DNA from: Natronolimnobius sp. AArcel1
Lineage (GTDB): Archaea > Halobacteriota > Halobacteria > Halobacteriales > Natrialbaceae
Length of the DNA: 64,000 nucleotides
Direction of reading: 5' to 3'
Assembly (NCBI RefSeq): GCF_011043775.1
Contig: NZ_JAAKXY010000003.1
Span: forward strand, 186,001 to 250,000
Under the pieces are notes generated by a model. It did not search any database, had not been told where the DNA came from, and saw only the letters and a list, made by a program, of their open reading frames with translations. This document shows positions 1 through 64,000 of this stretch, piece after piece; within the stretch, counting starts at the first letter, position 1, and each line of letters starts with the position of its first letter. The position numbers and the translations under genes were made by a program.

Positions 1-162
1 CCTTGAGCGTACACCTGGCGATCAGACACCGCGAACCATGCCCGTCATTCTCAGGGGGCTTTTTTATCCGAACTGGAATGGTGGAAAGCCCGTGTCCGTA
101 ACCACACTCTCGAGATGGTCGCAGGCGGTATCGACGGGGGCGAAACGAGGTGGGCGTTCGCG

Positions 163-1626
163 ATGAGTTCGTCAGACCCGCCGGACGACGGCGACGACGC
201 CTTCCATCCGCTCGGTGAGACTGCCGAAGCAGAGTTCGAGAAAATGCTCGAGGAAACGGAGTACGATGCCGAACTCGGGATGGAGATGGCCAAAGATGCG
301 ATGCGAGTGACGAAGGGTGAACTCTCGGATGAGGAGTTCTACGATCGGTATCACGAGGAGGTCCTCGAGGAGTTCGGCGAGGACAGTCGGCCGATGGCGG
401 CAGAGATTGAAGCCGCTCGCGAAGCGGATGACGATAGTTCGACACTGCTCTCGCGGCTTGGATTCGACGAGGACTCTCGTCGCGGTATGATGAAGAAAAT
501 GGGGGCTGGAGCCGGTGCTGTCGGGTTCGGTGCGTGGACCGTATCCGAAAGCGGTGACAACCCAGAGCGTGCGGTGGCCGCCCAGGATGATGAGGACGAA
601 GACGACGAGGCGGCGGCCGACGCAGACAACGATGGCGACGGTGACGACGTGCAGTGGGGGATGGCGCTCGACCTCGAGGTCTGTGATGGCTGTCTCTCCT
701 GTGTTGTGGCCTGTAACGCCGAGCACAACTGGAACGAGGGGGCGAACTGGATGTATATTCTCGCCTACGACGATGGGACTGTCGAGTCGCCTGAGCCGGA
801 TGACTTCGACTCGACGCGGGATTTCAACTACCTCATTCGGCCGTGTCAACACTGTACCGATGCGCCCTGTGAGAAGGTCTGTCCGACGACGGCACGCCAC
901 ACCAGAGACGAGGGCGGGCTCGTCCTGACCGATTACGACGTCTGTATCGGCTGTCGGTACTGTCAGGTCGCCTGTCCCTACGGGGTGAACTACTTCCAGT
1001 GGGACGACCCGACCGAGGAAGCCGAGGAGATGGACGAGGAGATGATGTTTGACGAGCGCGACCGCTGGGTCAGCGGGGCCGGGCCGCGCGGCGTCATGGA
1101 AAAATGCATCTTCGACCCGGCCCGTCAGGACGGCCAGATGGGCGAGGATATGGTCGGGACGACCGCCTGCGAAGACGCGTGCCCACCCGGTGCGATCCAG
1201 TTCGGCGATATGAACGATCCCGACAGCGACCCCCAGCAGTACGTCGATAACGTTCCGCTAGCGCGCGCACTCGAGAACGACCCAGATGAGGAGGATGACG
1301 AAGAGTTGGTCGAGGCGATCGAGATACTCGCCGGCGAGCAAGAGCCCGCAGACGAGGACGACGAAGACGCCGACACGCTCACTGAGGCGGAAGCAACGCG
1401 GTTGGTCGAAGGTGAGTACGGCAGCCCCGACTCGACGTTCCGGCTCTTAGAGGAGTACGACACGAACCCGAATGTGATCTACATCGGTAACGAGCCGGGT
1501 CCGAACGCCGAGCAGGTTCCTGGCCCGGTCTCCTACGCAGATGTCGGGCAAGTCGACGACCGTCAGGACGTCCTCGAGGAGGGGACGGTCGATCCGAGCT
1601 GGGTTGCAGATCAGTTGGGCCTGTAA
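163..1626 (+). CDS. Four-cluster 4Fe-4S electron-transfer subunit (DmsB/PsrB-like) with internal Tat-like motif
   Basis: Four cysteine clusters are visible in order: CDGCLSCVVAC, CQHCTDAPCEKVCP, CIGCRYCQVACP, and a last group with C-x(n)-CEDACPPG. This is the layout of the iron-sulfur subunit of molybdopterin oxidoreductases (DmsB, PsrB, NrfC), which carry electrons between a quinol-linked partner and a catalytic subunit. About 105 acidic residues precede SRRGMMKKMG plus an Ala/Gly-rich stretch, which looks like a Tat signal placed internally. A long acidic linker separates it from the clusters. The start at 163 is preferred over 115 because the extra 16 residues are not acidic. No catalytic subunit is in the window; it may lie to the left. 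The substrate cannot be told from this subunit. Confidence 0.85.
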   Translation: MSSSDPPDDGDDAFHPLGETAEAEFEKMLEETEYDAELGMEMAKDAMRVTKGELSDEEFYDRYHEEVLEEFGEDSRPMAAEIEAAREADDDSSTLLSRLGFDEDSRRGMMKKMGAGAGAVGFGAWTVSESGDNPERAVAAQDDEDEDDEAAADADNDGDGDDVQWGMALDLEVCDGCLSCVVACNAEHNWNEGANWMYILAYDDGTVESPEPDDFDSTRDFNYLIRPCQHCTDAPCEKVCPTTARHTRDEGGLVLTDYDVCIGCRYCQVACPYGVNYFQWDDPTEEAEEMDEEMMFDERDRWVSGAGPRGVMEKCIFDPARQDGQMGEDMVGTTACEDACPPGAIQFGDMNDPDSDPQQYVDNVPLARALENDPDEEDDEELVEAIEILAGEQEPADEDDEDADTLTEAEATRLVEGEYGSPDSTFRLLEEYDTNPNVIYIGNEPGPNAEQVPGPVSYADVGQVDDRQDVLEEGTVDPSWVADQLGL

Positions 1627-1676
1627 CGCCCATACGAACTCGAGAGCTTCATAACGGTTCGTTCGAACACTCGCAT

Positions 1677-1883
1677 ATGGATTCACGCGGACGCTTGATC
1701 GTCGGACTGCTCTGGATCGGCGTTGCAGGACTGATGGCGATGAGCCTCGAGTTCGGCATGCCGTCGTCGTTCGACGACGCGGTTCGGCTGTTCGTCGTCG
1801 TGTTGGCGCTGTTTCTTGCCGTCGTCTATCTGTTCAATCCGTGGGGCGTCCATGATCGGATGATGCCCGGCACGGACGAATAA
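1677..1883 (+). CDS. Small two-TM membrane protein
   Basis: A 68-residue protein with two hydrophobic segments (about residues 8-26 and 35-54) and a short acidic tail. It starts 50 bases after the Fe-S subunit on the same strand, so the two are probably co-transcribed. It could be a small membrane partner of that oxidoreductase. That role is inferred from position only; I do not recognise the family. Confidence 0.65.
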   Translation: MDSRGRLIVGLLWIGVAGLMAMSLEFGMPSSFDDAVRLFVVVLALFLAVVYLFNPWGVHDRMMPGTDE

Positions 1884-1984
1884 CTCACAGTAGAAACACC
1901 GATTCTCTCAGACTACTGGATAATCATCGGTACAGTGTCGAGCCCCGTTCGCTCGTACTCTGGAACTCGTTTTGGCCGGCAGAA

Positions 1985-3517
1985 TCAGTCGTCTGCCGGG
2001 GTAAGCGGCTGGCTCTCAGCAGCCAGCAGTCGGTCGAGTGCATCGACCATCGCCTCGACGCTGGCGCGGGTGATATCGGCCTCGCTGCGGGCGACGGTCA
2101 CCGAGCGGTCGTCGCGAGCCATCGTCACTTCGACGGTGACGACGGCGTCCGTGCCGCCGGTGACGGCGTTGACGCGATAGGACTCGAGTTCGGCATCAGC
2201 CTGCGAGCCAAGTGCTTCGCGGACGGCGGAGACGGCGGCGTCGACCGGACCGGAGCCGGTGCCGCTGGCGACGCGTTCTTCACCGTCGACCTCGAGACGG
2301 ATGCTTGCAGTTGGGACGGCACCGCCGCTGGTAGCGGTCAGGTCAAGCAGGTCGACGACGCGCTCGCGGTCGTCGCCGGTGACGTCTTCAGCGATTGCGA
2401 GCAAGTCGGCATCGGTGACCCGGCGACCGCGGTCGCCAAGTTCCGTCACGCGCGTTGCGATTTCGGAAATCTCGTCGTCGCCGGCCTCGACACCGTGTTC
2501 CTCGAGTGTGGCCTTGACGCCCGCCCGGCCGGTGTGCTTGCCAAGCGCGAGTCGGCGCTCACGACCGACGGTTTCGGGCGCGTAGGGCTCGTACATCTTG
2601 TCGTCTTTGAGCGTGCCGTCCGTGTGGATGCCGCTTTCGTGCGTGAAGGCGTTCTCGCCGATGACGGCCTTGTTCGGCGGTAACTGGACGCCGGTTGCCC
2701 GCGAGACGAGTTGGGCGAGGTCGTACAGTTCCTCGAGTTCGACGGTTTCGACGTCGTAGACGTGCTGGAGGGCGATTGCGACCTCCTCCAAGGCGACGTT
2801 GCCGGCGCGTTCGCCGAGGCCGTTGACAGTGCAGTGAACGAGGTCTGCGCCGGCGGAGACGGCCGTGATGGCGTTCGTTACGCCAAGCCCGAGGTCGTCG
2901 TGGGTGTGAGCACTGACGGGGCCGAGGTCGGCGAGTCGGGAGACTGCCTCGGCCGTTCGTTCGGGGCCTGTGTGGCCAACGGTGTCGGCGAAACAGCTTC
3001 GGTCTGCGCCGGCATCGAGTGCGGTGGCCATGAGTTCCTCGAGATAGTCCAGATCTGCGCGAGAGCCATCCTCGCCGATGACTTCGACCCAGAGGCCGTG
3101 GTCAGTCGCATACTCGACGAGTTCGGCGGTAGCCTCGAGGTTGTCCTCGCGGGAGGTGCCGACTTTGCCCTCGACGTGGCGGTCGCTTGCGGGCACGACG
3201 ATATGGACGCCGTCGACATCGCATTCGAGTGCGAGGTCGATGTCGTGCTCGAGGCCGCGACAGAAACTCGTCACGGTGGCATCGAGGTCGAGGTCTGTGA
3301 CTCTCGAGATAGCCTGTCGCTCACCCGCGCCGGTACAGGCGCTTCCGGCTTCGATAACGGCGACGCCCGTTCGTTCGAGACCGCGGGCGATTTCGACTTT
3401 CTCGTCGGGCGAGAGCGACACACCTGGCGCTTGTTCGCCGTCGCGAAGCGTGGTATCGAGAAGGCGGACGGTACTATCCGATGGAATCGTCTGTTCGGGG
3501 GAGTAATTGACAGGCAA
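1985..3517 (-). CDS. 2-isopropylmalate / (R)-citramalate synthase family protein
   Basis: A 510-residue LeuA/CimA-family acyl-CoA condensing enzyme. The N-terminal TIM barrel begins with the signature RLLDTTLRDGEQAPG. The metal and catalytic motifs SAHTHDDLGLG and VNGLGERAGN are intact. The C-terminal half contains a LeuA dimer (regulatory) domain, around residues 385-505. The enzyme condenses acetyl-CoA with 2-oxoisovalerate (leucine pathway) or pyruvate (citramalate route to isoleucine). Haloarchaea often encode both, and sequence reading alone does not decide between them. It is a single gene, convergent with the small membrane protein gene at 1677-1883. Confidence 0.92.
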   Translation of the reverse strand: MPVNYSPEQTIPSDSTVRLLDTTLRDGEQAPGVSLSPDEKVEIARGLERTGVAVIEAGSACTGAGERQAISRVTDLDLDATVTSFCRGLEHDIDLALECDVDGVHIVVPASDRHVEGKVGTSREDNLEATAELVEYATDHGLWVEVIGEDGSRADLDYLEELMATALDAGADRSCFADTVGHTGPERTAEAVSRLADLGPVSAHTHDDLGLGVTNAITAVSAGADLVHCTVNGLGERAGNVALEEVAIALQHVYDVETVELEELYDLAQLVSRATGVQLPPNKAVIGENAFTHESGIHTDGTLKDDKMYEPYAPETVGRERRLALGKHTGRAGVKATLEEHGVEAGDDEISEIATRVTELGDRGRRVTDADLLAIAEDVTGDDRERVVDLLDLTATSGGAVPTASIRLEVDGEERVASGTGSGPVDAAVSAVREALGSQADAELESYRVNAVTGGTDAVVTVEVTMARDDRSVTVARSEADITRASVEAMVDALDRLLAAESQPLTPADD

Positions 3518-3687
3518 GAGTGATGAACTGCGACTACGTTCGTCGCTGAATTTCGCATCCAGCCGGGTCGCCCCGACTTCCTCTATCCTCGTGCGGCGAT
3601 GAGACGGAATCTCGTGCCATGGTATCTCGTCCTATCGAACGACCGCGACTTAAACTCGCCGGTTTCACACCTCCGTCGGGTACTCGA

Positions 3688-4038
3688 TTACGTCTCGAGA
3701 ACGAGTCGATCACCAACCTCGACGTTGTCCGCGGCCCCGGCCGGCAGTTCGATGATCGTATCCGCTTGCTCGCGTTTGAAGCCGAGCCAAGGGCGCAAGC
3801 GCTCGACGCGCTGGACAACGCCGTCGACAAGCCAGACGACATCGAGCGGGACGAACACGAACAGCATGTGAATATCGCGTTTTTTCGCGCGGTCGAACTG
3901 AAAGACGAGCGCGTACTCGTCGGGAACTGATCGGCGAAACATCAGCCCACGCGTCTGACTCACGAGCGAGTCAGCGATATCGACGCTCGAGGCGAGCGTC
4001 ACGGAGCCGGCACCGGAGCGAACGTGTCGGAGTTGCAC
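3688..4038 (-). CDS. DUF192 family protein
   Basis: About 116 residues matching the DUF192 pattern: SLVSQTRGLMFR near the N-terminus, an aromatic/basic core with HMLFVFVPLDVVWLVDG, and ELPAGAADNVEVGDRLVL at the C-terminus. Members are small beta-rich proteins of unclear function, often exported or membrane-associated in archaea. The longer reading from 4074 also uses a GTG and adds a less typical N-terminus, so the GTG at 4038 is preferred. No signal peptide is obvious. The neighbour upstream is the chemotaxis transducer on the same strand, 60 bases away. Confidence 0.8.
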   Translation of the reverse strand: MQLRHVRSGAGSVTLASSVDIADSLVSQTRGLMFRRSVPDEYALVFQFDRAKKRDIHMLFVFVPLDVVWLVDGVVQRVERLRPWLGFKREQADTIIELPAGAADNVEVGDRLVLET

Positions 4039-4097
4039 TGCATCGACTCGACGTGCGGGATGCAAAAAGCTCACGCCCGCTGGATATCTGTCGTCCG

Positions 4098-6692
4098 TTA
4101 CTCGTCGTCGGGCTCGGCGCCGCCCGGCGCGAGTGGGTCACTGTCGACGGTGTCAGCGTCTGACTCCGTGATGCCTGCTCCAGTCTCTGCGTCGTCGTCT
4201 CCGTCCGCATCGGCATCAGCGTCAGCGACCGTCTCGTCGAACTCGAAGGCCTCTCCATCGTCGGCATCCTCGGCATCCGTCTCCCATTGTGAGGTGGCAT
4301 CAACACCGGCTTCTGGATCGACATCGAGCGTCGACTCGAGGACGTCATCATCGGCGTCGGTGTACTCGCCCGCAGTCTCCGTTTCAGTCTCGAATCGGTC
4401 GAGTGCCTCCGAAAGCTGGACTGCCTGCTGGGTCAACTCGTCGGCCGAACCCGAGACTTCGGTAAGGGCGCTCGTCTGCTCTTCGGCGGCCGCAGCAACG
4501 GTCTCGGCTTCTGCCGTCGTCTCCTCGGAGATGGTCCCAACCTCGTCGACCATCGCAACGACTTCCTGGGTTGAAGCGGCCTGCTCTTCAGTCGCCGCCG
4601 AAATCTCTTGGACGCCGTCGTTCGTCGCCTCCGCGTACTCAGCGATCTCCTCGAGCGCCTCGACAGCATCACTGACGAGCGTGTTGACCCGCTCGACTTC
4701 CTCGCTCGTTCGATCGACCGTCTCTGAGGACTGCTCGGTCTGGGCCTCGACAGCCTTGAGGCGGTCGTTGATCTGCTCGGCTGCATCCTTGACGTCTTGG
4801 GAGAGCTCTTTGACCTCTGCGGCGACGGCGCCGAATCCGTCGCTGTCGCCGTCTGCAGAGCGTGAAGCTTCGATGTTGGCGTTGAGCGCCAGCATGTTCG
4901 TCTGCTCTGCGATCTGGGTAATCGTGTCGGTCAGGGTCGTAATCTGGTCAACCTGCGAACTGAGTTCGTCGAACTCGTCGACGAGTTCGCGATGCTCGGC
5001 CGCGAGCGCATCGGACGCGTCGATTGCCTCTTGGGCCGCTGTCTGACCGTCGTGGCTTGCCTGTGCGGTGCGCTCTGCGACAGTCGACACCTCGTTCGAA
5101 GACGCTGCGATCTCTTCGGTCGTCGTCGAGAGCGTATTCATCTCGGAGTCGACCGACTGCAGCGCCTGGTGCTGTCGGTCTGCGCCATCCGAAATCTGCT
5201 GGACCGATTCGCTGACTTCCTGACTTGCCGACCGAACCTCCTCGCTCGAGGCAGTAACTTGTTCGCTGGCGGTCGCCACGTCAGTTGCGAACTGGTTGAG
5301 TTCGGCAATCGTCATCTCGAGGTCGGTGAGCATGTCGTTGAACTCCGCACCGATTTCGTTCATTGCCTCGTTGTCGCTGTCGGGGTCCATCCGCGCGGTG
5401 AGGTCCCCATCTGCAGCGGCTTGCATGACGGCGCTGTACTCGTCTGCTTTCGTCTCGAGGTGGTCGTTGATCTCCTGGACGCGCTGGCGTTCAGTTTCGG
5501 CATCCGCACGGGCGTCTTCGGCCTCGGCGATGGTGGCTTTGAGTTCGCCACGCATCGAGTCGAACGCCCCGGAGAGGCGGCCGATGTTGTCGATTCGTTT
5601 GGAGTCGAATTCGACATCGAGGTCGCCCTCTTCCATCCGGTTTGCCTTGTCCGTGAGGCGATCAATCGAAGTCGCGGTGTTGCGGCCGATGATTGCGCCG
5701 AAGACACCGATCAGGAGCACAGCGGCGACAGTGAGGGCCATTCCGAGCTGACTGATGGAGTTGACCAACCCGAACGCCTGCTGTTCTGTCGTGTGCACGA
5801 GGACGAGCCAATCGTCGTCAGTCGTGTGATAGCCGACGACATACTCCTCAGCGTCGAACTCGTACGGTGCGTCTTGCAAGAGTTCAGCGGGTTCGTGGTC
5901 AACCGTCACCGCACCCGGCGTGTCGCCTCGAGCCTCCGATAGCAGCGTCGCATCGGGGTACTCCTCGCCAAACGTTGCACCCGTCTGGAAGTCGTCATAG
6001 CCGAGGTGCGAGTCGTCCGAGACGATGCGGTCCTCGGTGTCAACGACCGTCACGAGCGTACTCGATTGGGTTGCAGACGGCATCTCGAGTGAGCGATCAG
6101 CGAGATCGAACGTCATCACCAATGCGCGGTCATCGTCGTCACCAACAGAGAGGTAGTACGAAACGGCTGGCCGCTCCTCGAATGCGATTCCGGTTTCATC
6201 GGGCATCCCGTATGGATCCGTCCGCTGGACGACGTGCTGTGAGAGGTCGCCATCGAGTTCATCAACGTCCGGGAACGCCGCCTCCTCGAGTGTCGTTACA
6301 TCGGACCCAGTCCCAGCAAGAACGTCGCCGGTTTCTGTATCGACGTAGAGAATGTTCTCTCTGGTGTCTTCAGGGAGGCCGCTGTAGGCGTCTTGGAGAT
6401 AGGCCTCGATTGCCTCATCGTCGGAGTCATCGATGAACACCGGCGACTGTGCGGCCGATTGCAACAGATGCTCGTTGCGTTCGTCCCAGCGATCAAGCGC
6501 CGCTGCTTCCTGTACGGCGGTTTCCTGTTGATCCTCGAGAACTGTCTCCTCGACACTGTCGGTGATCATCGTCGTTTCGACGAGTCCGACTGTGCCGACG
6601 GAAAGCCCCAGTAAGAGTAATACAATCGCGAATTTGAGTGCGTAGCTCCGTCGAATGAACGACGGAACGAGTCGTCGAATCCCACTAGCCAT
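4098..6692 (-). CDS. Methyl-accepting chemotaxis transducer (Htr type, Cache + HAMP + MCP)
   Basis: An 864-residue transducer. A first TM segment lies near residues 17-41, followed by about 270 extracellular residues of Cache-type sensor sequence, a second TM near 313-336, and a HAMP domain. The long coiled coil has the conserved MCP hairpin tip (IAEQTNMLALNANIEASRS, near residue 600). Glutamine/glutamate-rich heptads on each side are typical methylation regions. A low-complexity acidic tail of about 100 residues ends the protein. It would sense a small ligand outside the cell and signal through CheW/CheA to the archaellum. The ligand is unknown. No che genes are in the window, so it is an orphan transducer. 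Confidence 0.93.
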   Translation of the reverse strand: MASGIRRLVPSFIRRSYALKFAIVLLLLGLSVGTVGLVETTMITDSVEETVLEDQQETAVQEAAALDRWDERNEHLLQSAAQSPVFIDDSDDEAIEAYLQDAYSGLPEDTRENILYVDTETGDVLAGTGSDVTTLEEAAFPDVDELDGDLSQHVVQRTDPYGMPDETGIAFEERPAVSYYLSVGDDDDRALVMTFDLADRSLEMPSATQSSTLVTVVDTEDRIVSDDSHLGYDDFQTGATFGEEYPDATLLSEARGDTPGAVTVDHEPAELLQDAPYEFDAEEYVVGYHTTDDDWLVLVHTTEQQAFGLVNSISQLGMALTVAAVLLIGVFGAIIGRNTATSIDRLTDKANRMEEGDLDVEFDSKRIDNIGRLSGAFDSMRGELKATIAEAEDARADAETERQRVQEINDHLETKADEYSAVMQAAADGDLTARMDPDSDNEAMNEIGAEFNDMLTDLEMTIAELNQFATDVATASEQVTASSEEVRSASQEVSESVQQISDGADRQHQALQSVDSEMNTLSTTTEEIAASSNEVSTVAERTAQASHDGQTAAQEAIDASDALAAEHRELVDEFDELSSQVDQITTLTDTITQIAEQTNMLALNANIEASRSADGDSDGFGAVAAEVKELSQDVKDAAEQINDRLKAVEAQTEQSSETVDRTSEEVERVNTLVSDAVEALEEIAEYAEATNDGVQEISAATEEQAASTQEVVAMVDEVGTISEETTAEAETVAAAAEEQTSALTEVSGSADELTQQAVQLSEALDRFETETETAGEYTDADDDVLESTLDVDPEAGVDATSQWETDAEDADDGEAFEFDETVADADADADGDDDAETGAGITESDADTVDSDPLAPGGAEPDDE

Positions 6693-6918
6693 GCATTCAT
6701 CCTGTTGCTACCCCATATTATTTCTGCTGAATGTCACTGAGAGCGTACTCTCCGTTCGAATGTAAATTTCAAACCTGATATTTATGCCCGTTCATCCAGT
6801 ACAGACTGTGTGTGAGTGGTTCTCTATAATACTAGGGTGTTCTGGATAACTGAACACTGACTGTCGGATCGGAGCCGAAGATTCAAATTCCTGTAGTGAA
6901 AGTGGTTGACAACGAGGT

Positions 6919-7497
6919 ATGGAGAAAACGCCCCGTGGCACAGCAGTTGGCGTCGATGACCCCTACGAGTTCGCAGGCCTCTGTGATTATCTCACCGGTG
7001 ACGGCCGCTGTCGATACGCCCTCGAGCACTACGGACATGACCCCGAATTCGCCCGCGAACGTGCACACGAGGACCATGAGTGCCCTGTCGTCGACCCCGA
7101 ACACGAGTGGTCATGGGCCGACTGCCCACACTTTCGATCACGCAACCGCGAGCGCGAGTGTATTCGCTGTGGCCTCGCAGAAAAACGGATCGCACACGAC
7201 GACGAGCGCCCACTACTCGAGGAACACCACTTATCCTACGCCCGCGACGGGGAGACGCTCTCGCACGAAATCACGGTGTATCTCTGCCGATGGTGTCACG
7301 CCAAAGTCCACAATTCCTGGGCTCGGATTACCGACGACGCTGCCCCCGAACCGGATGCGATTGCCGAACTCGAGGGGCGACGGAGTCGGGAGCACGAGGA
7401 ACTCGGGTTCGAATCGGCCGCAAAACGGTATCGTGATAGCGGCACCGACCACGATGACCGCACTGATCAAACTGGCCGCGATGAGCGCAACGAGTAA
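6919..7497 (+). CDS. HNH-like zinc-binding haloarchaeal protein
   Basis: A 192-residue acidic protein rich in Cys and His. The central part (ERECIRCGLAEKR, EEHHLSY, then LCRWCHAKVHNSW) resembles an HNH or treble-clef fold: a Cys pair, a His-His strand, and a C-x2-C-H-x3-H end. The N-terminal third has further Cys/His pairs. Some such proteins are nucleases and others have lost activity; the sequence does not settle this. It stands alone between the transducer and the small antisense gene at 7516. Confidence 0.7.
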   Translation: MEKTPRGTAVGVDDPYEFAGLCDYLTGDGRCRYALEHYGHDPEFARERAHEDHECPVVDPEHEWSWADCPHFRSRNRERECIRCGLAEKRIAHDDERPLLEEHHLSYARDGETLSHEITVYLCRWCHAKVHNSWARITDDAAPEPDAIAELEGRRSREHEELGFESAAKRYRDSGTDHDDRTDQTGRDERNE

Positions 7498-7515
7498 GTG
7501 CTGTGTGGCCGCTAC

Positions 7516-7713
7516 TCAATCGAGTATGTCACCGACGCGCCGGGGTTCGCCCTGCAGATTCGGCTGCTCAGCCACGATTTTGAGCACTTCGTGATCGGTC
7601 ACGTCGTAGTAGGACTTTTCTGTCGCTTCCTCGAGTAAGTCTTTCTCGAGGCGGAACTCGGTTCCTTCGTACACAACGTCAACACCCTGATCGTCGAACG
7701 CAAGCGTCGTCAT
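7516..7713 (-). CDS. Small conserved haloarchaeal protein (probably DUF5800)
   Basis: A 65-residue acidic protein beginning MTTLAFDDQGVDVVYEGTEF. It resembles the short haloarchaeal family I know as DUF5800, whose function is unknown. The ATG at 7713 is chosen because the upstream residues in the longer frame lose acidic composition. It is transcribed against the gene at 6919 and away from the bactofilin-like gene. Confidence 0.7.
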   Translation of the reverse strand: MTTLAFDDQGVDVVYEGTEFRLEKDLLEEATEKSYYDVTDHEVLKIVAEQPNLQGEPRRVGDILD

Positions 7714-7836
7714 GGTCGGCCGTACGTGATGCGGTGCTAAAAACGGGTCGACTGGAACTCGAGTCACCTACCAGACAGCAATCTGTGTCAGACATCGCGA
7801 GAGGTTTATTACTTGGGGGTCACATTGGATGCGAGT

Positions 7837-8694
7837 GTGGCATTCAGTACGGATCCGCTCGACAAACTCGTCGTTCCCGACGGCACCGAAGCAAAGGAAG
7901 TCGCCTTAGAGACCGATGGCGACGTGCTCGTCGGCAGTCGGTCGACGATCGAATTCGGTGTACGCGGGCGTAACGTCCTCGCCGGCGAGAACGTCGAGTT
8001 CGGCGGCGATATCGAGGCTGGCGGCGACTGCCGACTCGATATGTGGTGTGATGTCGCGGATAACGTACTGGTCGGCCAGGACGCCTACATCGGCGAACGC
8101 GTCCATATCGCTGGAAAATTGAAAGTCGCGGGCGATCTCGATATCGGTGATGACGTCGACATCGAAGAGGGATTCGAAGCCAACGGGTGGATCGTTATTC
8201 GAAATCCGATGCCAACGATCGTGTTACTGTTTGTCTACCTTAAACACCTCTTACTCGTTGGTGACGAAGAGACCGCCCAGCGCCTGATTTCTGAAGTCGT
8301 CGACGACGGTGACGACGAACCCGCAGCAGAGCCGCTCGTGATTCCGCGAAACGCAACTGTCGGCGACGACGCCTGGCGCGTCTCGACACCCGCAACGATC
8401 GGTGACGCGTGTCGACTCCACGGCAACGTCCGCGCCGAAACGATCGATGTCGGGACAGCGTGCAACATCTTCGGCAGCCTTCGCGCCCGCGGTGATGTCT
8501 CTATCGGCACCGAAACCCGCATTCATGGCGACCTGACGACGCGCGACGGCGACGTCGTCGTCGGCGACGACGCACGAATCCTCGGTGACGTCTCCTGTCG
8601 CGACCTCACACTCGAGCCTGGTGCCGAAGTCGACGGCACGATTCGAGCCGATGGGGAGATTACGATGGGCACGACCGAACGCGACCTCGAGTAG
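7837..8694 (+). CDS. Bactofilin-like polymer-forming protein (beta-helix, with central hydrophobic segment)
   Basis: Two blocks of short repeats rich in G-D/E-V/I (for example GGDIEAGGD, VGQDAYIGERVHIAGKL, GDLTTRDGDVVVGDDARILG) give the pattern of a right-handed beta-helix as in bactofilins. Between them is a hydrophobic stretch (PTIVLLFVYLKHLLLVG) that could anchor the protein in the membrane. Bactofilins, and the related halofilins of haloarchaea, form filaments that affect cell shape. A TATA-like element at 7803-7812 puts the transcription start at the GTG at 7837, so that start is preferred over the TTG codons upstream. Confidence 0.8.
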   Translation: MAFSTDPLDKLVVPDGTEAKEVALETDGDVLVGSRSTIEFGVRGRNVLAGENVEFGGDIEAGGDCRLDMWCDVADNVLVGQDAYIGERVHIAGKLKVAGDLDIGDDVDIEEGFEANGWIVIRNPMPTIVLLFVYLKHLLLVGDEETAQRLISEVVDDGDDEPAAEPLVIPRNATVGDDAWRVSTPATIGDACRLHGNVRAETIDVGTACNIFGSLRARGDVSIGTETRIHGDLTTRDGDVVVGDDARILGDVSCRDLTLEPGAEVDGTIRADGEITMGTTERDLE

Positions 8695-8766
8695 CGCCCG
8701 ATCGGACTCCTCCCATTGGCCCGCGGGGCCAACCGGCTTTTTGTACCTCCCGAAAAAATTGAAGCT

Positions 8767-9177
8767 ATGATGGATGACGATCGGTTCACGTTGGTCGGTC
8801 TCTACGTCTCACCCGCGGTCGCCGACGCACTCGAGGAACACATCTACGATCAGGCAGGGGTCGTCGACCTCGAGTCATACTTTGCGGAGTCAACACCACC
8901 GGTGCCAACCGACGACCCGGGCGCAATCGCAACCAATGAGTTCGTCTCGGAACTGATCGCAGAGTTTGCGACACTGTACGATGAAGCTGTGTTCGACGCG
9001 GTTGAGGCGGTCGAACCGGACGAATTTGAGTTGGTTCGTCTGGCGGCAACACCATCGCGTGTTGCCTCACTTCGCGAGCGATTCGAGGCCGCGGCGACGA
9101 TTCAGGAGTCGGACCTTCGAACAGTGCATACGGCAATCCTCGCAGCAAAACTCTCGAGTGCTGTAACCCTCGAGTAA
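8767..9177 (+). CDS. Hypothetical acidic protein
   Basis: A 136-residue acidic, mostly helical protein beginning MMDDDRFTLVGLYVSP. No known motif is visible. It follows the bactofilin-like gene by 72 bases on the same strand and may be co-transcribed. The ATG at 8767 is preferred because the longer frame adds a basic N-terminus read through an intergenic stretch. Confidence 0.65.
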   Translation: MMDDDRFTLVGLYVSPAVADALEEHIYDQAGVVDLESYFAESTPPVPTDDPGAIATNEFVSELIAEFATLYDEAVFDAVEAVEPDEFELVRLAATPSRVASLRERFEAAATIQESDLRTVHTAILAAKLSSAVTLE

Positions 9178-9271
9178 CCCGCAGATGACAGTCACAGGAC
9201 CTGTTCTGGAATTTTTAACTCGGTTCTGTATCCGCGTAGCTTTACATAGGAGCCGATTGTAGCCGGTAGTG

Positions 9272-9382
9272 ATGCCAGAAGTCACGATCTCCGAGCGACT
9301 GTATGAAAAACTCGATGAGCAGTGCGACGACACTGTCGAAGACGCGCTGTGGGACCTCATGTACCAGTCCCATCGCGAGTAA
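9272..9382 (+). CDS. Tiny ribbon-helix-helix-like protein (36 aa)
   Basis: The short frame reads MPEVTISERLYEKLDEQCDD and ends ALWDLMYQSHRE. A single beta strand followed by two helices of this size is the pattern of archaeal antitoxin-like ribbon-helix-helix proteins. An ATAGG-like sequence lies upstream. No toxin gene is adjacent, so an orphan regulator is as likely as an antitoxin. The acidic composition and near-family phrase MPEVTISERLYEKLD support a real gene despite its length. Confidence 0.6.
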   Translation: MPEVTISERLYEKLDEQCDDTVEDALWDLMYQSHRE

Positions 9383-9456
9383 CTCCCTCTTTGGTGGCCG
9401 CGACGCCCCGTGAGTACCACGTGGATGCAACCGACGAACACCCGATATATCGCTGA

Positions 9457-9924
9457 TTACTGGTTCTGCTGATTCTTGCGTCGATAGATGATGCCACCGA
9501 GGACGGCAACGGCCACCACACCAAGCAGCGGGCGCAGCGGATCCACGTACGCTGCCAGCCACGACGTGCCAAACACGGCTGCGAGAATCGCATTACAGTG
9601 TGGACACGCCACCGCGAAAAACCCGCCTACCGCCCCGCCGTAGGCACACGTATCGCCCGAACATTCCTCGAGTCTCGAGCGCTGAACGACGTACGCCCCG
9701 AGCAAAAGCCCCGTCGTCGCAAGCAACCCGTACTCGAGCGGTGTCCGTGGCACCATCCGGTCAAACAGCGGTGTCGGCACTAACCCAGTCACGACGCCAG
9801 TAAACAGCACGAACCCACCGGCGACGAGCGCGCCGTTTCGAACGGCCGTTCGATCCCTGAACACGAACGACATTCCCCGCCGAACGGCCAAATCGATTCC
9901 GGCTTTCGATACGACAGACCTCAC
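9457..9924 (-). CDS. Membrane protein with CxxC motif
   Basis: About 155 residues with four or five hydrophobic segments. A Cys pair (CSGDTC) sits before the third segment and a redox-like ACPHCNAIL motif within it. The GTG at 9924 overlaps the stop of the upstream gene as GTGA, so translation is probably coupled to it. The two genes likely work together in the membrane. Function is unknown; thiol redox chemistry is possible but unproven. Confidence 0.7.
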   Translation of the reverse strand: MRSVVSKAGIDLAVRRGMSFVFRDRTAVRNGALVAGGFVLFTGVVTGLVPTPLFDRMVPRTPLEYGLLATTGLLLGAYVVQRSRLEECSGDTCAYGGAVGGFFAVACPHCNAILAAVFGTSWLAAYVDPLRPLLGVVAVAVLGGIIYRRKNQQNQ

Positions 9925-10766
9925 CGCGTTTCGTATTGGACGCTCTCGAGTGGGAACTCCTGGCGCTGTGTCGTCCAGCACCCGAGTTCGCACTCGAGAT
10001 CCGCTGACGAATCCGTTCGAATAGTGAGCGTCCGACCATCGACTGTCGTGATCTCGACGTGTTTCTGGTGCGTCGTCTCGAACTCGAGCCCCTCGTACTC
10101 GTTCTCGAGGCTGCGACCGTAGCCAGCCACCGCCAGCCCAACGAGTGCACTGGCGACGAGTCCTGCCGCGAGGACGCTGCCCGAAAGCAGTAACCAGCCG
10201 AACGAGACGACCGCAATCACTGCACTTGCGCCGCCCGCGAGTCCCAACCGCTGTCGATCCGCCTCGAGGTCAAGTTCGAAGTCGAACGCCTCGTCGAGCG
10301 ATAGTGTCGTCACAGGCTCCGCTTCCGATAGTGACTCGAGCGGCTGAGTCCGGTCAAACGCCTCGAACCCAGCCCCTTGCCTGAATGCGAGGGCCGCAGC
10401 GGTCGTCCCGGCAATGGCTGCCACTGACAGCCCGAGCGCGAATATCCCCGCGGTACCAGCCAGCGCCGCGACGAGAGTAATTCCAAGCACCGACAGTACT
10501 GCGATCGCTACGCCAACCGCCGTCACAATCCGATCGTCCACCCCACGAACCGATGATGTCGCTCGCCGAGTGCTCTGGATCGACGTTATATACTCCTGTT
10601 TGACGTCGACGAACGCCCCTTCGTCACCACAACCAAGTAGTCGCCGATCCGTCACGCCAATCGTCATCGCCGCCCGTTCGGACTCCGTTTCAACCTGCCC
10701 CTCATACACCGCGTTCAACGATTCGTTCGGCACCAGATGCGCCCGCAGCGTCTGCGTCGCTGTCAT
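9921..10766 (-). CDS. Membrane protein with PH-like N-terminus
   Basis: A 281-residue protein. The N-terminus (VPNESLNAVYEGQVETESE, TIGVTDRRLLG) resembles short bacterial-PH domains that sit before membrane segments. Two hydrophobic hairpins follow at about residues 90-125 and 180-215, and a second soluble beta-rich stretch ends the protein. It overlaps the next gene by four bases. The start at 10766 is chosen because the ATG fits the conserved N-terminus. Confidence 0.65.
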   Translation of the reverse strand: MTATQTLRAHLVPNESLNAVYEGQVETESERAAMTIGVTDRRLLGCGDEGAFVDVKQEYITSIQSTRRATSSVRGVDDRIVTAVGVAIAVLSVLGITLVAALAGTAGIFALGLSVAAIAGTTAAALAFRQGAGFEAFDRTQPLESLSEAEPVTTLSLDEAFDFELDLEADRQRLGLAGGASAVIAVVSFGWLLLSGSVLAAGLVASALVGLAVAGYGRSLENEYEGLEFETTHQKHVEITTVDGRTLTIRTDSSADLECELGCWTTQRQEFPLESVQYETR

Positions 10767-10989
10767 ACCTCGAGTGGCACCATCATCTATCAAAGTAAAC
10801 AACGTCATTACCACTGCGTTGCCCATCTGTGTGGGACGCCAGTCTGTTCTCCCCCTCGAGTCGATTCCTTCTCGTCAGTCGGTCACACGCGCCGTCTCGC
10901 TGGCGGTCCGCCGTTCCGTTTCCTTGTTGGGATCGGTTAGCCAGTCTGTACTCGGGTGAGGTCTATTCGATCAAGTGCCACTGACAAAC

Positions 10990-11150
10990 TTGTGGGTTGG
11001 CACTCGAGAAATGGGGTGGGGCAGATTTGAACCACGGTCGTTCCGCTTCGCTCCACTCCCTGATTCAAATCTGCCCACCATCACAATGCTGTCGCTCGCG
11101 AATGTGCTCGCGACAGAAGTAGTGGGTTGGGGCAGATTTGAACTGCCGGG
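10990..11150. repeat. Cluster of tRNA 3'-end-like fragments (att relics)
   Basis: Three copies of a T-arm/acceptor-like sequence lie within 130 bases. Two are oriented to the minus strand (near 11013-11034 and 11120-11147) and one to the plus strand (near 11063-11081); the shared part is GGGCAGATTTGAA. A partial GTGGGTTGG also occurs near 10992. The copy at 11120-11147 reads, on the minus strand, as a proper T stem (GGCAG/CTGCC), T loop TTCAAAT and a CCAACCCA end. This matches the haloarchaeal tRNA-Val 3' end as I remember it. No D arm or anticodon arm is present, so none is an intact tRNA. Confidence 0.75.
11120..11137. other. attL-like core of the provirus
   Basis: The 18-nt TAGTGGGTTGGGGCAGAT recurs exactly at 48114-48131. 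The integrase gene starts 190 bases inside. To its right the tRNA-like match continues through the T loop, so this copy carries more of the tRNA end than the right copy. Confidence 0.8.
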
Positions 11151-11304
11151 AGACGTGCTCACTGCGTTGCGCGCGACTCCCGTAGTTCGCACTCGCTCCG
11201 CTCGTGCTCACTGCCGACTTCCGGGGCCTGTCGGTGTCGATCAGAGCCACAGTAAAACCGACTCTGGCTCGGTTCCCCGCCCAACGGGTAATGTTGGTTC
11301 TGAC

Positions 11305-11326
11305 GTGTCACGATCTCGAGTGACAC
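11305..11326. promoter_or_regulatory. Perfect inverted repeat just before the integrase start
   Basis: GTGTCAC, 8-nt spacer, GTGACAC. It ends one base before the ATG of the integrase at 11328, so a bound repressor, or an RNA hairpin if transcribed, would block initiation. A longer dyad (GAGCCA...TGGCTC, about 11244-11270) lies further upstream. Confidence 0.6.
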
Positions 11327-11327
11327 C

Positions 11328-12350
11328 ATGCAAGACGATCCAGTTAGTCCCGAGACAGCAGTTGATGAGTTTCTTGAAACGAGAGCGCCTGAGGTTAGTG
11401 ATGCGACGATACAGAACCTCCGCTACCGACTGAAGCAGTTCCGTCTATGGGCGGACGATGTCGGACTCGAAGATATGCGTGAGCTCAATGGGAAACAGTG
11501 CGAGCAATTCAAGTTGACTCGATCGAGCTCTGGGTTAGCGCCGATCACAATGCGCCACCACATGAGAACGTTTCGCCAGTTCGTGCGGTGGTGTGGAGTT
11601 GTCGGCTACTGCGACAAGAGTCTCCACGAACTCGTCCGTGTCCCTTCCGTCAAAAAGGCGGATCGTCGTCGTGACGATGCTCTCTCTTACGAGAGAGCTA
11701 ATCGAATCAAGTCCTATCTCAACGAACTCGAGTACTGCACCCGCCAGCACATCATCTTTGGGATACTCTGGCACACTGGGATGCGAACTGGGAGTGCTCG
11801 AGCACTTGACGTCGATGATATCGAATACGCGAACGATGGAACGATGTATCTGAGAGTACGACACCGGCCTGGAACTGACACACCACTCAAGCTTGGATCT
11901 GAGGGTGAGCGTAACGTCACTATCGGTGATCCAGAGCTTGCGTCCGCGATCGATGACTGGATCCAACATAAGCGTCCTTCTGTCGAAGACGAGTATGGGA
12001 GAGATCCCCTCTTGGCAACTGAGGAGGGACGTGTTTCGACATCGACACTCCGAATCGATGTCTATCGGGCAACACAACCCTGCATGATCGACGACTGCCC
12101 ACACGGACAGGATCCAGAAGAGTGCGATCATGTCGGATACGTAGAGCCAGGAGGATGTCCATCAGCTGTCGGCCCACACGCCATCCGGCGGAGTGCGATC
12201 ACAGCAACTCTCAATGAGGGAGTGCCGAAAGAGATAGTCTCCGAACGAGTCAACGTTAATGTTGATACCCTCACAGAACACTATGATGTTCGATCTGAAG
12301 AACAAGCGCGTACTACCCGTCAACAGTATATTGATGATCTGAGGTTCTGA
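11328..12350 (+). CDS. Tyrosine recombinase / integrase (int1)
   Basis: A 340-residue integrase. The N-terminal SAM-like core-binding domain (about residues 8-95) is followed by the catalytic domain with Arg I in HTGMRTGSARALDVDD, the box II HAIRRS (H-x-x-R) and the nucleophile Tyr in LTEHYDVRSE. Before box II is a Cys-rich insertion (C...CPHGQDPEEC...CP), also found in the integrases at 48.2, 49.2 and 53.7 kb, that could bind zinc. Its position next to the left att core suggests it drives provirus integration and excision. Confidence 0.92.
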   Translation: MQDDPVSPETAVDEFLETRAPEVSDATIQNLRYRLKQFRLWADDVGLEDMRELNGKQCEQFKLTRSSSGLAPITMRHHMRTFRQFVRWCGVVGYCDKSLHELVRVPSVKKADRRRDDALSYERANRIKSYLNELEYCTRQHIIFGILWHTGMRTGSARALDVDDIEYANDGTMYLRVRHRPGTDTPLKLGSEGERNVTIGDPELASAIDDWIQHKRPSVEDEYGRDPLLATEEGRVSTSTLRIDVYRATQPCMIDDCPHGQDPEECDHVGYVEPGGCPSAVGPHAIRRSAITATLNEGVPKEIVSERVNVNVDTLTEHYDVRSEEQARTTRQQYIDDLRF

Positions 12351-12447
12351 TTGAAGACTCCTGTCTGCTTTTATCACCACACCATATTTTCATACAAATA
12401 CTGATACAACTGCTACTGAAAGAGGTATTCACTTTCTATGTCTTTAA

Positions 12448-12870
12448 TCACAATTTGTTATCGGTTAGTAGATCATTATTGCCGTCTAGCTCATTTGGAT
12501 CTATCAACTCGAGAAGCCTACTTCGAAGGCTCGCCACTTCCTGTTTCAAACGTCGATTTTCCTCCTTGATGGTGTTGATGTTTTCTACATCCTCAGGATC
12601 TATACCACCTTGCTCGAAGAAATAATCGAGCGTGTCCTGTTGTTCGTCTGAAACACCTGAGATAGGTGGGGCTTCCTCGTGGAGAAAGACGCGAAGAGGT
12701 TCGAGATCTCCTTCTTCGACAGTACTCGTTTCATTATCACTCGTGATCTCTCGTAGAGTCATCCGGATATGGTGGATGTCTTGAGCGTTCCCTGCAGCTA
12801 GTTTGTACAGCTCTCGCAACCTTTCCTCGTTGATATCGTTCATCGAAACCTCAGTTTCGTTATCAGACAT
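12448..12870 (-). CDS. Coiled-coil hypothetical viral protein
   Basis: A 140-residue, very acidic protein. The C-terminal third is a predicted coiled coil (NTIKEENRRLKQEVASLRSR), and the middle has HEEAPPISGVSDEQQDTLDY. It is the last gene of the leftward early block and is convergent with the integrase. It could be a small DNA-binding regulator or adaptor. No specific family is recognised. Confidence 0.6.
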   Translation of the reverse strand: MSDNETEVSMNDINEERLRELYKLAAGNAQDIHHIRMTLREITSDNETSTVEEGDLEPLRVFLHEEAPPISGVSDEQQDTLDYFFEQGGIDPEDVENINTIKEENRRLKQEVASLRSRLLELIDPNELDGNNDLLTDNKL

Positions 12871-13028
12871 ACCAACTGGTTCTCTCTACTGATGCATAAA
12901 AATTCCTTTTCAAAACATATGAAGTTAGATACTGTAAGAATTAAGTTCTTCACCTGCATATACATACTCATGGAAATCTGTTTCAGAAAGAAAGTTTGAT
13001 ATGCACCCACTCGTGAGTTACCAATGTC

Positions 13029-13055
13029 GATTCCCCAGGGTTTCCCTGGGGGATC
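13029..13055. terminator. Strong hairpin downstream of the early operon
   Basis: A 12-bp stem (GATTCCCCAGGG pairing with CCCTGGGGGATC, one G-U) closes a TTT loop. A second small hairpin (TCAGAG/CTCTGA) lies close by. It sits just after the leftward gene that ends at 13116 and before the gene at 12870. This fits a transcript end or processing site, but no T-run follows in the leftward direction, so the role is inferred. Confidence 0.45.
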
Positions 13056-13115
13056 GCAATTGGGGGAACATCAGAGTCCCACTCTGAATTCATTCAATTC
13101 CACCTATTCCCCTTT

Positions 13116-13238
13116 CTACAACATCAAACTACAGTCGTATATGACGCCATATTCTGGACAGCGAAGCTTGCAGTGCTGTTCGATCAGCGAACGATCACAG
13201 ACGAAGCACGTCCGTTCTTGAGTTCGTGCATCTCTCAT
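13116..13238 (-). CDS. Small zinc-ribbon-like protein (40 aa)
   Basis: The frame reads MRDARTQERTCFVCDRS, then HCKLRCPEYGVIYDCS. The cysteine pairs C-x2-C and C-x3-C, plus a further Cys, look like a small zinc-binding micro-protein. Its ATG overlaps the stop codon of the upstream gene as TGATG, so translation is coupled. Such small zinc proteins are common in haloarchaeal genomes and viruses; the role is unknown. Confidence 0.6.
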   Translation of the reverse strand: MRDARTQERTCFVCDRSLIEQHCKLRCPEYGVIYDCSLML

Positions 13239-13870
13239 CAGTACCAGACGATCTCAGGTTCCTCGTCTTCGTCGATATCGGCTGTCGGCTTCGGCATCGG
13301 CTCGAGATCGTCGACGGGAAGGCAGTAGTTCTCGTGATCTCCTGCGTAGGCCTCCTTCACGCCGGCCTCCTCGAGGAAGTCCATCGTCCACTTCCACCCA
13401 CGGATCCGAACTTCGGACATATCCTCGCTGACGTAGGCGCTGACAAGGACTGGTGGGACGTCACGCTCGTCGAAATGGTGTTTCGCGTACAGTAGTTCCA
13501 CATCGAAGGGGACGTCGTCCTGATCAACCGTCGAGGACTTCACATCGAAGTCGTGGACATCACCGTCGATTTCCAGGCTCCCGTCAGAACCATCGTCACC
13601 ATCGGCGCCGACGTAGGTGTCGAACTCACACTCTTCGTACAACAGGGCCATCACGAGCTCGACAGCGACGCCTCGCTCCATCGACGGGAGTGAGGCGCCC
13701 CAGTCTTCGTTCCGAGTCTCACCCGACTCGTACGAGCCGTGACGACGCTGAGCCCACTCTTTCGCCCACTCGATTTCCTCGTCATCGAGCTCGTACAGGA
13801 GTTGCTGGCCATCCTTGAGCTGATCATAGTTAGAAGTCTCATCGTTCTGGAAGGAATTAGTCAGATCCAT
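13238..13870 (-). CDS. Hypothetical early viral protein with possible nuclease-like core
   Basis: A 210-residue acidic protein. The central part (ERGVAVELVMALLYEECEFDTYVG, then GDVHDFDVKSSTVDQDD) has a hydrophobic helix followed by D...D-V-K, which resembles the D...D/E-x-K core of PD-(D/E)xK folds (VHDFDVKSS). That resemblance is weak evidence, and a non-enzymatic role is equally possible. It lies third in the leftward early operon. The start codon directly follows CTGTCGCG, a pattern shared with the two operon-mates upstream. Confidence 0.6.
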   Translation of the reverse strand: MDLTNSFQNDETSNYDQLKDGQQLLYELDDEEIEWAKEWAQRRHGSYESGETRNEDWGASLPSMERGVAVELVMALLYEECEFDTYVGADGDDGSDGSLEIDGDVHDFDVKSSTVDQDDVPFDVELLYAKHHFDERDVPPVLVSAYVSEDMSEVRIRGWKWTMDFLEEAGVKEAYAGDHENYCLPVDDLEPMPKPTADIDEDEEPEIVWY

Positions 13871-13918
13871 CGCGACAGAGAACCGGGAACACCGCGCACC
13901 CGGTGGTTCGAAGCTGGA

Positions 13919-14047
13919 CTACGTCTCGAAGTCGACGAACACGACGACGAAGACGAAAACACCCAGGAAGACGCCGGCACCGAGATGGATCTCGGCTCCG
14001 AGCGCACCGATCAGTAATCCGAGCAAGTAGATCCCCAGATCACGCAT
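13919..14047 (-). CDS. Small single-TM protein (42 aa)
   Basis: The frame reads MRDLGIYLLGLLIGALGAEI and continues hydrophobic to FVFVVVFVDFET. Nearly the whole length is membrane-compatible. Its ATG lies eight bases inside the end of the upstream gene (ATGCGTGA), showing coupled translation. Small membrane proteins in early viral operons may act on the host membrane or exclude other viruses; no specific role can be assigned. Confidence 0.6.
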   Translation of the reverse strand: MRDLGIYLLGLLIGALGAEIHLGAGVFLGVFVFVVVFVDFET

Positions 14048-14597
14048 GAACGAGGCCCTCCAGGAGCGCGTTGATCTGTGCAAGACGATCCGTCGTCTTC
14101 CACGTCCACGAGTGGCCTCGAGGCGTATTCGTCGGCTTGATCAGGCCTGCGTTCCGTAGGACACCGAGTTCGCGATCTTCGATGTCGAGATCTTCGATAT
14201 CACTGTACTGCCAGCGAGCCTTCGGGTGGGGAAGAGCGAAGATATCTGTCCCGACAGTGAGGTACGCGTTCACCTCTTCCTCCGACATCGTGACGTCCTC
14301 GGGAACGTTCTGCAGGAGGTACGAACACCGCTCAGTCGTCGTCCAGTCCGTCGCACGTCCCATCTCCTTGTCCTCGTCCTCCTCGATCAGGAAGGCGCTG
14401 GACATGAAGCGAACGTCGCTGAAGTCGACTTCGTCACGGTGCTTCAGTCGGAAGGTTCCTGTCTTGTCAATCTCCTCTAGGAACTCGCGATACTCAGAGA
14501 AGATGTCGAGGTGTTCGATGAACTCGAAGGCGAGTTCTTCGTCAGGGATGTTGCTTCGCAGTTCGAACTCCTCCTCGGAGTCAGTATTATCATACAT
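14040..14597 (-). CDS. Hypothetical early viral protein, probable winged helix at C-terminus
   Basis: A 185-residue acidic protein. The C-terminal 50 residues (DIEDRELGVLRNAGLIKPTN, then HSWTWKTTDRLAQINALLEG) look like a winged-helix DNA-binding domain that ends in a wing and a long helix. The N-terminal part is unlike anything I recognise. It has its own promoter-leader region and is the first gene after the PrimPol-like gene, so a regulator of the early region is plausible. Confidence 0.6.
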   Translation of the reverse strand: MYDNTDSEEEFELRSNIPDEELAFEFIEHLDIFSEYREFLEEIDKTGTFRLKHRDEVDFSDVRFMSSAFLIEEDEDKEMGRATDWTTTERCSYLLQNVPEDVTMSEEEVNAYLTVGTDIFALPHPKARWQYSDIEDLDIEDRELGVLRNAGLIKPTNTPRGHSWTWKTTDRLAQINALLEGLVHA

Positions 14598-14680
14598 TGC
14601 GACAGTGCGACAGAACAGCGAGAGCCTATCTCACGACTCTCCCTACTGTATCTGTTAGTCCAAGCGAGCCATTAATAAGG
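14598..14680 (-). promoter_or_regulatory. Promoter and leader shared in design with the PrimPol gene
   Basis: On the minus strand a TATA-like TTATTAAT (14671-14678) is followed by GGCTCGC, then a leader with two CTGTCGC-like copies directly before the ATG at 14597. The same order and spacing recur at 15825-15910. Confidence 0.55.
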
Positions 14681-14687
14681 GAGTCAG

Positions 14688-15824
14688 TTAGTCGTCGAGA
14701 TAATCTCGGCGTGTCTTCTCGATCGCCTTGTAGGCGGAGAGTGAGACGTAGTCGGGACGAGCGCACTTCTGACGACGAGCGATATCTGAGCTCAGGAAGA
14801 TCTCCTCAATCTCCGACTGATCGAGCTGGAAGTCGAACATATCGGCCACCATCCCCCACCAACAGATCTTCATCAGGAGGGAGAACTCGGCCGAACTTCG
14901 ATCAGGCATCAGTCGTTCGTTGCCGTCCTCGTCCTTCTTCATCGTCTCCCACTCGCTCCAGACGTCTCGGGAGTCACCGTTCTCGTAGAGTCGAACGAGA
15001 TCATCATCACCGTACTGGATCATCGCCTCGGCGACGCGCTTCGTCCGACCAGAAAGCGCATCGACTCCATCTCCACGGCCACTGGTGTGACTCTCGTCGT
15101 CGAGGCCACCGTCGAGGTACTCACGGCCCTGGACGGACTCACGGAGCTTCTGTTCGTGAACATCGGAGGTATCGCTCTCGGAGTACTTCTCGTCGTTGTA
15201 CATCCGCTGATAGGCTCCGATCATCCCCGGACACTCGTCGATCTCCTGGGCCGTACCCTTGACGTGGCGTCCCGTGAAGGTGACTCCACGATTTGTATAG
15301 AGTTCGAGTGTGTCTTTCTGTTGGTACTCGGAGTCGAGTCCCTTGGAGTCGAAGTAGTAGCCGTGCAGGCCCGTTCCACTTGGACTAACTTCCCAGAAGG
15401 TGGAGTCGAGATCCTCGATCATGTTCGCAGCTAGCTCAGTCATCTCTCCACTCTCGGGACCGACACAGTCGTCGATGTCGATCACAGCGAGATCAGGGAC
15501 GACGTCGGCTGAGAGAGCGAGCATGACACCAGTAAGGCCATCGTCGTGTCCGTGCTTCGCTCGACTCTTCTCAACGGCCTCGAGGGCCTCCTGGAACGTG
15601 ACGAGCTCGTCCTCGTCCGGATTGGCGCCATCGATCCAGCTAGGATAGAGACTGTGTGGGGAGCACGGGATCTTTCCGCGCTCCTCGTGTTCTACGTACG
15701 TGTACCAGCACTCCTTGTCCTCGACGGAGTCGGGGACGATGAAGTGTCCTTCTTCGACGATCTCGTCTTCGAGTCCGTTAATTTCAGCCATTGCAGTCGG
15801 AGTGTTGCCAGTTCGAATCGACAT
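14688..15824 (-). CDS. PrimPol-like replication protein (bifunctional primase/polymerase N-terminal fold)
   Basis: About 378 residues. The archaeo-eukaryotic primase signatures are visible in order: AVIDIDD (catalytic acid pair), a Ser-Gly-rich WEVSPSGTGLHGYYF, and YTNRGVTFTGRH. The C-terminal domain (SSAEFSLLMKICWW, then RPDYVSLSAYKAIEKTRRDY) resembles the helicase-binding region of the NrS-1-type viral PrimPol. No helicase domain follows, so the host MCM or an unlinked helicase would be needed. It probably primes viral DNA. A start at 15884 is possible because a TATA lies 25 bases before it. 15824 is preferred because it shares the CTGTCGCA-ATG context with the downstream operon genes. Confidence 0.75.
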   Translation of the reverse strand: MSIRTGNTPTAMAEINGLEDEIVEEGHFIVPDSVEDKECWYTYVEHEERGKIPCSPHSLYPSWIDGANPDEDELVTFQEALEAVEKSRAKHGHDDGLTGVMLALSADVVPDLAVIDIDDCVGPESGEMTELAANMIEDLDSTFWEVSPSGTGLHGYYFDSKGLDSEYQQKDTLELYTNRGVTFTGRHVKGTAQEIDECPGMIGAYQRMYNDEKYSESDTSDVHEQKLRESVQGREYLDGGLDDESHTSGRGDGVDALSGRTKRVAEAMIQYGDDDLVRLYENGDSRDVWSEWETMKKDEDGNERLMPDRSSAEFSLLMKICWWGMVADMFDFQLDQSEIEEIFLSSDIARRQKCARPDYVSLSAYKAIEKTRRDYLDD

Positions 15825-15910
15825 TGCGACGTTGCGACAGCGCGACAGCGGGTGTCCGGATCCCAACTCCACCCGTGTAATCATGAGTCTCCGCGAGCCA
15901 CTTATAGGGG
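15825..15910 (-). promoter_or_regulatory. Promoter and leader of the early operon
   Basis: A TATA-like CCCTATAAG (15901-15909, minus strand) is followed by TGGCTCGC and then repeated CTGTCGC(A) units abutting the ATG at 15824. It matches the element at 14598-14680 in order and spacing. Confidence 0.6.
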
Positions 15911-16248
15911 GTGCGAGGTTCCTCGATCACAATTCACTGCTCCTACTCCATCAGCAGTCTGCGCGATAAATACCCCATCTTCACTCACCACTACAGGTTC
16001 GGAATGAATAAACTCGTCGCTGAGTTGGCATCTGAATTGACACAACCTGTAAATCCATAGTCGCTATCGTTTTCGAACCCCAGGGGAGGGGGTACCCCTC
16101 AACACAGCAACGGATCGCTACCGACGTGGGCGCGAATCGTTACAATCGAATAGCTCGTAGTAGACGTTGCCCTCCTCGCACACAAGGGCGCCTCACACCT
16201 ACGGTTGCTTCGCTTCCTTCCTCCTCCTCACCTTTCCCCATTCGTCGC
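15911..16248. other. Intergenic region between divergent early transcripts
   Basis: No credible reading frame. The stretch separates the leftward PrimPol operon from rightward small genes. It contains a short G/C run (CCCCAGGGGAGGGGGT near 16078). It could hold regulatory sites for the lysis-lysogeny choice, but no clear operator was found. Confidence 0.4.
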
Positions 16249-16395
16249 ATGACTGAGCTCATTACGGCACTACAGTCGCTCGAGTTCTGGACAGGAGTTG
16301 GACTCGCGCTTGCGTGTGAAGAGGTTGCGAGATCCGCACTCCGTGCTCGGGCGAAGCAGGGCCTCGATCAGGGCGGAAACGAGCCCGACGACTGA
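16249..16395 (+). CDS. Small helical protein (48 aa)
   Basis: The frame reads MTELITALQSLEFWTGVGLA, followed by a charged helix and an acidic end. The N-terminal half is hydrophobic enough to be a membrane segment. It is the first rightward gene after the divergent early promoter region. The ATG follows the context GTCGC, seen at several starts in this block. It could be an early regulator or a membrane micro-protein; function unknown. Confidence 0.45.
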   Translation: MTELITALQSLEFWTGVGLALACEEVARSALRARAKQGLDQGGNEPDD

Positions 16396-16759
16396 GGGCC
16401 GACAGTGATCCCCTGTTTGGGGTATATAAATGAATCCGTCGACTGGGATAATCGCTCAGGCCCGCTGATGCCCTTATAAATGGATCTGAAATCGGGCGAT
16501 ATAGGATGTGGCTCAGTCGGCAGTCTCTCGGCGTTGAATCACTCTCGAAATCAATCTGACTTGTTCTTTCTCCAAGCTGAGTTTCCTTCTGGGCCGACGG
16601 AGTCCTCGATCCGGGGCGACTCGAGGACAGCCTCCGTAGCCAAGTTGTACAACAACTCGTGTACGAATCCCGCCAGCACCTGCCGTCCCTTATATACCCT
16701 CACTGGTAAAACCGTCTCCACCGGAAGAATAATAGACAAATAGTGCAAACAACTTGTGT
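16396..16759 (+). other. Non-coding stretch with TATA-like elements before the short recombinase
   Basis: Two TATA-like elements (TATATAAATG near 16427 and TTATAAATGG near 16473) and a third (ATAATAGA near 16729, properly spaced for the ATG at 16760) are visible. Open frames here lack acidic composition and are not believed. The stretch near 16508 (GGCTCAGTCGGCAG) resembles a tRNA D arm but does not fold into a tRNA. An untranslated RNA from 16.44 kb is possible. Confidence 0.4.
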
Positions 16760-17362
16760 ATGGTGTCAGTCCAGGAATCCGGTGCCGGACAAACCAGCTG
16801 TTGGCTGTCTCGAGACGAGTGCGACGATCTCGCACGCGAAGCCGGCGACGTCGACTGGAAACGCGAAGTCGCGATCGAGCTCATGGCACAGTGCGGACTC
16901 CGATCGGATGAGGTTCCTCGAGTCACTCCAGGGGACATCCGATACTCCGACGACGGAGACTGCTGGCTGTTCCGTGTCGAAGGCAAGAACACGGATGGTG
17001 GCGAACCGAAGATGCGCGACGCCTGGATGCCAGACGACGTCGAGAGGAACATCTCGAAGTTCGTTCGAGAGCGAGATATCGCCGATGACGAACCGATCGT
17101 CGACGTCTCGGCCTCGAGTGTTCGTCGGTGGGTTCGAGAAGCAGCTCAGTCGATCGCTGAGAGGACGGAGTCGGATGGTTGGGAGCACGTCTCGTCGCAC
17201 GATCTTCGCCGTTCATGGGCAACGTGGCACCTCGTAGAGCGCCAGGATCCCGTCGACGTCCGAACGATGATGGCGATCGGGGGTTGGAGTAGCTACTCTG
17301 CGATCGAACCGTATCTCCACGCTCCGACGGAGGGCCGAATCGGCGAAGCGATGTCCATGTAG
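16760..17362 (+). CDS. Tyrosine recombinase with catalytic domain only (int5)
   Basis: A 200-residue XerC/D-type catalytic domain: Arg I in CGLRSDEVPRVTPGD, box II HDLRRSWA, then GGWSSYSAIEPYLHAP with the nucleophile Tyr. The usual N-terminal core-binding domain is missing, so the protein is about two thirds of normal length. The catalytic residues are intact, so it may be active as a short-form recombinase or need a partner. A TATA at about 16729 gives a leaderless start at 16760. It lacks the Cys-rich insertion of the other integrases in the window. A role in resolving concatemers or in DNA inversion is possible. Confidence 0.85.
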   Translation: MVSVQESGAGQTSCWLSRDECDDLAREAGDVDWKREVAIELMAQCGLRSDEVPRVTPGDIRYSDDGDCWLFRVEGKNTDGGEPKMRDAWMPDDVERNISKFVRERDIADDEPIVDVSASSVRRWVREAAQSIAERTESDGWEHVSSHDLRRSWATWHLVERQDPVDVRTMMAIGGWSSYSAIEPYLHAPTEGRIGEAMSM

Positions 17363-17376
17363 AGTGAGCTCACTCT
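17361..17376. promoter_or_regulatory. Perfect 16-nt palindrome after the short recombinase
   Basis: AGAGTGAGCTCACTCT begins within the stop codon of the recombinase. A loop-free palindrome suits a dimeric DNA-binding protein better than an RNA hairpin. It could be a recombination or operator site. Confidence 0.4.
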
Positions 17377-17383
17377 CTGAACG

Positions 17384-17412
17384 GACTCGAGTTTCCACGA
17401 AGTGTAGTATGT
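17384..17412. repeat. Direct repeat, left copy (TTTCCACGAA-GTGT motif)
   Basis: GACT-CGAG-TTTCCACGAAGTGTAGT recurs in near-identical form at 18197-18230. It lies 22 bases after the stop of the short recombinase. Confidence 0.5.
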
Positions 17413-17529
17413 GGATGTCAGACTCGAGTCGCTCCCGATGGGGATCCCTCTCGCGATCGAGATCGGAGGGTGCTAACTATCAAATTCTAGATAATGAACT
17501 CACTTCTATCACTTTCTCGACACAGTCGC

Positions 17530-17637
17530 ATGGCTTCTGGCGAACAGTCTGACTGTCCGAATTGTGAAGATGGAATCGTCCGTCGAGATGGAGGCTGCCC
17601 TCTCTGCCTGAGTTGTGGTTGGAGTAAGTGCAGCTGA
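17530..17637 (+). CDS. Small zinc-ribbon protein (35 aa)
   Basis: The frame reads MASGEQSDCPNCEDGIVRR, then GGCPLCLSCGWSKCS. Three C-x2-C pairs in this order form a compact zinc ribbon, like the C-terminal zinc module of adenosylcobalamin-dependent ribonucleotide reductases. The start follows AGTCGC, a context shared with other small genes of this block. It may be a nucleic-acid or protein adaptor; function unknown. Confidence 0.6.
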   Translation: MASGEQSDCPNCEDGIVRRDGGCPLCLSCGWSKCS

Positions 17638-18790
17638 TCTCTCGTCGAATCTGAGGCCCCTCACAGCGTCGCACAGATCGATCTGACGTCACCGAGGGGC
17701 CAACCATCCTGTCGCACCTGGATCCGCTGAGAACGCAAGCTGTTGCCTTCTCTGTGGGACAACGATCTCTTTCGAGATCGACGTCGTCACAGTACGTAGA
17801 ACAGAGTGTCCTCTCAGAGCCACAGGAGGCGCGCTGAGAGCTTCCGTGATGGTGGGACGATGCTTCCCTCTCGCCGGCCACGGAACGCTGTCAGTGACGA
17901 AGCCAGCACCCTCAGAATCGATTTCTACACCTGGGGGATCCCCTCCAGTGCCGACTCGAGGCCGATCGAGACTCTCATAGCTCCCTGACTTTCCGCCAGA
18001 GACAAGTGCATCAAGGCCATATTCCCGCTGTAGCGGTGCTGAGGAGGCGAGGGGGAGTCTGTTTGTAGTGTACTGTTGTTACATCGAACCAGACAGCTGT
18101 AGTGTCACAATGTACTACGTTCTGTTTGTACAATACATAGTTATGTTACTAATGTACAGCAGTATACTCCTCTCCAACAGGGCTACTGTTCTCTACGACT
18201 GGGGTTTCCACGAAAGTGTGTAGTGTAGTGGTGGTTGTTCGTAGAAGAAGGCGGGGTACTGTCGAATACTACAGGGTTGGTGGTGGACAAGCTCTGTCTG
18301 TTCGAAGGGGAACGACGCCGGCGCACTCATCGTCTCTCCCGACGTCGTCTCCCTCGAGATCGATCGAGCTCACTCTCTCGAGGCCTACTCGAGTGGCTGT
18401 CTAATTTTTCTGACTAAACTAAATCTGCTTATGTATTGGGGATTGGTATCTTCGGCCTCGATCGGCTGCCTGATTCAGCCAGGCGTCTGCCACACTCATC
18501 CCTGAGTCAGGCCTGTTATCGGCCAGTACAGATCCTCGACGTCTCCTCGAGTTTGCAGTCCTTCGGTACTGACACGTCCTCGAGTCGAGAGCACCCTAAC
18601 ACAATACACACCCGTGGCAACTCCACAGTCCGTACCCACTCTGTACCGGTGGGGCCAAAATTTGGACGCCGGCCTAAGTATATAGACGAGTGCGGAACCG
18701 ACACAGGACTGAGGCCGGAAAATGAGAGAGGTTTTCCTAGTAGATTTTCGAATGGATTTATTACACCATAGAAGAATCGATTGGTAATTG
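17638..18790. other. Long non-coding stretch, partly AT-rich with TGTAGTGT repeats
   Basis: No convincing gene in about 1.15 kb. From 18060 to 18240 the sequence is rich in TGTAGTGT, TGTAC/GTACA and TATAC motifs, with an inverted GCTGTA/TACAGC. This could be a viral replication origin or a binding-site array. The rest shows several CTCGAG sites and a TATA-like element near 18754 that serves the gene at 18791. Confidence 0.45.
18197..18230. repeat. Direct repeat, right copy (TTTCCACGAA-GTGT motif)
   Basis: GACT-GGGG-TTTCCACGAAAGTGTGTAGT matches 17384-17412 with a few insertions. The two copies bracket the small zinc-ribbon gene. Confidence 0.5.
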
Positions 18791-19858
18791 ATGTTCGAAT
18801 GGGAGAAGAGTGTTGTTCCGGACATATTCTGGCAGGATGGGAGAGGAAAATACTATTGGACTGTGTCGAGAGCGATTGGAATTGGCACCCTCATTCTCTC
18901 ATTTTACGTTCTGCATTCCCTCCTCATCGAAAAATTGCCATTTCTTACTCCATGGGGAGCACGTGAACAATTACTAGCTACGAGTATTTTCTCGTCTGCG
19001 CTGCTAACCTTTGCTCTGATTATTGTCTATAGGAGTATGGGAGAAACCCAACGACTGCAGAAGGATACATTGGAGAACCAAGAAGAGTTGTTGGGAAAGT
19101 TAGTTGATGTCTATAGGGATGTTGGGGAAACTCAAGAGACACAAGCAAATACCTTAGCGAATCAGGAAGAACGGTTGAGGAATCTGGTTGATGTTTATAG
19201 CGAAGTGGGAGAGACGCAAGAGTTGCAAAAAGACACGCTTGAGGCTCAAGAAGAGCTGCTGAAAATATCGAAACGCCCTTGGGTTGAACCGGTTGGCTTC
19301 GATTTCAGTAGAGATGAGCGCGATGTACTACTGGTATCCAATTATGGCTCCGATGTAGCTGTCTCGCTTGGAATTGTGATTAAGATCCAATTCCCGGAAA
19401 CTGATGAGCTAAAACCGGGAATATGTGTGAACCCTACGAGCAAAGTTGATTTTGCTGAAGTTGAACGTCGAGATCGATCGATCCCCCCAGGAAGAGAAGA
19501 AGTAGGATTTGAAGCAAAAGGTTGTTTGGGTTTTGTAGAAAATGGAGAGCGAGTTACTAAGCCAATCATCCATGGATTGGTGCAGTTGCAAAGGGCTGGA
19601 ATAGATGCTTGTCAGTATCAAATATATTTGCGCTATCATAACCTATTGGGCGAAATGGGTTTGACAAAAGTAACGCCTCCAAGGCATTTGCCGATTGATA
19701 TGAGTGAAACACCCCGGACTTCATCTATCAGGCATATGCAAAAAAGGAGTGTATTACTTGACACTCATGGCACGGATGTTGAATTCGAAGAGTTAGAGCT
19801 GGAAGAGTTGGTTGAGTCAGGTTCTGATGCGAAATTCGAACCTTCAATAATTGACTGA
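18791..19858 (+). CDS. Two-TM protein with tandem coiled-coil repeats (provirus cargo)
   Basis: A 355-residue protein. Two TM segments at about residues 24-46 and 62-82 are followed by three tandem repeats of about 28 residues, each containing GETQ...T-L-x-x-Q-E-E-x-L (YRSMGETQRLQKDTLENQEE, then similar), forming a coiled coil. A soluble beta-rich domain of about 170 residues follows. DNA here is clearly more AT-rich than the structural genes, as expected for recently acquired cargo. A TATA about 30 bases upstream supports leaderless translation from 18791. It might guard the membrane against infection; no family is recognised. Confidence 0.65.
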   Translation: MFEWEKSVVPDIFWQDGRGKYYWTVSRAIGIGTLILSFYVLHSLLIEKLPFLTPWGAREQLLATSIFSSALLTFALIIVYRSMGETQRLQKDTLENQEELLGKLVDVYRDVGETQETQANTLANQEERLRNLVDVYSEVGETQELQKDTLEAQEELLKISKRPWVEPVGFDFSRDERDVLLVSNYGSDVAVSLGIVIKIQFPETDELKPGICVNPTSKVDFAEVERRDRSIPPGREEVGFEAKGCLGFVENGERVTKPIIHGLVQLQRAGIDACQYQIYLRYHNLLGEMGLTKVTPPRHLPIDMSETPRTSSIRHMQKRSVLLDTHGTDVEFEELELEELVESGSDAKFEPSIID

Positions 19859-19879
19859 ACTAAAGAAAATCTCATTATC

Positions 19880-20671
19880 CTATAAACCTCGGCCCCGGAT
19901 ATAGTCCTCAGTGTCGTTTAGTAAACGACGAACTTTGTGCTCGTTCGGTTCCGATTGGTTCGCATGGGCACAGTCGTTACGGATAGTCGACAGCGTCTGC
20001 AGTGCATTGAGCGTCGTTTTATCGATCTCGTCAGCTTTATACAGGACATCTGCAAGCGATGCAATTCCGTCATCATGACTAAATTCAAGATTAGATTCAG
20101 ACTCTTGGCACAGAGTCAATAAATGACGTTCAAGCGCAACGCCCGCTGTTACACCGCTAGCACGGAGGAGTCCTTCCTCAAACAACTGCCACGCTCTCTG
20201 TACCTCATCTTTCGCTACGGATTTCGAGATCTGTTCCTTGGCTTTGAGTCGTTCTCCGGCTATTTTTCTAGGGATAGCATTCACCATTCCTTTCTGAGTG
20301 ACAAAAGCATCGTGAGCAGTGCTATATGCATCTAAGGATTCCGAAGAGTTGGGCGGGGAGCTCAGGGTTACCTTCTCGTAAAATACGTCTCTAAGATGAT
20401 CGAATTCAGCAAGATCAGATTCCATATATTCAGAGATTAGAACTCGTCCACCGGCATACCATTCTTGGTACCCCTCCAGAATCCGTCGTTGAACCCTTTT
20501 TGTACTAGTGCCTGGAGTTTTCCATGAGTGAGTAGCACTAAGTACATCTTGGTTGAATTCAGTTTCAACTTCCACATCTCGAAAAAAGGCCTCAGTATTT
20601 TCGATTATTTCCACCGCGATATTATCGAGATCGGAAATGTACTCCTCTACTTCCCCTTCTGAAACAGCCAT
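19880..20671 (-). CDS. HEPN-domain protein (candidate RNase or anti-viral effector)
   Basis: A 263-residue, all-helical protein. Near the C-terminus is LSTIRNDCAHANQ, which matches the HEPN RNase signature R-x4-H, preceded by the expected helix (LADVLYKADEIDKTTLNALQ). HEPN proteins act as toxins, as RNases in defence systems, or without activity as dimer partners. The gene is convergent with the membrane coiled-coil gene and divergent from the Eco57I-like gene, 127 bases apart. It is AT-rich relative to the structural genes. No antitoxin (MNT) partner is adjacent. Confidence 0.65.
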   Translation of the reverse strand: MAVSEGEVEEYISDLDNIAVEIIENTEAFFRDVEVETEFNQDVLSATHSWKTPGTSTKRVQRRILEGYQEWYAGGRVLISEYMESDLAEFDHLRDVFYEKVTLSSPPNSSESLDAYSTAHDAFVTQKGMVNAIPRKIAGERLKAKEQISKSVAKDEVQRAWQLFEEGLLRASGVTAGVALERHLLTLCQESESNLEFSHDDGIASLADVLYKADEIDKTTLNALQTLSTIRNDCAHANQSEPNEHKVRRLLNDTEDYIRGRGL

Positions 20672-20798
20672 TACGATGTGATACTTATCGAATCAATATG
20701 TTTCTGACGGTGATGACTCGAACCTATCTACACAGATTTGCTTCTCCAAGGATGTACTTTCATTAGGTGGTACTGAGAAGAGAGGCGCTGTACTAACA

Positions 20799-23700
20799 AT
20801 GTCGGCAAAGGGGGCTCCCACTGAATTCAATTTCGACGATTTCGAGACAGATGTTTCCACCGAGGATGAGGATCTTGTTATCGAAACGATCGCCGAATCG
20901 ATCCAAAGACTCCGTGATCAGATAGATGACGACATCCTTGACGAAGTCTTTCGAGCCGAGCCAGGAAGGTACACTCTCCGATCGGATTTCACTCGAGATC
21001 AGCTGGATCCAGAGCCAACCACCCAGGACAGGGTGATCGAACCACTCCTCGAGGAACTTGGATATGAGAACTATGGATCTGAGGCAGGCGATTTCTCGAG
21101 CGAACGTGGCGAACAGGCCGACTACAGTGTTTCTCTACGGGACATTGATTCTGTTGACTCGAGTCGTCTTCTGATCGAAGCCGAGCCGATCAACAAGCAA
21201 CTCCAGAACCGAGGACATGGCCTCGATCAAGTCAAGAGCTGGCTGAGCCAGCGTGAGTTCGAGTCTGACTTTGGGTTCGCTACTGATGGTGTAAGGTGGA
21301 TCTTCGTCAGGTACGATCCTGACTCCTACACCCACAACATTATCGAGCACGTCGATCTTCAGCCTGTTTTCCTCACGCTTTACGAGAACGAGGCGACTAC
21401 TCGGGATCCCACGACAGAAGTCGTCTCCGAAGAAGAACGCGAGCTCATTAGGAGACTAATCCGTACATTCGGCTTCGACAACTTCCTCTCAATCATCGAT
21501 GACGCTCGCGACGTCATCAAACAGAAGCAGGAAGAGATCACCGACGAGTTCTACGATGATTACATCCGAACAGTATTCGGCGTCGCTGACGAGGAAGATT
21601 CCGAACGTCGAGCCCGTAGTCTCGTAGGAGATGGTATCATCCCACCAGACGAAGCAACCGGTGACGACGTTCGTCTATTCTCCGTCGATTTGATGAACCG
21701 TCTAATCTTCATCAAATTCCTCGAGGACAAACAAATTGTCCATCCAAACCTCCTCGAAACCATTAAAGAGACGTATGAAGACGGAACGTACCTCAACTCT
21801 CTCTATAAGTCGTTTTTCGATCCGTTATTCTACGATGTACTGAACGTCAAACCAGACAATCGAGCCTCTCATATCCAAGATATCGAGTTCTATTCGGATA
21901 TTCCCTACCTCAACGGGGGCCTCTTCCGTCCGGAATTAAGCAGTTCGTCCGACGTCAATGAGCGCGATTTCGATGTCCGGGATAATGTATTGATGTCGAT
22001 TATCGATCTTCTCGAGCGATATAAGTTCTCGACTGACGGTGGGCCTGCAGATATCGATCCGAGTGTCCTCGGGAACGTTTTCGAAAAAACGATCAACTAC
22101 CTCACTACGGATCCAGGCGATCAGAACGCCGATCTCGGAGCGTACTATACTCCGAGTGAGATCACCCGGTTCTGTGCGGAAGAGACTGTACGTCCAGCAC
22201 TATTAGATCAGTTCAGTGAGGTACTCGTCGAGGAGAGAGACTGGCCGAGCGTGGAAGTAGAGCAGTACGATACACTCTACGAGTTGATTGATGGACTCCC
22301 CGGATCTAGTGATCTCATCACCCGACTCCTCAAGGAAACCGACGAATTATACGTAGTCGATCCTGGAATGGGGAGTGGACACTTCCTCACTTCCGTTGTT
22401 GAGGAGATTGTCAACGTTCGACAAGCACTGTACGCCCGTCAGGACGCACATCCGCCTCGTCACCGACTCAAGAAGACGACTGTCCAGAATAACATCTACG
22501 GTGTCGACATCATGGGGCCAGCCGTCGAGATCGGCAAGCTCCGTCTTTGGTTATCGATCGTCTCTGAGCTCAGAGAAGAGGATATCGACGAGTTAGATAC
22601 TGAGGAGATTGCCCTCCCGAATATCACATTCAACATTCGGGCCGGAAACACGCTAATTGGGTACGTTGGCTTCCCCGAAGAAACGGAAGACGGGCTTGCT
22701 ACCTTTGAGCGTTGGAACGAGGACAGTGTTCGCTCACGATACGAGGACGTCATCGAGGAGATTGAACTCCACGAGAAGTACAATGCGTTCCCAGAGAAGG
22801 CTGAAGAGCACCGTCAAAACGCGAAGGAGTTGTTGAAACAGTACCGTGGTGAACTCGACGACGAGATCCTCGAGGATTTCCAAGACACAGTCGATAATGT
22901 CTCTGAGGACGATCTCGAGGCGTATACCCCGTTCCACTGGGTTCTCGAGTTCGCCGAGGTGTATGCTGATGGTGGGTTCGATGTTATCGTCGGAAACCCA
23001 CCATGGGATCGATTACGGCCAACTCGAGACGACTACTTCGCTCGGTACGATGAGGAGTTCCAGTCATACCTCCCGGAAGACAAGAATTCCCGACAAGAAG
23101 AGTTACTCGAAAATCCTGAGATCGAAGAGGGGTGGGAAGAATATCAGCGCGAAATCGAGATTGTGACAGAGTATTTCCACGACTCTGGGGAATACACGAT
23201 GCAATCTCCCACAATTGGTGGACAAAGCCAGGGTACCGAGAACGACTTGTCTGCGCTCTTCCTAGAGAGGATCTTCCAGTTAGCTAAGGATGGGGGATAT
23301 GTTTCTCAGGTACTCCCTGGTGCGATTTTCAACGGAGCCTCTACGAAGGATCTCCGAACACATCTCCTCGATGAGACAACTATTCAATCACTCGTCACGT
23401 TCGAGAATCGCGGTATTGTCTTCCCAGAGATCCATAATCAATACAACTTTGGAGTGATTACGTTCAAGAATTCCGGGCGAACAGAGGATCTCCACGGTAT
23501 ATTCCAGCAAATTGGAATGGATGTCCTCGATGATATCGAGGAAAATGCGCTCACAATCCCTCGACGTGTCCTTCGCGAATACTCGCCTGAGGCTCGGATT
23601 TTCCCGTATCTCCAGTCTCAGCAGGAAGTAGACGTCCTGGATACGATCGTAGAGCATCCACCAATTAGCGATGACACGCATGATGATTGGTATGCACACC

Positions 23701-24647
23701 CATATAGGGAGTTAGATCGAACTAACGACTCGGATCGATTTGTCGAGGACAAGTCTGAAGGAGACTATCCTGTATATGGTGGCAGCAATATCTATCAGTT
23801 CAGTCACGATCCATCGTTTGTCGATATCGAAGGGCCAGAGTTCTGGAGTGTAGATGAGGATGTTGATCCAGAGCTAAGTGCAAAATATCGAGTTCGGGAG
23901 AAGAACCTACGCAAACTCAAACGAGGACTCTACGATGCGTTTGATGGGACTGGCTCCCAGGTTGGGTTTGTGAATGAACTCCTCGAGGAGCACCGAGGAG
24001 AAGAACTCTCTGAGGATGACGTCCTACTTGACTGCACCGAGTATCGAATTGTCTACCGAGATATCGCCAGAGCGACTGATGAGCGAACATTGATTGCTTC
24101 GGTGATACCGAAAGGAATTGTCTGCCAGAACAAACTCCACACAATCCGTCCATATGAGATTAATCCTGACAAGTGCGATTTATCAGATTCCCCACTTCAC
24201 AGTGTCTATGATCGTATTTTCACTGATAAAGAGTTATTTGTTGTCCTTGGGTTGGTTAATAGCATTACATTTGATTATCTGATGAGGACAAAGATTGATT
24301 CTACTGTTGTAATGTACAAATTCATGGAATCACAGGTACCTCGACTCACTGAGGGTGACGAGTGGTTCGAGTACATCTGGACTCGAGCAGCGAGACTCAA
24401 CTGCTATGGAGACGAGTTCGAGGAGATGCGTGATCGATTAGGAATCGATGCTGTGACTGATCCAGATAAACGCGAAGAGATCCAGGCTGAGCTCGATGCC
24501 GGTGCGTTCCATGCATACGGCTTCGATCGAGGACAGGTAGAGTTCATCCTCGACGACTTCCATATGGTGCAGAATCCGCGACGAATGACGGACGAGTATC
24601 TCGATCTCGTACTCGGGAAGTACGACGAGTTAGCCGACACACGATAG
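20799..24647 (+). CDS. Eco57I-like (type IIG/BREX PglX-like) DNA methylase with degenerate HsdR-N domain
   Basis: A 1282-residue protein. The N-terminus (about 65-130) resembles the HsdR N-terminal nuclease fold: QDRVIEPLLEELGY, QADYSV, then LLIEAEPIN. The usual E-x-K is E-A-E here, so nuclease activity is doubtful. The methylase part has GAYYTPSEITRF (about 447), DPGMGSGHFLTS (motif I, about 520) and VIVGNPPWDRL (motif IV, about 730), which is an N6-adenine methyltransferase order. The C-terminal 400 residues should recognise the target sequence. It sits alone with no BREX partners. It may protect viral DNA, act as a single-chain restriction enzyme, or exclude other phages. Confidence 0.85.
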   Translation: MSAKGAPTEFNFDDFETDVSTEDEDLVIETIAESIQRLRDQIDDDILDEVFRAEPGRYTLRSDFTRDQLDPEPTTQDRVIEPLLEELGYENYGSEAGDFSSERGEQADYSVSLRDIDSVDSSRLLIEAEPINKQLQNRGHGLDQVKSWLSQREFESDFGFATDGVRWIFVRYDPDSYTHNIIEHVDLQPVFLTLYENEATTRDPTTEVVSEEERELIRRLIRTFGFDNFLSIIDDARDVIKQKQEEITDEFYDDYIRTVFGVADEEDSERRARSLVGDGIIPPDEATGDDVRLFSVDLMNRLIFIKFLEDKQIVHPNLLETIKETYEDGTYLNSLYKSFFDPLFYDVLNVKPDNRASHIQDIEFYSDIPYLNGGLFRPELSSSSDVNERDFDVRDNVLMSIIDLLERYKFSTDGGPADIDPSVLGNVFEKTINYLTTDPGDQNADLGAYYTPSEITRFCAEETVRPALLDQFSEVLVEERDWPSVEVEQYDTLYELIDGLPGSSDLITRLLKETDELYVVDPGMGSGHFLTSVVEEIVNVRQALYARQDAHPPRHRLKKTTVQNNIYGVDIMGPAVEIGKLRLWLSIVSELREEDIDELDTEEIALPNITFNIRAGNTLIGYVGFPEETEDGLATFERWNEDSVRSRYEDVIEEIELHEKYNAFPEKAEEHRQNAKELLKQYRGELDDEILEDFQDTVDNVSEDDLEAYTPFHWVLEFAEVYADGGFDVIVGNPPWDRLRPTRDDYFARYDEEFQSYLPEDKNSRQEELLENPEIEEGWEEYQREIEIVTEYFHDSGEYTMQSPTIGGQSQGTENDLSALFLERIFQLAKDGGYVSQVLPGAIFNGASTKDLRTHLLDETTIQSLVTFENRGIVFPEIHNQYNFGVITFKNSGRTEDLHGIFQQIGMDVLDDIEENALTIPRRVLREYSPEARIFPYLQSQQEVDVLDTIVEHPPISDDTHDDWYAHPYRELDRTNDSDRFVEDKSEGDYPVYGGSNIYQFSHDPSFVDIEGPEFWSVDEDVDPELSAKYRVREKNLRKLKRGLYDAFDGTGSQVGFVNELLEEHRGEELSEDDVLLDCTEYRIVYRDIARATDERTLIASVIPKGIVCQNKLHTIRPYEINPDKCDLSDSPLHSVYDRIFTDKELFVVLGLVNSITFDYLMRTKIDSTVVMYKFMESQVPRLTEGDEWFEYIWTRAARLNCYGDEFEEMRDRLGIDAVTDPDKREEIQAELDAGAFHAYGFDRGQVEFILDDFHMVQNPRRMTDEYLDLVLGKYDELADTR

Positions 24648-24674
24648 TTGTCGTCCGAGGCGACGCGATTTTTC

Positions 24675-24733
24675 GCTACCGAATGCCGGCCGAATTGTAA
24701 CGTTCCTGAAGTGCGTATAGTATAGTACGAACA
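24675..24733 (+). promoter_or_regulatory. Late promoter-like element, copy A
   Basis: A 59-nt element that aligns without gaps to 33998-34056. The most conserved part is TATAGTATAGTACGAACA, preceded by AGTGC, GCCGAA and GCTACCG blocks. It ends directly before the GTG at 24734, the first gene of the late region. Confidence 0.7.
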
Positions 24734-25063
24734 GTGGCGTACCCTGATTCCGAGGTTGCGTTCAGGGTTTGTATCCCAGCGTCTGATCTGCCAGACTCGG
24801 GCGGTGAGCCTGAGAACGACTTCGAAGCGATCACGAGCACGATCGTAGAGACGGCCAGCATTCTCCCCAACACGATGATGGGGATGAGTGAGGAGGGCCA
24901 TCGAACCGTCGTGATCTCCATGCACGACGCTCAGTGCTGGAGTCACATTGCTGAGAGGGTACGCCAGCTCACGTTCGAGTACGAACGACTACTCCAGCGA
25001 CGTGAGCTCGCAGAGAAGCAATCGTCCACCTTCGACTGGGACGATTATCAGGATTACGACTAA
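24734..25063 (+). CDS. First late-operon gene, hypothetical
   Basis: A 109-residue acidic protein with no known motif. It starts with GTG directly after promoter-like copy A. If the TATA-like part of that copy worked at normal archaeal spacing, transcription would begin inside this gene. Either the spacing is unusual or the true start lies later; the composition supports the GTG. It is followed 24 bases later by the next gene. Confidence 0.6.
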   Translation: MAYPDSEVAFRVCIPASDLPDSGGEPENDFEAITSTIVETASILPNTMMGMSEEGHRTVVISMHDAQCWSHIAERVRQLTFEYERLLQRRELAEKQSSTFDWDDYQDYD

Positions 25064-25087
25064 ACGATATTGACACTTTCTCACCCA

Positions 25088-25384
25088 ATGACGACGAAGC
25101 AACCCCTCTCTGAACTCGAGGTTAACTCCTACGAAGTCACTGTACCTGTCGATCTCTCCGTCTTCGACTCCTACGAGGAAGTGGAACTCTCGATCGTCGA
25201 GACGGTGGCCAACTCGATCGTCGCTCAAGTCGACGAGCTCGACGAAGGAGACACCAGTTACGTGACGACGCAGGTGACGTTCGACGAGGAGAGCCTCGAG
25301 GAAGCCTACGAGGACGACGACGTCGGAATCGCCAGCGTTCAGACTGTAACTGAGCTCGCAGTGATGGAGGACGAGAATGAGTGA
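25088..25384 (+). CDS. Hypothetical acidic viral protein
   Basis: A 98-residue acidic protein, MTTKQPLSELEVNSYEVTVP, with an alternating beta pattern. No motif is recognised. Its end overlaps the start of the HNH-like gene by eight bases (ATGAGTGA), so the two are translated together. Confidence 0.6.
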   Translation: MTTKQPLSELEVNSYEVTVPVDLSVFDSYEEVELSIVETVANSIVAQVDELDEGDTSYVTTQVTFDEESLEEAYEDDDVGIASVQTVTELAVMEDENE

Positions 25385-25694
25385 CGTAGAGTGCGAGAAC
25401 TGTGGTGAGATGTTCGACAAGCGGGGGATCGGAGCCCACAAGGCCCACTGTTCTGGTGGGAACCAGGACGAGGATCCGGATGAACCCGAGTTCGACGGCC
25501 TCGAGGCCGAGGTTTACGAGCGTGATGACGGAGCCTGTCTCCGCTGTGATGCCACGGAGAACCTCACTATTCACACCGTGAACCCTGGGGTTCGAGCGGA
25601 GAAAAGCAACCTCGTCACGATCTGTGAGTCCTGTGAGGCCGAGATCGGCGATCTTCACCACCGGACGAAGCGCACCAAGATCCGCTCGGACTGA
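25377..25694 (+). CDS. HNH endonuclease-like protein next to terminase
   Basis: A 105-residue protein. An N-terminal zinc-finger-like part (CENCGEMFDKRGIGAHKAHC) is followed by an HNH module: VYERDDGACLRCDATENLTIH, then NLVTICESCE and LHH. Viral HNH proteins encoded beside the terminase help terminase cut at cos or pac sites. The order here (HNH, small zinc finger, small terminase, large terminase) agrees with that. The central His-Asn-His set is not fully canonical, so activity is uncertain. Confidence 0.75.
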   Translation: MSDVECENCGEMFDKRGIGAHKAHCSGGNQDEDPDEPEFDGLEAEVYERDDGACLRCDATENLTIHTVNPGVRAEKSNLVTICESCEAEIGDLHHRTKRTKIRSD

Positions 25695-25704
25695 TCCCTC
25701 TCGT

Positions 25705-25830
25705 ATGACTGACAACTCTTCCGACACTGACAGGGAGCTCTTCTCTCAGTGTCCTGACTGCGAGCGTCTCTACGGGAACGAGGAGTTGATGCGTCGTCAC
25801 TGGGCTCAGACGCACGGTTCTGACGACTAA
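25705..25830 (+). CDS. Single C2H2-type zinc-finger protein (41 aa)
   Basis: The frame reads MTDNSSDTDRELFSQCPDCE, then RLYGNEELMRRHWAQTHG. C-x2-C-x12-H-x4-H is a classic C2H2 finger. It lies between the HNH-like gene and the small terminase gene. Small single-finger proteins are known from archaeal viruses and often bind DNA as regulators. Confidence 0.7.
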   Translation: MTDNSSDTDRELFSQCPDCERLYGNEELMRRHWAQTHGSDD

Positions 25831-25851
25831 TTCCACGACTTTCGATACACT

Positions 25852-26289
25852 ATGACTAACGGAGAACGAGGAGCACCTGAGAATAACGGCAACGCTGAGA
25901 CTCACGGACTGTACAGTCAGCGCGACAAGCTATTCGAACGACTCTCTGACGACGAGAAGAAGCTCGTCGTCGACATCAGCCAGGATCTCTTGGACAAGTT
26001 CGACGGCGAAGTCGGAGCGTACGAACGGAACGCGATCCGCAACATCGCACTCGATCAGGTGAAGCGGATCCGAGCGAACGAGCACATCATCGCTGAGGAT
26101 CTGATCACCGACGGTTCGGAGCGAACAGATCGGATCAACATGGCCTACGATCGCCTCGTTCGGACGTCGACGAAGGAGATGGAGAAGCTCGGGCTGCTCG
26201 AAGAGGGCCCCGAGATGAAGAAGGCCGAGGCGACGCAGGACTGGATGGAGCAGATCTCCGACGCGAAGGACGAAGCGAGCGACGACTAA
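25852..26289 (+). CDS. Probable terminase small subunit
   Basis: A 145-residue helical acidic protein. The N-terminal phrase NGNAETHGLYSQRDKLF is like the GNxxALKHGLYS start of many viral small terminases. It sits 21 bases before the large terminase. It would recognise viral DNA and load the packaging motor. The assignment rests mainly on context and the N-terminal motif. Confidence 0.65.
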   Translation: MTNGERGAPENNGNAETHGLYSQRDKLFERLSDDEKKLVVDISQDLLDKFDGEVGAYERNAIRNIALDQVKRIRANEHIIAEDLITDGSERTDRINMAYDRLVRTSTKEMEKLGLLEEGPEMKKAEATQDWMEQISDAKDEASDD

Positions 26290-26310
26290 CTCGCGGTACT
26301 TTTCATTCCG

Positions 26311-27846
26311 ATGTCAGCGCAGGACTCCAACCCACTCGAGAAGTACGTAACTGGCGAAGAGCGGTACGTCCGCTTCACTGAGGAGATCCTTGGAGTCCAG
26401 CTGGCCGAAGTCCAGAAGAAGATCCTCCGTGCTGTCACAGAGAACAAGCACCTCGTCGTCGTCTCCGGGAACGGTGTCGGGAAGTCCTACGCGATTGCCT
26501 GTCTGAACCTGGCGTTCCTCTACACGAATCCTAACTCCACTGTCGTCATGACGTCTGGCTCGTACAGCCAGATGGAGGAGGCGACGTTCAAGCCTATGGA
26601 GTCGCTCCTTCGCAGCGCGAAGGATGATTTCCCACTCCCTGGAGATGTGAAGAAGTCGCCCCCGAGAATCGAGTTCGAACACGATCCCGAGCACTACTTC
26701 CGGTGCATCTCCGGCCGATATCCGGACAACCTTGAGGGCCGTCACAACGAACGCGTTCTGGTACTGGTGGACGAGGCCGACAAACCCGACATCACCCAGG
26801 AGCACTTCGATTCTGCTCAGTCCTCGATCACGGACGAGAAGGATCGGATGGTTGTGATCGGCAACCCGCCTCGTGACGAGGGCAACTCGCTGTACGAGCT
26901 CATGACGGATCCTCGCTACGAGGTGATCCAGTTCTCCTCGATGGACTCACACAACGCTCGAGTCGACGCTGGTTTGGTAGAGGGTGACAAGATCCCTGGC
27001 CTCGTCGATCTGAAGCAGGTTCGAGAGGACTATCGCTCCTGGAATCGGGAGAACTTCCCCGGCTTCGAAAACATCCTCGACACACTCGAGAAGGACGACG
27101 AGACTGGAGTCCTCGAGTGTACTGAGAAAGGCCTCGACGAACGCTGGTACCGACGTCGTCTCGGAGTGATCCCTCCGACTGGAGCGAAGTCTGTCCGTCC
27201 ATTCTACGCCGAGGACGTCACCACAGCCGAGAACAACTGGGAGGAGATCAACGACGATCAGGACGAGATCGAGTACGACGCGTACGGCGTCGACGTTGCT
27301 CGTGGAGGTGGCGATCGTACGGTGATCGCTGGGATCACTCCAGAGCGAGTCGACATCCTCGAGTCCGTCGAATCTCCGGGCGATCACTCGGTGAACAAAC
27401 GCCTCGTCGAGCGCCACGTAGATGACAATCGCACACCTGTCATTATGGACGCGATCGGTGAGGGTTCGGGGATCGCTGACGAGCTCAATCGCGAGGGCTA
27501 CAACGTCACTCGATACAAGGCGAGTGAGAACGCTCGACAGCGGAAGAAGTACAACGACTGTCGCACTGAAGCGCTCTGCGAGCTCGGCAACTGGCTCGAG
27601 AACGGCGCCGTCGAACCCAAGACGGACGTCGCATCCGAACTCCGGGAGGCTGCTCGTCATATCGAACTGGAAGAGAAGTCGCTCAAGAGTGGCACTACCT
27701 GGAAGGCTACGTCGAAGTCAGATCTGAAGAAGAGCGACGCTCTCGGACGATCTCCGGACTTGCTCGACGCAGTCTCCCTGGCTGCCTGGGGCCTCAATGT
27801 CGAGCAGGCGTCGTCGAATGCCGGGTACTCGTTCTACTCGTACTGA
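26311..27846 (+). CDS. Terminase large subunit
   Basis: A 511-residue packaging motor. The ATPase has Walker A SGNGVGKSY (residues 52-60) and Walker B VLVLVDEAD (149-157). The nuclease domain has Asp residues in YDAYGVDVARGGG (D328) and PVIMDAIGEG (D380), and a last one in SPDLLDAVSLAAW. All key residues are present and the length is typical. It cleaves concatemeric viral DNA and pumps it into the prohead. It is followed directly by the portal gene. Confidence 0.95.
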   Translation: MSAQDSNPLEKYVTGEERYVRFTEEILGVQLAEVQKKILRAVTENKHLVVVSGNGVGKSYAIACLNLAFLYTNPNSTVVMTSGSYSQMEEATFKPMESLLRSAKDDFPLPGDVKKSPPRIEFEHDPEHYFRCISGRYPDNLEGRHNERVLVLVDEADKPDITQEHFDSAQSSITDEKDRMVVIGNPPRDEGNSLYELMTDPRYEVIQFSSMDSHNARVDAGLVEGDKIPGLVDLKQVREDYRSWNRENFPGFENILDTLEKDDETGVLECTEKGLDERWYRRRLGVIPPTGAKSVRPFYAEDVTTAENNWEEINDDQDEIEYDAYGVDVARGGGDRTVIAGITPERVDILESVESPGDHSVNKRLVERHVDDNRTPVIMDAIGEGSGIADELNREGYNVTRYKASENARQRKKYNDCRTEALCELGNWLENGAVEPKTDVASELREAARHIELEEKSLKSGTTWKATSKSDLKKSDALGRSPDLLDAVSLAAWGLNVEQASSNAGYSFYSY

Positions 27847-27877
27847 GTACAACTAAATTTCCTGATACAACCAATTC

Positions 27878-29398
27878 ATGAGTTTAAGCGATCGACTGCG
27901 TGATGCAGTTCTCGGACACGGTGAACCCGACGTCCAGTCGGAGAATCGGACGGACGAATACGCCTACTATACTGTTTCTGGCGATGCACATCGGATCCGC
28001 CCGAACAAGGGCGATCTCGAGCACTACTGGGAGCAGTATCGTACCTGCCCGATCGTCCGTCGTGGGATCGACATTTACGCCGAGGACATCACTGCACCTG
28101 GCTATCGTGTCGACGCCGAGAATGACGAGCTCGTCGAGGATCTCGAGGATTGGCTCTCCAATTCGGCGATTGTAGCCGGCGAGTCACACCGTGACTTCTC
28201 GGCGATCCTCGATGGTTCGATCATCCAGGAGGAGGTTCGAGGAACGGCACTCGTCGAGATCGTCCCAAAGGCTGAGGCAGAAGACGAGATATGGGGGTTC
28301 CGCCTCATCAACGTGAGTACCGTTTCCGCCTATACCTACGAGAATCAAGCTGTCCTGATCCGTCCTGACGACACTGAACTCGATGGCGTACAGATGACGC
28401 CTCGAGGCGAAGCAGCAGCCTATGGACAGTGGGATAACAGCGCTCTCGCCGGCCCGTTCGATGACAAGAACACTGTTCCACTCTCCCAGAACGATGTTGT
28501 CAAAGTGGTGAAAGATCCTGACACCTCGGACATCTTCGGCAACAGTTCGATCGAGCCCGTCTCCGACGAGATCGACGAGCTGTACCGGATGCTCGACGAC
28601 GTCGGTGAGGCAGTCCACTCCAAGGGTTATCCTCTCTGGGTGTTCTACCTCGGTGAGCCGAACGGAGACGTCACCGATCCTCGAGCCGGCATCTGGCCCG
28701 AGGATGAGATGCAGAACTATCGCGACGAACACAAGAAAGGGAACTGGAGCACCAATCAGAAGGACTTCGTGCCCGGAGACGTGGACGTCGATCGGATCGA
28801 GGGAGAGGTTCCCGAGATCGAGGAACTCCTGGACTGGTACGTTGAAGAAATCGTCTCCGCTCTCCCTGTTCCGAAGTACAAGTTAGGTTTCACTGACGAC
28901 ATCAACCGGGACGTCACCTCCGAGCAGAGTCCTCAGTACGAGCGCAAGATCGAGAACAAGCGTCGACAGCTCGAGGAAGCGTTCACACCTGTCCTCCGAC
29001 AGAAGGCTGAGGAACTCGGCTACAGCGACGACGTCGTTAGCTCCGTCGAACTCTCGATCGAGGAGGATCGGGAGGAGAACCCACTGGTTCGAGACGACTT
29101 CGACGCTTCAGAGTTCGCCGAGTTCTGTCGTGGCCTCCAGGCAGCTGCTGGCAACGAGGGCGAACCCAGCGACATCGTCCCACCTGAAGAGATGCGCGAT
29201 CTCCTCGGCCTCCCCGATCGGGACGAAGTCGAGGAAAGTGAGCTCGCTGACGAACTGGACGAGGACAACGAAGAAGTCCAAGCACAGTTCGAGAAACTCT
29301 ATGGTGAACCATCGACACCTGACTCGATGGGTGACGGTGCCGACTTCGATCTCGACACCTCGAACGAATCGGAACCTGAAGCGCCCACTGCGGATTAA
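27878..29398 (+). CDS. Portal protein
   Basis: A 506-residue protein with the HK97/SPP1-type portal pattern: LEHYWEQYRTCPIVRRGIDI near the start, ALVEIVPK, and a long acidic C-terminal tail after the clip region. It forms the dodecameric ring through which DNA enters and leaves the head. It follows the large terminase by 31 bases. The acidic, low-complexity C-terminus (about 430-506) is longer than in many phages. Confidence 0.88.
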   Translation: MSLSDRLRDAVLGHGEPDVQSENRTDEYAYYTVSGDAHRIRPNKGDLEHYWEQYRTCPIVRRGIDIYAEDITAPGYRVDAENDELVEDLEDWLSNSAIVAGESHRDFSAILDGSIIQEEVRGTALVEIVPKAEAEDEIWGFRLINVSTVSAYTYENQAVLIRPDDTELDGVQMTPRGEAAAYGQWDNSALAGPFDDKNTVPLSQNDVVKVVKDPDTSDIFGNSSIEPVSDEIDELYRMLDDVGEAVHSKGYPLWVFYLGEPNGDVTDPRAGIWPEDEMQNYRDEHKKGNWSTNQKDFVPGDVDVDRIEGEVPEIEELLDWYVEEIVSALPVPKYKLGFTDDINRDVTSEQSPQYERKIENKRRQLEEAFTPVLRQKAEELGYSDDVVSSVELSIEEDREENPLVRDDFDASEFAEFCRGLQAAAGNEGEPSDIVPPEEMRDLLGLPDRDEVEESELADELDEDNEEVQAQFEKLYGEPSTPDSMGDGADFDLDTSNESEPEAPTAD

Positions 29399-29512
29399 CC
29401 AACGGCCAGTTCATCAGACATTGCGTGTTGGTTAACTCGTAGCCTTCTCCTCCTCACGTCGCACTGCTGAATTGACTTGTAATCGACACCCCGATCACAC
29501 ACATATCACTTC

Positions 29513-30346
29513 GTGGCAACTCAAGATCCGACGAGAACGAGCACCCTTCGAGGGGACTTCGAAGCAGAAGTCAACAAACGATTCCGTGCCCTGAAGGGTG
29601 ACGTTCGCGAGGCTATTGAAGAGCTGGACGTCCTCCATCTGGGTAGCCAACGGGCTGTCAATCAGGCTCCAGATCCACAGGACTTCGAGTTCCTCTCCAA
29701 TCCTGAGAAACGCCAGCGCTTCCAGGCATGGCTTCGAGAGCAGATCGACGAGGGCGTTCTCGTTCCAGCCGAGGGTGACGCCGTCCGTCGAGGAGATCAC
29801 TGGACGGCACAGTACGTCCAGAAAGCGTACGCCAAGGGTGTCACCGACGCTGGTTCGAACCTTCGTCAGGCCGACCTCGATGCTGATCAGATCGACGATC
29901 TCGAGGACGTCTTCAACCAACCTGTTCACTCGGCGAAGATCGAGATGCTCTACACCCGAGCCTACGACGGGCTCCAGGGGATCACCCAGGAGATGGATAC
30001 TCAGATCTCCAGAGAGTTGTCGCAAGCTATCTCCGAAGGGTGGAACCCCCGGAAGGCAGCTCGGGAGATCAACGATCGCGTCGACGCTGTCGGAGTGAAT
30101 CGAGCTCGGACTCTCGCCCAGACTGAGATCATCCATGCACACGCTGAGGGGACGTTGGATCGGTTCGAGTCCGAGGGGATCACTGAGGTACGTCCCGATG
30201 TAGAGTTCCGTGCAACGAACGATCAGCGCGTTTGTGATCAATGTGCGCACCTCCAAGGGAATACGTACACGATCGAGGAGGCTCGAGGCATCATTCCAGT
30301 TCACCCCCGATGTCGTTGTACCTGGGTTCCTGAGATCGACGACTAA
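29513..30346 (+). CDS. Head morphogenesis protein (SPP1 gp7-like minor capsid protein)
   Basis: A 277-residue protein. The C-terminal half has the gp7/Mu F-type signature: a long helix ARTLAQTEIIHAHAEGTLDR, then RVCDQCAHLQGNTYTIEEA and PVHPRCRCTWVP. The CxxC and C-R-C residues may bind zinc. This family joins portal and head during assembly and may be ejected with DNA. The start is a GTG. A 114-base gap without a gene precedes it. Confidence 0.88.
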   Translation: MATQDPTRTSTLRGDFEAEVNKRFRALKGDVREAIEELDVLHLGSQRAVNQAPDPQDFEFLSNPEKRQRFQAWLREQIDEGVLVPAEGDAVRRGDHWTAQYVQKAYAKGVTDAGSNLRQADLDADQIDDLEDVFNQPVHSAKIEMLYTRAYDGLQGITQEMDTQISRELSQAISEGWNPRKAAREINDRVDAVGVNRARTLAQTEIIHAHAEGTLDRFESEGITEVRPDVEFRATNDQRVCDQCAHLQGNTYTIEEARGIIPVHPRCRCTWVPEIDD

Positions 30347-30367
30347 CTCTCTTCATTACACTAAACT

Positions 30368-33300
30368 ATGGCTGAGAAGGAAACACACCTGACGATCGCA
30401 ATCCACGGAGACACTGTCTATCACTGGGAAGAAGGCCCATTTGGTGCTGAGAGCACCTCTCTCGGGATGGATGGTGATGTTGCCTCTGTTCAGCAAGCGG
30501 AGTCAGACTTCGTCTATGCAGCTGGTGAGGACGATAGTGGTGACTTCCTCGCAAAGTACGAGAAGACGGAAGGCATTGATGAGCCTGATCTAGATGAGTT
30601 GTGGCGTATCCACGGTGTTGAAGGAGATGCTCATATTGGGTTCTGTGATACTGCTGATCCTGTCTTGGCTACTGATGGATCTCTTAGCCGATACTCTGCT
30701 GATGATGGATCGCATCAATGGACTGTAGATCCTGGATCGTCAGTCAACGGTGTAGCAACTTCGAAGTCTCGGAATGTAATTGTTGCTGTCGGTGATGCAA
30801 TTAAGGAGTTCGAGGATTCAGGTGGCTCTCTCGTAAACGAGATCTCCACTGTTGATACTCCCTCATCTGTAACCAGAGACGACGAGGATAATTACGTCGT
30901 CTACCACAGTGACGGCATACTTCGGAAGTACGATAGGGATGGTGACGTCCTCTGGGAGAACGACTCTGTAACTGATGGAGAGCGAGCCTGGAGAGACGAT
31001 CAGGCTCGATACTACATCGGGAGTCATGATACGTTCGGTGGCCCGGCTGCCATCGTTGACGATAATGGCGAAGAGGAAGCCTACGAGTCGTGGCCATTTA
31101 GTAGCGGTTGTTCGACGGACTTCATGCCGAAACTCCACAATGGTGAGAATCGGGGTGTGCTTGTTGACGACGACAATGACATCAAATCTCTCGATGACTC
31201 CATGAGCACCCAGTGGGAAGATGACGTTGGTGCAATTGGGAGCCCTTATGGTATTCAAACGTGGAGCACTCACCCACGATTCTGTGCCTTCGCTGAAACG
31301 TGGGGTGTCGAAGAGGAAGTTCCCGACGATGGGGGTGAAGTAGTTGGTTCAGCTAACGTAGTCACGTCTACGTCTGGATTCACAGATCCAGATGTTACTG
31401 CCATTAGCTCCTCAGAAGCCACGTATACGAGTGGACAGGTTGGATTGAACCTGCCTGAATCGACTGGCACTGCAACCCCATCAACGTCGATTCTGACAGC
31501 TGAGTCGGATGTGACGACTGCTGTAGCATCTCGTAGAGCCCAGGCGACGTCTTCACCGATAACGTCGAACTCGAAGCTAACTGATGTCTCTGCTACATCT
31601 ACAACGACGTCTGTTGGTGAGTTTGCCACTGCTACTTCTACAACGGATCGAGCTCATGGATCAGCTACGGCGTTAGCTTCAGGAAGTACTGTTGTTTCAT
31701 CAGCGAGAACAACTGTACCAGAACGGATCGTCACAGTTGAAGGGTTGGAGAATACTGCAGCCACTACTACGCTATCCAACATCGAGGGATCCACCCATGT
31801 TGAGGCCTCGTCGGATACACTCGAAGCCTCTGGGAGGCCTCTGAATCCGAGCACACTCTACGAGTCTCCTGTCCCTGAGTCGAGATATCGATTCACTGTC
31901 TCCTCCTCGATCAATAAGTTCGACAGTGATGGTGATCTCAAGTGGCAGGAGTCACTCGAATACCGCCCGTGGGATTCTGCAGTCGACTCCGACGGGAATA
32001 TCTACTTCACTGATGGAAGTGCTAATGTTGTAGTCTCGTACGATTCGGAGGGCAATAGACAGTGGGTTGGGGAGTACGATCCCATGGATCGCCCAATTGC
32101 TGTCGATGACTTGGGTGGTGTCTTCATAACAAACTACAACGGCTACATTAATAAGCTCGACAGAGATGGCGATAGAGAATTCTTTAGTGAGCGCAATGAA
32201 GGAGGACGTCCTGTTGGTGTAGAACCTGATGGTGATGGTGGGGTGTACATGACTGCTGAGTCTTCTTCGATGAGCGACGCCTCGATCGCTCGCTTCAACA
32301 GCAGTGGTGATATCACAGTTGAGCGCACCTTCGAGGATAAATCCGAACTCTCGTACCCCGTCCGTGAGAGTGGAACACAGGATGTTACGTTCATCGCTGA
32401 TGGTGAGTTCATCAAGTTCGACGGCGACTCCTGGGGTGGAACCATCCTCGACAGTGATCAGGTGTTCGGCACGGATGACGAAGTTGTTGATCTCCTGGCC
32501 GACAGTGACGACGATCTGTACGTAGCTGTCGAGTTCGACGACTCGGATGATTATACGCTGGCCAAGTACAACTGGGACAGTGGCATCATCTGGGAGGAGA
32601 CTGTTTCGTACTCGATCAACTCAATCGATATCACCGAGCACGGAAACCTCTACGTAGTGGATAGTACTAACGATGAGATCAAGAACTACAACCCTGATGA
32701 TGGCTCCCTCCAGTGGACATCGGATTGGGATCATGGAGGAGATCTGCTCGCCTATCCGAACTACCCCGCAAACAGCGATGGGTGGGTGTCTGTAACAATC
32801 GCTGGTGGACAGGCGAGACACGCCACTGCGAGCTCGAACACCCTCGAGTCTGAGGCGGATGGAATTGCTTCTCCTGAAGCAGGTGGAGTTACTGCAACAG
32901 CGTCGACTCCGACTCCGACAGGATCCACAGGCGTCGTCTCTACTGGGGGCACGACGACGGCTACTGCTTCACCTGTGGCTCCGTCTATCGAAGCGTCTGC
33001 AGAGTCGACAGCGACGTTCACGTCCGGCTTTACTTCGACACTTACTGGTGCTGGTGTAAAGCGAGTTACTGCCACTGGTAATCCAGTGAACGTCCAGGCG
33101 TCGATGTTCGTACCGTTCACTCGAACGGACGAAGTTCACGCCAATATGATCACTGTGTCCGGGACTCCGTCCCAGGCTCAGGCTCATGCCACACAGACGA
33201 TAGAGGCCGACACAGTCAACGTCACAACGTCGATTTCCGATGCCGAAGGGTTCGCATCCTCGAGTAGCGATTCGTCGATCGTGACGGCGTCTGCAGCGTT

Positions 33301-33985
33301 CACGACGATAGCAGCCTGGCAGTCTATTACATGTGAGGCAAACATCGTCACGGCAAACGCTGATCCAACGACGATCGACTCAACGTCGATTGCGACACCG
33401 GAGCGCGCGTACACTCTGACAGCGACTACTACGCCTTATGAAGCGATCGGGGAGACGTACATTTCGATTGAGTCAGAGGATCTCACGACAGTAGGCTCGC
33501 TAAACACCCCGGATGTGTTCACCTATACGAGTGGATATGCGACGCTCACGACGGCGTCAGCGTCGCTCACTGATGTACACGGTGGACGCTTCATCGGTGG
33601 AACTGCGGAGCCTGTGACGGCAACGAGCTCGCTCTCGGAGCCGACAGCAGAGACGTGGGTGAACCTGGCTGCCTCTACTACAACGGCGAGTGCAGATCCA
33701 TCCACACCTTCTGTGGAAACTCAGACGGAAGCGATGGGTGCTCTGGTGGAGGCCGACGGAGTTCCACTGGTGGTGGACTCCAACGGGATCACCCACGTCG
33801 CTGCCAAGAAGTACAGTGCTTCGGCCATCCTCAATACAGGACTCTCGTTCAGTCCTCGAATTAGTCGAGTCAGTACGACTGACAACTGGGTGACGATGAA
33901 CCCAGGGAAGAACAGTGCTGATCTCGACGACGATGGTACGAACGAAGTGGAGATGCGAGAGTATCAGAGTTCCGACGAAGACTAA
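30368..33985 (+). CDS. Giant beta-propeller and Ser/Thr-rich stalk protein, candidate fibre or spike
   Basis: A 1205-residue protein with alternating modules. Residues 1-320 and 500-805 contain beta-propeller blades of PQQ/NHL type (KFDSDGDLKWQESLEY, SVDSDGNIYF-like phrases). Residues 320-500 and 810-1140 are Ala/Thr/Ser/Val-rich stalk repeats such as TATSSLSEPTAET. A globular acidic end of 65 residues closes it. Propellers often bind glycans or proteins, so receptor binding or head decoration is likely. Its place between head morphogenesis and protease genes is unusual for a tail fibre and suggests a head-associated fibre. Confidence 0.65.
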   Translation: MAEKETHLTIAIHGDTVYHWEEGPFGAESTSLGMDGDVASVQQAESDFVYAAGEDDSGDFLAKYEKTEGIDEPDLDELWRIHGVEGDAHIGFCDTADPVLATDGSLSRYSADDGSHQWTVDPGSSVNGVATSKSRNVIVAVGDAIKEFEDSGGSLVNEISTVDTPSSVTRDDEDNYVVYHSDGILRKYDRDGDVLWENDSVTDGERAWRDDQARYYIGSHDTFGGPAAIVDDNGEEEAYESWPFSSGCSTDFMPKLHNGENRGVLVDDDNDIKSLDDSMSTQWEDDVGAIGSPYGIQTWSTHPRFCAFAETWGVEEEVPDDGGEVVGSANVVTSTSGFTDPDVTAISSSEATYTSGQVGLNLPESTGTATPSTSILTAESDVTTAVASRRAQATSSPITSNSKLTDVSATSTTTSVGEFATATSTTDRAHGSATALASGSTVVSSARTTVPERIVTVEGLENTAATTTLSNIEGSTHVEASSDTLEASGRPLNPSTLYESPVPESRYRFTVSSSINKFDSDGDLKWQESLEYRPWDSAVDSDGNIYFTDGSANVVVSYDSEGNRQWVGEYDPMDRPIAVDDLGGVFITNYNGYINKLDRDGDREFFSERNEGGRPVGVEPDGDGGVYMTAESSSMSDASIARFNSSGDITVERTFEDKSELSYPVRESGTQDVTFIADGEFIKFDGDSWGGTILDSDQVFGTDDEVVDLLADSDDDLYVAVEFDDSDDYTLAKYNWDSGIIWEETVSYSINSIDITEHGNLYVVDSTNDEIKNYNPDDGSLQWTSDWDHGGDLLAYPNYPANSDGWVSVTIAGGQARHATASSNTLESEADGIASPEAGGVTATASTPTPTGSTGVVSTGGTTTATASPVAPSIEASAESTATFTSGFTSTLTGAGVKRVTATGNPVNVQASMFVPFTRTDEVHANMITVSGTPSQAQAHATQTIEADTVNVTTSISDAEGFASSSSDSSIVTASAAFTTIAAWQSITCEANIVTANADPTTIDSTSIATPERAYTLTATTTPYEAIGETYISIESEDLTTVGSLNTPDVFTYTSGYATLTTASASLTDVHGGRFIGGTAEPVTATSSLSEPTAETWVNLAASTTTASADPSTPSVETQTEAMGALVEADGVPLVVDSNGITHVAAKKYSASAILNTGLSFSPRISRVSTTDNWVTMNPGKNSADLDDDGTNEVEMREYQSSDED

Positions 33986-33997
33986 TCGCACTCCCAT

Positions 33998-34056
33998 GCT
34001 ACCGTTATGGCGCCGAAGTGTAAGGTAGCTGTAGTGCATATAGTATAGTACGAACA
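33998..34056 (+). promoter_or_regulatory. Late promoter-like element, copy B
   Basis: This matches copy A (24675-24733) at about three quarters of 59 aligned positions with no gap, including TATAGTATAGTACGAACA exactly. It begins 12 bases after the fibre gene and lies 72 bases before the ATG at 34129. Confidence 0.7.
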
Positions 34057-34072
34057 CGCTTTTCAGCTCGTC

Positions 34073-34090
34073 GTATCGGATCCCCGATAC
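34073..34090 (+). promoter_or_regulatory. Perfect hairpin in the leader of the gene at 34129
   Basis: GTATCGG-ATCC-CCGATAC. If transcription starts from copy B at normal TATA spacing, the hairpin lies right at the 5' end of the message, where it could stabilise it. It could also be an operator. Confidence 0.5.
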
Positions 34091-34128
34091 TCTCGCCATA
34101 GCGATTCGCAGTACGATTCTGACTACAA

Positions 34129-34518
34129 ATGGCACACCTACACAACGAAGGTGAGCTCCTCGTCCTCGACGACGCCTTTGACGGGCGTACTGTCGAGGTG
34201 GGGCTCTACGACAATAGTACCGATCAGCTCACTGAAGGCGACACGTATAGCGACATCGACACTGAGCCGGACGGTGACGACTACTCCGTCCAGACTGTCG
34301 ACGATCCTGAAGTCGATCAGAATGTCGACGACAATGCTGAGGTGACGATGGGTGAGTTGTCGTTCCAGGTGTCCGACGCTGAACGTGAGATCGACTACGT
34401 CTACGTTCGCGATGCGTCGACTGGTGATCTGATCTTCACTAACGATCTGGATCAGACGTACGATCTGAACTCGATCGACACGCTGGATCTGTCGAACATC
34501 GGGATGGAACTCGAGTAA
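34129..34518 (+). CDS. Hypothetical structural protein
   Basis: A 129-residue, very acidic protein that looks all-beta, with GELLVLDDAFDGRTVEVGLY at the start and YVYVRDASTGDLIFTNDL near the end. It is the first gene behind copy B of the late promoter-like element. A head-decoration or minor tail role is possible. The strand pattern is similar in style to the next small gene. Confidence 0.6.
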   Translation: MAHLHNEGELLVLDDAFDGRTVEVGLYDNSTDQLTEGDTYSDIDTEPDGDDYSVQTVDDPEVDQNVDDNAEVTMGELSFQVSDAEREIDYVYVRDASTGDLIFTNDLDQTYDLNSIDTLDLSNIGMELE

Positions 34519-34531
34519 TTGGTGATCATCG

Positions 34532-34852
34532 ATGAGTGAATCGTTCCACCTCAAGACTGGAGACACTGCCCCCAGGATCGAGGCTGTCCTTCGATCCAGC
34601 GACGAGGATCCTGTCGATCTTCGTGGCTCTGGGGTGGAGTTCCGTCTCCTGGAACCTCGAGGTGGCGATGTACTCGTCGAGGACTCGGTGACGCTTGTTG
34701 ACGAGATCGAAGGCCTCGTTCGCTACTCCTGGGACGAAGAGGATACTGCCGAACCAGGCCGTTATCGCGCCGAGTTCGTCGTCCATCACACGGACGACAC
34801 CACCGAGTCATTCCCGAACGACGGATATCACCACGTAATTATCACTGAGTAA
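34532..34852 (+). CDS. BppU-N-like small structural protein
   Basis: A 106-residue protein whose pattern (LKTGDTAPRIEAVLRSSDED, PVDLRGSGVEFRL, PGRYRAEF) resembles the N-terminal domain of baseplate upper protein BppU and related beta-sandwich modules in phage fibres. It could connect the large fibre-like protein to the particle. This is pattern recognition, not a confirmed homology. Confidence 0.6.
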   Translation: MSESFHLKTGDTAPRIEAVLRSSDEDPVDLRGSGVEFRLLEPRGGDVLVEDSVTLVDEIEGLVRYSWDEEDTAEPGRYRAEFVVHHTDDTTESFPNDGYHHVIITE

Positions 34853-34856
34853 ACTT

Positions 34857-35999
34857 ATGAGTACAGATACTTCTGAGGACACTGTCGAGCACACGGCTGG
34901 CTCCTCGAGTCCCACCGGTGTTGCCCGGTGTGAGTCTCTCGAGGGGCAGTCGGAGCCTTACACCGTGCACGGCGTCGCGATCGGCGCCAACGAGGTTACG
35001 CACGGTGCCAACGGGCCGAAGTTCTGGCCCGCTGAGGAGCTCCGTCGCGCCGTACAGTCGCTCGTCGGTGTCCCGCTAACCAAGAACCATGACGACGATC
35101 GCGTCGAATCCGTCGTCGGAGAAGTGATCGACGCAGGCTTCGAGCCTGGCGTTGGGATCGTCTTCGAGGCGGAAGTCGACGATGAGGATCTCGCCACCAA
35201 GATTTCTCGGGGACGACTCGAAGTCTCCGTTCACGCCCTCCACCGCGACGGTGGGCGCACCGGTGAGGGTGAGCTGATCGTAGAGGACGTCCAGTTCCTC
35301 GATCTCTCACTCGTTCCCCGTGGAGGCTCTCCGAGCAACTTCGTCGAGGCGGGTGAGTCGCCCAGTGAAGTACTGGCCTCACTCTCCACTGACGAGGTGG
35401 CCGAGATCCTCGAGGAATCCGGATCTGGTTCTGACACTGAACATGAATCCATGACTGACGACGACACTGACGAACCTGAAGAGGAAGCGCTCGAAGCCGA
35501 CGAGCCTGAGTCTAATGCTGAAACTGAAGAGGCGGAAGTTGAGGCCGATGAGACGGAGGAAGCTGAAGTCGAATCCGATGAGACGGAAGCTGACGCCGAT
35601 CTCGAGGAAGCTGAGCTTCGCGACGAAGTTCAGTCCCTCCGCGCCGAGAATCAGGAGCTCCGCAAGGAACTCCAGAGCGTCCGTCTCGAGTATGCTGAAC
35701 AGCTCTCCGAAGGCAGTCCGTTCGAGGCTGCCGAGCTGGCTGAGAAGTTCTCGTTCGACGAGCTTCGCGAGAAGTTCGACGAAGCCGAGGCCTCACTCGT
35801 AACGAACGAGGAAACCTCCGAGGCCGAGGCGACTCCGGCACCCCAGACTGGGGACGCCGAGTCGGAGCTCTCCACTGGCGACGAGGACAACGAGTCCGAG
35901 ATCGCTGAACTCGAGAGCAAGATCGAGAACTACGACGAGCTCGGCTGGGACGCTGCCAAGGCGGAAGCTGAGGCACGTCTCGAAGAGCTTCGAGCGTAG
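34857..35999 (+). CDS. Prohead protease fused to scaffold
   Basis: A 380-residue protein in two parts. Residues 20-170 look like a prohead protease, with candidate catalytic His in LTKNHDDD (about 78) and Ser in RLEVSVHALHR (about 124), in the expected order and spacing for HK97-type serine proteases. Residues 190-380 are a highly acidic coiled coil (LRDEVQSLRAENQELRKEL), typical of a scaffold. A protease-scaffold fusion just before the capsid gene is the standard arrangement. An internal start could give free scaffold. Confidence 0.8.
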   Translation: MSTDTSEDTVEHTAGSSSPTGVARCESLEGQSEPYTVHGVAIGANEVTHGANGPKFWPAEELRRAVQSLVGVPLTKNHDDDRVESVVGEVIDAGFEPGVGIVFEAEVDDEDLATKISRGRLEVSVHALHRDGGRTGEGELIVEDVQFLDLSLVPRGGSPSNFVEAGESPSEVLASLSTDEVAEILEESGSGSDTEHESMTDDDTDEPEEEALEADEPESNAETEEAEVEADETEEAEVESDETEADADLEEAELRDEVQSLRAENQELRKELQSVRLEYAEQLSEGSPFEAAELAEKFSFDELREKFDEAEASLVTNEETSEAEATPAPQTGDAESELSTGDEDNESEIAELESKIENYDELGWDAAKAEAEARLEELRA

Positions 36000-36020
36000 C
36001 TGAGTCGTCTTCTGCCCACC

Positions 36021-36073
36021 GCGAGCGAGGGTTGTCGCTCGCACCATTTTCCCGCTGTCACCCCGCTGACAGC
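36021..36073 (+). promoter_or_regulatory. Two hairpins before the capsid gene
   Basis: Hairpin 1: GCGAGCGA-GGGTTG-TCGCTCGC (36021-36042), followed within a few bases by TTTT. Hairpin 2: GCTGTCA-CCCCGC-TGACAGC (36054-36073), 18 bases before the capsid ATG. Hairpin 1 could terminate or mark an RNA-processing site, and hairpin 2 could protect the capsid message. The motif CCCGCTGACAGC also occurs after the tail-tube gene, at 40050-40061. Confidence 0.5.
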
Positions 36074-36090
36074 TCCATTCCCTCCAAACA

Positions 36091-36897
36091 ATGTCCGTTA
36101 CTTCTAACGACGTTATCGATCAGGAAGCCGTTCGCGCTGAAGTTGAAGAGTACGCCGAGAAGAACCGTGTCTGGCGACAGGCCTTCCGCCAGATCGACAG
36201 CACCGACATCGACTCCAACACTGTCGAGATTCCTGTTCTCGACGAGGAGCGCGCTGCTGGTGTCGTCGACGAGGGTACTTCGTACCCGTCGGCTGGCGAC
36301 GCCACTCGCAAGGTGGACGTCGAGCACAACAAGTACGGTGTCGAAGTCGAGCTCACCTACGAGGCGATCCAGGATGCACTCCTGGACGTCATCGCCCTCC
36401 ACACGGAAGAGCGCGCCGAGGATCTGGCCGACGCCCTTGACGAGGCTGCCTACGCGGAAGTCGAAGGCAACCTCCAGGCCGACGTCATCGGCGACGCTGG
36501 TGGCGAGCTCGGCTACACGGACGTCATCGACGCGATGACGGCCCTCGAGGGTGAGTCGTTCGAGCCCGATCTTCTCATTGTCTCGCCCGAGAGCAAGGGA
36601 GATCTCATGAAGTCGGACGAGTTCACCCGAGCCTCCGAGCTCGGTGACGACATCGTCCGCGACGGTGCGTTCGGTGAAGTTGCCGGCGTCCCCGTCTTCG
36701 TCGACGACGGTGGCCACATCGGCGCTGGTGAGGCTGTCATGTTCGACAGTGGACGCTACGGCATCGAGTCGGAGCGTGAGGCCATGACGAGCCAAGAGTA
36801 CGAAGAGGAGTCGGAGAACAAGCGCGTCGTCCAGGTTCGCACCCGAATGGGATGGAAGGCTGTCCGTCCCGAGGCCGGCGTCAAGATCGAGGGCTGA
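36091..36897 (+). CDS. Major capsid protein (HK97 fold)
   Basis: A 268-residue protein directly after the protease-scaffold. It begins with a helical N-arm (VRAEVEEYAEKNRVWRQAFR). The middle has the spine-helix and loop pattern (LTYEAIQDALLDVIALHTEE), and the end has VQVRTRMGWKAVRPEAGVKI. Length and pattern agree with small HK97-fold capsids of archaeal tailed viruses. It would assemble the icosahedral head. Confidence 0.88.
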   Translation: MSVTSNDVIDQEAVRAEVEEYAEKNRVWRQAFRQIDSTDIDSNTVEIPVLDEERAAGVVDEGTSYPSAGDATRKVDVEHNKYGVEVELTYEAIQDALLDVIALHTEERAEDLADALDEAAYAEVEGNLQADVIGDAGGELGYTDVIDAMTALEGESFEPDLLIVSPESKGDLMKSDEFTRASELGDDIVRDGAFGEVAGVPVFVDDGGHIGAGEAVMFDSGRYGIESEREAMTSQEYEEESENKRVVQVRTRMGWKAVRPEAGVKIEG

Positions 36898-36972
36898 ACT
36901 GGGTTCCACCCATCCCTCGCCCTGACTCTGCCCGTTCTCCGCTGACGAACTCCTCCCATTGCCCTCCAACAT

Positions 36973-37305
36973 ATGACACGGATCGCTCCTCACGACGTTG
37001 CTGAAGTTCTCGAGACGGAACTCGACGACTCGGCCCTGATGGCCTTCATTAGCGACGCGAATCGCGTCGTCAATCGTCGGTGTGAACCACACACTGACGA
37101 TGATGAAGCACTGGCCGACGTCGAGACGTACGTTGCTGCCCACCTCGCTACTGCAAAGGAGCCCCGTGTCTCCGCCACCTCCCATGAGAGCGTCGGCGTT
37201 GAGCTCGACGCTGATGGAGATCGATACTGGCACCAGGCGGTGCTGATCGATCCGACGGGCCGACTTGATCGTCCCGAACGTGGGTACGGAGTCGCTACAA
37301 CGTAA
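36973..37305 (+). CDS. Head-tail connector-like protein
   Basis: A 110-residue helical protein with ALMAFISDANRVVNRRC and a central helix (VETYVAAHLATAKEP). Its position right after the capsid gene, its size and helical content fit the gp6/gp15-like adaptor ring that binds the portal. The family assignment is by context and general pattern. Confidence 0.65.
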   Translation: MTRIAPHDVAEVLETELDDSALMAFISDANRVVNRRCEPHTDDDEALADVETYVAAHLATAKEPRVSATSHESVGVELDADGDRYWHQAVLIDPTGRLDRPERGYGVATT

Positions 37306-37329
37306 CAACTGACACTCGAACCCCACCCT

Positions 37330-37554
37330 ATGGCCCTCCAGATGGCGGATGACTCAGACAATCTCCCCGAGACTCCGGAGCCTCGCGACGATCAGATGGA
37401 TTCGGAGCAGTACGAGCACCCGCCAGGCCTGATGCCGTCGTCGGAACACGAGTACGACTACGTCCAGGCCGAGGGGATGTTGACGATCTACGAGACGGGC
37501 AAGTTGGACGAGACTCATATCAAGTCTGACACCTACACCATCCTCCTCGACTGA
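37330..37554 (+). CDS. Small hypothetical connector-module protein
   Basis: A 74-residue acidic protein, the last part reading MLTIYETGKLDETHIKSDTY. No motif is recognised. It lies between two connector genes and ends two bases before the next ATG. A later internal ATG (residue 6) is also possible as start. Confidence 0.5.
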   Translation: MALQMADDSDNLPETPEPRDDQMDSEQYEHPPGLMPSSEHEYDYVQAEGMLTIYETGKLDETHIKSDTYTILLD

Positions 37555-37556
37555 CT

Positions 37557-37883
37557 ATGTCTGGAATCTCGATGCTCGGATTCGACGACGTGATGAATGC
37601 ACTCGACTACGAGAGTTTTGGCTCTCGAGAATATCGCGTCGGAACGAACGTAGAGTACGCAATCTACGTAGAATTCGGCACTTCACGCAATCAAGCACAG
37701 CCCTTCCTTCGTCCCGCTGTCGAGCAGGCAGTCTCCGAGCTCGATCAGTATGCGGGTGACGCCGACAGTCCCGAAGAAGTTGTCGAGCGTCTCGCGCTGA
37801 AGATCGAGGAGTACGCGAAGGACAACGCTCCCGTCGATACTGGGAATCTACGCGGATCTATCGAGGCCCAACGAGTATCATGA
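37557..37883 (+). CDS. HK97 gp10-like head-tail protein
   Basis: A 108-residue protein with the clear gp10 signature EYAIYVEFGTSRNQAQPFLRP and a C-terminal NAPVDTGNLRGSIEA. This family sits at the head-tail junction or completes the tail end. The stop overlaps the next ATG as ATGA, so the next gene is translationally coupled. Confidence 0.88.
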   Translation: MSGISMLGFDDVMNALDYESFGSREYRVGTNVEYAIYVEFGTSRNQAQPFLRPAVEQAVSELDQYAGDADSPEEVVERLALKIEEYAKDNAPVDTGNLRGSIEAQRVS

Positions 37884-38275
37884 ACGTTCACGGACAGGTT
37901 TCCTCGGCGATCACCAGGGTTCACGAGAGCCTCGGACACGACTTCCACCTCATCAACTTCGAGTTCGACTCGGAGGGTGGGGGTGGCAACCCGTACGCTG
38001 ACGGCGACTTCGTTCCGACTGCAGAGTCACCAGTCACCGTACAGGGACGACTCGAGAGTCGTGACGCTGACGACGTCAGTGATGAATCAGGAGCCGACGT
38101 CGAGGCCGAGGAGACGCTGTTCGTGCTTCCAGACACCAACGTCCAACTTGCCCAGGACGCCGACAGTGAGGCTCGATCGAGTGAGTTCGTCGATACGGAG
38201 ACGGACACTCGCTATCGAGCCGTCGACGTAGAACACCAGGACGATCTCCTCGCGATCCACGTGGAGGAGCTCTAA
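37880..38275 (+). CDS. Probable head-closure protein
   Basis: A 131-residue beta-rich acidic protein (TVQGRLESRDADDVSDESGA, then ETLFVLPDTNVQLAQD). Size, strand pattern and place between the gp10-like gene and the tail-terminator-like gene suggest a gp16/neck-1 head-closure protein. It starts within the previous stop codon (ATGA). Confidence 0.6.
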   Translation: MNVHGQVSSAITRVHESLGHDFHLINFEFDSEGGGGNPYADGDFVPTAESPVTVQGRLESRDADDVSDESGADVEAEETLFVLPDTNVQLAQDADSEARSSEFVDTETDTRYRAVDVEHQDDLLAIHVEEL

Positions 38276-38278
38276 CTT

Positions 38279-38770
38279 ATGCCAGAGACGATCCAGGATC
38301 CGAAGCTCGTAGTTCGCGATATCCTCCGAGACGAGTGGGACAACGACGCAGTTCCCACGGGGTTGGATGAGGAGGATATCCACACTGGTTGGTTCGAAGA
38401 CGCCAGGGGGTTCCCCCAGGTGGCTGTCTCGAATCGGAACGAGGACGTTGCTACTGGCACTGATACTGGCTTCACTGCCATCGCCGGCGACGGTTCCGGT
38501 GGGATCCAGGATCGGAATGGCACTGTCCTCGTGACAGCGTTCGCAGGCAGTCGCGACGACTACGATCAGCGCGCCCTCGAACGCCTCCAAGCGGAGGATA
38601 TGGGCGACGAGATCTCTCGCATTATTGGACGGAATCAGTCGCCTGGCGAGTACCTCGCGCTGGCTGTTGGCCCTCGTGAGGATCTCGTCGATGAAGAAGC
38701 GAATCCGACTGAATACGCCGTCCAGTTCCAGGTACGGTACCTCTGGAAAAAGGAACCACCTCGAGACTGA
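38279..38770 (+). CDS. Probable tail terminator / completion protein
   Basis: A 163-residue protein with a basic-acidic helix start (DPKLVVRDILRDEWDND) and an alpha-beta core (TVLVTAFAGSRDDYDQRALE, then AVQFQVRYLWKKEPPRD). This agrees with tail-terminator proteins, which cap the tail tube and bind the head. It lies just before the tail-tube gene. The ATG follows the previous gene by three bases. Confidence 0.6.
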   Translation: MPETIQDPKLVVRDILRDEWDNDAVPTGLDEEDIHTGWFEDARGFPQVAVSNRNEDVATGTDTGFTAIAGDGSGGIQDRNGTVLVTAFAGSRDDYDQRALERLQAEDMGDEISRIIGRNQSPGEYLALAVGPREDLVDEEANPTEYAVQFQVRYLWKKEPPRD

Positions 38771-38836
38771 GCTGCTTGCTCGGATCGTATCGAGTTCTGA
38801 CTGACAAGACACTTCCATACGACAACTGACACAATC

Positions 38837-40036
38837 ATGACGAATCAGGCTACTAACGCTGACAGCGGGTTCCGCAACCACCGTGTCGAGTTCGTTCGAG
38901 AAGATGAGCCCGGCGTCACGCCGGACGATCCCGACTGGGAGCTCTTCTCGGATACGCTCGAGACTGCACTCCAGTGGGATGCGGACGCTCAGATCGAAGC
39001 ACAGCGCGGACTCGGCGAGTACGAAGTCCAGAACCACTTTACTGGGGCGGAAGATCACACCGTCTCGATCGACTATCAGCTCCAGCGATTCTTCGTCGAC
39101 GATGGTGGTGATCCCCTCGATCCCGCAGGGGACGCCATCATTCGCGGAGAGGATGGTGGTGTCAAGAACACCCACACCATCGTCGATCGAGCCGAGTACG
39201 ACGGTGCTCGAACCTACGTCGTAGCTCGAGGTTGCTATCCGAACCTCGACGACGTCTCGGGTGATCCGGGGAGCGCACTCCCGATCGTCGTCTCGCTCGA
39301 CTACGAGGCGAAGCGTGTCCGCCAGTTCAAGGCCGAGCAGCCGTCGGGTGAGCCTCTGACGATTCGCTCGACGAGCTCGGACGACACCTCGCAGACGATC
39401 GCACTCGAGTCCCAGGGTGCTTACGCAAGCGAGGAAGTCGAACTCGAGGGGACGTCGGACGTCACCACGGAAGAGGAGTTCTCCTCGCTTGACGCCTTCG
39501 AGCTCGACGAACCCACCGAGGGTGACGTCGTGATCGAGGACGCCGATGGTAACGAACTCGCCCGACTCCACGGCGCCGAGAGCTACGATGGTGCTCGAGG
39601 AGATCTCGGTGTCCCAGCTCTCGGTGACGGGAGCCACGGCGACGCTATCGCTGAACCGTACGAGCGCTTCCTCGACGACGAGATCACGAAGGGTGGCGCT
39701 CGACTGGCTGCTGAGGTTCGCTCGGCCTCGTTCAACGTCGACAACGACTACGAGAAGGAGCCTGTTATGGGTGGAACCGAGCAGGCTATCCACGTCGGTG
39801 AGCAGGACGCTGAGTTCTCGGCGACTGTTGCGGGCAACTTCGAGCAGCACGACGCTCTCGTCGATCACCTCCAGGCCAACGAGTTCGATCTCGTCTGGGA
39901 GTTCGACGGTGGCTCGATCACCTTCAAGGACGCTGTCCTTGTCGGGCCCGGCGAAGTCGGCCCCGAGGCTGGCGACGTCATCTCGACGATGGACAACTCC
40001 TTCGAACCGAAGGGAATCGAACTCGACGCCAACTAA
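38837..40036 (+). CDS. Major tail tube protein
   Basis: A 399-residue acidic, beta-rich protein (VSIDYQLQRFFVDDGGDPLD, DTSQTIALESQGAYASEEVE) placed just before the tail-assembly chaperone. That position is almost invariably the tail tube subunit. The C-terminal part (EQHDALVDHLQANEFDLVWE, GSITFKDAVL) gives the strand-helix-strand pattern of the tube fold. It is larger than most phage tube proteins, so a decoration domain may be inserted. Confidence 0.75.
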   Translation: MTNQATNADSGFRNHRVEFVREDEPGVTPDDPDWELFSDTLETALQWDADAQIEAQRGLGEYEVQNHFTGAEDHTVSIDYQLQRFFVDDGGDPLDPAGDAIIRGEDGGVKNTHTIVDRAEYDGARTYVVARGCYPNLDDVSGDPGSALPIVVSLDYEAKRVRQFKAEQPSGEPLTIRSTSSDDTSQTIALESQGAYASEEVELEGTSDVTTEEEFSSLDAFELDEPTEGDVVIEDADGNELARLHGAESYDGARGDLGVPALGDGSHGDAIAEPYERFLDDEITKGGARLAAEVRSASFNVDNDYEKEPVMGGTEQAIHVGEQDAEFSATVAGNFEQHDALVDHLQANEFDLVWEFDGGSITFKDAVLVGPGEVGPEAGDVISTMDNSFEPKGIELDAN

Positions 40037-40164
40037 CGGCGTCTGATCGCCCGCTGACAGCGTTCTTTTCGACTGTCGCGCCTTCACACATAACCAACTT
40101 CGTGGAAACCTCCCAGTCCTCCCAAGACAGGGCGAGGTTCCAATTACAACGAGACTGACTTCCC

Positions 40165-40614
40165 ATGACAGAAGACGACGAACTTTCGATCGCACAGCCC
40201 GATGACTTCTTCGTCACTCGAGACGATGATGACGAGCTTCAGCCCGTAACGCAGCCACTTCCTGGTGTTCAGGAACACATCCGTGTCGTCCCAATGACGA
40301 TGGGCGACATCAACGAGTATGGTGGCTCTGATGAACGTCTGAACCCGAACCAGCTGTCCACTGAGGACATCGCCGAGATCATCAACGAACACTGGTACGA
40401 TGCTCGGGAGAAGGACGACTTCGAAGTCACCCCCGAGATGGTGGAAGAAGACATGGTTGCGTTCGGTGCCGATCCCCTTCTCCGAGCGATCCTCGAGGCC
40501 TCGGGGTACTCCATGCAGAACGCACTGAACATGGAGAACCTGGAGATGCTCGAACAGATCGATGATCCGGGAAAGTTGGAGACGATGATGGAGTTAGCCG
40601 AGAGTCGGAGCTGA
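40165..40614 (+). CDS. Tail assembly chaperone, short form (gpG-like)
   Basis: A 149-residue acidic protein between tail tube and tape measure, where the gpG-type chaperone is expected. It is helical in its second half (DPLLRAILEASGYSMQNALN). The upstream region contains an inverted repeat (GGAAACCTC...GAGGTTCC, about 40104-40142). Near its end lies a GGGAAAG slip site. Most ribosomes should stop here at 40612-40614; a minority should shift to make the long form. Confidence 0.8.
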   Translation: MTEDDELSIAQPDDFFVTRDDDDELQPVTQPLPGVQEHIRVVPMTMGDINEYGGSDERLNPNQLSTEDIAEIINEHWYDAREKDDFEVTPEMVEEDMVAFGADPLLRAILEASGYSMQNALNMENLEMLEQIDDPGKLETMMELAESRS

Positions 40615-40859
40615 AGGAGAAAGCACTCTGGATCAAGCAGCTCCACGATAACGGCTACGAGTACATCGGCGATTCCTCGTTCTACAAGCTGACTCTTCCC
40701 GAAACTCGAGTTCTCCTCGAGGGTGTCAACGAGCAGAACCGGAGGAAGGCGAAGAACTCCGGCCAGACGAAGGGCAGTGGTGTCCACGAGCGGGCACCAG
40801 GTGAAGCTCGGAAGTCCGACGAAGAGTGGGTAGAGAGCCTCGCTCGCGAACAGAACTGA
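40165..40859 (+). CDS. Tail assembly chaperone, -1 frameshift product (gpG-T-like)
   Basis: The -1 frame is open from 40566 to the stop at 40857-40859. It reads VGDDDGVSRESELKEKALWI and continues with normal haloarchaeal codon use to WVESLAREQN, with no start codon of its own nearby. A shift at GGGAAAG (40569-40575) would fuse 137 residues of the short form to 94 new ones, giving about 231 residues. The position before the tape measure and the identical slip sequence match the gpG/gpGT system of phage lambda. The long form should bind the tape measure and recruit tube subunits. Confidence 0.85.
40569..40575 (+). promoter_or_regulatory. Ribosomal -1 slippery site GGGAAAG
   Basis: In the zero frame the codons are CCG GGA AAG, so the heptamer is X-XXY-YYZ as required. 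It lies 37 bases before the zero-frame stop and just after the point where the -1 frame opens (stop at 40563-40565). Confidence 0.85.
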
Positions 40860-40880
40860 CGCTTTTTCCCTGTATGACAT

Positions 40881-43800
40881 ATGGCATTCACACCAGACGG
40901 TAGTCAAGAATTAGCAATCGAGATCACGGCCTCAGACGAGGGTGCATCGAGTACCTTCGGCGACGTCGAGAGTTCGGCTCTCGATATGGAGAAGGCCGTG
41001 GCTGGAGCCGGAGGTGTGCTCGCTGGAGCGGGAGCTGCAGGACTCGCCTCGAGTGCGAGCTCAGCTGCCGACTTCGAGGAGGCCATGCAGGACGTCCAGA
41101 AGGTGACGGACGAACAGACGGCCGACGAGCTCGCTGACGACATTCAGGATCTCGCCGGCGAGGTTCGCCTCGGACACGACGAACTCGCAGAACTCGCCAC
41201 CCAGGCTGGCCGAATGGGTGCTGAGGGATCCGACGAGATTGCCGAGTTCACTGAAGTGGCTGCCCAGATGGGAGCAGCGACGACGCTCTCATCGGACGAA
41301 GCCGGCCAGGCACTCGGGAAGCTCTCCTCTTCGCTCGACGAACCTCTGGACAACGTCGACGAACTCGCCGACTCCACGAACGAACTCTCGAACAACTTCC
41401 AGACGAACTCACAGGAGATCGTCGACTCCGCCCAACGTTCCGGACAGGCTATGGATACGCTTGGGATGGAGTCTGACTCGATCCTTGGCCTCTCAGCTGC
41501 CTTCAACGAAGTCTCTCCGACGAGTCGAGAGGCTGCCACCCGGATGGAGTCTGTTGGGGAGGCGATGATGGATCCCGACAACGTCGAGATGTTTGCCGAT
41601 ATGCTCGGCGTCTCCGCTGAGGAGTTCGAGGAGATGCGAGACGAGGCCCCCGAGGAGACGATGTTGGATCTCATGGAGGCTGTCGAGGGCAATCAGGACG
41701 CTGTTGACACTCTCAACGACGGGCTCACCGATACACAGGCGAGAGCATTCCGTGACACCGCAAGCTCGGCTGAGGAGATGGAAGAGGCGATGAACCTCTC
41801 CAACGAGGCCATGGAGGAAGGGGGCTCCGTTGCCGAGGAGAACGCCCAGGATACTGATACGTTCCAGGGCCAGATGGAGCTCCTCTCCGACGAGATCGAG
41901 AACCTGAAGATCTCCATTGGTGAGCAACTCCTCCCAGTTCTCACGGATCTGCTGGAGTACGTAGCCCCAGCGATCGAGGCCTTCCTCGACTTCAACGAGG
42001 AGCTCGACGGAATGCCGGCGCTCATTGCCCTCGTAGGGACGACTCTCGCTGGCCTTGGAGCAGTGGCCGTCACTGTTGGCCCGACGATTGTGGGGGCACT
42101 CTCACCGATTCTCGTACCTGTTGCAGCCATCGCAGCTGCAGTTGGTGCACTCTACTACGCCTGGAGCAACAACCTCGGAGGAATCCAGGAGGCGACGGAG
42201 TCACTCTGGGATACACTCGAACCGATTCTCCAGAGCGTCTACGATACGATGATGTTCGTCTTCGAGGAGTACACGATGCCACTCCTCGAGCGACTCCAGG
42301 ACGCCTTCGAGGAACACCTCGAGGCGATAATGGAGGATCTGATCGAGACGCTCAGTGTCGTTCAGGATCGCGTCGAGACAGTTCTCAGTTGGGTTGAGTC
42401 CTTCTGGGATGATCATGGCGAGGAGATCATGGACATCGTCGAGGCGGTGTTCAGCTTCATCGAGCTGTACATCGGAACAGTGATGCACGCGATCTCGACG
42501 GTGATCAGAACGATCCTCGCACTCATCCGAGGTGACTTCGACGAAGCACTCGAGATCATCTGGGACTTCGTTGAGACGACGTTCTCGAACATCGTCGACT
42601 TCATTGCAGGGGACTTCTGGGAAGGCATCGTCTCGGCCTTCGAGATGGTGTTCGGGTTCATCACCAACATCTTCGAGTCCATCTACGAGTTCCTGATTGG
42701 AGGCTCGATCGTCCCGGACACCTTCAACGAGATCATCGACTTCCTCACCGACGATTTCTTCGAGGCCTACACTGACTTCCTCAACGACGTCTTCACCTTC
42801 ATCTCCGACATCTTCACCGACATCTTCGACTTCCTGATCGGGGATGAGGCGATCGTTCGAGAGACGTTTGACGATGTTATCGAGTTCCTGACTGAAGACG
42901 TCTGGGAGGAATACACTGAGTTCCTCAACGACGTCTTCAGCTTCATCCACGAGACGTTCACTGACATCTTCGACTTCCTGATCGGAGACGAAGCGATCGT
43001 CCGTGAGACGTTCGACGACGTCATCGAGTACCTCACCGAGGACTTCTGGGAGGAATACACCGAGTTCCTCAACGACGTCTTCAGCTTCATCTCAGACACG
43101 TTGAACGACATTCAGGAGACTGTCGAAAATGTCGTCAGTGATATTGGCGACTGGCTCACTGACACTGGATCCGATCTGATCTGGGGTGGCTTCGACACGA
43201 TCGCCGGTGACTCGCTCGATCGGATGGGAGAGTTCCTCTCCGATTTGGGTGACTTCTTCACTGGTTCGATCGACGAGATCACCGACTGGCTCGCGATCAC
43301 TGGAGCCAGTGTCTTCGAGGGAGCGTTTGGATCCATCGCTGACGCCGTCGAAGGTGTCATCGACTCCCTCGTCGGCTACGTCGAGGATGCAATCGAGAGT
43401 CTCGCTGACTGGATCCTCGACTCGATCAACGACGCGATCGACGACGCCATTGACACGTTCAACAGTGCGATCCCCGATACGCTCGAGATCCCCGAGATCA
43501 CTGTTGGTGGCGGAAGCGTCAACATTCCGAGTACGACGCTTACGGCACCTGATTGGGCCGGGGGGATGTCCACTACGATTGGTGGTGGATCGCTGAACAT
43601 TCCGAGTGAGACTGTCGGAGGCCACTCCCTCGACATCCCACAGCTGGCCGAAGGTGGGATCATCGTCGAGGACACCCTCGCTCGAATCGGTGAGGAAGGC
43701 GACAACGAGGCCGTCGTTCCGCTCGACAAACTGAGCAACTTCATGGACACTGCCTTCGAGGCAGGCCAGCAGACGGCGACTGAGACGACTCACGATGCTT

Positions 43801-43943
43801 CCAGTGGATCCAACGACACCTCCGTCACGGCTCGACTGAAGATCGAGGGCGACGGTGATCTCGCCGAGATGATCCGGGAGAACGCTGAGCTCATCGTCGA
43901 GGAGAACGATCAGGCGAAGGCGAATCGACTCAGCCGGATGTAA
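40881..43943 (+). CDS. Tail tape measure protein
   Basis: A 1020-residue protein with the TP901-type start (SAADFEEAMQDVQKVTDEQT, then LATQAGRMG), a hydrophobic middle (LIALVGTTLAGLGAVAVTVG and following) and a long helical C-terminal half. Residues about 605-745 hold three tandem 48-residue repeats (DFLIGDEAIVRETFDDVIE and relatives). The C-terminus has a phage-like GEEGDNEAVVPLDKLSN. With the usual ratio of about 0.15 nm per residue, the tail would be near 150 nm. It sets tail length and is ejected into the cell. Confidence 0.95.
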   Translation: MAFTPDGSQELAIEITASDEGASSTFGDVESSALDMEKAVAGAGGVLAGAGAAGLASSASSAADFEEAMQDVQKVTDEQTADELADDIQDLAGEVRLGHDELAELATQAGRMGAEGSDEIAEFTEVAAQMGAATTLSSDEAGQALGKLSSSLDEPLDNVDELADSTNELSNNFQTNSQEIVDSAQRSGQAMDTLGMESDSILGLSAAFNEVSPTSREAATRMESVGEAMMDPDNVEMFADMLGVSAEEFEEMRDEAPEETMLDLMEAVEGNQDAVDTLNDGLTDTQARAFRDTASSAEEMEEAMNLSNEAMEEGGSVAEENAQDTDTFQGQMELLSDEIENLKISIGEQLLPVLTDLLEYVAPAIEAFLDFNEELDGMPALIALVGTTLAGLGAVAVTVGPTIVGALSPILVPVAAIAAAVGALYYAWSNNLGGIQEATESLWDTLEPILQSVYDTMMFVFEEYTMPLLERLQDAFEEHLEAIMEDLIETLSVVQDRVETVLSWVESFWDDHGEEIMDIVEAVFSFIELYIGTVMHAISTVIRTILALIRGDFDEALEIIWDFVETTFSNIVDFIAGDFWEGIVSAFEMVFGFITNIFESIYEFLIGGSIVPDTFNEIIDFLTDDFFEAYTDFLNDVFTFISDIFTDIFDFLIGDEAIVRETFDDVIEFLTEDVWEEYTEFLNDVFSFIHETFTDIFDFLIGDEAIVRETFDDVIEYLTEDFWEEYTEFLNDVFSFISDTLNDIQETVENVVSDIGDWLTDTGSDLIWGGFDTIAGDSLDRMGEFLSDLGDFFTGSIDEITDWLAITGASVFEGAFGSIADAVEGVIDSLVGYVEDAIESLADWILDSINDAIDDAIDTFNSAIPDTLEIPEITVGGGSVNIPSTTLTAPDWAGGMSTTIGGGSLNIPSETVGGHSLDIPQLAEGGIIVEDTLARIGEEGDNEAVVPLDKLSNFMDTAFEAGQQTATETTHDASSGSNDTSVTARLKIEGDGDLAEMIRENAELIVEENDQAKANRLSRM

Positions 43944-43969
43944 TCAACCTATCTTTTCCGTAACATAAC

Positions 43970-44428
43970 ATGACAGACACTTCCTGGACGGTTCATACTG
44001 ACACGTCGGGCTCGATCGACGTCCCTGGAGCCGTTGGTGGATCCTATCCCTCGTTCGGTGTCGGGGACAGTATCTCGATCACCTTCCTGGCCGACGAGAT
44101 CACTGACGCAGAGTTCGAGACACTCCACGAGTTCGTTCGATACGCGAACGATGGGACGTCGGAGACTGGCATTGATATTCGAGGCAAACCGTACTATCAC
44201 GAGTCTACCCACCCTCAGTCGGACTTTACATCCCAACTTGTCCGCCTCGAACCTGGGGGTTCTCTAGAAGAGATCGACTCCTGGTGGTGTGTGATCGAGG
44301 GTGCAACCCTCACCACCAACACTGTCGGTGTCAATCGCCAGATCGAGCTGGATTGCTTCGTTCTTGCAGAGTACGACGACTACTCCGATCGGAAATACGT
44401 CGAATCTGAGTTCGAAGCAGGACTATGA
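43970..44428 (+). CDS. Probable distal tail protein
   Basis: A 152-residue beta-rich acidic protein (GSYPSFGVGDSISITFLADE, then HPQSDFTSQLVRLEPGG) directly after the tape measure. That is where the distal tail (Dit-like) protein is encoded. It overlaps the next gene by four bases (ATGA). The functional call is from position and pattern. Confidence 0.6.
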   Translation: MTDTSWTVHTDTSGSIDVPGAVGGSYPSFGVGDSISITFLADEITDAEFETLHEFVRYANDGTSETGIDIRGKPYYHESTHPQSDFTSQLVRLEPGGSLEEIDSWWCVIEGATLTTNTVGVNRQIELDCFVLAEYDDYSDRKYVESEFEAGL

Positions 44429-46599
44429 GTGACTACATTTTGACACTCGGTGGCCCGATTGGTGAGGGAGACGAGTTTGTCCGATTCGACACACTCGACG
44501 TCACCGAGGGATCGTCGTCGATGGGCTCCTGGACGGCGTCACTTCCGTTCCGAGAGACGTTCGACGATCGGATCTTCGAGGATATCTGGATCTACTACGA
44601 CGACGATCTCATCTTCCGTGGCGAGCTCGAGGAGTACGAGACGGACTACGATTCCGCCCAGACGACACTCCGTGGCCGTGGAGTGTTCGCTGAGTTGGAT
44701 CGTCACGTTTCCTTCGCTGAATACACCAGTACCACTGTCTACGACGCACTCGTCGATTTCTGGGCCGACTTGGACTACGATGCTCTAATTCTCCCACCGA
44801 ATCGTGAGATCTACGATGGAACATTCATCTCGGAGCGCGATCACCGGACTCTGTGGGCCTGGAACTCTGCTGCGACGATCAACACGGATGGTGTAACTCT
44901 CGAACGGAATCGACTCGTCTTCGAGGAGCCAGGGATCGTTCTCGACGACGATAGTGATGGTGATCAGCTCCAGACAATCGTCACCGACGAGCCGACTGAT
45001 TGGTTCGCGATGCTCGTTGTCACTGACGAGCCAGTCTCCTGGCTTCGTGCTGGACTGAAGCAGATGGATATGCAACTCGAAAACGAGATCGTCGACGAGG
45101 AGTGGCAGACGATTGAACACGAACGGCCCCAGCGACACCATCTCTTCCACTTCGAGTTCGATTCCGACGAGTACACTCACTATCGTCCGATGCTCGAGAA
45201 CGACGAGCCCATCGAAATTCCGAGAACAGAGGTGATGGCTCCCGATAAGGATGGGTTCGTCACGATCGATGAGGCCGAGATCGAGGGGACGACGTTCGAA
45301 GTACTACAGGAGCTCCACGATCTTGGATCCTACAACTTTGCGATCCGGGACTACGAACGGAAAGCCGTCGATGCATTCCCTGTTGGAACTGTCAACGTCG
45401 AACCCGACTGGCGGATCGTCTCGTCGACGCGCTCGAAGGATTTCACCGACTACGCGAATCGTGTCACTGTTACAGGTGCTCGACTTGACGATGGATCCTC
45501 GTACACTGCTACGTCCGAACACCAGGACGAGATCGAGCTCATGCAGGAGCGCGGTGTCGGTGACAACGGAGTGATCGAGAAGTACGAGAAGAGCACTGAT
45601 CTCGAAACTGAGGCCGAAGTCGAAGATCGTGCCGATCGACTCCTCGAGGAGTCAGTCACCGAGCGAGACGAGTCTGGATCGCTCTCAATCGTCCCACAGA
45701 TGGTGATGTCAGGTTACTCGTACAACGTGAGTGCCTGGGGAGACTCCTTCCCGTACGGTGCTCAGATCGGCCAGAACTCGCTCTATTTCGACGGCGAAGA
45801 CGCCGGTGTCGAGTTCAGCTACGATGGGAACAAAACTGGTGGCCACTGGACGTTCGAGTACTTGATCCACCCTCAGGGCCTCGATGAGATGGGTGACGAC
45901 GAGTACTATACGATACACGAGATTTCCGGTGAAGATCCGAGTTCTTGGATCCGCCTCTACGGTGATGGGAGTATTGAGCTCAATGGGGGGCAGATTAACG
46001 ATTGGATTGATCGAAGTCCTCCAGGACTCGTCAACAACGACGACGGCCAACGATTGTCGATCATCTGGGGGCCCTCTGTCGACATCCAGCGAGTCCTCGT
46101 CGACGGCCAGGTGAAGTGGGAGACGACAGAAGTCACGAGCTCCATCATCGAACCGTACGATAATTACAACACTCACACTCTCGGAACTGATCCAGATCGA
46201 GAGAGCGTCTACAAGGGTGGACTCGACGACGTCCGTCTCTGGACGTCGAGTGAGTGTCCGCAGGATCACGACTGGATCCTCGAGCACGCCTACGACGATC
46301 TCGTCCAGACTGAGACGAACCTTGAGGAGTGCGACATCTACTACAGGCTCAACGACGACTCGGATCCAACGATCACAGAGAACTACGGCTCCGCTGAAGC
46401 ACCGACAAGCGACGATGGTGGCTCTGCAGGAACGATCGACGGTGCTGAGTATCAGGATGCTGTTGGAGAACTCGACGAAGTCCAGTACTCACTGGGAAGT
46501 GGTGACACGATGTCTCTGGACTTCGACATCTCTGGCCGAATCGACACGGAGCTAATCCTCGCTCGAAAGGACGTCCGACGTAACAGACGGACGCTCTAA
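44425..46599 (+). CDS. Tail hub/tail-tip protein with inserted LamG-like domain
   Basis: A 724-residue protein. The N-terminal half (SLPFRETFDDRIFEDIWIYY, GELEEYETDYDS, VTVTGARLDDGSSY) looks like the gp27/gp18-type hub seen after the distal tail gene. At about residues 450-675 a concanavalin-like LamG domain appears (NSLYFDGEDAGVEFSYDG, GLDDVRLWTSSE). The hub fold then resumes (LGSGDTMSLDFDISG), so LamG looks inserted, not appended. LamG domains commonly bind glycans and may recognise the S-layer. Confidence 0.75.
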   Translation: MSDYILTLGGPIGEGDEFVRFDTLDVTEGSSSMGSWTASLPFRETFDDRIFEDIWIYYDDDLIFRGELEEYETDYDSAQTTLRGRGVFAELDRHVSFAEYTSTTVYDALVDFWADLDYDALILPPNREIYDGTFISERDHRTLWAWNSAATINTDGVTLERNRLVFEEPGIVLDDDSDGDQLQTIVTDEPTDWFAMLVVTDEPVSWLRAGLKQMDMQLENEIVDEEWQTIEHERPQRHHLFHFEFDSDEYTHYRPMLENDEPIEIPRTEVMAPDKDGFVTIDEAEIEGTTFEVLQELHDLGSYNFAIRDYERKAVDAFPVGTVNVEPDWRIVSSTRSKDFTDYANRVTVTGARLDDGSSYTATSEHQDEIELMQERGVGDNGVIEKYEKSTDLETEAEVEDRADRLLEESVTERDESGSLSIVPQMVMSGYSYNVSAWGDSFPYGAQIGQNSLYFDGEDAGVEFSYDGNKTGGHWTFEYLIHPQGLDEMGDDEYYTIHEISGEDPSSWIRLYGDGSIELNGGQINDWIDRSPPGLVNNDDGQRLSIIWGPSVDIQRVLVDGQVKWETTEVTSSIIEPYDNYNTHTLGTDPDRESVYKGGLDDVRLWTSSECPQDHDWILEHAYDDLVQTETNLEECDIYYRLNDDSDPTITENYGSAEAPTSDDGGSAGTIDGAEYQDAVGELDEVQYSLGSGDTMSLDFDISGRIDTELILARKDVRRNRRTL

Positions 46600-46631
46600 T
46601 TGGCCTCACTTTTCTCTCACAGTCGCTATCA

Positions 46632-46964
46632 ATGTCTGAGGCCTCAATCCCCATCGGATTCCTTGACACGATCCTCGCGCTCGTTGCTGGTGTTCTCTTC
46701 AGTCTCGTTGGTATCATCTATCGTCGACTTCGGAAGCGACTCGACGAGTTGGAAGAGAACGTTGCCGAACTCGAGTCCCAGTGCCTCCAGATCAAGAAGG
46801 ACATGGACGTGGCACACTCCTGGATGTTCGGACGCGAGGAGGATCCGACGAACAGTGGAATCGCTGCTGAAATCGAAGAGATCAACGAACGTCTTGAACA
46901 GCTCGTTGACGCGCTCCACGACGAAGAGGATCTCGACTTCGAGCGCGACGATATCGACGACTGA
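46632..46964 (+). CDS. TM plus coiled-coil protein (possible holin-like or host-interaction protein)
   Basis: A 110-residue protein: a TM segment at about residues 8-30, a basic stretch (YRRLRKRLDELEENVAELES), then a coiled coil with an acidic end. The layout is like XhlA-type hemolysin or small phage membrane proteins, but it lacks typical holin features. Coming last in the structural operon, it could act in exit from the cell. No endolysin-like gene was found. Confidence 0.55.
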   Translation: MSEASIPIGFLDTILALVAGVLFSLVGIIYRRLRKRLDELEENVAELESQCLQIKKDMDVAHSWMFGREEDPTNSGIAAEIEEINERLEQLVDALHDEEDLDFERDDIDD

Positions 46965-47195
46965 CGTCCCGACAGCTGATTCTTGATGCCCGATGACGCT
47001 CGGTGTGGGATCCGAGTCGAGGGAACAATCAGTCTCGTTCGAACCACCTCAGTCAAATTCGACTGGGGGATGTTGACACAGGTTGGTGGTATGTTATTTT
47101 CCGGCTCTCGAATTCGATCACTTACTGTCGCTATTCATGACAGAGATGATATTTTAACGGAAAATATCTTCTCTTCTCAGAAGCCATAAACACTA

Positions 47196-47789
47196 TCACT
47201 TCGCTCCAAGGAGCACATCAATCCCATTATTCAGCGCGACTGCGCCAAGCTGGAGAGCTATTTGTGGTTGATATTCTCGAGCTGTACTAAGACACTTTTC
47301 GAGTCTTGACTTGTCTGGATCATCTGAGTCAAGTTCTTTCCCAAATTCCTCGACGGCCTCTCTTAATTTCTCCCTTTCCGAATTCGGTATCATTTGCTTC
47401 TCTACCATTTCGAGTGTGGAATCGATAGAGACAGACTGTTCAACCCGTTGATTTGCTTCGAAATTGATTGTGGTGAAACTTTCTGAAGTGGAGGGCTCTC
47501 GGAAGTCACTTGTGTCAAGATCTAATACATCTGCGATCTTTAGACAGTTCTGCTTCACTTTTTGTACATCTTGTGGGTGAGCACTTGCACCTGTCCAATT
47601 ATGAAGTCCGACAGGTTCGACATTCTGTATTACTTCATTATCTGGATATTTGTCTTTGAAGTCCTGTAGTAATTCATTGAACTCTTCTACAAGTGTTGTC
47701 CCAACACTTTTTGCATCCCCTCGGTTTTGAGCCTCTTGGCACTCATCAAAAATGCGCTTCAAAGTTTTTGCAAGAAATTCATTATCCAT
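47196..47789 (-). CDS. Antisense AT-rich cargo gene of unknown function
   Basis: A 197-residue helical protein on the strand opposite to the late operon, in AT-rich DNA. The C-terminal part (SRLEKCLSTAREYQPQIALQ) is like the end segment of several small stand-alone proteins near mobile elements, but I cannot name a family. Location at the provirus end, opposite strand and composition suggest a gene expressed in the lysogen, such as superinfection immunity. Confidence 0.6.
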   Translation of the reverse strand: MDNEFLAKTLKRIFDECQEAQNRGDAKSVGTTLVEEFNELLQDFKDKYPDNEVIQNVEPVGLHNWTGASAHPQDVQKVKQNCLKIADVLDLDTSDFREPSTSESFTTINFEANQRVEQSVSIDSTLEMVEKQMIPNSEREKLREAVEEFGKELDSDDPDKSRLEKCLSTAREYQPQIALQLGAVALNNGIDVLLGAK

Positions 47790-48088
47790 ACTCGTAAATG
47801 TATACTATCCCCACATATCTCTTTCTGGATCAACGTTTGTGTCTCGCGCGCGGACGGTGCAGTCGTCAGTGCAAAAAGCGACAACTGATCTCGGGGACTA
47901 AACTCATTTACCACAGATATCAATCACATTGATGTTCGAGAGGTAACTTTATCATTCTGGACTCTGTTCCATTACAGGAGATCGTGACACGGCGTAGTCT
48001 CCGACAAGATACTCGTTGGAATGGGAACTCACACACTCTGAGGGTTGCCAGCAGTCCTTGCGAGAGATCAACTGAGGACGGAGAAAAC

Positions 48089-48106
48089 CCTCACTTGGGC
48101 GTGAGG
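48089..48106. terminator. Hairpin before the right att core
   Basis: CCTCAC-TTGGGC-GTGAGG, six base pairs. It lies eight bases before the right 18-nt core. It may be an integrase-arm site or a weak terminator. Confidence 0.35.
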
Positions 48107-48113
48107 AGGAAGT

Positions 48114-48131
48114 TAGTGGGTTGGGGCAGAT
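48114..48131. other. attR-like core of the provirus
   Basis: Identical to 11120-11137 over 18 nt. The tRNA-like match stops here (AAGGG follows), so no intact tRNA lies at this junction. The integrase at 48209 begins 78 bases further on, mirroring the left end. Confidence 0.75.
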
Positions 48132-48208
48132 AAGGGTCGAAGTACGTGGGATCTCTTCCCCCTCAGATCTGCGCGCGAGACGTCTTCTAACGGGCATCCG
48201 TGACAACA

Positions 48209-49207
48209 ATGAGCACGGACAAAGACGATCTCGAACCACTCGATCCGAAGACAGCGCAAGAGCTGTTCCTCGATCACAAGGCGACGGGCTGCACAGAATC
48301 AACTGTCCGAAACCATCGGTACCGTACGAACCATTTCATCGAATGGTGCGAAGAAGAGGGCATCGATAACCTCAACGACCTCTCCGGTCGAGACATCCAG
48401 CAGTTTCGACTCTGGCGGAAAGGAGATGGAGAACTCAACAAGCTCACGCTCCGGATGCAAATGAGCACGCTCCGCGTGTTCCTCAAGTGGGCTGGATCTA
48501 TCGAGGCTGTTCCTCAGGACCTCTACAACAAGGTAATGGTCCCTCGTGTCAGTCCTGCCGAGCGACGGAACGACGAGACCCTGGATGCAGACGATGCACA
48601 GAAAATCCTTCAGTACCTCTCGAAGTACGAGTACGCCTCGATTGAGCACACCTTGCTCGCGTTACTCTGGGAGACTGGCATGAGGATTGGAGCGGTAAAT
48701 TCGCTCGATCTCCAAGATGTTGACTTCGATGAGGAGCGTATCCAACTTGTCCATAGACAAAGTGAGGGAACAACGCTGAAGAACGGTAAAGGAGGTGAGC
48801 GTCTGGTTGCAATGACGCCAGCGCTCACAGAACTGCTCCGTGAGCACGTCGATGCTAACCGCCACGACGTGACTGATGATTACGGTCGAGAGCCGCTCAT
48901 CACAACGAGGCATGGACGGATGGCTCGAAGCACAATGCGTCGAATGATCAACCGGATCACAGCGCCGTGTTACCGCAACGAGTCCTGTCCCGATTGCGAA
49001 GAGGAGGTGAACGCAAAATGCCCAGAAGCGGTCAGTCCCCACGCCATTCGCCGTGGGAGCATCACTCACTTTCTCTCCGAAGACGTCCCAGTAGAGATTG
49101 TGAGCGATCGCATGAACGTGAGCCGTCGCATCCTTGGCGAACACTACGACAAGCGGTCAGAGGAGGTGAAATTAGAGCAACGTCGAGGCTACCTCGATAA
49201 CATTTAA
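48209..49207 (+). CDS. Tyrosine recombinase / integrase (int2)
   Basis: About 332 residues. The N-terminal core-binding domain (STVRNHRYRTNHFIEWCEEE) leads to the catalytic domain with Arg I in WETGMRIGAVNSLDLQD, HAIRRGSITHF and the Tyr in LGEHYDKRSEEV. A Cys-rich insertion (CYRNESCPDCEEEVNAKCP) precedes box II. It lies just outside the right provirus core, so it belongs to a second element sharing the att site or to a tandem integration. It is convergent with the next integrase, 14 bases apart. An in-frame GTG at 48200 is the alternative start. Confidence 0.9.
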   Translation: MSTDKDDLEPLDPKTAQELFLDHKATGCTESTVRNHRYRTNHFIEWCEEEGIDNLNDLSGRDIQQFRLWRKGDGELNKLTLRMQMSTLRVFLKWAGSIEAVPQDLYNKVMVPRVSPAERRNDETLDADDAQKILQYLSKYEYASIEHTLLALLWETGMRIGAVNSLDLQDVDFDEERIQLVHRQSEGTTLKNGKGGERLVAMTPALTELLREHVDANRHDVTDDYGREPLITTRHGRMARSTMRRMINRITAPCYRNESCPDCEEEVNAKCPEAVSPHAIRRGSITHFLSEDVPVEIVSDRMNVSRRILGEHYDKRSEEVKLEQRRGYLDNI

Positions 49208-49221
49208 CAACTGACTCGGCA

Positions 49222-50259
49222 TCAATGACGTCGGAATCGCCTAGAGGAATGGTCCTCTAAGTACCGGCGTCGCTGTTCCATTTTCGTCTCTTTGCTTCGT
49301 TTATCGTAATGCACGTCGAGTACTTTTGCACTGACGTTCATCCGGCTGCTTACGACCTCTGTCGGAACATTTTGGGTAAGATGATATGTGATTGATCCCC
49401 TTCGGATCGCGTGAGGAGATACGGAGGACGGACAAAGACTCGCTGACTTCTTGTTATCATTCAACGCCTCACACGTATCGAGATCCCGTCCGTGAGGACA
49501 CCGACCAGTGTAGACACATGGTCGCGTCCATCGGTAAACTATACTCCGAAGCGTGTTTTTGTGAGCACGACCGTGGACTGACGCCAACAGCGGCTCTCGG
49601 CCTTCGCCGTCTCGGGAATCCGGCCGCTGATGATAAATCCAGTCATCGAGAACTTCACACGTTTCGGGATCCAACGCGACAAGACGTTCCCCCTCTTGCT
49701 TGTTCTTCAACGGGGTAGATTCCCGGTGCCGAACTTCGAGATACCGGTCATCTGGATCATAATCTTCCACGTCTAACGCGTGAGCAGCTCCGACTCGCAT
49801 CCCAGTCGTCCAGAGGAGCCGAATCAAGACGTGATCGAACGAGGCGTACTCAAATCGGTAAAGGTAGTCCAACAGTTCGTGGGCCACGTCTTTTGTGAGA
49901 ATATCGTTACTCTGGTTGTCCCCACGGTTGAGCTTCGGCGACAATACCTTCTCGTGAAGACCTGAAGCAACAGCGTCGATCGATTCGCAGAACTTGATAA
50001 AGACGCGCAAAGTGTCCATCTGCGTCTTCACAGAAACAGCGTTCAGATTGCCTTCCTTTCGCCGCCAAATCTTGTACTCATGTAGTTGGCGTCCCGAGAG
50101 CGTGTTCAAGTTAGTTATCCCTTCTTCCTCACACCACCGGAGAAAGTGCCCAATTCGGTATTTGTGGGCTTGAAGTGTGTTTGGAGTGACCTCAGCACGT
50201 CTTTCATCAAGATAGATCTCAAACGCTTCCGCCGGATGGATTGACTCCAGTTCGGTCAT
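49222..50259 (-). CDS. Tyrosine recombinase / integrase (int3)
   Basis: About 345 residues, closely similar to int2. Arg I lies in WTTGMRVGAAHALDVED, box II is HAIRRGSITYHL and the Tyr is in LDVHYDKRSKET. The Cys-rich insertion is the fullest of the set (C...CPHGRDLDTC...CP). The ATG at 50259 (MTELESIHPAEAFEIYL) is chosen because the longer N-terminus reads through a non-acidic leader; an ATG at 50268 is also possible. It probably came with the beta-solenoid gene to its right. Confidence 0.88.
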   Translation of the reverse strand: MTELESIHPAEAFEIYLDERRAEVTPNTLQAHKYRIGHFLRWCEEEGITNLNTLSGRQLHEYKIWRRKEGNLNAVSVKTQMDTLRVFIKFCESIDAVASGLHEKVLSPKLNRGDNQSNDILTKDVAHELLDYLYRFEYASFDHVLIRLLWTTGMRVGAAHALDVEDYDPDDRYLEVRHRESTPLKNKQEGERLVALDPETCEVLDDWIYHQRPDSRDGEGREPLLASVHGRAHKNTLRSIVYRWTRPCVYTGRCPHGRDLDTCEALNDNKKSASLCPSSVSPHAIRRGSITYHLTQNVPTEVVSSRMNVSAKVLDVHYDKRSKETKMEQRRRYLEDHSSRRFRRH

Positions 50260-50514
50260 AGAGATCATACCCGTAGTCGGGTATTCCTCCCACCTTCTCA
50301 GGCACAATAACTCTATCAGTGTCAGTGGGCAACTGTACGGTTTCTTCAATTGAATTTCCGTATGAAAACCGTGTCCAGTACAAGGGTAGGAGTTATCGGG
50401 GACACCCATCTATTAGTTAGAATTATGCCAAAATTTGGGTGCTGAATATGAAGTATTAGTCGCTCACGTCTGATATCGCTGCTTAGATTCCGTCAGCAGT
50501 GTATAAGATCCCGA

Positions 50515-52233
50515 TCAAAATTGTTCGCGGTTACCAAGGATGTAGCCCAGAAGTACAATTGAGAGCGTGCCAAAGAACGTCTCGACCACCATTACGAATT
50601 GGACCCACGATTCGGACGGAATTCTAGGCGGTGCAACCGTAAACGCGAGAACGCTGTAGGAAATGTTCTCCGCGAGTGTGTCCTCAACGCTCGCAATCAC
50701 GTATACCGCGGTCGAAACCAGAAATAGCACCGCCATCCAGCCCATGAGATATCGAACCTGTACCCCGTAGCCTGTAAATACCCGAGAAAAGAGTGAAAGT
50801 AGATGCCGGCGGTCGAACCACCCATTTGCTGCCTTCGATTCGAGACTACGGACCCGACGCTCTCGGACGTGCATGTTTCGAGCTCTGCCAACGAGACCGT
50901 GCTCGCTGAACACGGTTTTGAGTTGGTGGTAGGCCCGCGCTGTAGCGTCCCATGCTTCGGCGTCGAAATCGGACTCCTCGTTCAGTCTCTCACAGGTTGT
51001 CGCGCCGTTCACGGAGATATTAGCTACATTTGCTTCACGGAGGTCGATCTCCGTGAGATCAACGCCACCAAAATTCGCATCAGCGAACGCAATCCTCCGG
51101 CAGTCTGCTTTGTGTAAAATCGCATCACGGAACGTCACGTTGCCCCCACTGTTTGTTCGAAACGTAGAACTGTAAAACGCCACGTCACCCTCGCCATCGG
51201 TTTGAAACGCCGCATCGGAAAAAGCCACGTCGCCCTCGCCATCGGTTTGAAACGTCGCACCGGGGAACTTCACGTCGCCCTCTCCGTCGGCTCGAAACAC
51301 CGTATTGCTGAACTCCACGTGACCCTTTCCATCTGTTCGAAACGTCGAATTTGGGAACAATACTTTCCCTTCGCCGTAGGCTCTAAAAGTTGCATTGAGG
51401 AAATCAACGCTGCCCTTGCCGTAAGTCCGAAACGTTACACCCTGGAACACCACGCTCCCCTTTCCATCTGTTCGAAACTTCGCATCGTCAAACAACAAGT
51501 CGCCTTCACCGACGGTCAAAAACGTCGCGCCTGGAAACAAAAGATCTCCCTCGCCGTCAGTTTGAAACGTCGCATCAGGAAACGTCACCTCACCTTGGTC
51601 GTCAGTTCGAAACGTTGCACCGGTGAACAGTACTCTGCCCTCGCTCCGGGTTTGAAACGTCACATCGGGGAACGCGACGTCGCCCTTGCCGTCGGCTTGA
51701 AACGTCGCATTGCGGAACGCCACGTCACCCTCGCCGGTGGTGATGAATTGTGTCCCAGCGAACGATATCGGGTGTCGTCCTTTCGTTACGAACGTTGTCG
51801 CTCTGAAGTTAAGGTTTTCGTTATTAGCCTGGAACCGTGCGTGATCGAATCTGAGGTCGTGATAATCGGTCGCCATAATCGTTTCAGCAGACAAATCGAT
51901 GGTGCCGAACGTTGCCCCGACGAATTGACCTCGATGTTCTGGACGGTCGGACCATGGACCGTCACCAGCGTCTTGAATTGCATCCAATAGCACTTCAGAC
52001 TCATCGATATCATCAGGCACGTTGGGCGGATCAGTGTGAAAGACACAGTACTGATTATCGTCGTTATCACTCTCGTCGTCTCGCTCAAGTGGTGGGTGCG
52101 GACACTGCCATTCCTCGATCCCAAGCCCACCTCGTGCTGGGACTTTGTCAAGGTGGAACGTGGACGACTCCGCCCCGTGCCAACTCTCCGGATCGGATTT
52201 GCTGGCGACATAGGCACAGGTCTGTGAACCCAT
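50515..52233 (-). CDS. Beta-solenoid (15-residue repeats) with C-terminal two-TM pore-like domain
   Basis: About 572 residues. The N-terminus has a Cys/His set (CAYVASKSDPESWHG, QCPHPP, YCVFH) that could bind metal. About 15 tandem 15-residue units (VAFxxATFxTDGEGD type, residues about 145-375) form a right-handed beta-solenoid related to pentapeptide repeats. Standard pentapeptide-like repeats follow (DLTEIDLREANVANISVNGA). Two TM segments near the end (about 496-515 and 545-570) flank a loop like the pore of 2-TM ion channels but without a GYG filter. A TATA at about 52255 gives a leaderless start at 52233. Confidence 0.7.
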   Translation of the reverse strand: MGSQTCAYVASKSDPESWHGAESSTFHLDKVPARGGLGIEEWQCPHPPLERDDESDNDDNQYCVFHTDPPNVPDDIDESEVLLDAIQDAGDGPWSDRPEHRGQFVGATFGTIDLSAETIMATDYHDLRFDHARFQANNENLNFRATTFVTKGRHPISFAGTQFITTGEGDVAFRNATFQADGKGDVAFPDVTFQTRSEGRVLFTGATFRTDDQGEVTFPDATFQTDGEGDLLFPGATFLTVGEGDLLFDDAKFRTDGKGSVVFQGVTFRTYGKGSVDFLNATFRAYGEGKVLFPNSTFRTDGKGHVEFSNTVFRADGEGDVKFPGATFQTDGEGDVAFSDAAFQTDGEGDVAFYSSTFRTNSGGNVTFRDAILHKADCRRIAFADANFGGVDLTEIDLREANVANISVNGATTCERLNEESDFDAEAWDATARAYHQLKTVFSEHGLVGRARNMHVRERRVRSLESKAANGWFDRRHLLSLFSRVFTGYGVQVRYLMGWMAVLFLVSTAVYVIASVEDTLAENISYSVLAFTVAPPRIPSESWVQFVMVVETFFGTLSIVLLGYILGNREQF

Positions 52234-52480
52234 AGTATATCCATCAGACCAGAGGTGATATAAACATCCACCTGTGGTGGGGATCAACGCACTAGGGGCA
52301 CTGTATGTGCTGCAAACACGCCTGTATTCAGCACGACTTTTCAAAGAGACACGTTGACTGGGAAGAACCTCAGCGGTCAATAAACACATATAGCGTGCAG
52401 CAGATTCACGAGAAGACAGATCTATAAAAGAGAATTTCAAGAAGGTCACTCCACGATATTCCTGACGCTTCGGCAGCGAT

Positions 52481-52512
52481 GCTTGAGTGAGTTAGCGCTG
52501 AACTGACTCAGC
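52481..52512. repeat. att-like repeat, site A
   Basis: CTTGAGTGAGTTA...AACT...CAGCA aligns without gaps to site B at 53631 (about 25 of 32 positions). It contains opposed GAGTGAGTT and AACTGACTC arms. It lies between the beta-solenoid and nuclease genes. Confidence 0.5.
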
Positions 52513-52626
52513 ACCTGTATAAAAATACTCATTAATACGATCGATCCAATGGGAGGAAAGGCCACGTCGGTGGTTCAAATTGGAGTTTTTAAATATAGGT
52601 GTAACGGGTCGAGGAACGCAGCGCGA

Positions 52627-53448
52627 TTATAGCCAGTCGTACCCTGCTGGTGTTGCGTAAAATACGTTCACGTCGGGAAAGTCGATGGAGATCTTCTGTA
52701 TAACTGCCTCACCGATCTTCTGGTTGATTTTTGAAGACGGTAGATTATCGTGACTAGGTTGAAATCGCCGCAACGGATCATAGTTGGCAAACAGAACAAA
52801 GTGGGAATCGAGATCAGTGTATCCCACGGTTTCGCCATCACCATCTTCGATTCCACCAGACAGTCCTTGGAGTCGGTTTAGGTCTTTTCCGATGCCATTG
52901 AAATCAAGGTCGATAGTCTCAGCGATTTCATCGACGGTTGCTGACTGTAGGTCAACGTCATCGACGCGACGACGAAGTCCCATCCGCTCACGGAGGTACT
53001 TGAGTTCAAATGCGTGATCAATCATCTCAAAGCTTAGCGATTGTTTACCCTTACTCCAGACGACAGGACGATAGTTCCGTGGATCGCCTCCTCTGAGGAC
53101 AGCGATATCAACTCGGTTCTTTTTATCGCTACCGAAGTCGGTCGTATACCAGAGCTCTGTGTGAACACGGGACAGGTGTGGTGTTGATCGCGCGTCAGCG
53201 ACCTGGTCAACCTGTTCCTTGACCCGTTCATCGTAGTCAGATCTGTACGACGAACTCCTGCCAACTTGCATCCCCTCTGATCCGAAGGGTGAGGAGCGGG
53301 GCGTCAGCGGCGAGTCATCTGACTGCTTGACTTCTTCACGCAGCAAGTGGTACAATCGAGATTGCATATCTGACTCGGTAAAGAAGTCAACAGGGGAACG
53401 TTCGAATTCCGTTCCTAACTGCTCAACAGCAGGACGAATATCGACCAT
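52627..53448 (-). CDS. PD-(D/E)xK-type nuclease-like protein
   Basis: A 273-residue protein. The core pattern is present: a helix after ESDMQSRLYHLLREEV, then VHTELWYTTDFGSDKKNRVDIAVL with the metal-binding Asp, and HAFELKYLRE with E-x-K. This matches restriction-type nuclease folds. It stands alone, without a methylase or translocase, between two att-like repeats, so it looks like a cargo cassette with a defence or element-exclusion role. The substrate is unknown. Confidence 0.65.
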   Translation of the reverse strand: MVDIRPAVEQLGTEFERSPVDFFTESDMQSRLYHLLREEVKQSDDSPLTPRSSPFGSEGMQVGRSSSYRSDYDERVKEQVDQVADARSTPHLSRVHTELWYTTDFGSDKKNRVDIAVLRGGDPRNYRPVVWSKGKQSLSFEMIDHAFELKYLRERMGLRRRVDDVDLQSATVDEIAETIDLDFNGIGKDLNRLQGLSGGIEDGDGETVGYTDLDSHFVLFANYDPLRRFQPSHDNLPSSKINQKIGEAVIQKISIDFPDVNVFYATPAGYDWL

Positions 53449-53630
53449 ATGTCAGTATCGAAATTAAGGCGATATGAATCTTGGGTAATAATACGCGATC
53501 AAATCATAGTTGTGTGTTTGGAAGAAATCAATTTCCCATTCGGCTCTTCAGTCATCCACCTGTGATTGGGAGATACGTGGGTTATAGTAGCGCCTCGAAA
53601 CAGTCTCTCTACGATATCAGATCGAGGACT

Positions 53631-53662
53631 CTTGAGTGAGTTACCAGTCAACTCATCCAGCA
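53631..53662. repeat. att-like repeat, site B (left end of mini-element)
   Basis: GAGTGAGTTACCAGT at 53634-53648 is repeated exactly at 57430-57444. It has opposed arms GAGTGAGTT and AACTCATC around a 7-nt spacer ACCAGTC, the layout of a tyrosine-recombinase core site. The stop codon of int4 lies about 20 bases to the right. Confidence 0.65.
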
Positions 53663-53667
53663 AAGGG

Positions 53668-55146
53668 TCACGCTGGGAGGAGTCCGAGAAGTGCGAAATT
53701 CACTGAAACCAGACACACGTATAGTGCGTATGCAGCCATACCCTTTGCTGCTCTACTCTGATTTGGCCACGGTGAGTCTTCCGATGGGGGAGCCAATGCT
53801 TCCAGTTCATGAGTGAGCCGACCAGGAATCCACTTGCCCACTGCAACACCCGCAAGGACTGGTATTACGGCCGGTTGCCAGACCGCGTTTGGCCCTTCGG
53901 AGAAGTCGGTAATTCCTAACTGGCCCTCATCCCTCTCACCTTCGGTGTCGCTATCGTTGGACGACCTGTCATGCGATGGGGTCTGTTCTTTTTCCGATTT
54001 AGCGATCAACTCATTCAGTGCAACAGGATCAATCATCCCGTCGTCATTCATGAGAGCAGCCAGCTCTGTTTCGCTCAATGTGGCGTCTGGGTCACCATAT
54101 CCGTCGAACAATTTCTCGAACGTCTTCAGCCGTTGCTTTCGCTTTCTTTCTTCTTTTCGTAGATCGTAGTGTTTGTTGAGCACAGGAACAGAAACGTCAA
54201 CTCGATCGGACAGCTGATCCTTGGGGACCCCACGGTCGATTTGATGCTCAATTGACCACCGGCGAAGTGGATGGGGACTGTGACTAGATGGGCACTTAGA
54301 GGCGTTGTAGCTCTTAGTCGCTTCACAGGAGTCGATGTCGCGGTCGTGAGGGCAAGAGTCAGCGTACGTGCACGGACGAGTGAGTTTGTACAGATCACGG
54401 CGAATCGTTTCGACCGATGGCCGACCGTATCTCGTTGTTAGCAACGGCTCTCGGCCAAACATGTCCGTAACGTCGTGTCGATCGGGGTTATTGAGGTATC
54501 GGCGAATCAATTCTGCCAACTCTTTGGAAATGTTAATTTCACGTTCGCCGTCCGTGCCGTTTTTAAGCGGTGTTCCCTTCTCGTCAGTGTAGTCGTTCTC
54601 TTGTCGGTCCTGGAATTCAATTACTTGCTCCTTCAGATCCACATCCTCCTCATCAATCGCCCGAAGGGCACCAACTCGGTTGCCGTTCTCTTTGATGATT
54701 GCGTACTCAACGTGACGACGCGACGCTGGCTCGTACGTTTCGAGGTACGCTACCGCTTGCTCAACTTCCTCATCTGTCGGCTTTTCATAACAGACGTCTT
54801 CGTCATCCGGGATCTTCGGGATTGGGACTTTATCGGGTACCTTAGATTTGACAGCCTCAATCTTTACACAAAAGACAAGGAATCGACGAAGGATACTGAG
54901 AAGTCCGTTAAGACTCACGGTATTGTTTTCAGTATTTTCCTTACACCAGTTCTTATACGATAACAGCTCCCTTCCGCCAATGGTGTTAAGATTCTCAATC
55001 CCCTCGTATTCACACCAAGTGATAAAGTGGTCTAATCCTCGTTGGATGGTGTCTATCGTATCGTAGCGAGCGTCATCCTCTCTATCTTTCAAATACTTGT
55101 CCTTTGCCTTTTGTGGAGTTATTGGTTCGAGACTATTCTCCGTCAT
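53668..55146 (-). CDS. Tyrosine recombinase / integrase with C-terminal TM segments (int4)
   Basis: A 492-residue integrase. The core-binding domain (DTIQRGLDHFITWCEYEGIE) and catalytic domain are complete: Arg I in ENGNRVGALRAIDEED, HPLRRWSIEHQ and the Tyr in LNKHYDLRKEER, with the Cys insertion (C...CPHDRDIDSC...CP). After the catalytic domain an extra 130 residues add an acidic linker and two hydrophobic segments (VWQPAVIPVLAGVAVG; YALYVCLVSVNFALLGLL), so the enzyme may be membrane-tethered. It lies at the left edge of the mini-element. Confidence 0.88.
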   Translation of the reverse strand: MTENSLEPITPQKAKDKYLKDREDDARYDTIDTIQRGLDHFITWCEYEGIENLNTIGGRELLSYKNWCKENTENNTVSLNGLLSILRRFLVFCVKIEAVKSKVPDKVPIPKIPDDEDVCYEKPTDEEVEQAVAYLETYEPASRRHVEYAIIKENGNRVGALRAIDEEDVDLKEQVIEFQDRQENDYTDEKGTPLKNGTDGEREINISKELAELIRRYLNNPDRHDVTDMFGREPLLTTRYGRPSVETIRRDLYKLTRPCTYADSCPHDRDIDSCEATKSYNASKCPSSHSPHPLRRWSIEHQIDRGVPKDQLSDRVDVSVPVLNKHYDLRKEERKRKQRLKTFEKLFDGYGDPDATLSETELAALMNDDGMIDPVALNELIAKSEKEQTPSHDRSSNDSDTEGERDEGQLGITDFSEGPNAVWQPAVIPVLAGVAVGKWIPGRLTHELEALAPPSEDSPWPNQSRAAKGMAAYALYVCLVSVNFALLGLLPA

Positions 55147-55477
55147 TGAACTGAAACGGAATATGGGGCAGTTATTTAAAAAAGTAAGCCCCGTAACCAG
55201 TACTCACCCACAATAAGTGACTCAATGAGGAGGGTCGCACCGCTGTACGGGTCGTGAATCAACTGTTGCGCTTCAGATGGAGGTGATACTGGTTAGCGAG
55301 GCTTCTCTACAACTAGGATTTCGGAATCATTTGACTAGGGTTCGGTCGTGTTATTGCATTTCTGGACAAATGATTCGCCTTGATCGAGGCGTACTACTTC
55401 GCTGAAGAGCACTCAACCGCCAATCCTTGTCGATGGTCGTCGCAAAATATACACAACTCTGAATCGAAGGTTGATCC
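55147..55477. other. Divergent intergenic region between int4 and winged-helix gene
   Basis: No credible gene. The region holds the presumed divergent promoters. AT-rich tracts lie near 55165-55185 (TTATTTAAAAAAGT on the plus strand), which could serve int4 on the minus strand. Nothing else stands out. Confidence 0.4.
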
Positions 55478-55972
55478 ATGCCACCAAAAAATCGTAGGGA
55501 GGACAGCCATCAAGCCGAATCGAACCCTGGCACTCTCCCAGATCACGGGTTTGACGATGATCGGCTCGACGACCTGCGAACCATCCTTATGCCAGCTAAA
55601 ACTCGAATATTACAACAAATCCTTGCCAGTCCAACTGGGGCGTTGAGTGCGGTTGAACTCGCAGCAAGGTCAACCACTACCGAAAGCACAATCCGTGATC
55701 ATTTGCGAGATCTACAGGACCGGACCCCAGAGATCATCACAGATCTCAAAGCATCAGAAAGTCCTGTCCCGAACGGCATTCCTCGAAAGTACTTCGCAGT
55801 TACAGAATATGGGATTAGCTTGCTCAAACAGGTGAATTTGTACGACCAAATTGGTGTGCTCTACGACATGTATGAAGCAGCTGATCTTGAATTGCCAAAT
55901 AGTGATGCTCGCCCAGTCACGCTCGCTGAGATTGAAACGTACGAGTACCGTCCAACGCCGAACTGGTTGTGA
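55478..55972 (+). CDS. Winged-helix DNA-binding protein of the mini-element
   Basis: A 164-residue protein. Residues about 40-115 form a winged helix: LMPAKTRILQQILASPTGAL, SAVELAARSTTTESTIRDHL (recognition helix), then a wing with IPRKYFAVTEYGISLL. A short acidic domain follows. It is transcribed toward the tandem-repeat array directly downstream, so it may regulate the element or bind the repeats. The fold is secure; the role is inferred. Confidence 0.75.
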   Translation: MPPKNRREDSHQAESNPGTLPDHGFDDDRLDDLRTILMPAKTRILQQILASPTGALSAVELAARSTTTESTIRDHLRDLQDRTPEIITDLKASESPVPNGIPRKYFAVTEYGISLLKQVNLYDQIGVLYDMYEAADLELPNSDARPVTLAEIETYEYRPTPNWL

Positions 55973-56029
55973 AGGTCTGGTGGTGTTTCGGAGAGTCACT
56001 CCATTAGATAGAAAATAAGAGAGACAGCC

Positions 56030-56400
56030 ACAGATCATTCGAGGATTCTATAAGGCGTTCTACTCTTGTGAGTCCGGAGTTTTTGATGATTTCATGCGGG
56101 ATTTTTATAACTGGACAAATCGTTCTGGAATTCTATAACTTGGTCTATTTCATTGAGAACTCCAATTTCACCAGATTCATATAACCGATTTTATAACTGG
56201 ACAAAGCGTTCGCGGATTCCATAATCAAGTCTATTTCTTTGCCTGGCCCATTTTTGACGATATCATGTGGGTAATTCTATAAGCTGTTACAGATCATTCG
56301 GGAATTCTATAACTCAGTTTGAATCTTGAACACCCGATTTTTGACGATTTCATACGGACAGCCACAAATCATTCGCGTATTCTATAACTCACTCTGTATG
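56030..56400. repeat. Tandem repeat array, unit about 85 bp, about 4.5 copies
   Basis: Copies begin at about 56030, 56115, 56201, 56289 and 56364 with ACAGATCATTCG/ACAAATCGTTC, each followed by GATTCTATAACT-like and TTTTTGACGATTTCAT-like segments. Copies differ at many positions, so the array is old or under constraint. It fills most of a 660-bp non-coding stretch (55973-56631). Iterons of an origin, a partition site or a silencing site are the main options. Confidence 0.7.
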
Positions 56401-56631
56401 ACTGTCATTTCAGAGCTGAATAGGGAGGGGTGTTCAGGGGGGTATGACCTTGCCATTTCTTAGGCAGTAATAGATGGTATAGATCATTTTAACGCGCTAA
56501 AATGGTGGAGTAGGGTCTGGGAAGTAGGGGGGCCTATTTTCCGAAGAGGGGGCACTATATATGGATTATGAGGTGATTTGTGGACCGGGGGCCTCAAACG
56601 CCGGCAATGCTTAGGAACTATATTCTAAAAA

Positions 56632-57378
56632 TCACCGAGGGGTTCCACAGTCAGCACAGACTGGGCGGTATGCAGTTTCTGTAAAATAGTGTGATTGACA
56701 ATGGTCACACGGTTCGCACCGATATTCAGTATCATCTCTTTCGCTTAACTCCCGCCTTCGATCTTCAATCTCAGTAGCGACATCTCGCTTGAGTTTCTTC
56801 GTCAGGATATCCATGCTAGTCTGATAGGGTTGATCAAATCCTCTTGCTTCTGCTTCTCGCTGCTTCTTGGCGGGAGAGAGATTGTCTATTTCTGCCACAT
56901 AATAGGATTTTTTTGGCGAAGGATCTGCTTCGGCATTGGTTTCAGTGGAACCATTGTCGTTTTCGCCTTCAGTGGAGGTTCTGGGTGGCGGATTCGGAGT
57001 TGCTACTTCTCGCAACTCAGTTAATAGCGTCTCTATTTTCTTGTGATTGCATCTCTCAATTTCATACTCAGCTGCAAGTGATTGTAGATCTTGAGGAGAC
57101 ATGCAATTTAGCTCCCCGTGAGTGACGGTGCGCGGTTCTAATTCGGCTAACCCCTTTACCTCTGGCGGGTCGTCTTCAGGATCTCCTACAAGGTCCCATA
57201 AGGCTGGGTTCATCTTCTCTGGGGGTAATGTTCCGTGCACCCCCAGGCGAGTCGCAATCTTCTGCTTGTCGTTGTATGATAGACTCTCGAACTCATCTGC
57301 GGTATATGTCTTCAAATTCCGTTTTTGCTTTTCAGTCATGGACTCAATTTGGTCCAGTCTTGCCTGATCCCAACTCAT
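56632..57378 (-). CDS. Zinc-ribbon protein of the mini-element
   Basis: A 248-residue protein. The C-terminus is a zinc ribbon (YRCEPCDHCQSHYF, then RPVCADCGTPR). The N-terminal part has two helical segments (LKTYTADEFESLSYNDKQKI; HGELNCMSPQDLQSLAAEYE) that resemble SAP-like or Lsr2-like helical repeats, with an acidic, low-complexity linker. It is at the right end of the mini-element, transcribed toward the repeats. A DNA-binding or structural role is plausible; no family is recognised. Confidence 0.6.
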   Translation of the reverse strand: MSWDQARLDQIESMTEKQKRNLKTYTADEFESLSYNDKQKIATRLGVHGTLPPEKMNPALWDLVGDPEDDPPEVKGLAELEPRTVTHGELNCMSPQDLQSLAAEYEIERCNHKKIETLLTELREVATPNPPPRTSTEGENDNGSTETNAEADPSPKKSYYVAEIDNLSPAKKQREAEARGFDQPYQTSMDILTKKLKRDVATEIEDRRRELSERDDTEYRCEPCDHCQSHYFTETAYRPVCADCGTPR

Positions 57379-57429
57379 CTCAACACCGTTTATGAAAAGA
57401 TTGCTTAAAAATGCATACCTCGAAATTTA

Positions 57430-57444
57430 GAGTGAGTTACCAGT
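57430..57444. repeat. att-like repeat, site C (right end of mini-element)
   Basis: GAGTGAGTTACCAGT, identical to 53634-53648. Identity ends within one or two bases of the presumed crossover, as expected for an attR. Confidence 0.6.
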
Positions 57445-57572
57445 AAAGTGCTATCAATATTGACGTCACACCCTGGATTTTAATCGTCGGCGTCTTTAAT
57501 AGAAAACATCATCTCTAACCCGGATTGTGCTAAAATCCAACCATTCATATTATTTGGAGCGGATTTTTAGCT

Positions 57573-57767
57573 ATGAGCGATCAGCTACTATCGACCGGAC
57601 TAGATGCGATTGCATACACTCGACACATGGATATCGAGCCCGATCAAGCAGTTGAGAAGGCGATCAACAAACGAGACGCTGAGTTCTCAGCTATGGAACG
57701 CCATCGTATCCGCCATGCTGTGCGAATTGATATCGCCACTAATCAATCGGCGAAACTCACTGATTAA
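57573..57767 (+). CDS. Small helical protein (64 aa)
   Basis: The frame reads MSDQLLSTGLDAIAYTRHMD and is helical throughout, with mixed charge. No motif is recognised. It is the first gene right of the mini-element. A structured, non-coding stretch follows it. It may be a small DNA-binding or regulatory protein. Confidence 0.45.
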   Translation: MSDQLLSTGLDAIAYTRHMDIEPDQAVEKAINKRDAEFSAMERHRIRHAVRIDIATNQSAKLTD

Positions 57768-57807
57768 GAATCCGAACTATAAATACTGCCAAGAACACAG
57801 CATTAAC

Positions 57808-57882
57808 CGCGCGCGAAAGCGCGTAGAGAGGGAGCGGTTGCCTGCAAGCTTCACTCCCTCTCGTGCGGCTCCCTAAGGGAGC
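57808..57882 (+). ncRNA. Possible structured RNA with three hairpins
   Basis: Hairpin 1: CGCGC-GAAA-GCGCG (57810-57823). Hairpin 2: GAGAGGGAG with CTCCCTCTC (57826-57834 and 57854-57862). Hairpin 3: GCTCCC-TAA-GGGAGC (57868-57882). GGGAGC occurs twice (57830 and 57877), so GCTCCC can pair with either, giving two exclusive folds. A TATA-like CTATAAATAC lies at about 57778. It could be a small RNA, an attenuator for the zinc-protein operon, or a terminator. Confidence 0.4.
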
Positions 57883-57967
57883 AAATCAGGATTGCGTCTG
57901 ACTCAATATAGGTCTGGCGACGAGTGACTGGACTGGTTGCTTCCCGGGGATCATCAGACTACCAGCC

Positions 57968-58096
57968 ATGAGACTCAACATCGAATGCGAAGACTGCGAA
58001 CAGATGATCAAGAACGACTCGGGGAGAGTCATCACCGATTGCGACTGTGGAGCGCGCTACATAGTGACGGTTACGCAACTCGCAAACGATGACTAA
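57968..58096 (+). CDS. Small zinc-ribbon protein (42 aa)
   Basis: The frame reads MRLNIECEDCEQMIKNDSG, then TDCDCGARYIVTVTQLANDD. Two Cys pairs (C-x2-C and C-x-C) form a zinc ribbon. Its end overlaps the HalOD1 gene by eight bases (ATGACTAA), so the two are translated together. Confidence 0.6.
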   Translation: MRLNIECEDCEQMIKNDSGRVITDCDCGARYIVTVTQLANDD

Positions 58097-58481
58097 AGAC
58101 CACGACCCCAGCGACGACCCGTTCGAGGAACTCGGGGAAAAGTCATCCGACGAGTGGGAGTGGTCCGGGAAGAGAGGAGATCCCTTCGCAGTATCCGGGG
58201 GAGAGACCGACGACTCTCAGTCCCGGTCGGCCGGTGAGGAATATGATGCCTCTCTAGTGATCCTTGATCAGATAGCCGAGAGGGAAGACTGCGATATCAC
58301 AGATCTCCCACCTCTGGAAGACACGATCAGCGTTGAAGCAGTAGATGAATTGGCAACCAGTAACTCGATCGAACGAATCGAGTTCTGGTACTGTGGGTAC
58401 AAAATCAGGATCACACGCGAGGACATCCAAATTCAGGACGTAACAGGTGATAACGGGCAAGCTGGAGCCCACAAAGAGTAA
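58089..58481 (+). CDS. HalOD1-domain protein
   Basis: A 130-residue acidic protein. The C-terminal two thirds match the halobacterial output domain 1 (HalOD1): helix SLVILDQIAEREDCDITDLP, PPLEDTISVEAVDELA, then strands IEFWYCGYKIRITREDIQIQ. HalOD1 is thought to act as an output module in haloarchaeal signalling. The N-terminal 50 residues are low complexity. It is co-translated with the zinc-ribbon protein before it. Confidence 0.75.
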   Translation: MTKDHDPSDDPFEELGEKSSDEWEWSGKRGDPFAVSGGETDDSQSRSAGEEYDASLVILDQIAEREDCDITDLPPLEDTISVEAVDELATSNSIERIEFWYCGYKIRITREDIQIQDVTGDNGQAGAHKE

Positions 58482-58508
58482 GTAGCTTTTTTGAAAACTC
58501 AACTCACC

Positions 58509-59027
58509 ATGACACAGCGACAGACCACGTCAGAAGGGCCAAAAGAGCTCCACATTGAGACCCAGGCACAAGAGGGGGATCTCATTCTGAGTGAAGCAGA
58601 AAAGCAACTCATCTGTACAGAGGAGGCGATTCGATATGCAATCGACTCACCTACACCAATAGAGATCTCACGCGAGGACGTTACAGAGACACGGAGATTC
58701 ACTGATCAGTCACTCACAGGATTCTCTTTGCTTGGCCATCTGTTTCTCTTCATCGCCTTACTATTGACCGCACTCTCAGTCCAATTAATCGTATCAGGCG
58801 CACCACTGCTCGACGTCGTTACTATAGGGACGTACTTCTCGACGGTTCTGGCATACCCAACTGCGCTGATGTTCTACAAAATGGAGGTCGGTGAGGCACA
58901 CGTCCTGAGAATCGAAACACCAGAAGAGAGATTCGAGTTCATAACAACAGAAAACGAAGAGGAATTCGACCGCATCCATTCGGAGATCCAAAAGAGAGAG
59001 CCCGTTAAAGGCACCTCATACGGGTAG
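58509..59027 (+). CDS. Membrane protein with two TM segments
   Basis: A 172-residue protein. A soluble N-terminal part (LILSEAEKQLICTEEAIRYA) is followed by two TM segments (about 78-100 and 105-128) and a cytoplasmic acidic tail. It follows the HalOD1 gene by 27 bases and may form a small signalling operon with it. The ATG at 58509 is preferred over a TTG at 58491. No family is recognised. Confidence 0.55.
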   Translation: MTQRQTTSEGPKELHIETQAQEGDLILSEAEKQLICTEEAIRYAIDSPTPIEISREDVTETRRFTDQSLTGFSLLGHLFLFIALLLTALSVQLIVSGAPLLDVVTIGTYFSTVLAYPTALMFYKMEVGEAHVLRIETPEERFEFITTENEEEFDRIHSEIQKREPVKGTSYG

Positions 59028-59061
59028 TAATTTCCATGTGGCTGCTGAAACGAAGGCCAAG

Positions 59062-59173
59062 CACACCCCCCTCGTTGTGAGTGCAGATTCTGATATCACA
59101 CCCCCCCCCTCGTTGTGAGTGCAGATTCTGATATCACACCCCCCTCGTTGTGAGTGCAGAACCGAATATCGCA
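59062..59173. repeat. Three tandem copies of a 36-38 bp C-rich repeat
   Basis: Copies begin near 59062, 59098 and 59136. Each has a CCCCCC run, CTCGTTGTGAGTGCAGA and an ATATC(A/G)CAC end. The third copy is diverged at the end. The run of C differs between copies, as expected from slippage. Confidence 0.7.
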
Positions 59174-59240
59174 CTCAACGATTGGTCTCTGAGGGTAGGA
59201 AACTGTGGGGTCTCGTGCCTAAAACACCTCCTGCCGATAG

Positions 59241-59390
59241 TTACTCGCTGAGTGGGGCTGTGACATTGTTCCGCGGAAGAACGGTATCGAAATCGTTCTC
59301 AAATTCACCCGCGCTGGACACAATGAACTCATCAGTGCTGATGGGATTGGAAAGGCAGAGTTCGTCTCGTTCCTTGAAGAGGCAGAATGA
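59241..59390 (+). pseudogene. Possible remnant of a coding gene
   Basis: A 49-codon open stretch without an in-frame ATG or GTG near its beginning reads VPRKNGIEIVLKFTRAGHNE and ends FVSFLEEAE. Composition is coding-like, so it may be the end of a decayed gene. The rest of 59174-59685 shows no convincing gene. Confidence 0.25.
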
Positions 59391-59685
59391 CAGCGTTAGT
59401 CCTGAAGGTGCGCGACAGTGCGTCCGAGCTCCCGGGAATGTTCGCTCTCGCTTACGTCGTACTGCTCTTCTATTGAACGAAGTCGTTCCTGAAACGTCAT
59501 CATGGGGGCCTCCAGTAGAGTCTATCCTAGCTAAGGTGATTCCAGCATAAGAACCTTATTCCGATTGCCGGTTGGGGTGAGTTGCTGTTCACTGAACGAG
59601 CTACTGTTGAGGTGTTCATCTTTGGCGTCGTAATCAGTAAATGCAGTAGTGTTCTGAGATAGATTAACCGGAGAGAAAGCGTCGC

Positions 59686-60132
59686 TCAGCCCGTTGCTTC
59701 TACCTCTGTTTCAGTATGGAGTGAGATCACTTCGTCTTCAAATTCCATGTAGTAGCCTGGTTGAGAGGCATCTTCGTAGTATTCAACATCGGTAGTGAGT
59801 TCATCGAATTGATCTACTTCCTCTTCATCAATTCCTCTTGAGACCGTTCCCTCTGTTTCGATTACTTCTTGGGAGACGTGATGAAGAACCGTAAAATCTG
59901 GAGCATCATCCTCGATACTCAGAACAGGTTCTTTCTCTTCGTCGCTAACCGGCATCCCGATTAGGAAACTTGATTCATCGTTTTCGTTTCTTTCGTTCGT
60001 CAAGTTTGGATTTTCATCTTCAGTCCCCTCATCATTTGTACCAGCCGGACTGTCAAGACACCCGGAAGCACCCACTAACACAACGGATAGGTAACTAATG
60101 GCCGCTCGGCGATTAAGAAGGGATCGACTCAT
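59686..60132 (-). CDS. Tat-type lipoprotein
   Basis: A 148-residue protein that starts MSRSLLNRRAAISYLSVVLV and continues GASGC. This is a twin-arginine signal (RRAAIS) ending in a lipobox, so the protein should be exported folded and anchored by lipid. The mature part is acidic, beta-rich and without a recognised domain. The start at 60132 is chosen to give a proper signal peptide; the longer frame would bury it. Confidence 0.75.
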   Translation of the reverse strand: MSRSLLNRRAAISYLSVVLVGASGCLDSPAGTNDEGTEDENPNLTNERNENDESSFLIGMPVSDEEKEPVLSIEDDAPDFTVLHHVSQEVIETEGTVSRGIDEEEVDQFDELTTDVEYYEDASQPGYYMEFEDEVISLHTETEVEATG

Positions 60133-60238
60133 GTCTCCAAGTACATCACACAGAAAATTGAGTGTTGGGTTGGATTCTCCTAGTATATACTGAGCGAGCT
60201 CTGTTGAAACCCTTGGCTGATGATAAGTTTCAGTAGTT

Positions 60239-60258
60239 GTGCTGAATACACAGCGCGA
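60239..60258. repeat. 20-nt direct repeat, left copy
   Basis: GTGCTGAATACACAGCGCGA differs from 60886-60905 at one position. The pair brackets the HalOD1 gene at 60384 and may be the ends of a decayed insertion element. Confidence 0.4.
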
Positions 60259-60383
60259 GTGTCGCACAGGTGCTAACGAAGTTCACCAAGATGTTGAATT
60301 TTCAGGACAGCATGAATTTTGAATGTTATTGCGAGGTTGAACAATGCAGCAAGCTGATAACCAGTCACTCTCAAGGTTCTTGC

Positions 60384-60722
60384 ATGGGATCGGGAGCCAT
60401 GACGGTCTACCGAGGTTGTACCCCGGTTGTCGATGCACAATATGAAGCAGATGGGGAACAAACACCAGTAGCGGAGATTATTGACGCAGTGGCGACAGCA
60501 GCTGATGTTGAACCGGTCGAATTACCACCGTTGTACGAGTTCATCGATGCCGATAGCCTCAACAACCTCTTCCAGCACAAGGGGGCTGCTGATAGCGAAA
60601 CCATCCTCGGTTTCAGGATCGACCATTGGAACGTTTTTGTTCGAGGCGATGGCCGGATTCGCGTCTGTGACGGGACGCAGCCTACTGACCCACAGCCTGT
60701 TTTCGGGTCTCCTGCACCCTAA
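60384..60722 (+). CDS. HalOD1-domain protein
   Basis: About 112 residues. The HalOD1 pattern is clear: IIDAVATAADVEPVELPPLY, EFIDADSLNNLF, then a strand pair (FRIDHWNVFVRGDGRIRVCD). The start may be 60384 or 60399; both give a short leader before TPVVDAQYEADG. It is a free-standing output domain, like those at 58089 and 63092. Confidence 0.75.
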   Translation: MGSGAMTVYRGCTPVVDAQYEADGEQTPVAEIIDAVATAADVEPVELPPLYEFIDADSLNNLFQHKGAADSETILGFRIDHWNVFVRGDGRIRVCDGTQPTDPQPVFGSPAP

Positions 60723-61039
60723 CGCTCGGCTGGTTGCAAAGACACTGCCTCGGAAGACATAGTTGCTCATCTAGCAAATCAATAATCCCATTGATTGGCG
60801 TGCAACAAGCAAATCCGCGGTGCTGCATCCAAGCTCTGTATGTTGCAGTCCCGAATTGACAGTGCCACGATAGTCTGCTAAGGTGGTGCTGCATACACAG
60901 CGCGAATACAGTATCGGACCAACTTTCAATTCGGGTCAGTCAAATCGGTCAGTACAGAGAATGAAGGCGACGAACAATACATATTCGTACAATACGGCTG
61001 ATTTAGGTCGAACGGAGGAGAAGTCGATCCGATATTCTG
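60723..61039. other. Intergenic stretch, possible insertion-sequence remnant
   Basis: No credible gene. The right copy of the 20-nt repeat lies here. The antisense frame (60682-60894) is Cys/His-rich but basic and shows no haloarchaeal signature. The stretch may be the scar of a lost insertion element. Confidence 0.35.
60886..60905. repeat. 20-nt direct repeat, right copy
   Basis: GTGCTGCATACACAGCGCGA, one mismatch to 60239-60258. Confidence 0.4.
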
Positions 61040-61447
61040 TCACTCGTAGGCCTCGTACGGCTCGACCAACGTCAGGAGATCTTGTTCCAGTTCACCGCCA
61101 ACAAACCGGACGTGCCCCGTTTCAGCCTCGTAGTCGATTATCCGAGCCTCCTCCAGTTTTGGAAGATGAGTATGGTGAAGTGCGATTCGGACGCGTTGTT
61201 GGTGTTCGTCTGACTCCCGTCTCGGGTCTTCGTTCCGAACCCGGTCTGCAACGCGATCTACGAGCGCATCGTATTCCAGTGTCTTCTCAGAAGCGTTGTC
61301 CAATGCGTTGAGGGTGGCGCGTCGGTGTTCGTTCGCTACTGCCGACAGAATCGTATCGGGGGAGAGCGATCTCTCACGCCCCGAAGAACCGGTACCCTCA
61401 TCAATTGACTGTATATCACGTGTCCCCAGCTCTCGACTCTCATCCAT
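61040..61447 (-). CDS. Haloarchaeal winged-helix protein (DUF7344-like)
   Basis: About 135 residues. The core LSPDTILSAVANEHRRATLN ALD-type helix, then RIALHHTHLPKLEEARIIDY and a wing (EAETGHVRFVGG), matches the haloarchaeal winged-helix family often found beside Bat-like regulators. It follows the Bat-like gene at 61506 on the same strand by 58 bases, so the two probably form one operon. Confidence 0.75.
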   Translation of the reverse strand: MDESRELGTRDIQSIDEGTGSSGRERSLSPDTILSAVANEHRRATLNALDNASEKTLEYDALVDRVADRVRNEDPRRESDEHQQRVRIALHHTHLPKLEEARIIDYEAETGHVRFVGGELEQDLLTLVEPYEAYE

Positions 61448-61505
61448 ACTCACATAGCGTAGTCCCATCTGCCTGGCTCTGTCCCATGGTGCATAATGGA
61501 AACAG

Positions 61506-62171
61506 TCAGTCCATTTCCGCCGCTGACTCGGGCGTGAGAAGTGCGTACCTCCCGAACGTCCCAATGGCACGACGCAGTCGCTCCGTCACTGCTTGATCGG
61601 AAATTCCGAGTTCGTCAGCTAACTCTGCGGTCGTACACCCTCGTGGAATATCGTAGTATCCCCTTCGAATGGCAAGCGTCAACGCTTCTCGTTGGGGCTC
61701 ACTCAGGCCGTACCACGGACCGGCCTCAGGGTCCGTCGGATTATATATGCGGGTTAGCTCCAGAGAGATGTGCGCGTCCTCACAACAGGTCTGGCACTGA
61801 CTCAATGTCTCGCGGTCTGAAAACCGTATCTCGAAATTCCACCCTTCCGACGATCCAGTTGCACCCAGTATCTGCCCGTCGTGTTCCAAGATGCACTGAA
61901 AAAGGTGGTCCTGGCTCGCATCCCAGTCGATCCTGATTAGCGTCCTGTCGTCGAACACGTCCACCTCTGTGACGGTGTTGACAGTTGGATAGCGTTCGAC
62001 GGCTTCGAGAAAGCCGTTTTCGACCGGTTCGTAGACCCAGAAGAGCGGCACGGTGACGTCCCCACTCGGGACGAGCGTTTCCAGTTCGATGGCCGAGGTT
62101 TGCTCTAGACTGAGGATTTGCCCGAGTTCAAAAGCATCAGATGGGATGCGAATCTCCGTTATTACACTCAT
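61506..62171 (-). CDS. Bat-like HTH transcriptional regulator
   Basis: About 221 residues. The N-terminal 150 residues match the sensor-like Bat domain (SVITEIRIPSDAFELGQILS; VPLFWVYEPVENGFLEAVER), and the C-terminus has the HTH_10 motif (LSEPQREALTLAIRRGYYDI, then TTAELADELGISDQAVTERL). This is the bacterio-opsin-activator family. The start at 62171 gives the conserved N-terminus. It is divergent from a second Bat-like gene at 62363. Confidence 0.88.
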   Translation of the reverse strand: MSVITEIRIPSDAFELGQILSLEQTSAIELETLVPSGDVTVPLFWVYEPVENGFLEAVERYPTVNTVTEVDVFDDRTLIRIDWDASQDHLFQCILEHDGQILGATGSSEGWNFEIRFSDRETLSQCQTCCEDAHISLELTRIYNPTDPEAGPWYGLSEPQREALTLAIRRGYYDIPRGCTTAELADELGISDQAVTERLRRAIGTFGRYALLTPESAAEMD

Positions 62172-62177
62172 GCTCGC

Positions 62178-62206
62178 TTGTGCAACTAGATTGCCCGGTT
62201 GTACAA
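62178..62206. promoter_or_regulatory. Imperfect dyad in the divergent promoter
   Basis: TTGTGCAAC and GTTGTACAA, 11 nt apart, one mismatch. It lies just upstream of the leftward regulator start and could be an operator. Confidence 0.5.
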
Positions 62207-62218
62207 AAGGAGCTGACA

Positions 62219-62323
62219 TGGTGTACCATGGCTTTCCGGGTATCAAACGGACTCCCCGCTTGCAGCATACACTATCCCGGCCAACAACTGTGCGTTGGCT
62301 CGTCTCGAAGCCATGATACACCA
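62219..62323. promoter_or_regulatory. Inverted 16-nt repeat between the Bat-like genes
   Basis: TGGTGTACCATGGCTT at 62219-62234 and its near-reverse complement at 62308-62323 (one mismatch). The arms are about 73 bases apart and face each other, which fits two regulators binding a common site. Confidence 0.5.
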
Positions 62324-62362
62324 CCCATGCCGGTTATTTGTCTGCTAGGCGAAAGGTTCCGC

Positions 62363-63007
62363 ATGGCGACTGTGATGGAGTTTACGAGTCCGACAGCGGA
62401 GTTCCCACTGGGGAGTGTGTTCAAAAACTTGCCGGGTGTGACGGTCGAACTGGAGCGGCTGATTCCACACCAGACGCTGATTATCCCCTACTTCTGGGTA
62501 CGCGATGTGAAAACGGAGGACATCGAAGCTGAGTTCGAACAACACGCCGGCGTGAGCAACATCCGAATGGTCGATAGCATCGAAGACGAGTATCTCATGC
62601 GTGCCGAGTGGGAACAAGAGTACTTCGGCATCCTGAGCGCGCTGGCCAAGGCCAACGTCGTCGTGCTCTCCGGAATCGGTACGAAAGACGAGTGGCGATT
62701 CGAGGTGCGCGGCGAGAGTCAGGAGACAATCGGCGAGTTTCGAGAGTACTGCCAGGAAAACGACATTCCGATAACAATCACCGCCGTCCACGCAATGCTC
62801 CCGATCCAGGGCGAGGGCTACGAGTTAACCGAGACCCAACGTGAGGCGCTGGTGTTAGCCTACGAGCGGGGCTACTTCGACACCCCACGCGAGGTGTCGC
62901 TCGAAGAGATCGCTGACGAGCTCGGCATCACCCAGCAATCGCTCTCATCACGCCTTCGACGCGGGCATCGACGCCTCATTGGAGCGACACTCAGTAGTTC
63001 GGTGTGA
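62363..63007 (+). CDS. Bat-like HTH transcriptional regulator
   Basis: About 214 residues, similar in design to its divergent neighbour. The Bat-type N-terminal domain (MATVMEFTSPTAEFPLGSVF; LIIPYFWVRDVKTEDIEAEF) is followed by the HTH_10 motif (LTETQREALVLAYERGYFDT, then SLEEIADELGITQQSLSSRL). The ATG at 62363 gives the conserved N-terminus. It probably regulates genes for stress, light or redox response; targets are unknown. Confidence 0.88.
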   Translation: MATVMEFTSPTAEFPLGSVFKNLPGVTVELERLIPHQTLIIPYFWVRDVKTEDIEAEFEQHAGVSNIRMVDSIEDEYLMRAEWEQEYFGILSALAKANVVVLSGIGTKDEWRFEVRGESQETIGEFREYCQENDIPITITAVHAMLPIQGEGYELTETQREALVLAYERGYFDTPREVSLEEIADELGITQQSLSSRLRRGHRRLIGATLSSSV

Positions 63008-63091
63008 TCGTTCGGATAGGTCCTCTGTATTAAACCCTCTGTATAATCAGTATACTTATTGAACCGACTCAGACGGCTAGAATCGGGCGAG

Positions 63092-63442
63092 ATGGACGCA
63101 ACGGTATCTGGGGTTGGAGTCGAAGCGGTCGAGTACTCTCAGGAATCTGGGACTGTCCGCACGCAGTTTGATCAGGAGAAGACACCCGCGAGCATGGCTG
63201 TTGTCGCAACGCTGGCGGACGTAATGGACACTGATCCGGTAGAACTGGACCCGCTCCATTCCACTGTTGACGCCGACGAATTAGATGCGCTCGTCCACGT
63301 TCGCAACGGGACGAACGGAGACACCCACGTTGCATTCACGCACGAGGGGCACGCAATAACCGTACACAGCTACGGTGTGATCACCATCACACCAGAACAC
63401 GAACTCACAGTGGAGAAACACGAAGGGGGCGAGGCAAAATGA
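63092..63442 (+). CDS. HalOD1-domain protein
   Basis: About 116 residues. The pattern SMAVVATLADVMDTDPVELD, PLHSTVDADELDAL and a strand pair with HVAFTHEGHAITVHSYGVIT fits HalOD1 throughout. The stop overlaps the next ATG as ATGA. The ATG at 63092 is preferred over the TTG at 63059. It follows the Bat-like regulator by 84 bases with a TATA between, so it has its own promoter. Confidence 0.78.
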   Translation: MDATVSGVGVEAVEYSQESGTVRTQFDQEKTPASMAVVATLADVMDTDPVELDPLHSTVDADELDALVHVRNGTNGDTHVAFTHEGHAITVHSYGVITITPEHELTVEKHEGGEAK

Positions 63443-63624
63443 CGTCTGAGGAGACCTCACTTGCGTCGAAGGAAGAATTAAACGCGGAGCTGAAAGCCCT
63501 CCTTCGCAGGGCCTACGAGAGTGGAATCGATGTGGAAGGCGGATTCGAATGTCGGAATGGGGTCGAACATCCTGACTGGGACGTGATCGTCACCGAAGTC
63601 GAAAAGAACGAGCATTCGGAGTGA
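63439..63624 (+). CDS. Small hypothetical protein coupled to HalOD1 gene
   Basis: A 61-residue acidic protein (SLASKEELNAELKALLRRAY, then GGFECRNGVEHPDWDVIVTE). It starts within the stop of the HalOD1 gene (ATGA), so it is translated with it. A similar small partner of HalOD1 proteins occurs in many haloarchaea; the function is unknown. Confidence 0.6.
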   Translation: MTSEETSLASKEELNAELKALLRRAYESGIDVEGGFECRNGVEHPDWDVIVTEVEKNEHSE

Positions 63625-63666
63625 ACGACTACGAGCGTGGCCAGATCGGTAGCAACTACTTGACCT

Positions 63667-63972
63667 GTGAGTGACGAACGCTGTAACCAAGATTGCATCA
63701 AACGGGTACTCTCAGCGCAACAACGGCGAGTATTACGTGCGCTCCTCGACGAGAGTTCGATATCTGCTGACCCGATTCTTCGTAAGGGAGAGACTCTCAA
63801 CTCCGGGGAGTACCTCACGATTTGTTACGAACTCCATCACGTCCTACTTCCCGAATTATCGGATAAGGGGTTCGTCGAGTTCGACAGGTTCGAAGACAAG
63901 GTACGGCGAGGAATGAAATTCGACGAGGTATGTCGGTTTCATGAACAGATCGATGACGACCATGACGAGTAA
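63667..63972 (+). CDS. Winged-helix-like haloarchaeal protein
   Basis: A 101-residue protein with VLSAQQRRVLRALLDESSIS at the front and a helix-turn-helix-like core (SGEYLTICYELHHVLLPELS, then DKGFVEFDRFEDKVRRGMKF). It starts with GTG. The family resembles the haloarchaeal winged-helix proteins near Bat-like regulators. It stands 42 bases after the small protein gene and may be in the same operon. Confidence 0.6.
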   Translation: MSDERCNQDCIKRVLSAQQRRVLRALLDESSISADPILRKGETLNSGEYLTICYELHHVLLPELSDKGFVEFDRFEDKVRRGMKFDEVCRFHEQIDDDHDE

Positions 63973-64000
63973 CCTGGTCCTGTAATCGATTTGCTGCTGA

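Follow-up and report, generated by a model that had tools for sequence, protein, structure and literature searches.

Likely programmed -1 frameshifting in a tail assembly chaperone of a haloarchaeal provirus

Background

Frameshifted tail assembly chaperones of haloarchaeal viruses have been on record since 2013, as cited in two publications (PMC5009743, PMC8211752). For HCTV-5 the slip site G_GGA_AAG was described (PMC5009743), and G GGA AAG was confirmed in its sequence record. A frameshift with G GGA AAT has been proposed for Hardycor1, and G GGA AAG was given for a Natronolimnobius provirus (PMC7911831). By 2021 only one archaeal -1 frameshift, that of Saccharolobus fucA1, had been demonstrated, the viral ones having been inferred (PMC8211752). 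Since frameshifted haloarchaeal chaperones as well as the identical heptamer have already been published, the case described here is not new in kind.

Here we explore a chaperone locus in a haloarchaeal (Natrialbaceae) genome of 4.56 Mb. The window, which is the whole stretch of DNA that was analysed, has 64,000 nucleotides and corresponds to bases 186001-250000 of its contig. Judged from sequence comparison, the locus can with high confidence be explained as the tail chaperone gene of a long-tailed provirus in which programmed -1 frameshifting yields the zero-frame product G and the fusion GT in the manner of gpG/gpGT.

Results and discussion

The provirus and its two chaperone frames

The window contains a tailed provirus located between two tyrosine integrases (Table 1), with the usual late-gene order of terminase, portal, capsid, tube, chaperone and tape measure. 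Next to the right-hand integrase gene, the minus strand encodes a further, third member of the integrase family (49222-50409). Within the provirus region, 5' of the terminase gene, lies a gene for an Eco57I/MmeI-like DNA methylase of 1282 aa (20799-24647). The closest named relatives of the chaperone locus are Natronosalvus hydrolyticus and Natrialba asiatica, which belong to the Natrialbaceae as well. The initial annotation of the window had placed the chaperone between tube and tape measure, which was confirmed by profile matches of both flanking genes; it had also located the end of the zero frame and the in-phase GGGAAAG correctly.

Table 1. Features of the provirus and of its tail chaperone locus, in window coordinates.
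Feature	Coordinates	Strand	Evidence
Tyrosine integrase, provirus left side	11328..12350	+	phrog_1 1.6e-29, Phage_integrase 2.6e-8
Terminase large subunit	26311..27846	+	phrog_2 4.4e-31
Portal protein	27878..29398	+	phrog_9232 6e-113
Major capsid protein	36091..36897	+	phrog_544 1.9e-32, Phage_capsid_4 4e-14
Tail tube protein (probable)	38837..40036	+	phrog_34360 1e-170 (function unknown), phrog_290 tail 7e-7, Phage_tube_2 9.6e-4 (below its cut-off)
Zero-frame ORF, predicted gpG-like tail assembly chaperone (G), 149 aa	40165..40614 (ORF to 40611, TGA 40612-40614)	+	16 homologues at 30-79% identity; homology to Hardycor1 HrrHc1_110; flanked by tube and tape measure genes
-1-frame stop TGA, 5' limit of the shift region	40563..40565	+	window sequence; 8/12 close members have a -1 stop at the site or immediately 5' of it
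Slip site G GGA AAG	40569..40575	+	in phase: zero-frame codons GGA (40570), AAG (40573)
Codon after slip site, rare Leu TTG, 3' base U	40576..40578	+	TTR usage at slip+1 in the family
-1-frame extension (T domain), 94 codons + TGA 40857-40859	40575..40859	+	pN/pS about 0.3; third-codon-position differences dominate
Tail tape measure protein, 1020 aa	40881..43943	+	TIGR01760 3e-38, PhageMin_Tail 1.6e-18, phrog_1272 2e-54; 33% to Hardycor1 tmp
Tyrosine integrase, provirus right side	48200..49207	+	Phage_integrase 9e-15

The -1 frame is open from 40566 onwards. Since it is closed by the TGA at 40563 and the zero frame ends with the TGA at 40612, a shift is restricted to 40566-40614, a region in which GGGAAAG is the single motif of the form X XXY YYZ. 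The other late genes of the provirus show a single in-phase X XXY YY hexamer in 6,094 codons, hence about 0.003 would be expected in the 16-codon overlap. Upon synonymous recoding, with the amino acids of the overlap fixed, a heptamer arose in 8% of trials. The lone other late-gene heptamer, an in-phase CCCAAAG at 28264, lies inside the portal gene and is probably due to chance.

Neither G nor T of the window gave a significant match to chaperone profiles, no lambda-type PHROG was found in either, and a sequence search of the PDB gave chance-like matches only. The structure model of G (pLDDT 74) had 3klu YqbN, a prophage tail-chaperone-like protein, as top PDB match at a non-significant E of 1.1, as well as several viral tail chaperones at E 0.1-0.4, which is suggestive only. 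The low confidence model of T (pLDDT 59) gave no fold match.

Conservation and relocation of the slip site

Searches were made in viral and genome contigs, in phage records and in genomes of the class, and gave 16 distinct homologues of the zero-frame protein besides the window. A match to a Pseudomonas sequence (L008; 43% over 37 residues), which has neither slip site nor conserved T, was attributed to chance. Of the 17 sequences, 16 (the window and 15 of the 16 homologues) carry G GGA AAN in phase shortly before the zero frame ends. The final codon is AAG in 11 carriers, AAT in three and AAA in two. AAT replaces Lys by Asn while the hexamer is retained, and GGGAAA is the constrained part of the site, with a free last base. 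The codon before GGA is CCG, CTG, GAG, ATG or CAG, always with G at its third base, a base found at 31% of the third positions elsewhere in these chaperone genes. The Gly of the slip site is encoded by GGA in every carrier; elsewhere in these genes GGA accounts for 18% of Gly codons. A product of such frequencies over the members presupposes independent sequences and is no p-value. Because third-base G and the choice of GGA persist while neighbouring amino acids change, the phased site reflects more than protein conservation.

Natrialba asiatica (L007:5408) has the non-slippery CCA GAA AAA at the usual position and an in-phase CTG GGA AAG four codons (12 nt) downstream of it, which arose by substitution and aligns without indel. 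All other site-bearing members have the site at the usual alignment column, for which reason the relocation, seen in one genome, is best read as derived in this lineage. The exception to the family pattern is L014 (30% identity; G375:C1 near 1050542-1050952), in which a T-like -1 frame is present and neither a recognisable slippery heptamer nor an evident start codon was found. It matches phrog_344 at 0.0015, the sole match to a chaperone profile among the G and T proteins examined. A further locus, L085, was picked up via its T region (E 1.3e-4) and has G GGA AAC at 1486. Its slip site abuts the zero-frame stop (G GGA AAC TAA), as it does in HCTV-2 (A AAA AAC TGA).

The heptamer of the window is that of lambda, which the initial annotation had taken as either conservation across domains or strong convergence. 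Of these, convergence is sufficient and conservation is not supported by the shared heptamer: with a last base that varies and AAG as a common Lys codon (83-87% of the Lys codons in these genes), it is by itself no evidence of common descent. An origin of the heptamer, as distinct from its mechanism, in an ancestor shared by the tailed viruses of archaea and bacteria is considered unlikely. Lambda, HCTV-5 and the family of the window do agree in heptamer, phase and gene order, and the two-product G/GT architecture may itself be ancient and could be ancestral. However, members of the family differ in the last base (G, T or A; on a tree that is poorly resolved, the label GGGAAAG changes at least four times), and L085 has C; other haloarchaeal viruses have A AAA AAC, G GGA AAC or proposed +1 sites; single-sequence hhalign comparisons, of low power, detected no homology of the G proteins to those of lambda or HCTV-5; and AAG is the default Lys codon.

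The -1 extension

In all 16 site-bearing members another 91-109 codons of the T frame follow the site, and most members share the core pattern LHxxGYxxxxxxSxxxLTxxExRxLxEG. Among the 12 closer members T differs mostly at third positions of the -1 frame and its pN/pS is about 0.3, an approximate value given that synonymous sites are near saturation; T is under purifying selection at the protein level.

It is very improbable that T is produced as a protein of its own, through termination-reinitiation or internal initiation near the zero-frame stop. A -1-frame CTG at 40611 does overlap the TGA at 40612 in the window, and T of Hardycor1 is annotated as a CDS of its own, but the stop-overlapping codon is CTA in several relatives. 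The -1 frame of the window reaches its TGA without ATG, GTG or TTG, as had been annotated initially, and most close relatives have none of these in the T frame before slip+135, i.e. past the conserved core. No start codon shared by the T regions was found, nor in most members any usable start before the core, which disfavours independent initiation. Moreover, separate initiation leaves the phased, relocated GGGAAA unexplained. A single ORF split by pseudogenization or sequencing error has a negligible probability. Two overlapping frames do resemble a broken gene, yet 16 loci from various genomes and metagenomes show this split, each of them together with a slip site, and T is kept by purifying selection.

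The -1 frameshift proposed by the initial annotation is thus well supported, slip site and -1 frame being clearly conserved among relatives. In programmed frameshifting most ribosomes would terminate at 40612 and release G, whereas in a minority tRNA-Gly on GGA and tRNA-Lys on AAG would shift by one base in the 5' direction onto GGG AAA, after which 94 further codons would be read, giving a GT fusion of 231 aa with ...IDDPGK|VGDDDGVSR as the predicted junction. By analogy with lambda, G may form a coat on the tape measure protein and GT may recruit tail tube subunits through its T part; slip efficiency would set the G:GT ratio.

Context of the slip site

The first base after the heptamer is T in 12 of the 16 members, C in three, A in one and G in none, counts that are uncorrected for relatedness; codons upstream in these genes start with G in 45% and with T in 10% of cases. 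After AAG and AAA sites only T or C occurs, the lone A belonging to an AAT site. Among Leu codons, TTA or TTG accounts for 8 of 11 at slip+1, for 6 of 200 upstream and for 2 of 16 further along the overlap, again uncorrected for relatedness. T likewise follows the heptamers of lambda, HCTV-1, HCTV-2, HCTV-5 and L085. A preference for Val (GTT) in the -1 frame could contribute to the T after the site. In E. coli, 3' nucleotides affect shifting at A_AAA_AAG, with C generally more shift-prone than U, according to a review (PMC5009743).

No conserved RNA stimulator was found: folding of the alignment gave no compensatory pair, and 13 single-sequence folds gave no conserved stem-loop, the z-scores within the family ranging between -4.3 and +0.4. 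Inspection by eye of the 24 nt upstream of the site revealed no conserved Shine-Dalgarno-like stimulator.

The host has tRNA-Lys UUU and CUU, as well as tRNA-Gly UCC, CCC and GCC, as identified at individual genomic loci by ARAGORN and the tRNA model of Rfam. Strong shiftiness at AAG in E. coli has been linked to tRNA-Lys UUU (PMC4066793), and a cognate tRNA-Lys CUU should make AAG less slippery. Since AAG motifs occur in many bacteria with both Lys tRNAs (PMC4066793), the CUU tRNA of the host does not exclude the site.

Tentatively, the shift might be driven by the slip site and its immediate 3' context, a pyrimidine after AAG or AAA that usually belongs to a rare TTR Leu codon, rather than by RNA structure. 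Archaeal ribosomes would then, despite tRNA-Lys CUU, obey a 3'-context rule like that of E. coli, and the site could move along the overlap with its mechanism kept. This is a possible explanation, on which we place rather less than even confidence.

Comparison with known systems

Hardycor1 (HrrHc1_110/115; Halorubrum virus, Graaviviridae; PMC7911831) has a homologous G (32% over 72% of the query, tblastn 1e-10), a related T motif, a related tape measure and an in-phase G GGA AAT. It differs in that the heptamer ends in T, the zero frame stops 15 nt after the site (36 in the window) and T is more divergent. The chaperones of HCTV-5 and HVTV-1 (128/129 and 129/130; Druskaviridae) are annotated as joined frameshift products and have the identical in-phase G GGA AAG between tube and tape measure, but their G proteins have no detectable homology to G of the window (hhalign probability 0.7%, from single-sequence profiles of low power). 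HCTV-1, HCTV-2, the HF1-group and HSTV-2 also have a frameshifted chaperone upstream of the tape measure. Their sites differ, being G GGA AAC in HCTV-1 and A AAA AAC in HCTV-2, whereas +1 shifts have been proposed for the HF1-group and HSTV-2 (PMC7230728, PMC5009743). Comparison of haloarchaeal chaperones for the same slip site, as suggested in the initial annotation, recovers it in HCTV-5, HVTV-1 and the Natronolimnobius provirus, next to G GGA AAT, GGGAAAC and AAAAAAC in others.

With lambda gpG/gpGT the locus shares heptamer, phase, -1 direction, gene order and two-product layout. It differs from lambda in that no protein homology is detectable (hhalign probability 0.1% to lambda G, from a single-sequence profile of low power) and in its archaeal host, which has tRNA-Lys CUU besides UUU. 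In relation to these systems, two details are apparently new, namely the relocation of the site and the pyrimidine that immediately follows AAG and AAA sites, often as part of a rare TTR Leu codon. A well-conserved family is added to the few archaeal -1 frameshifts, and its invariant GGGAAA, variable last base, relocated site and conserved 3' context form a natural mutational series for slippage tests on archaeal ribosomes.
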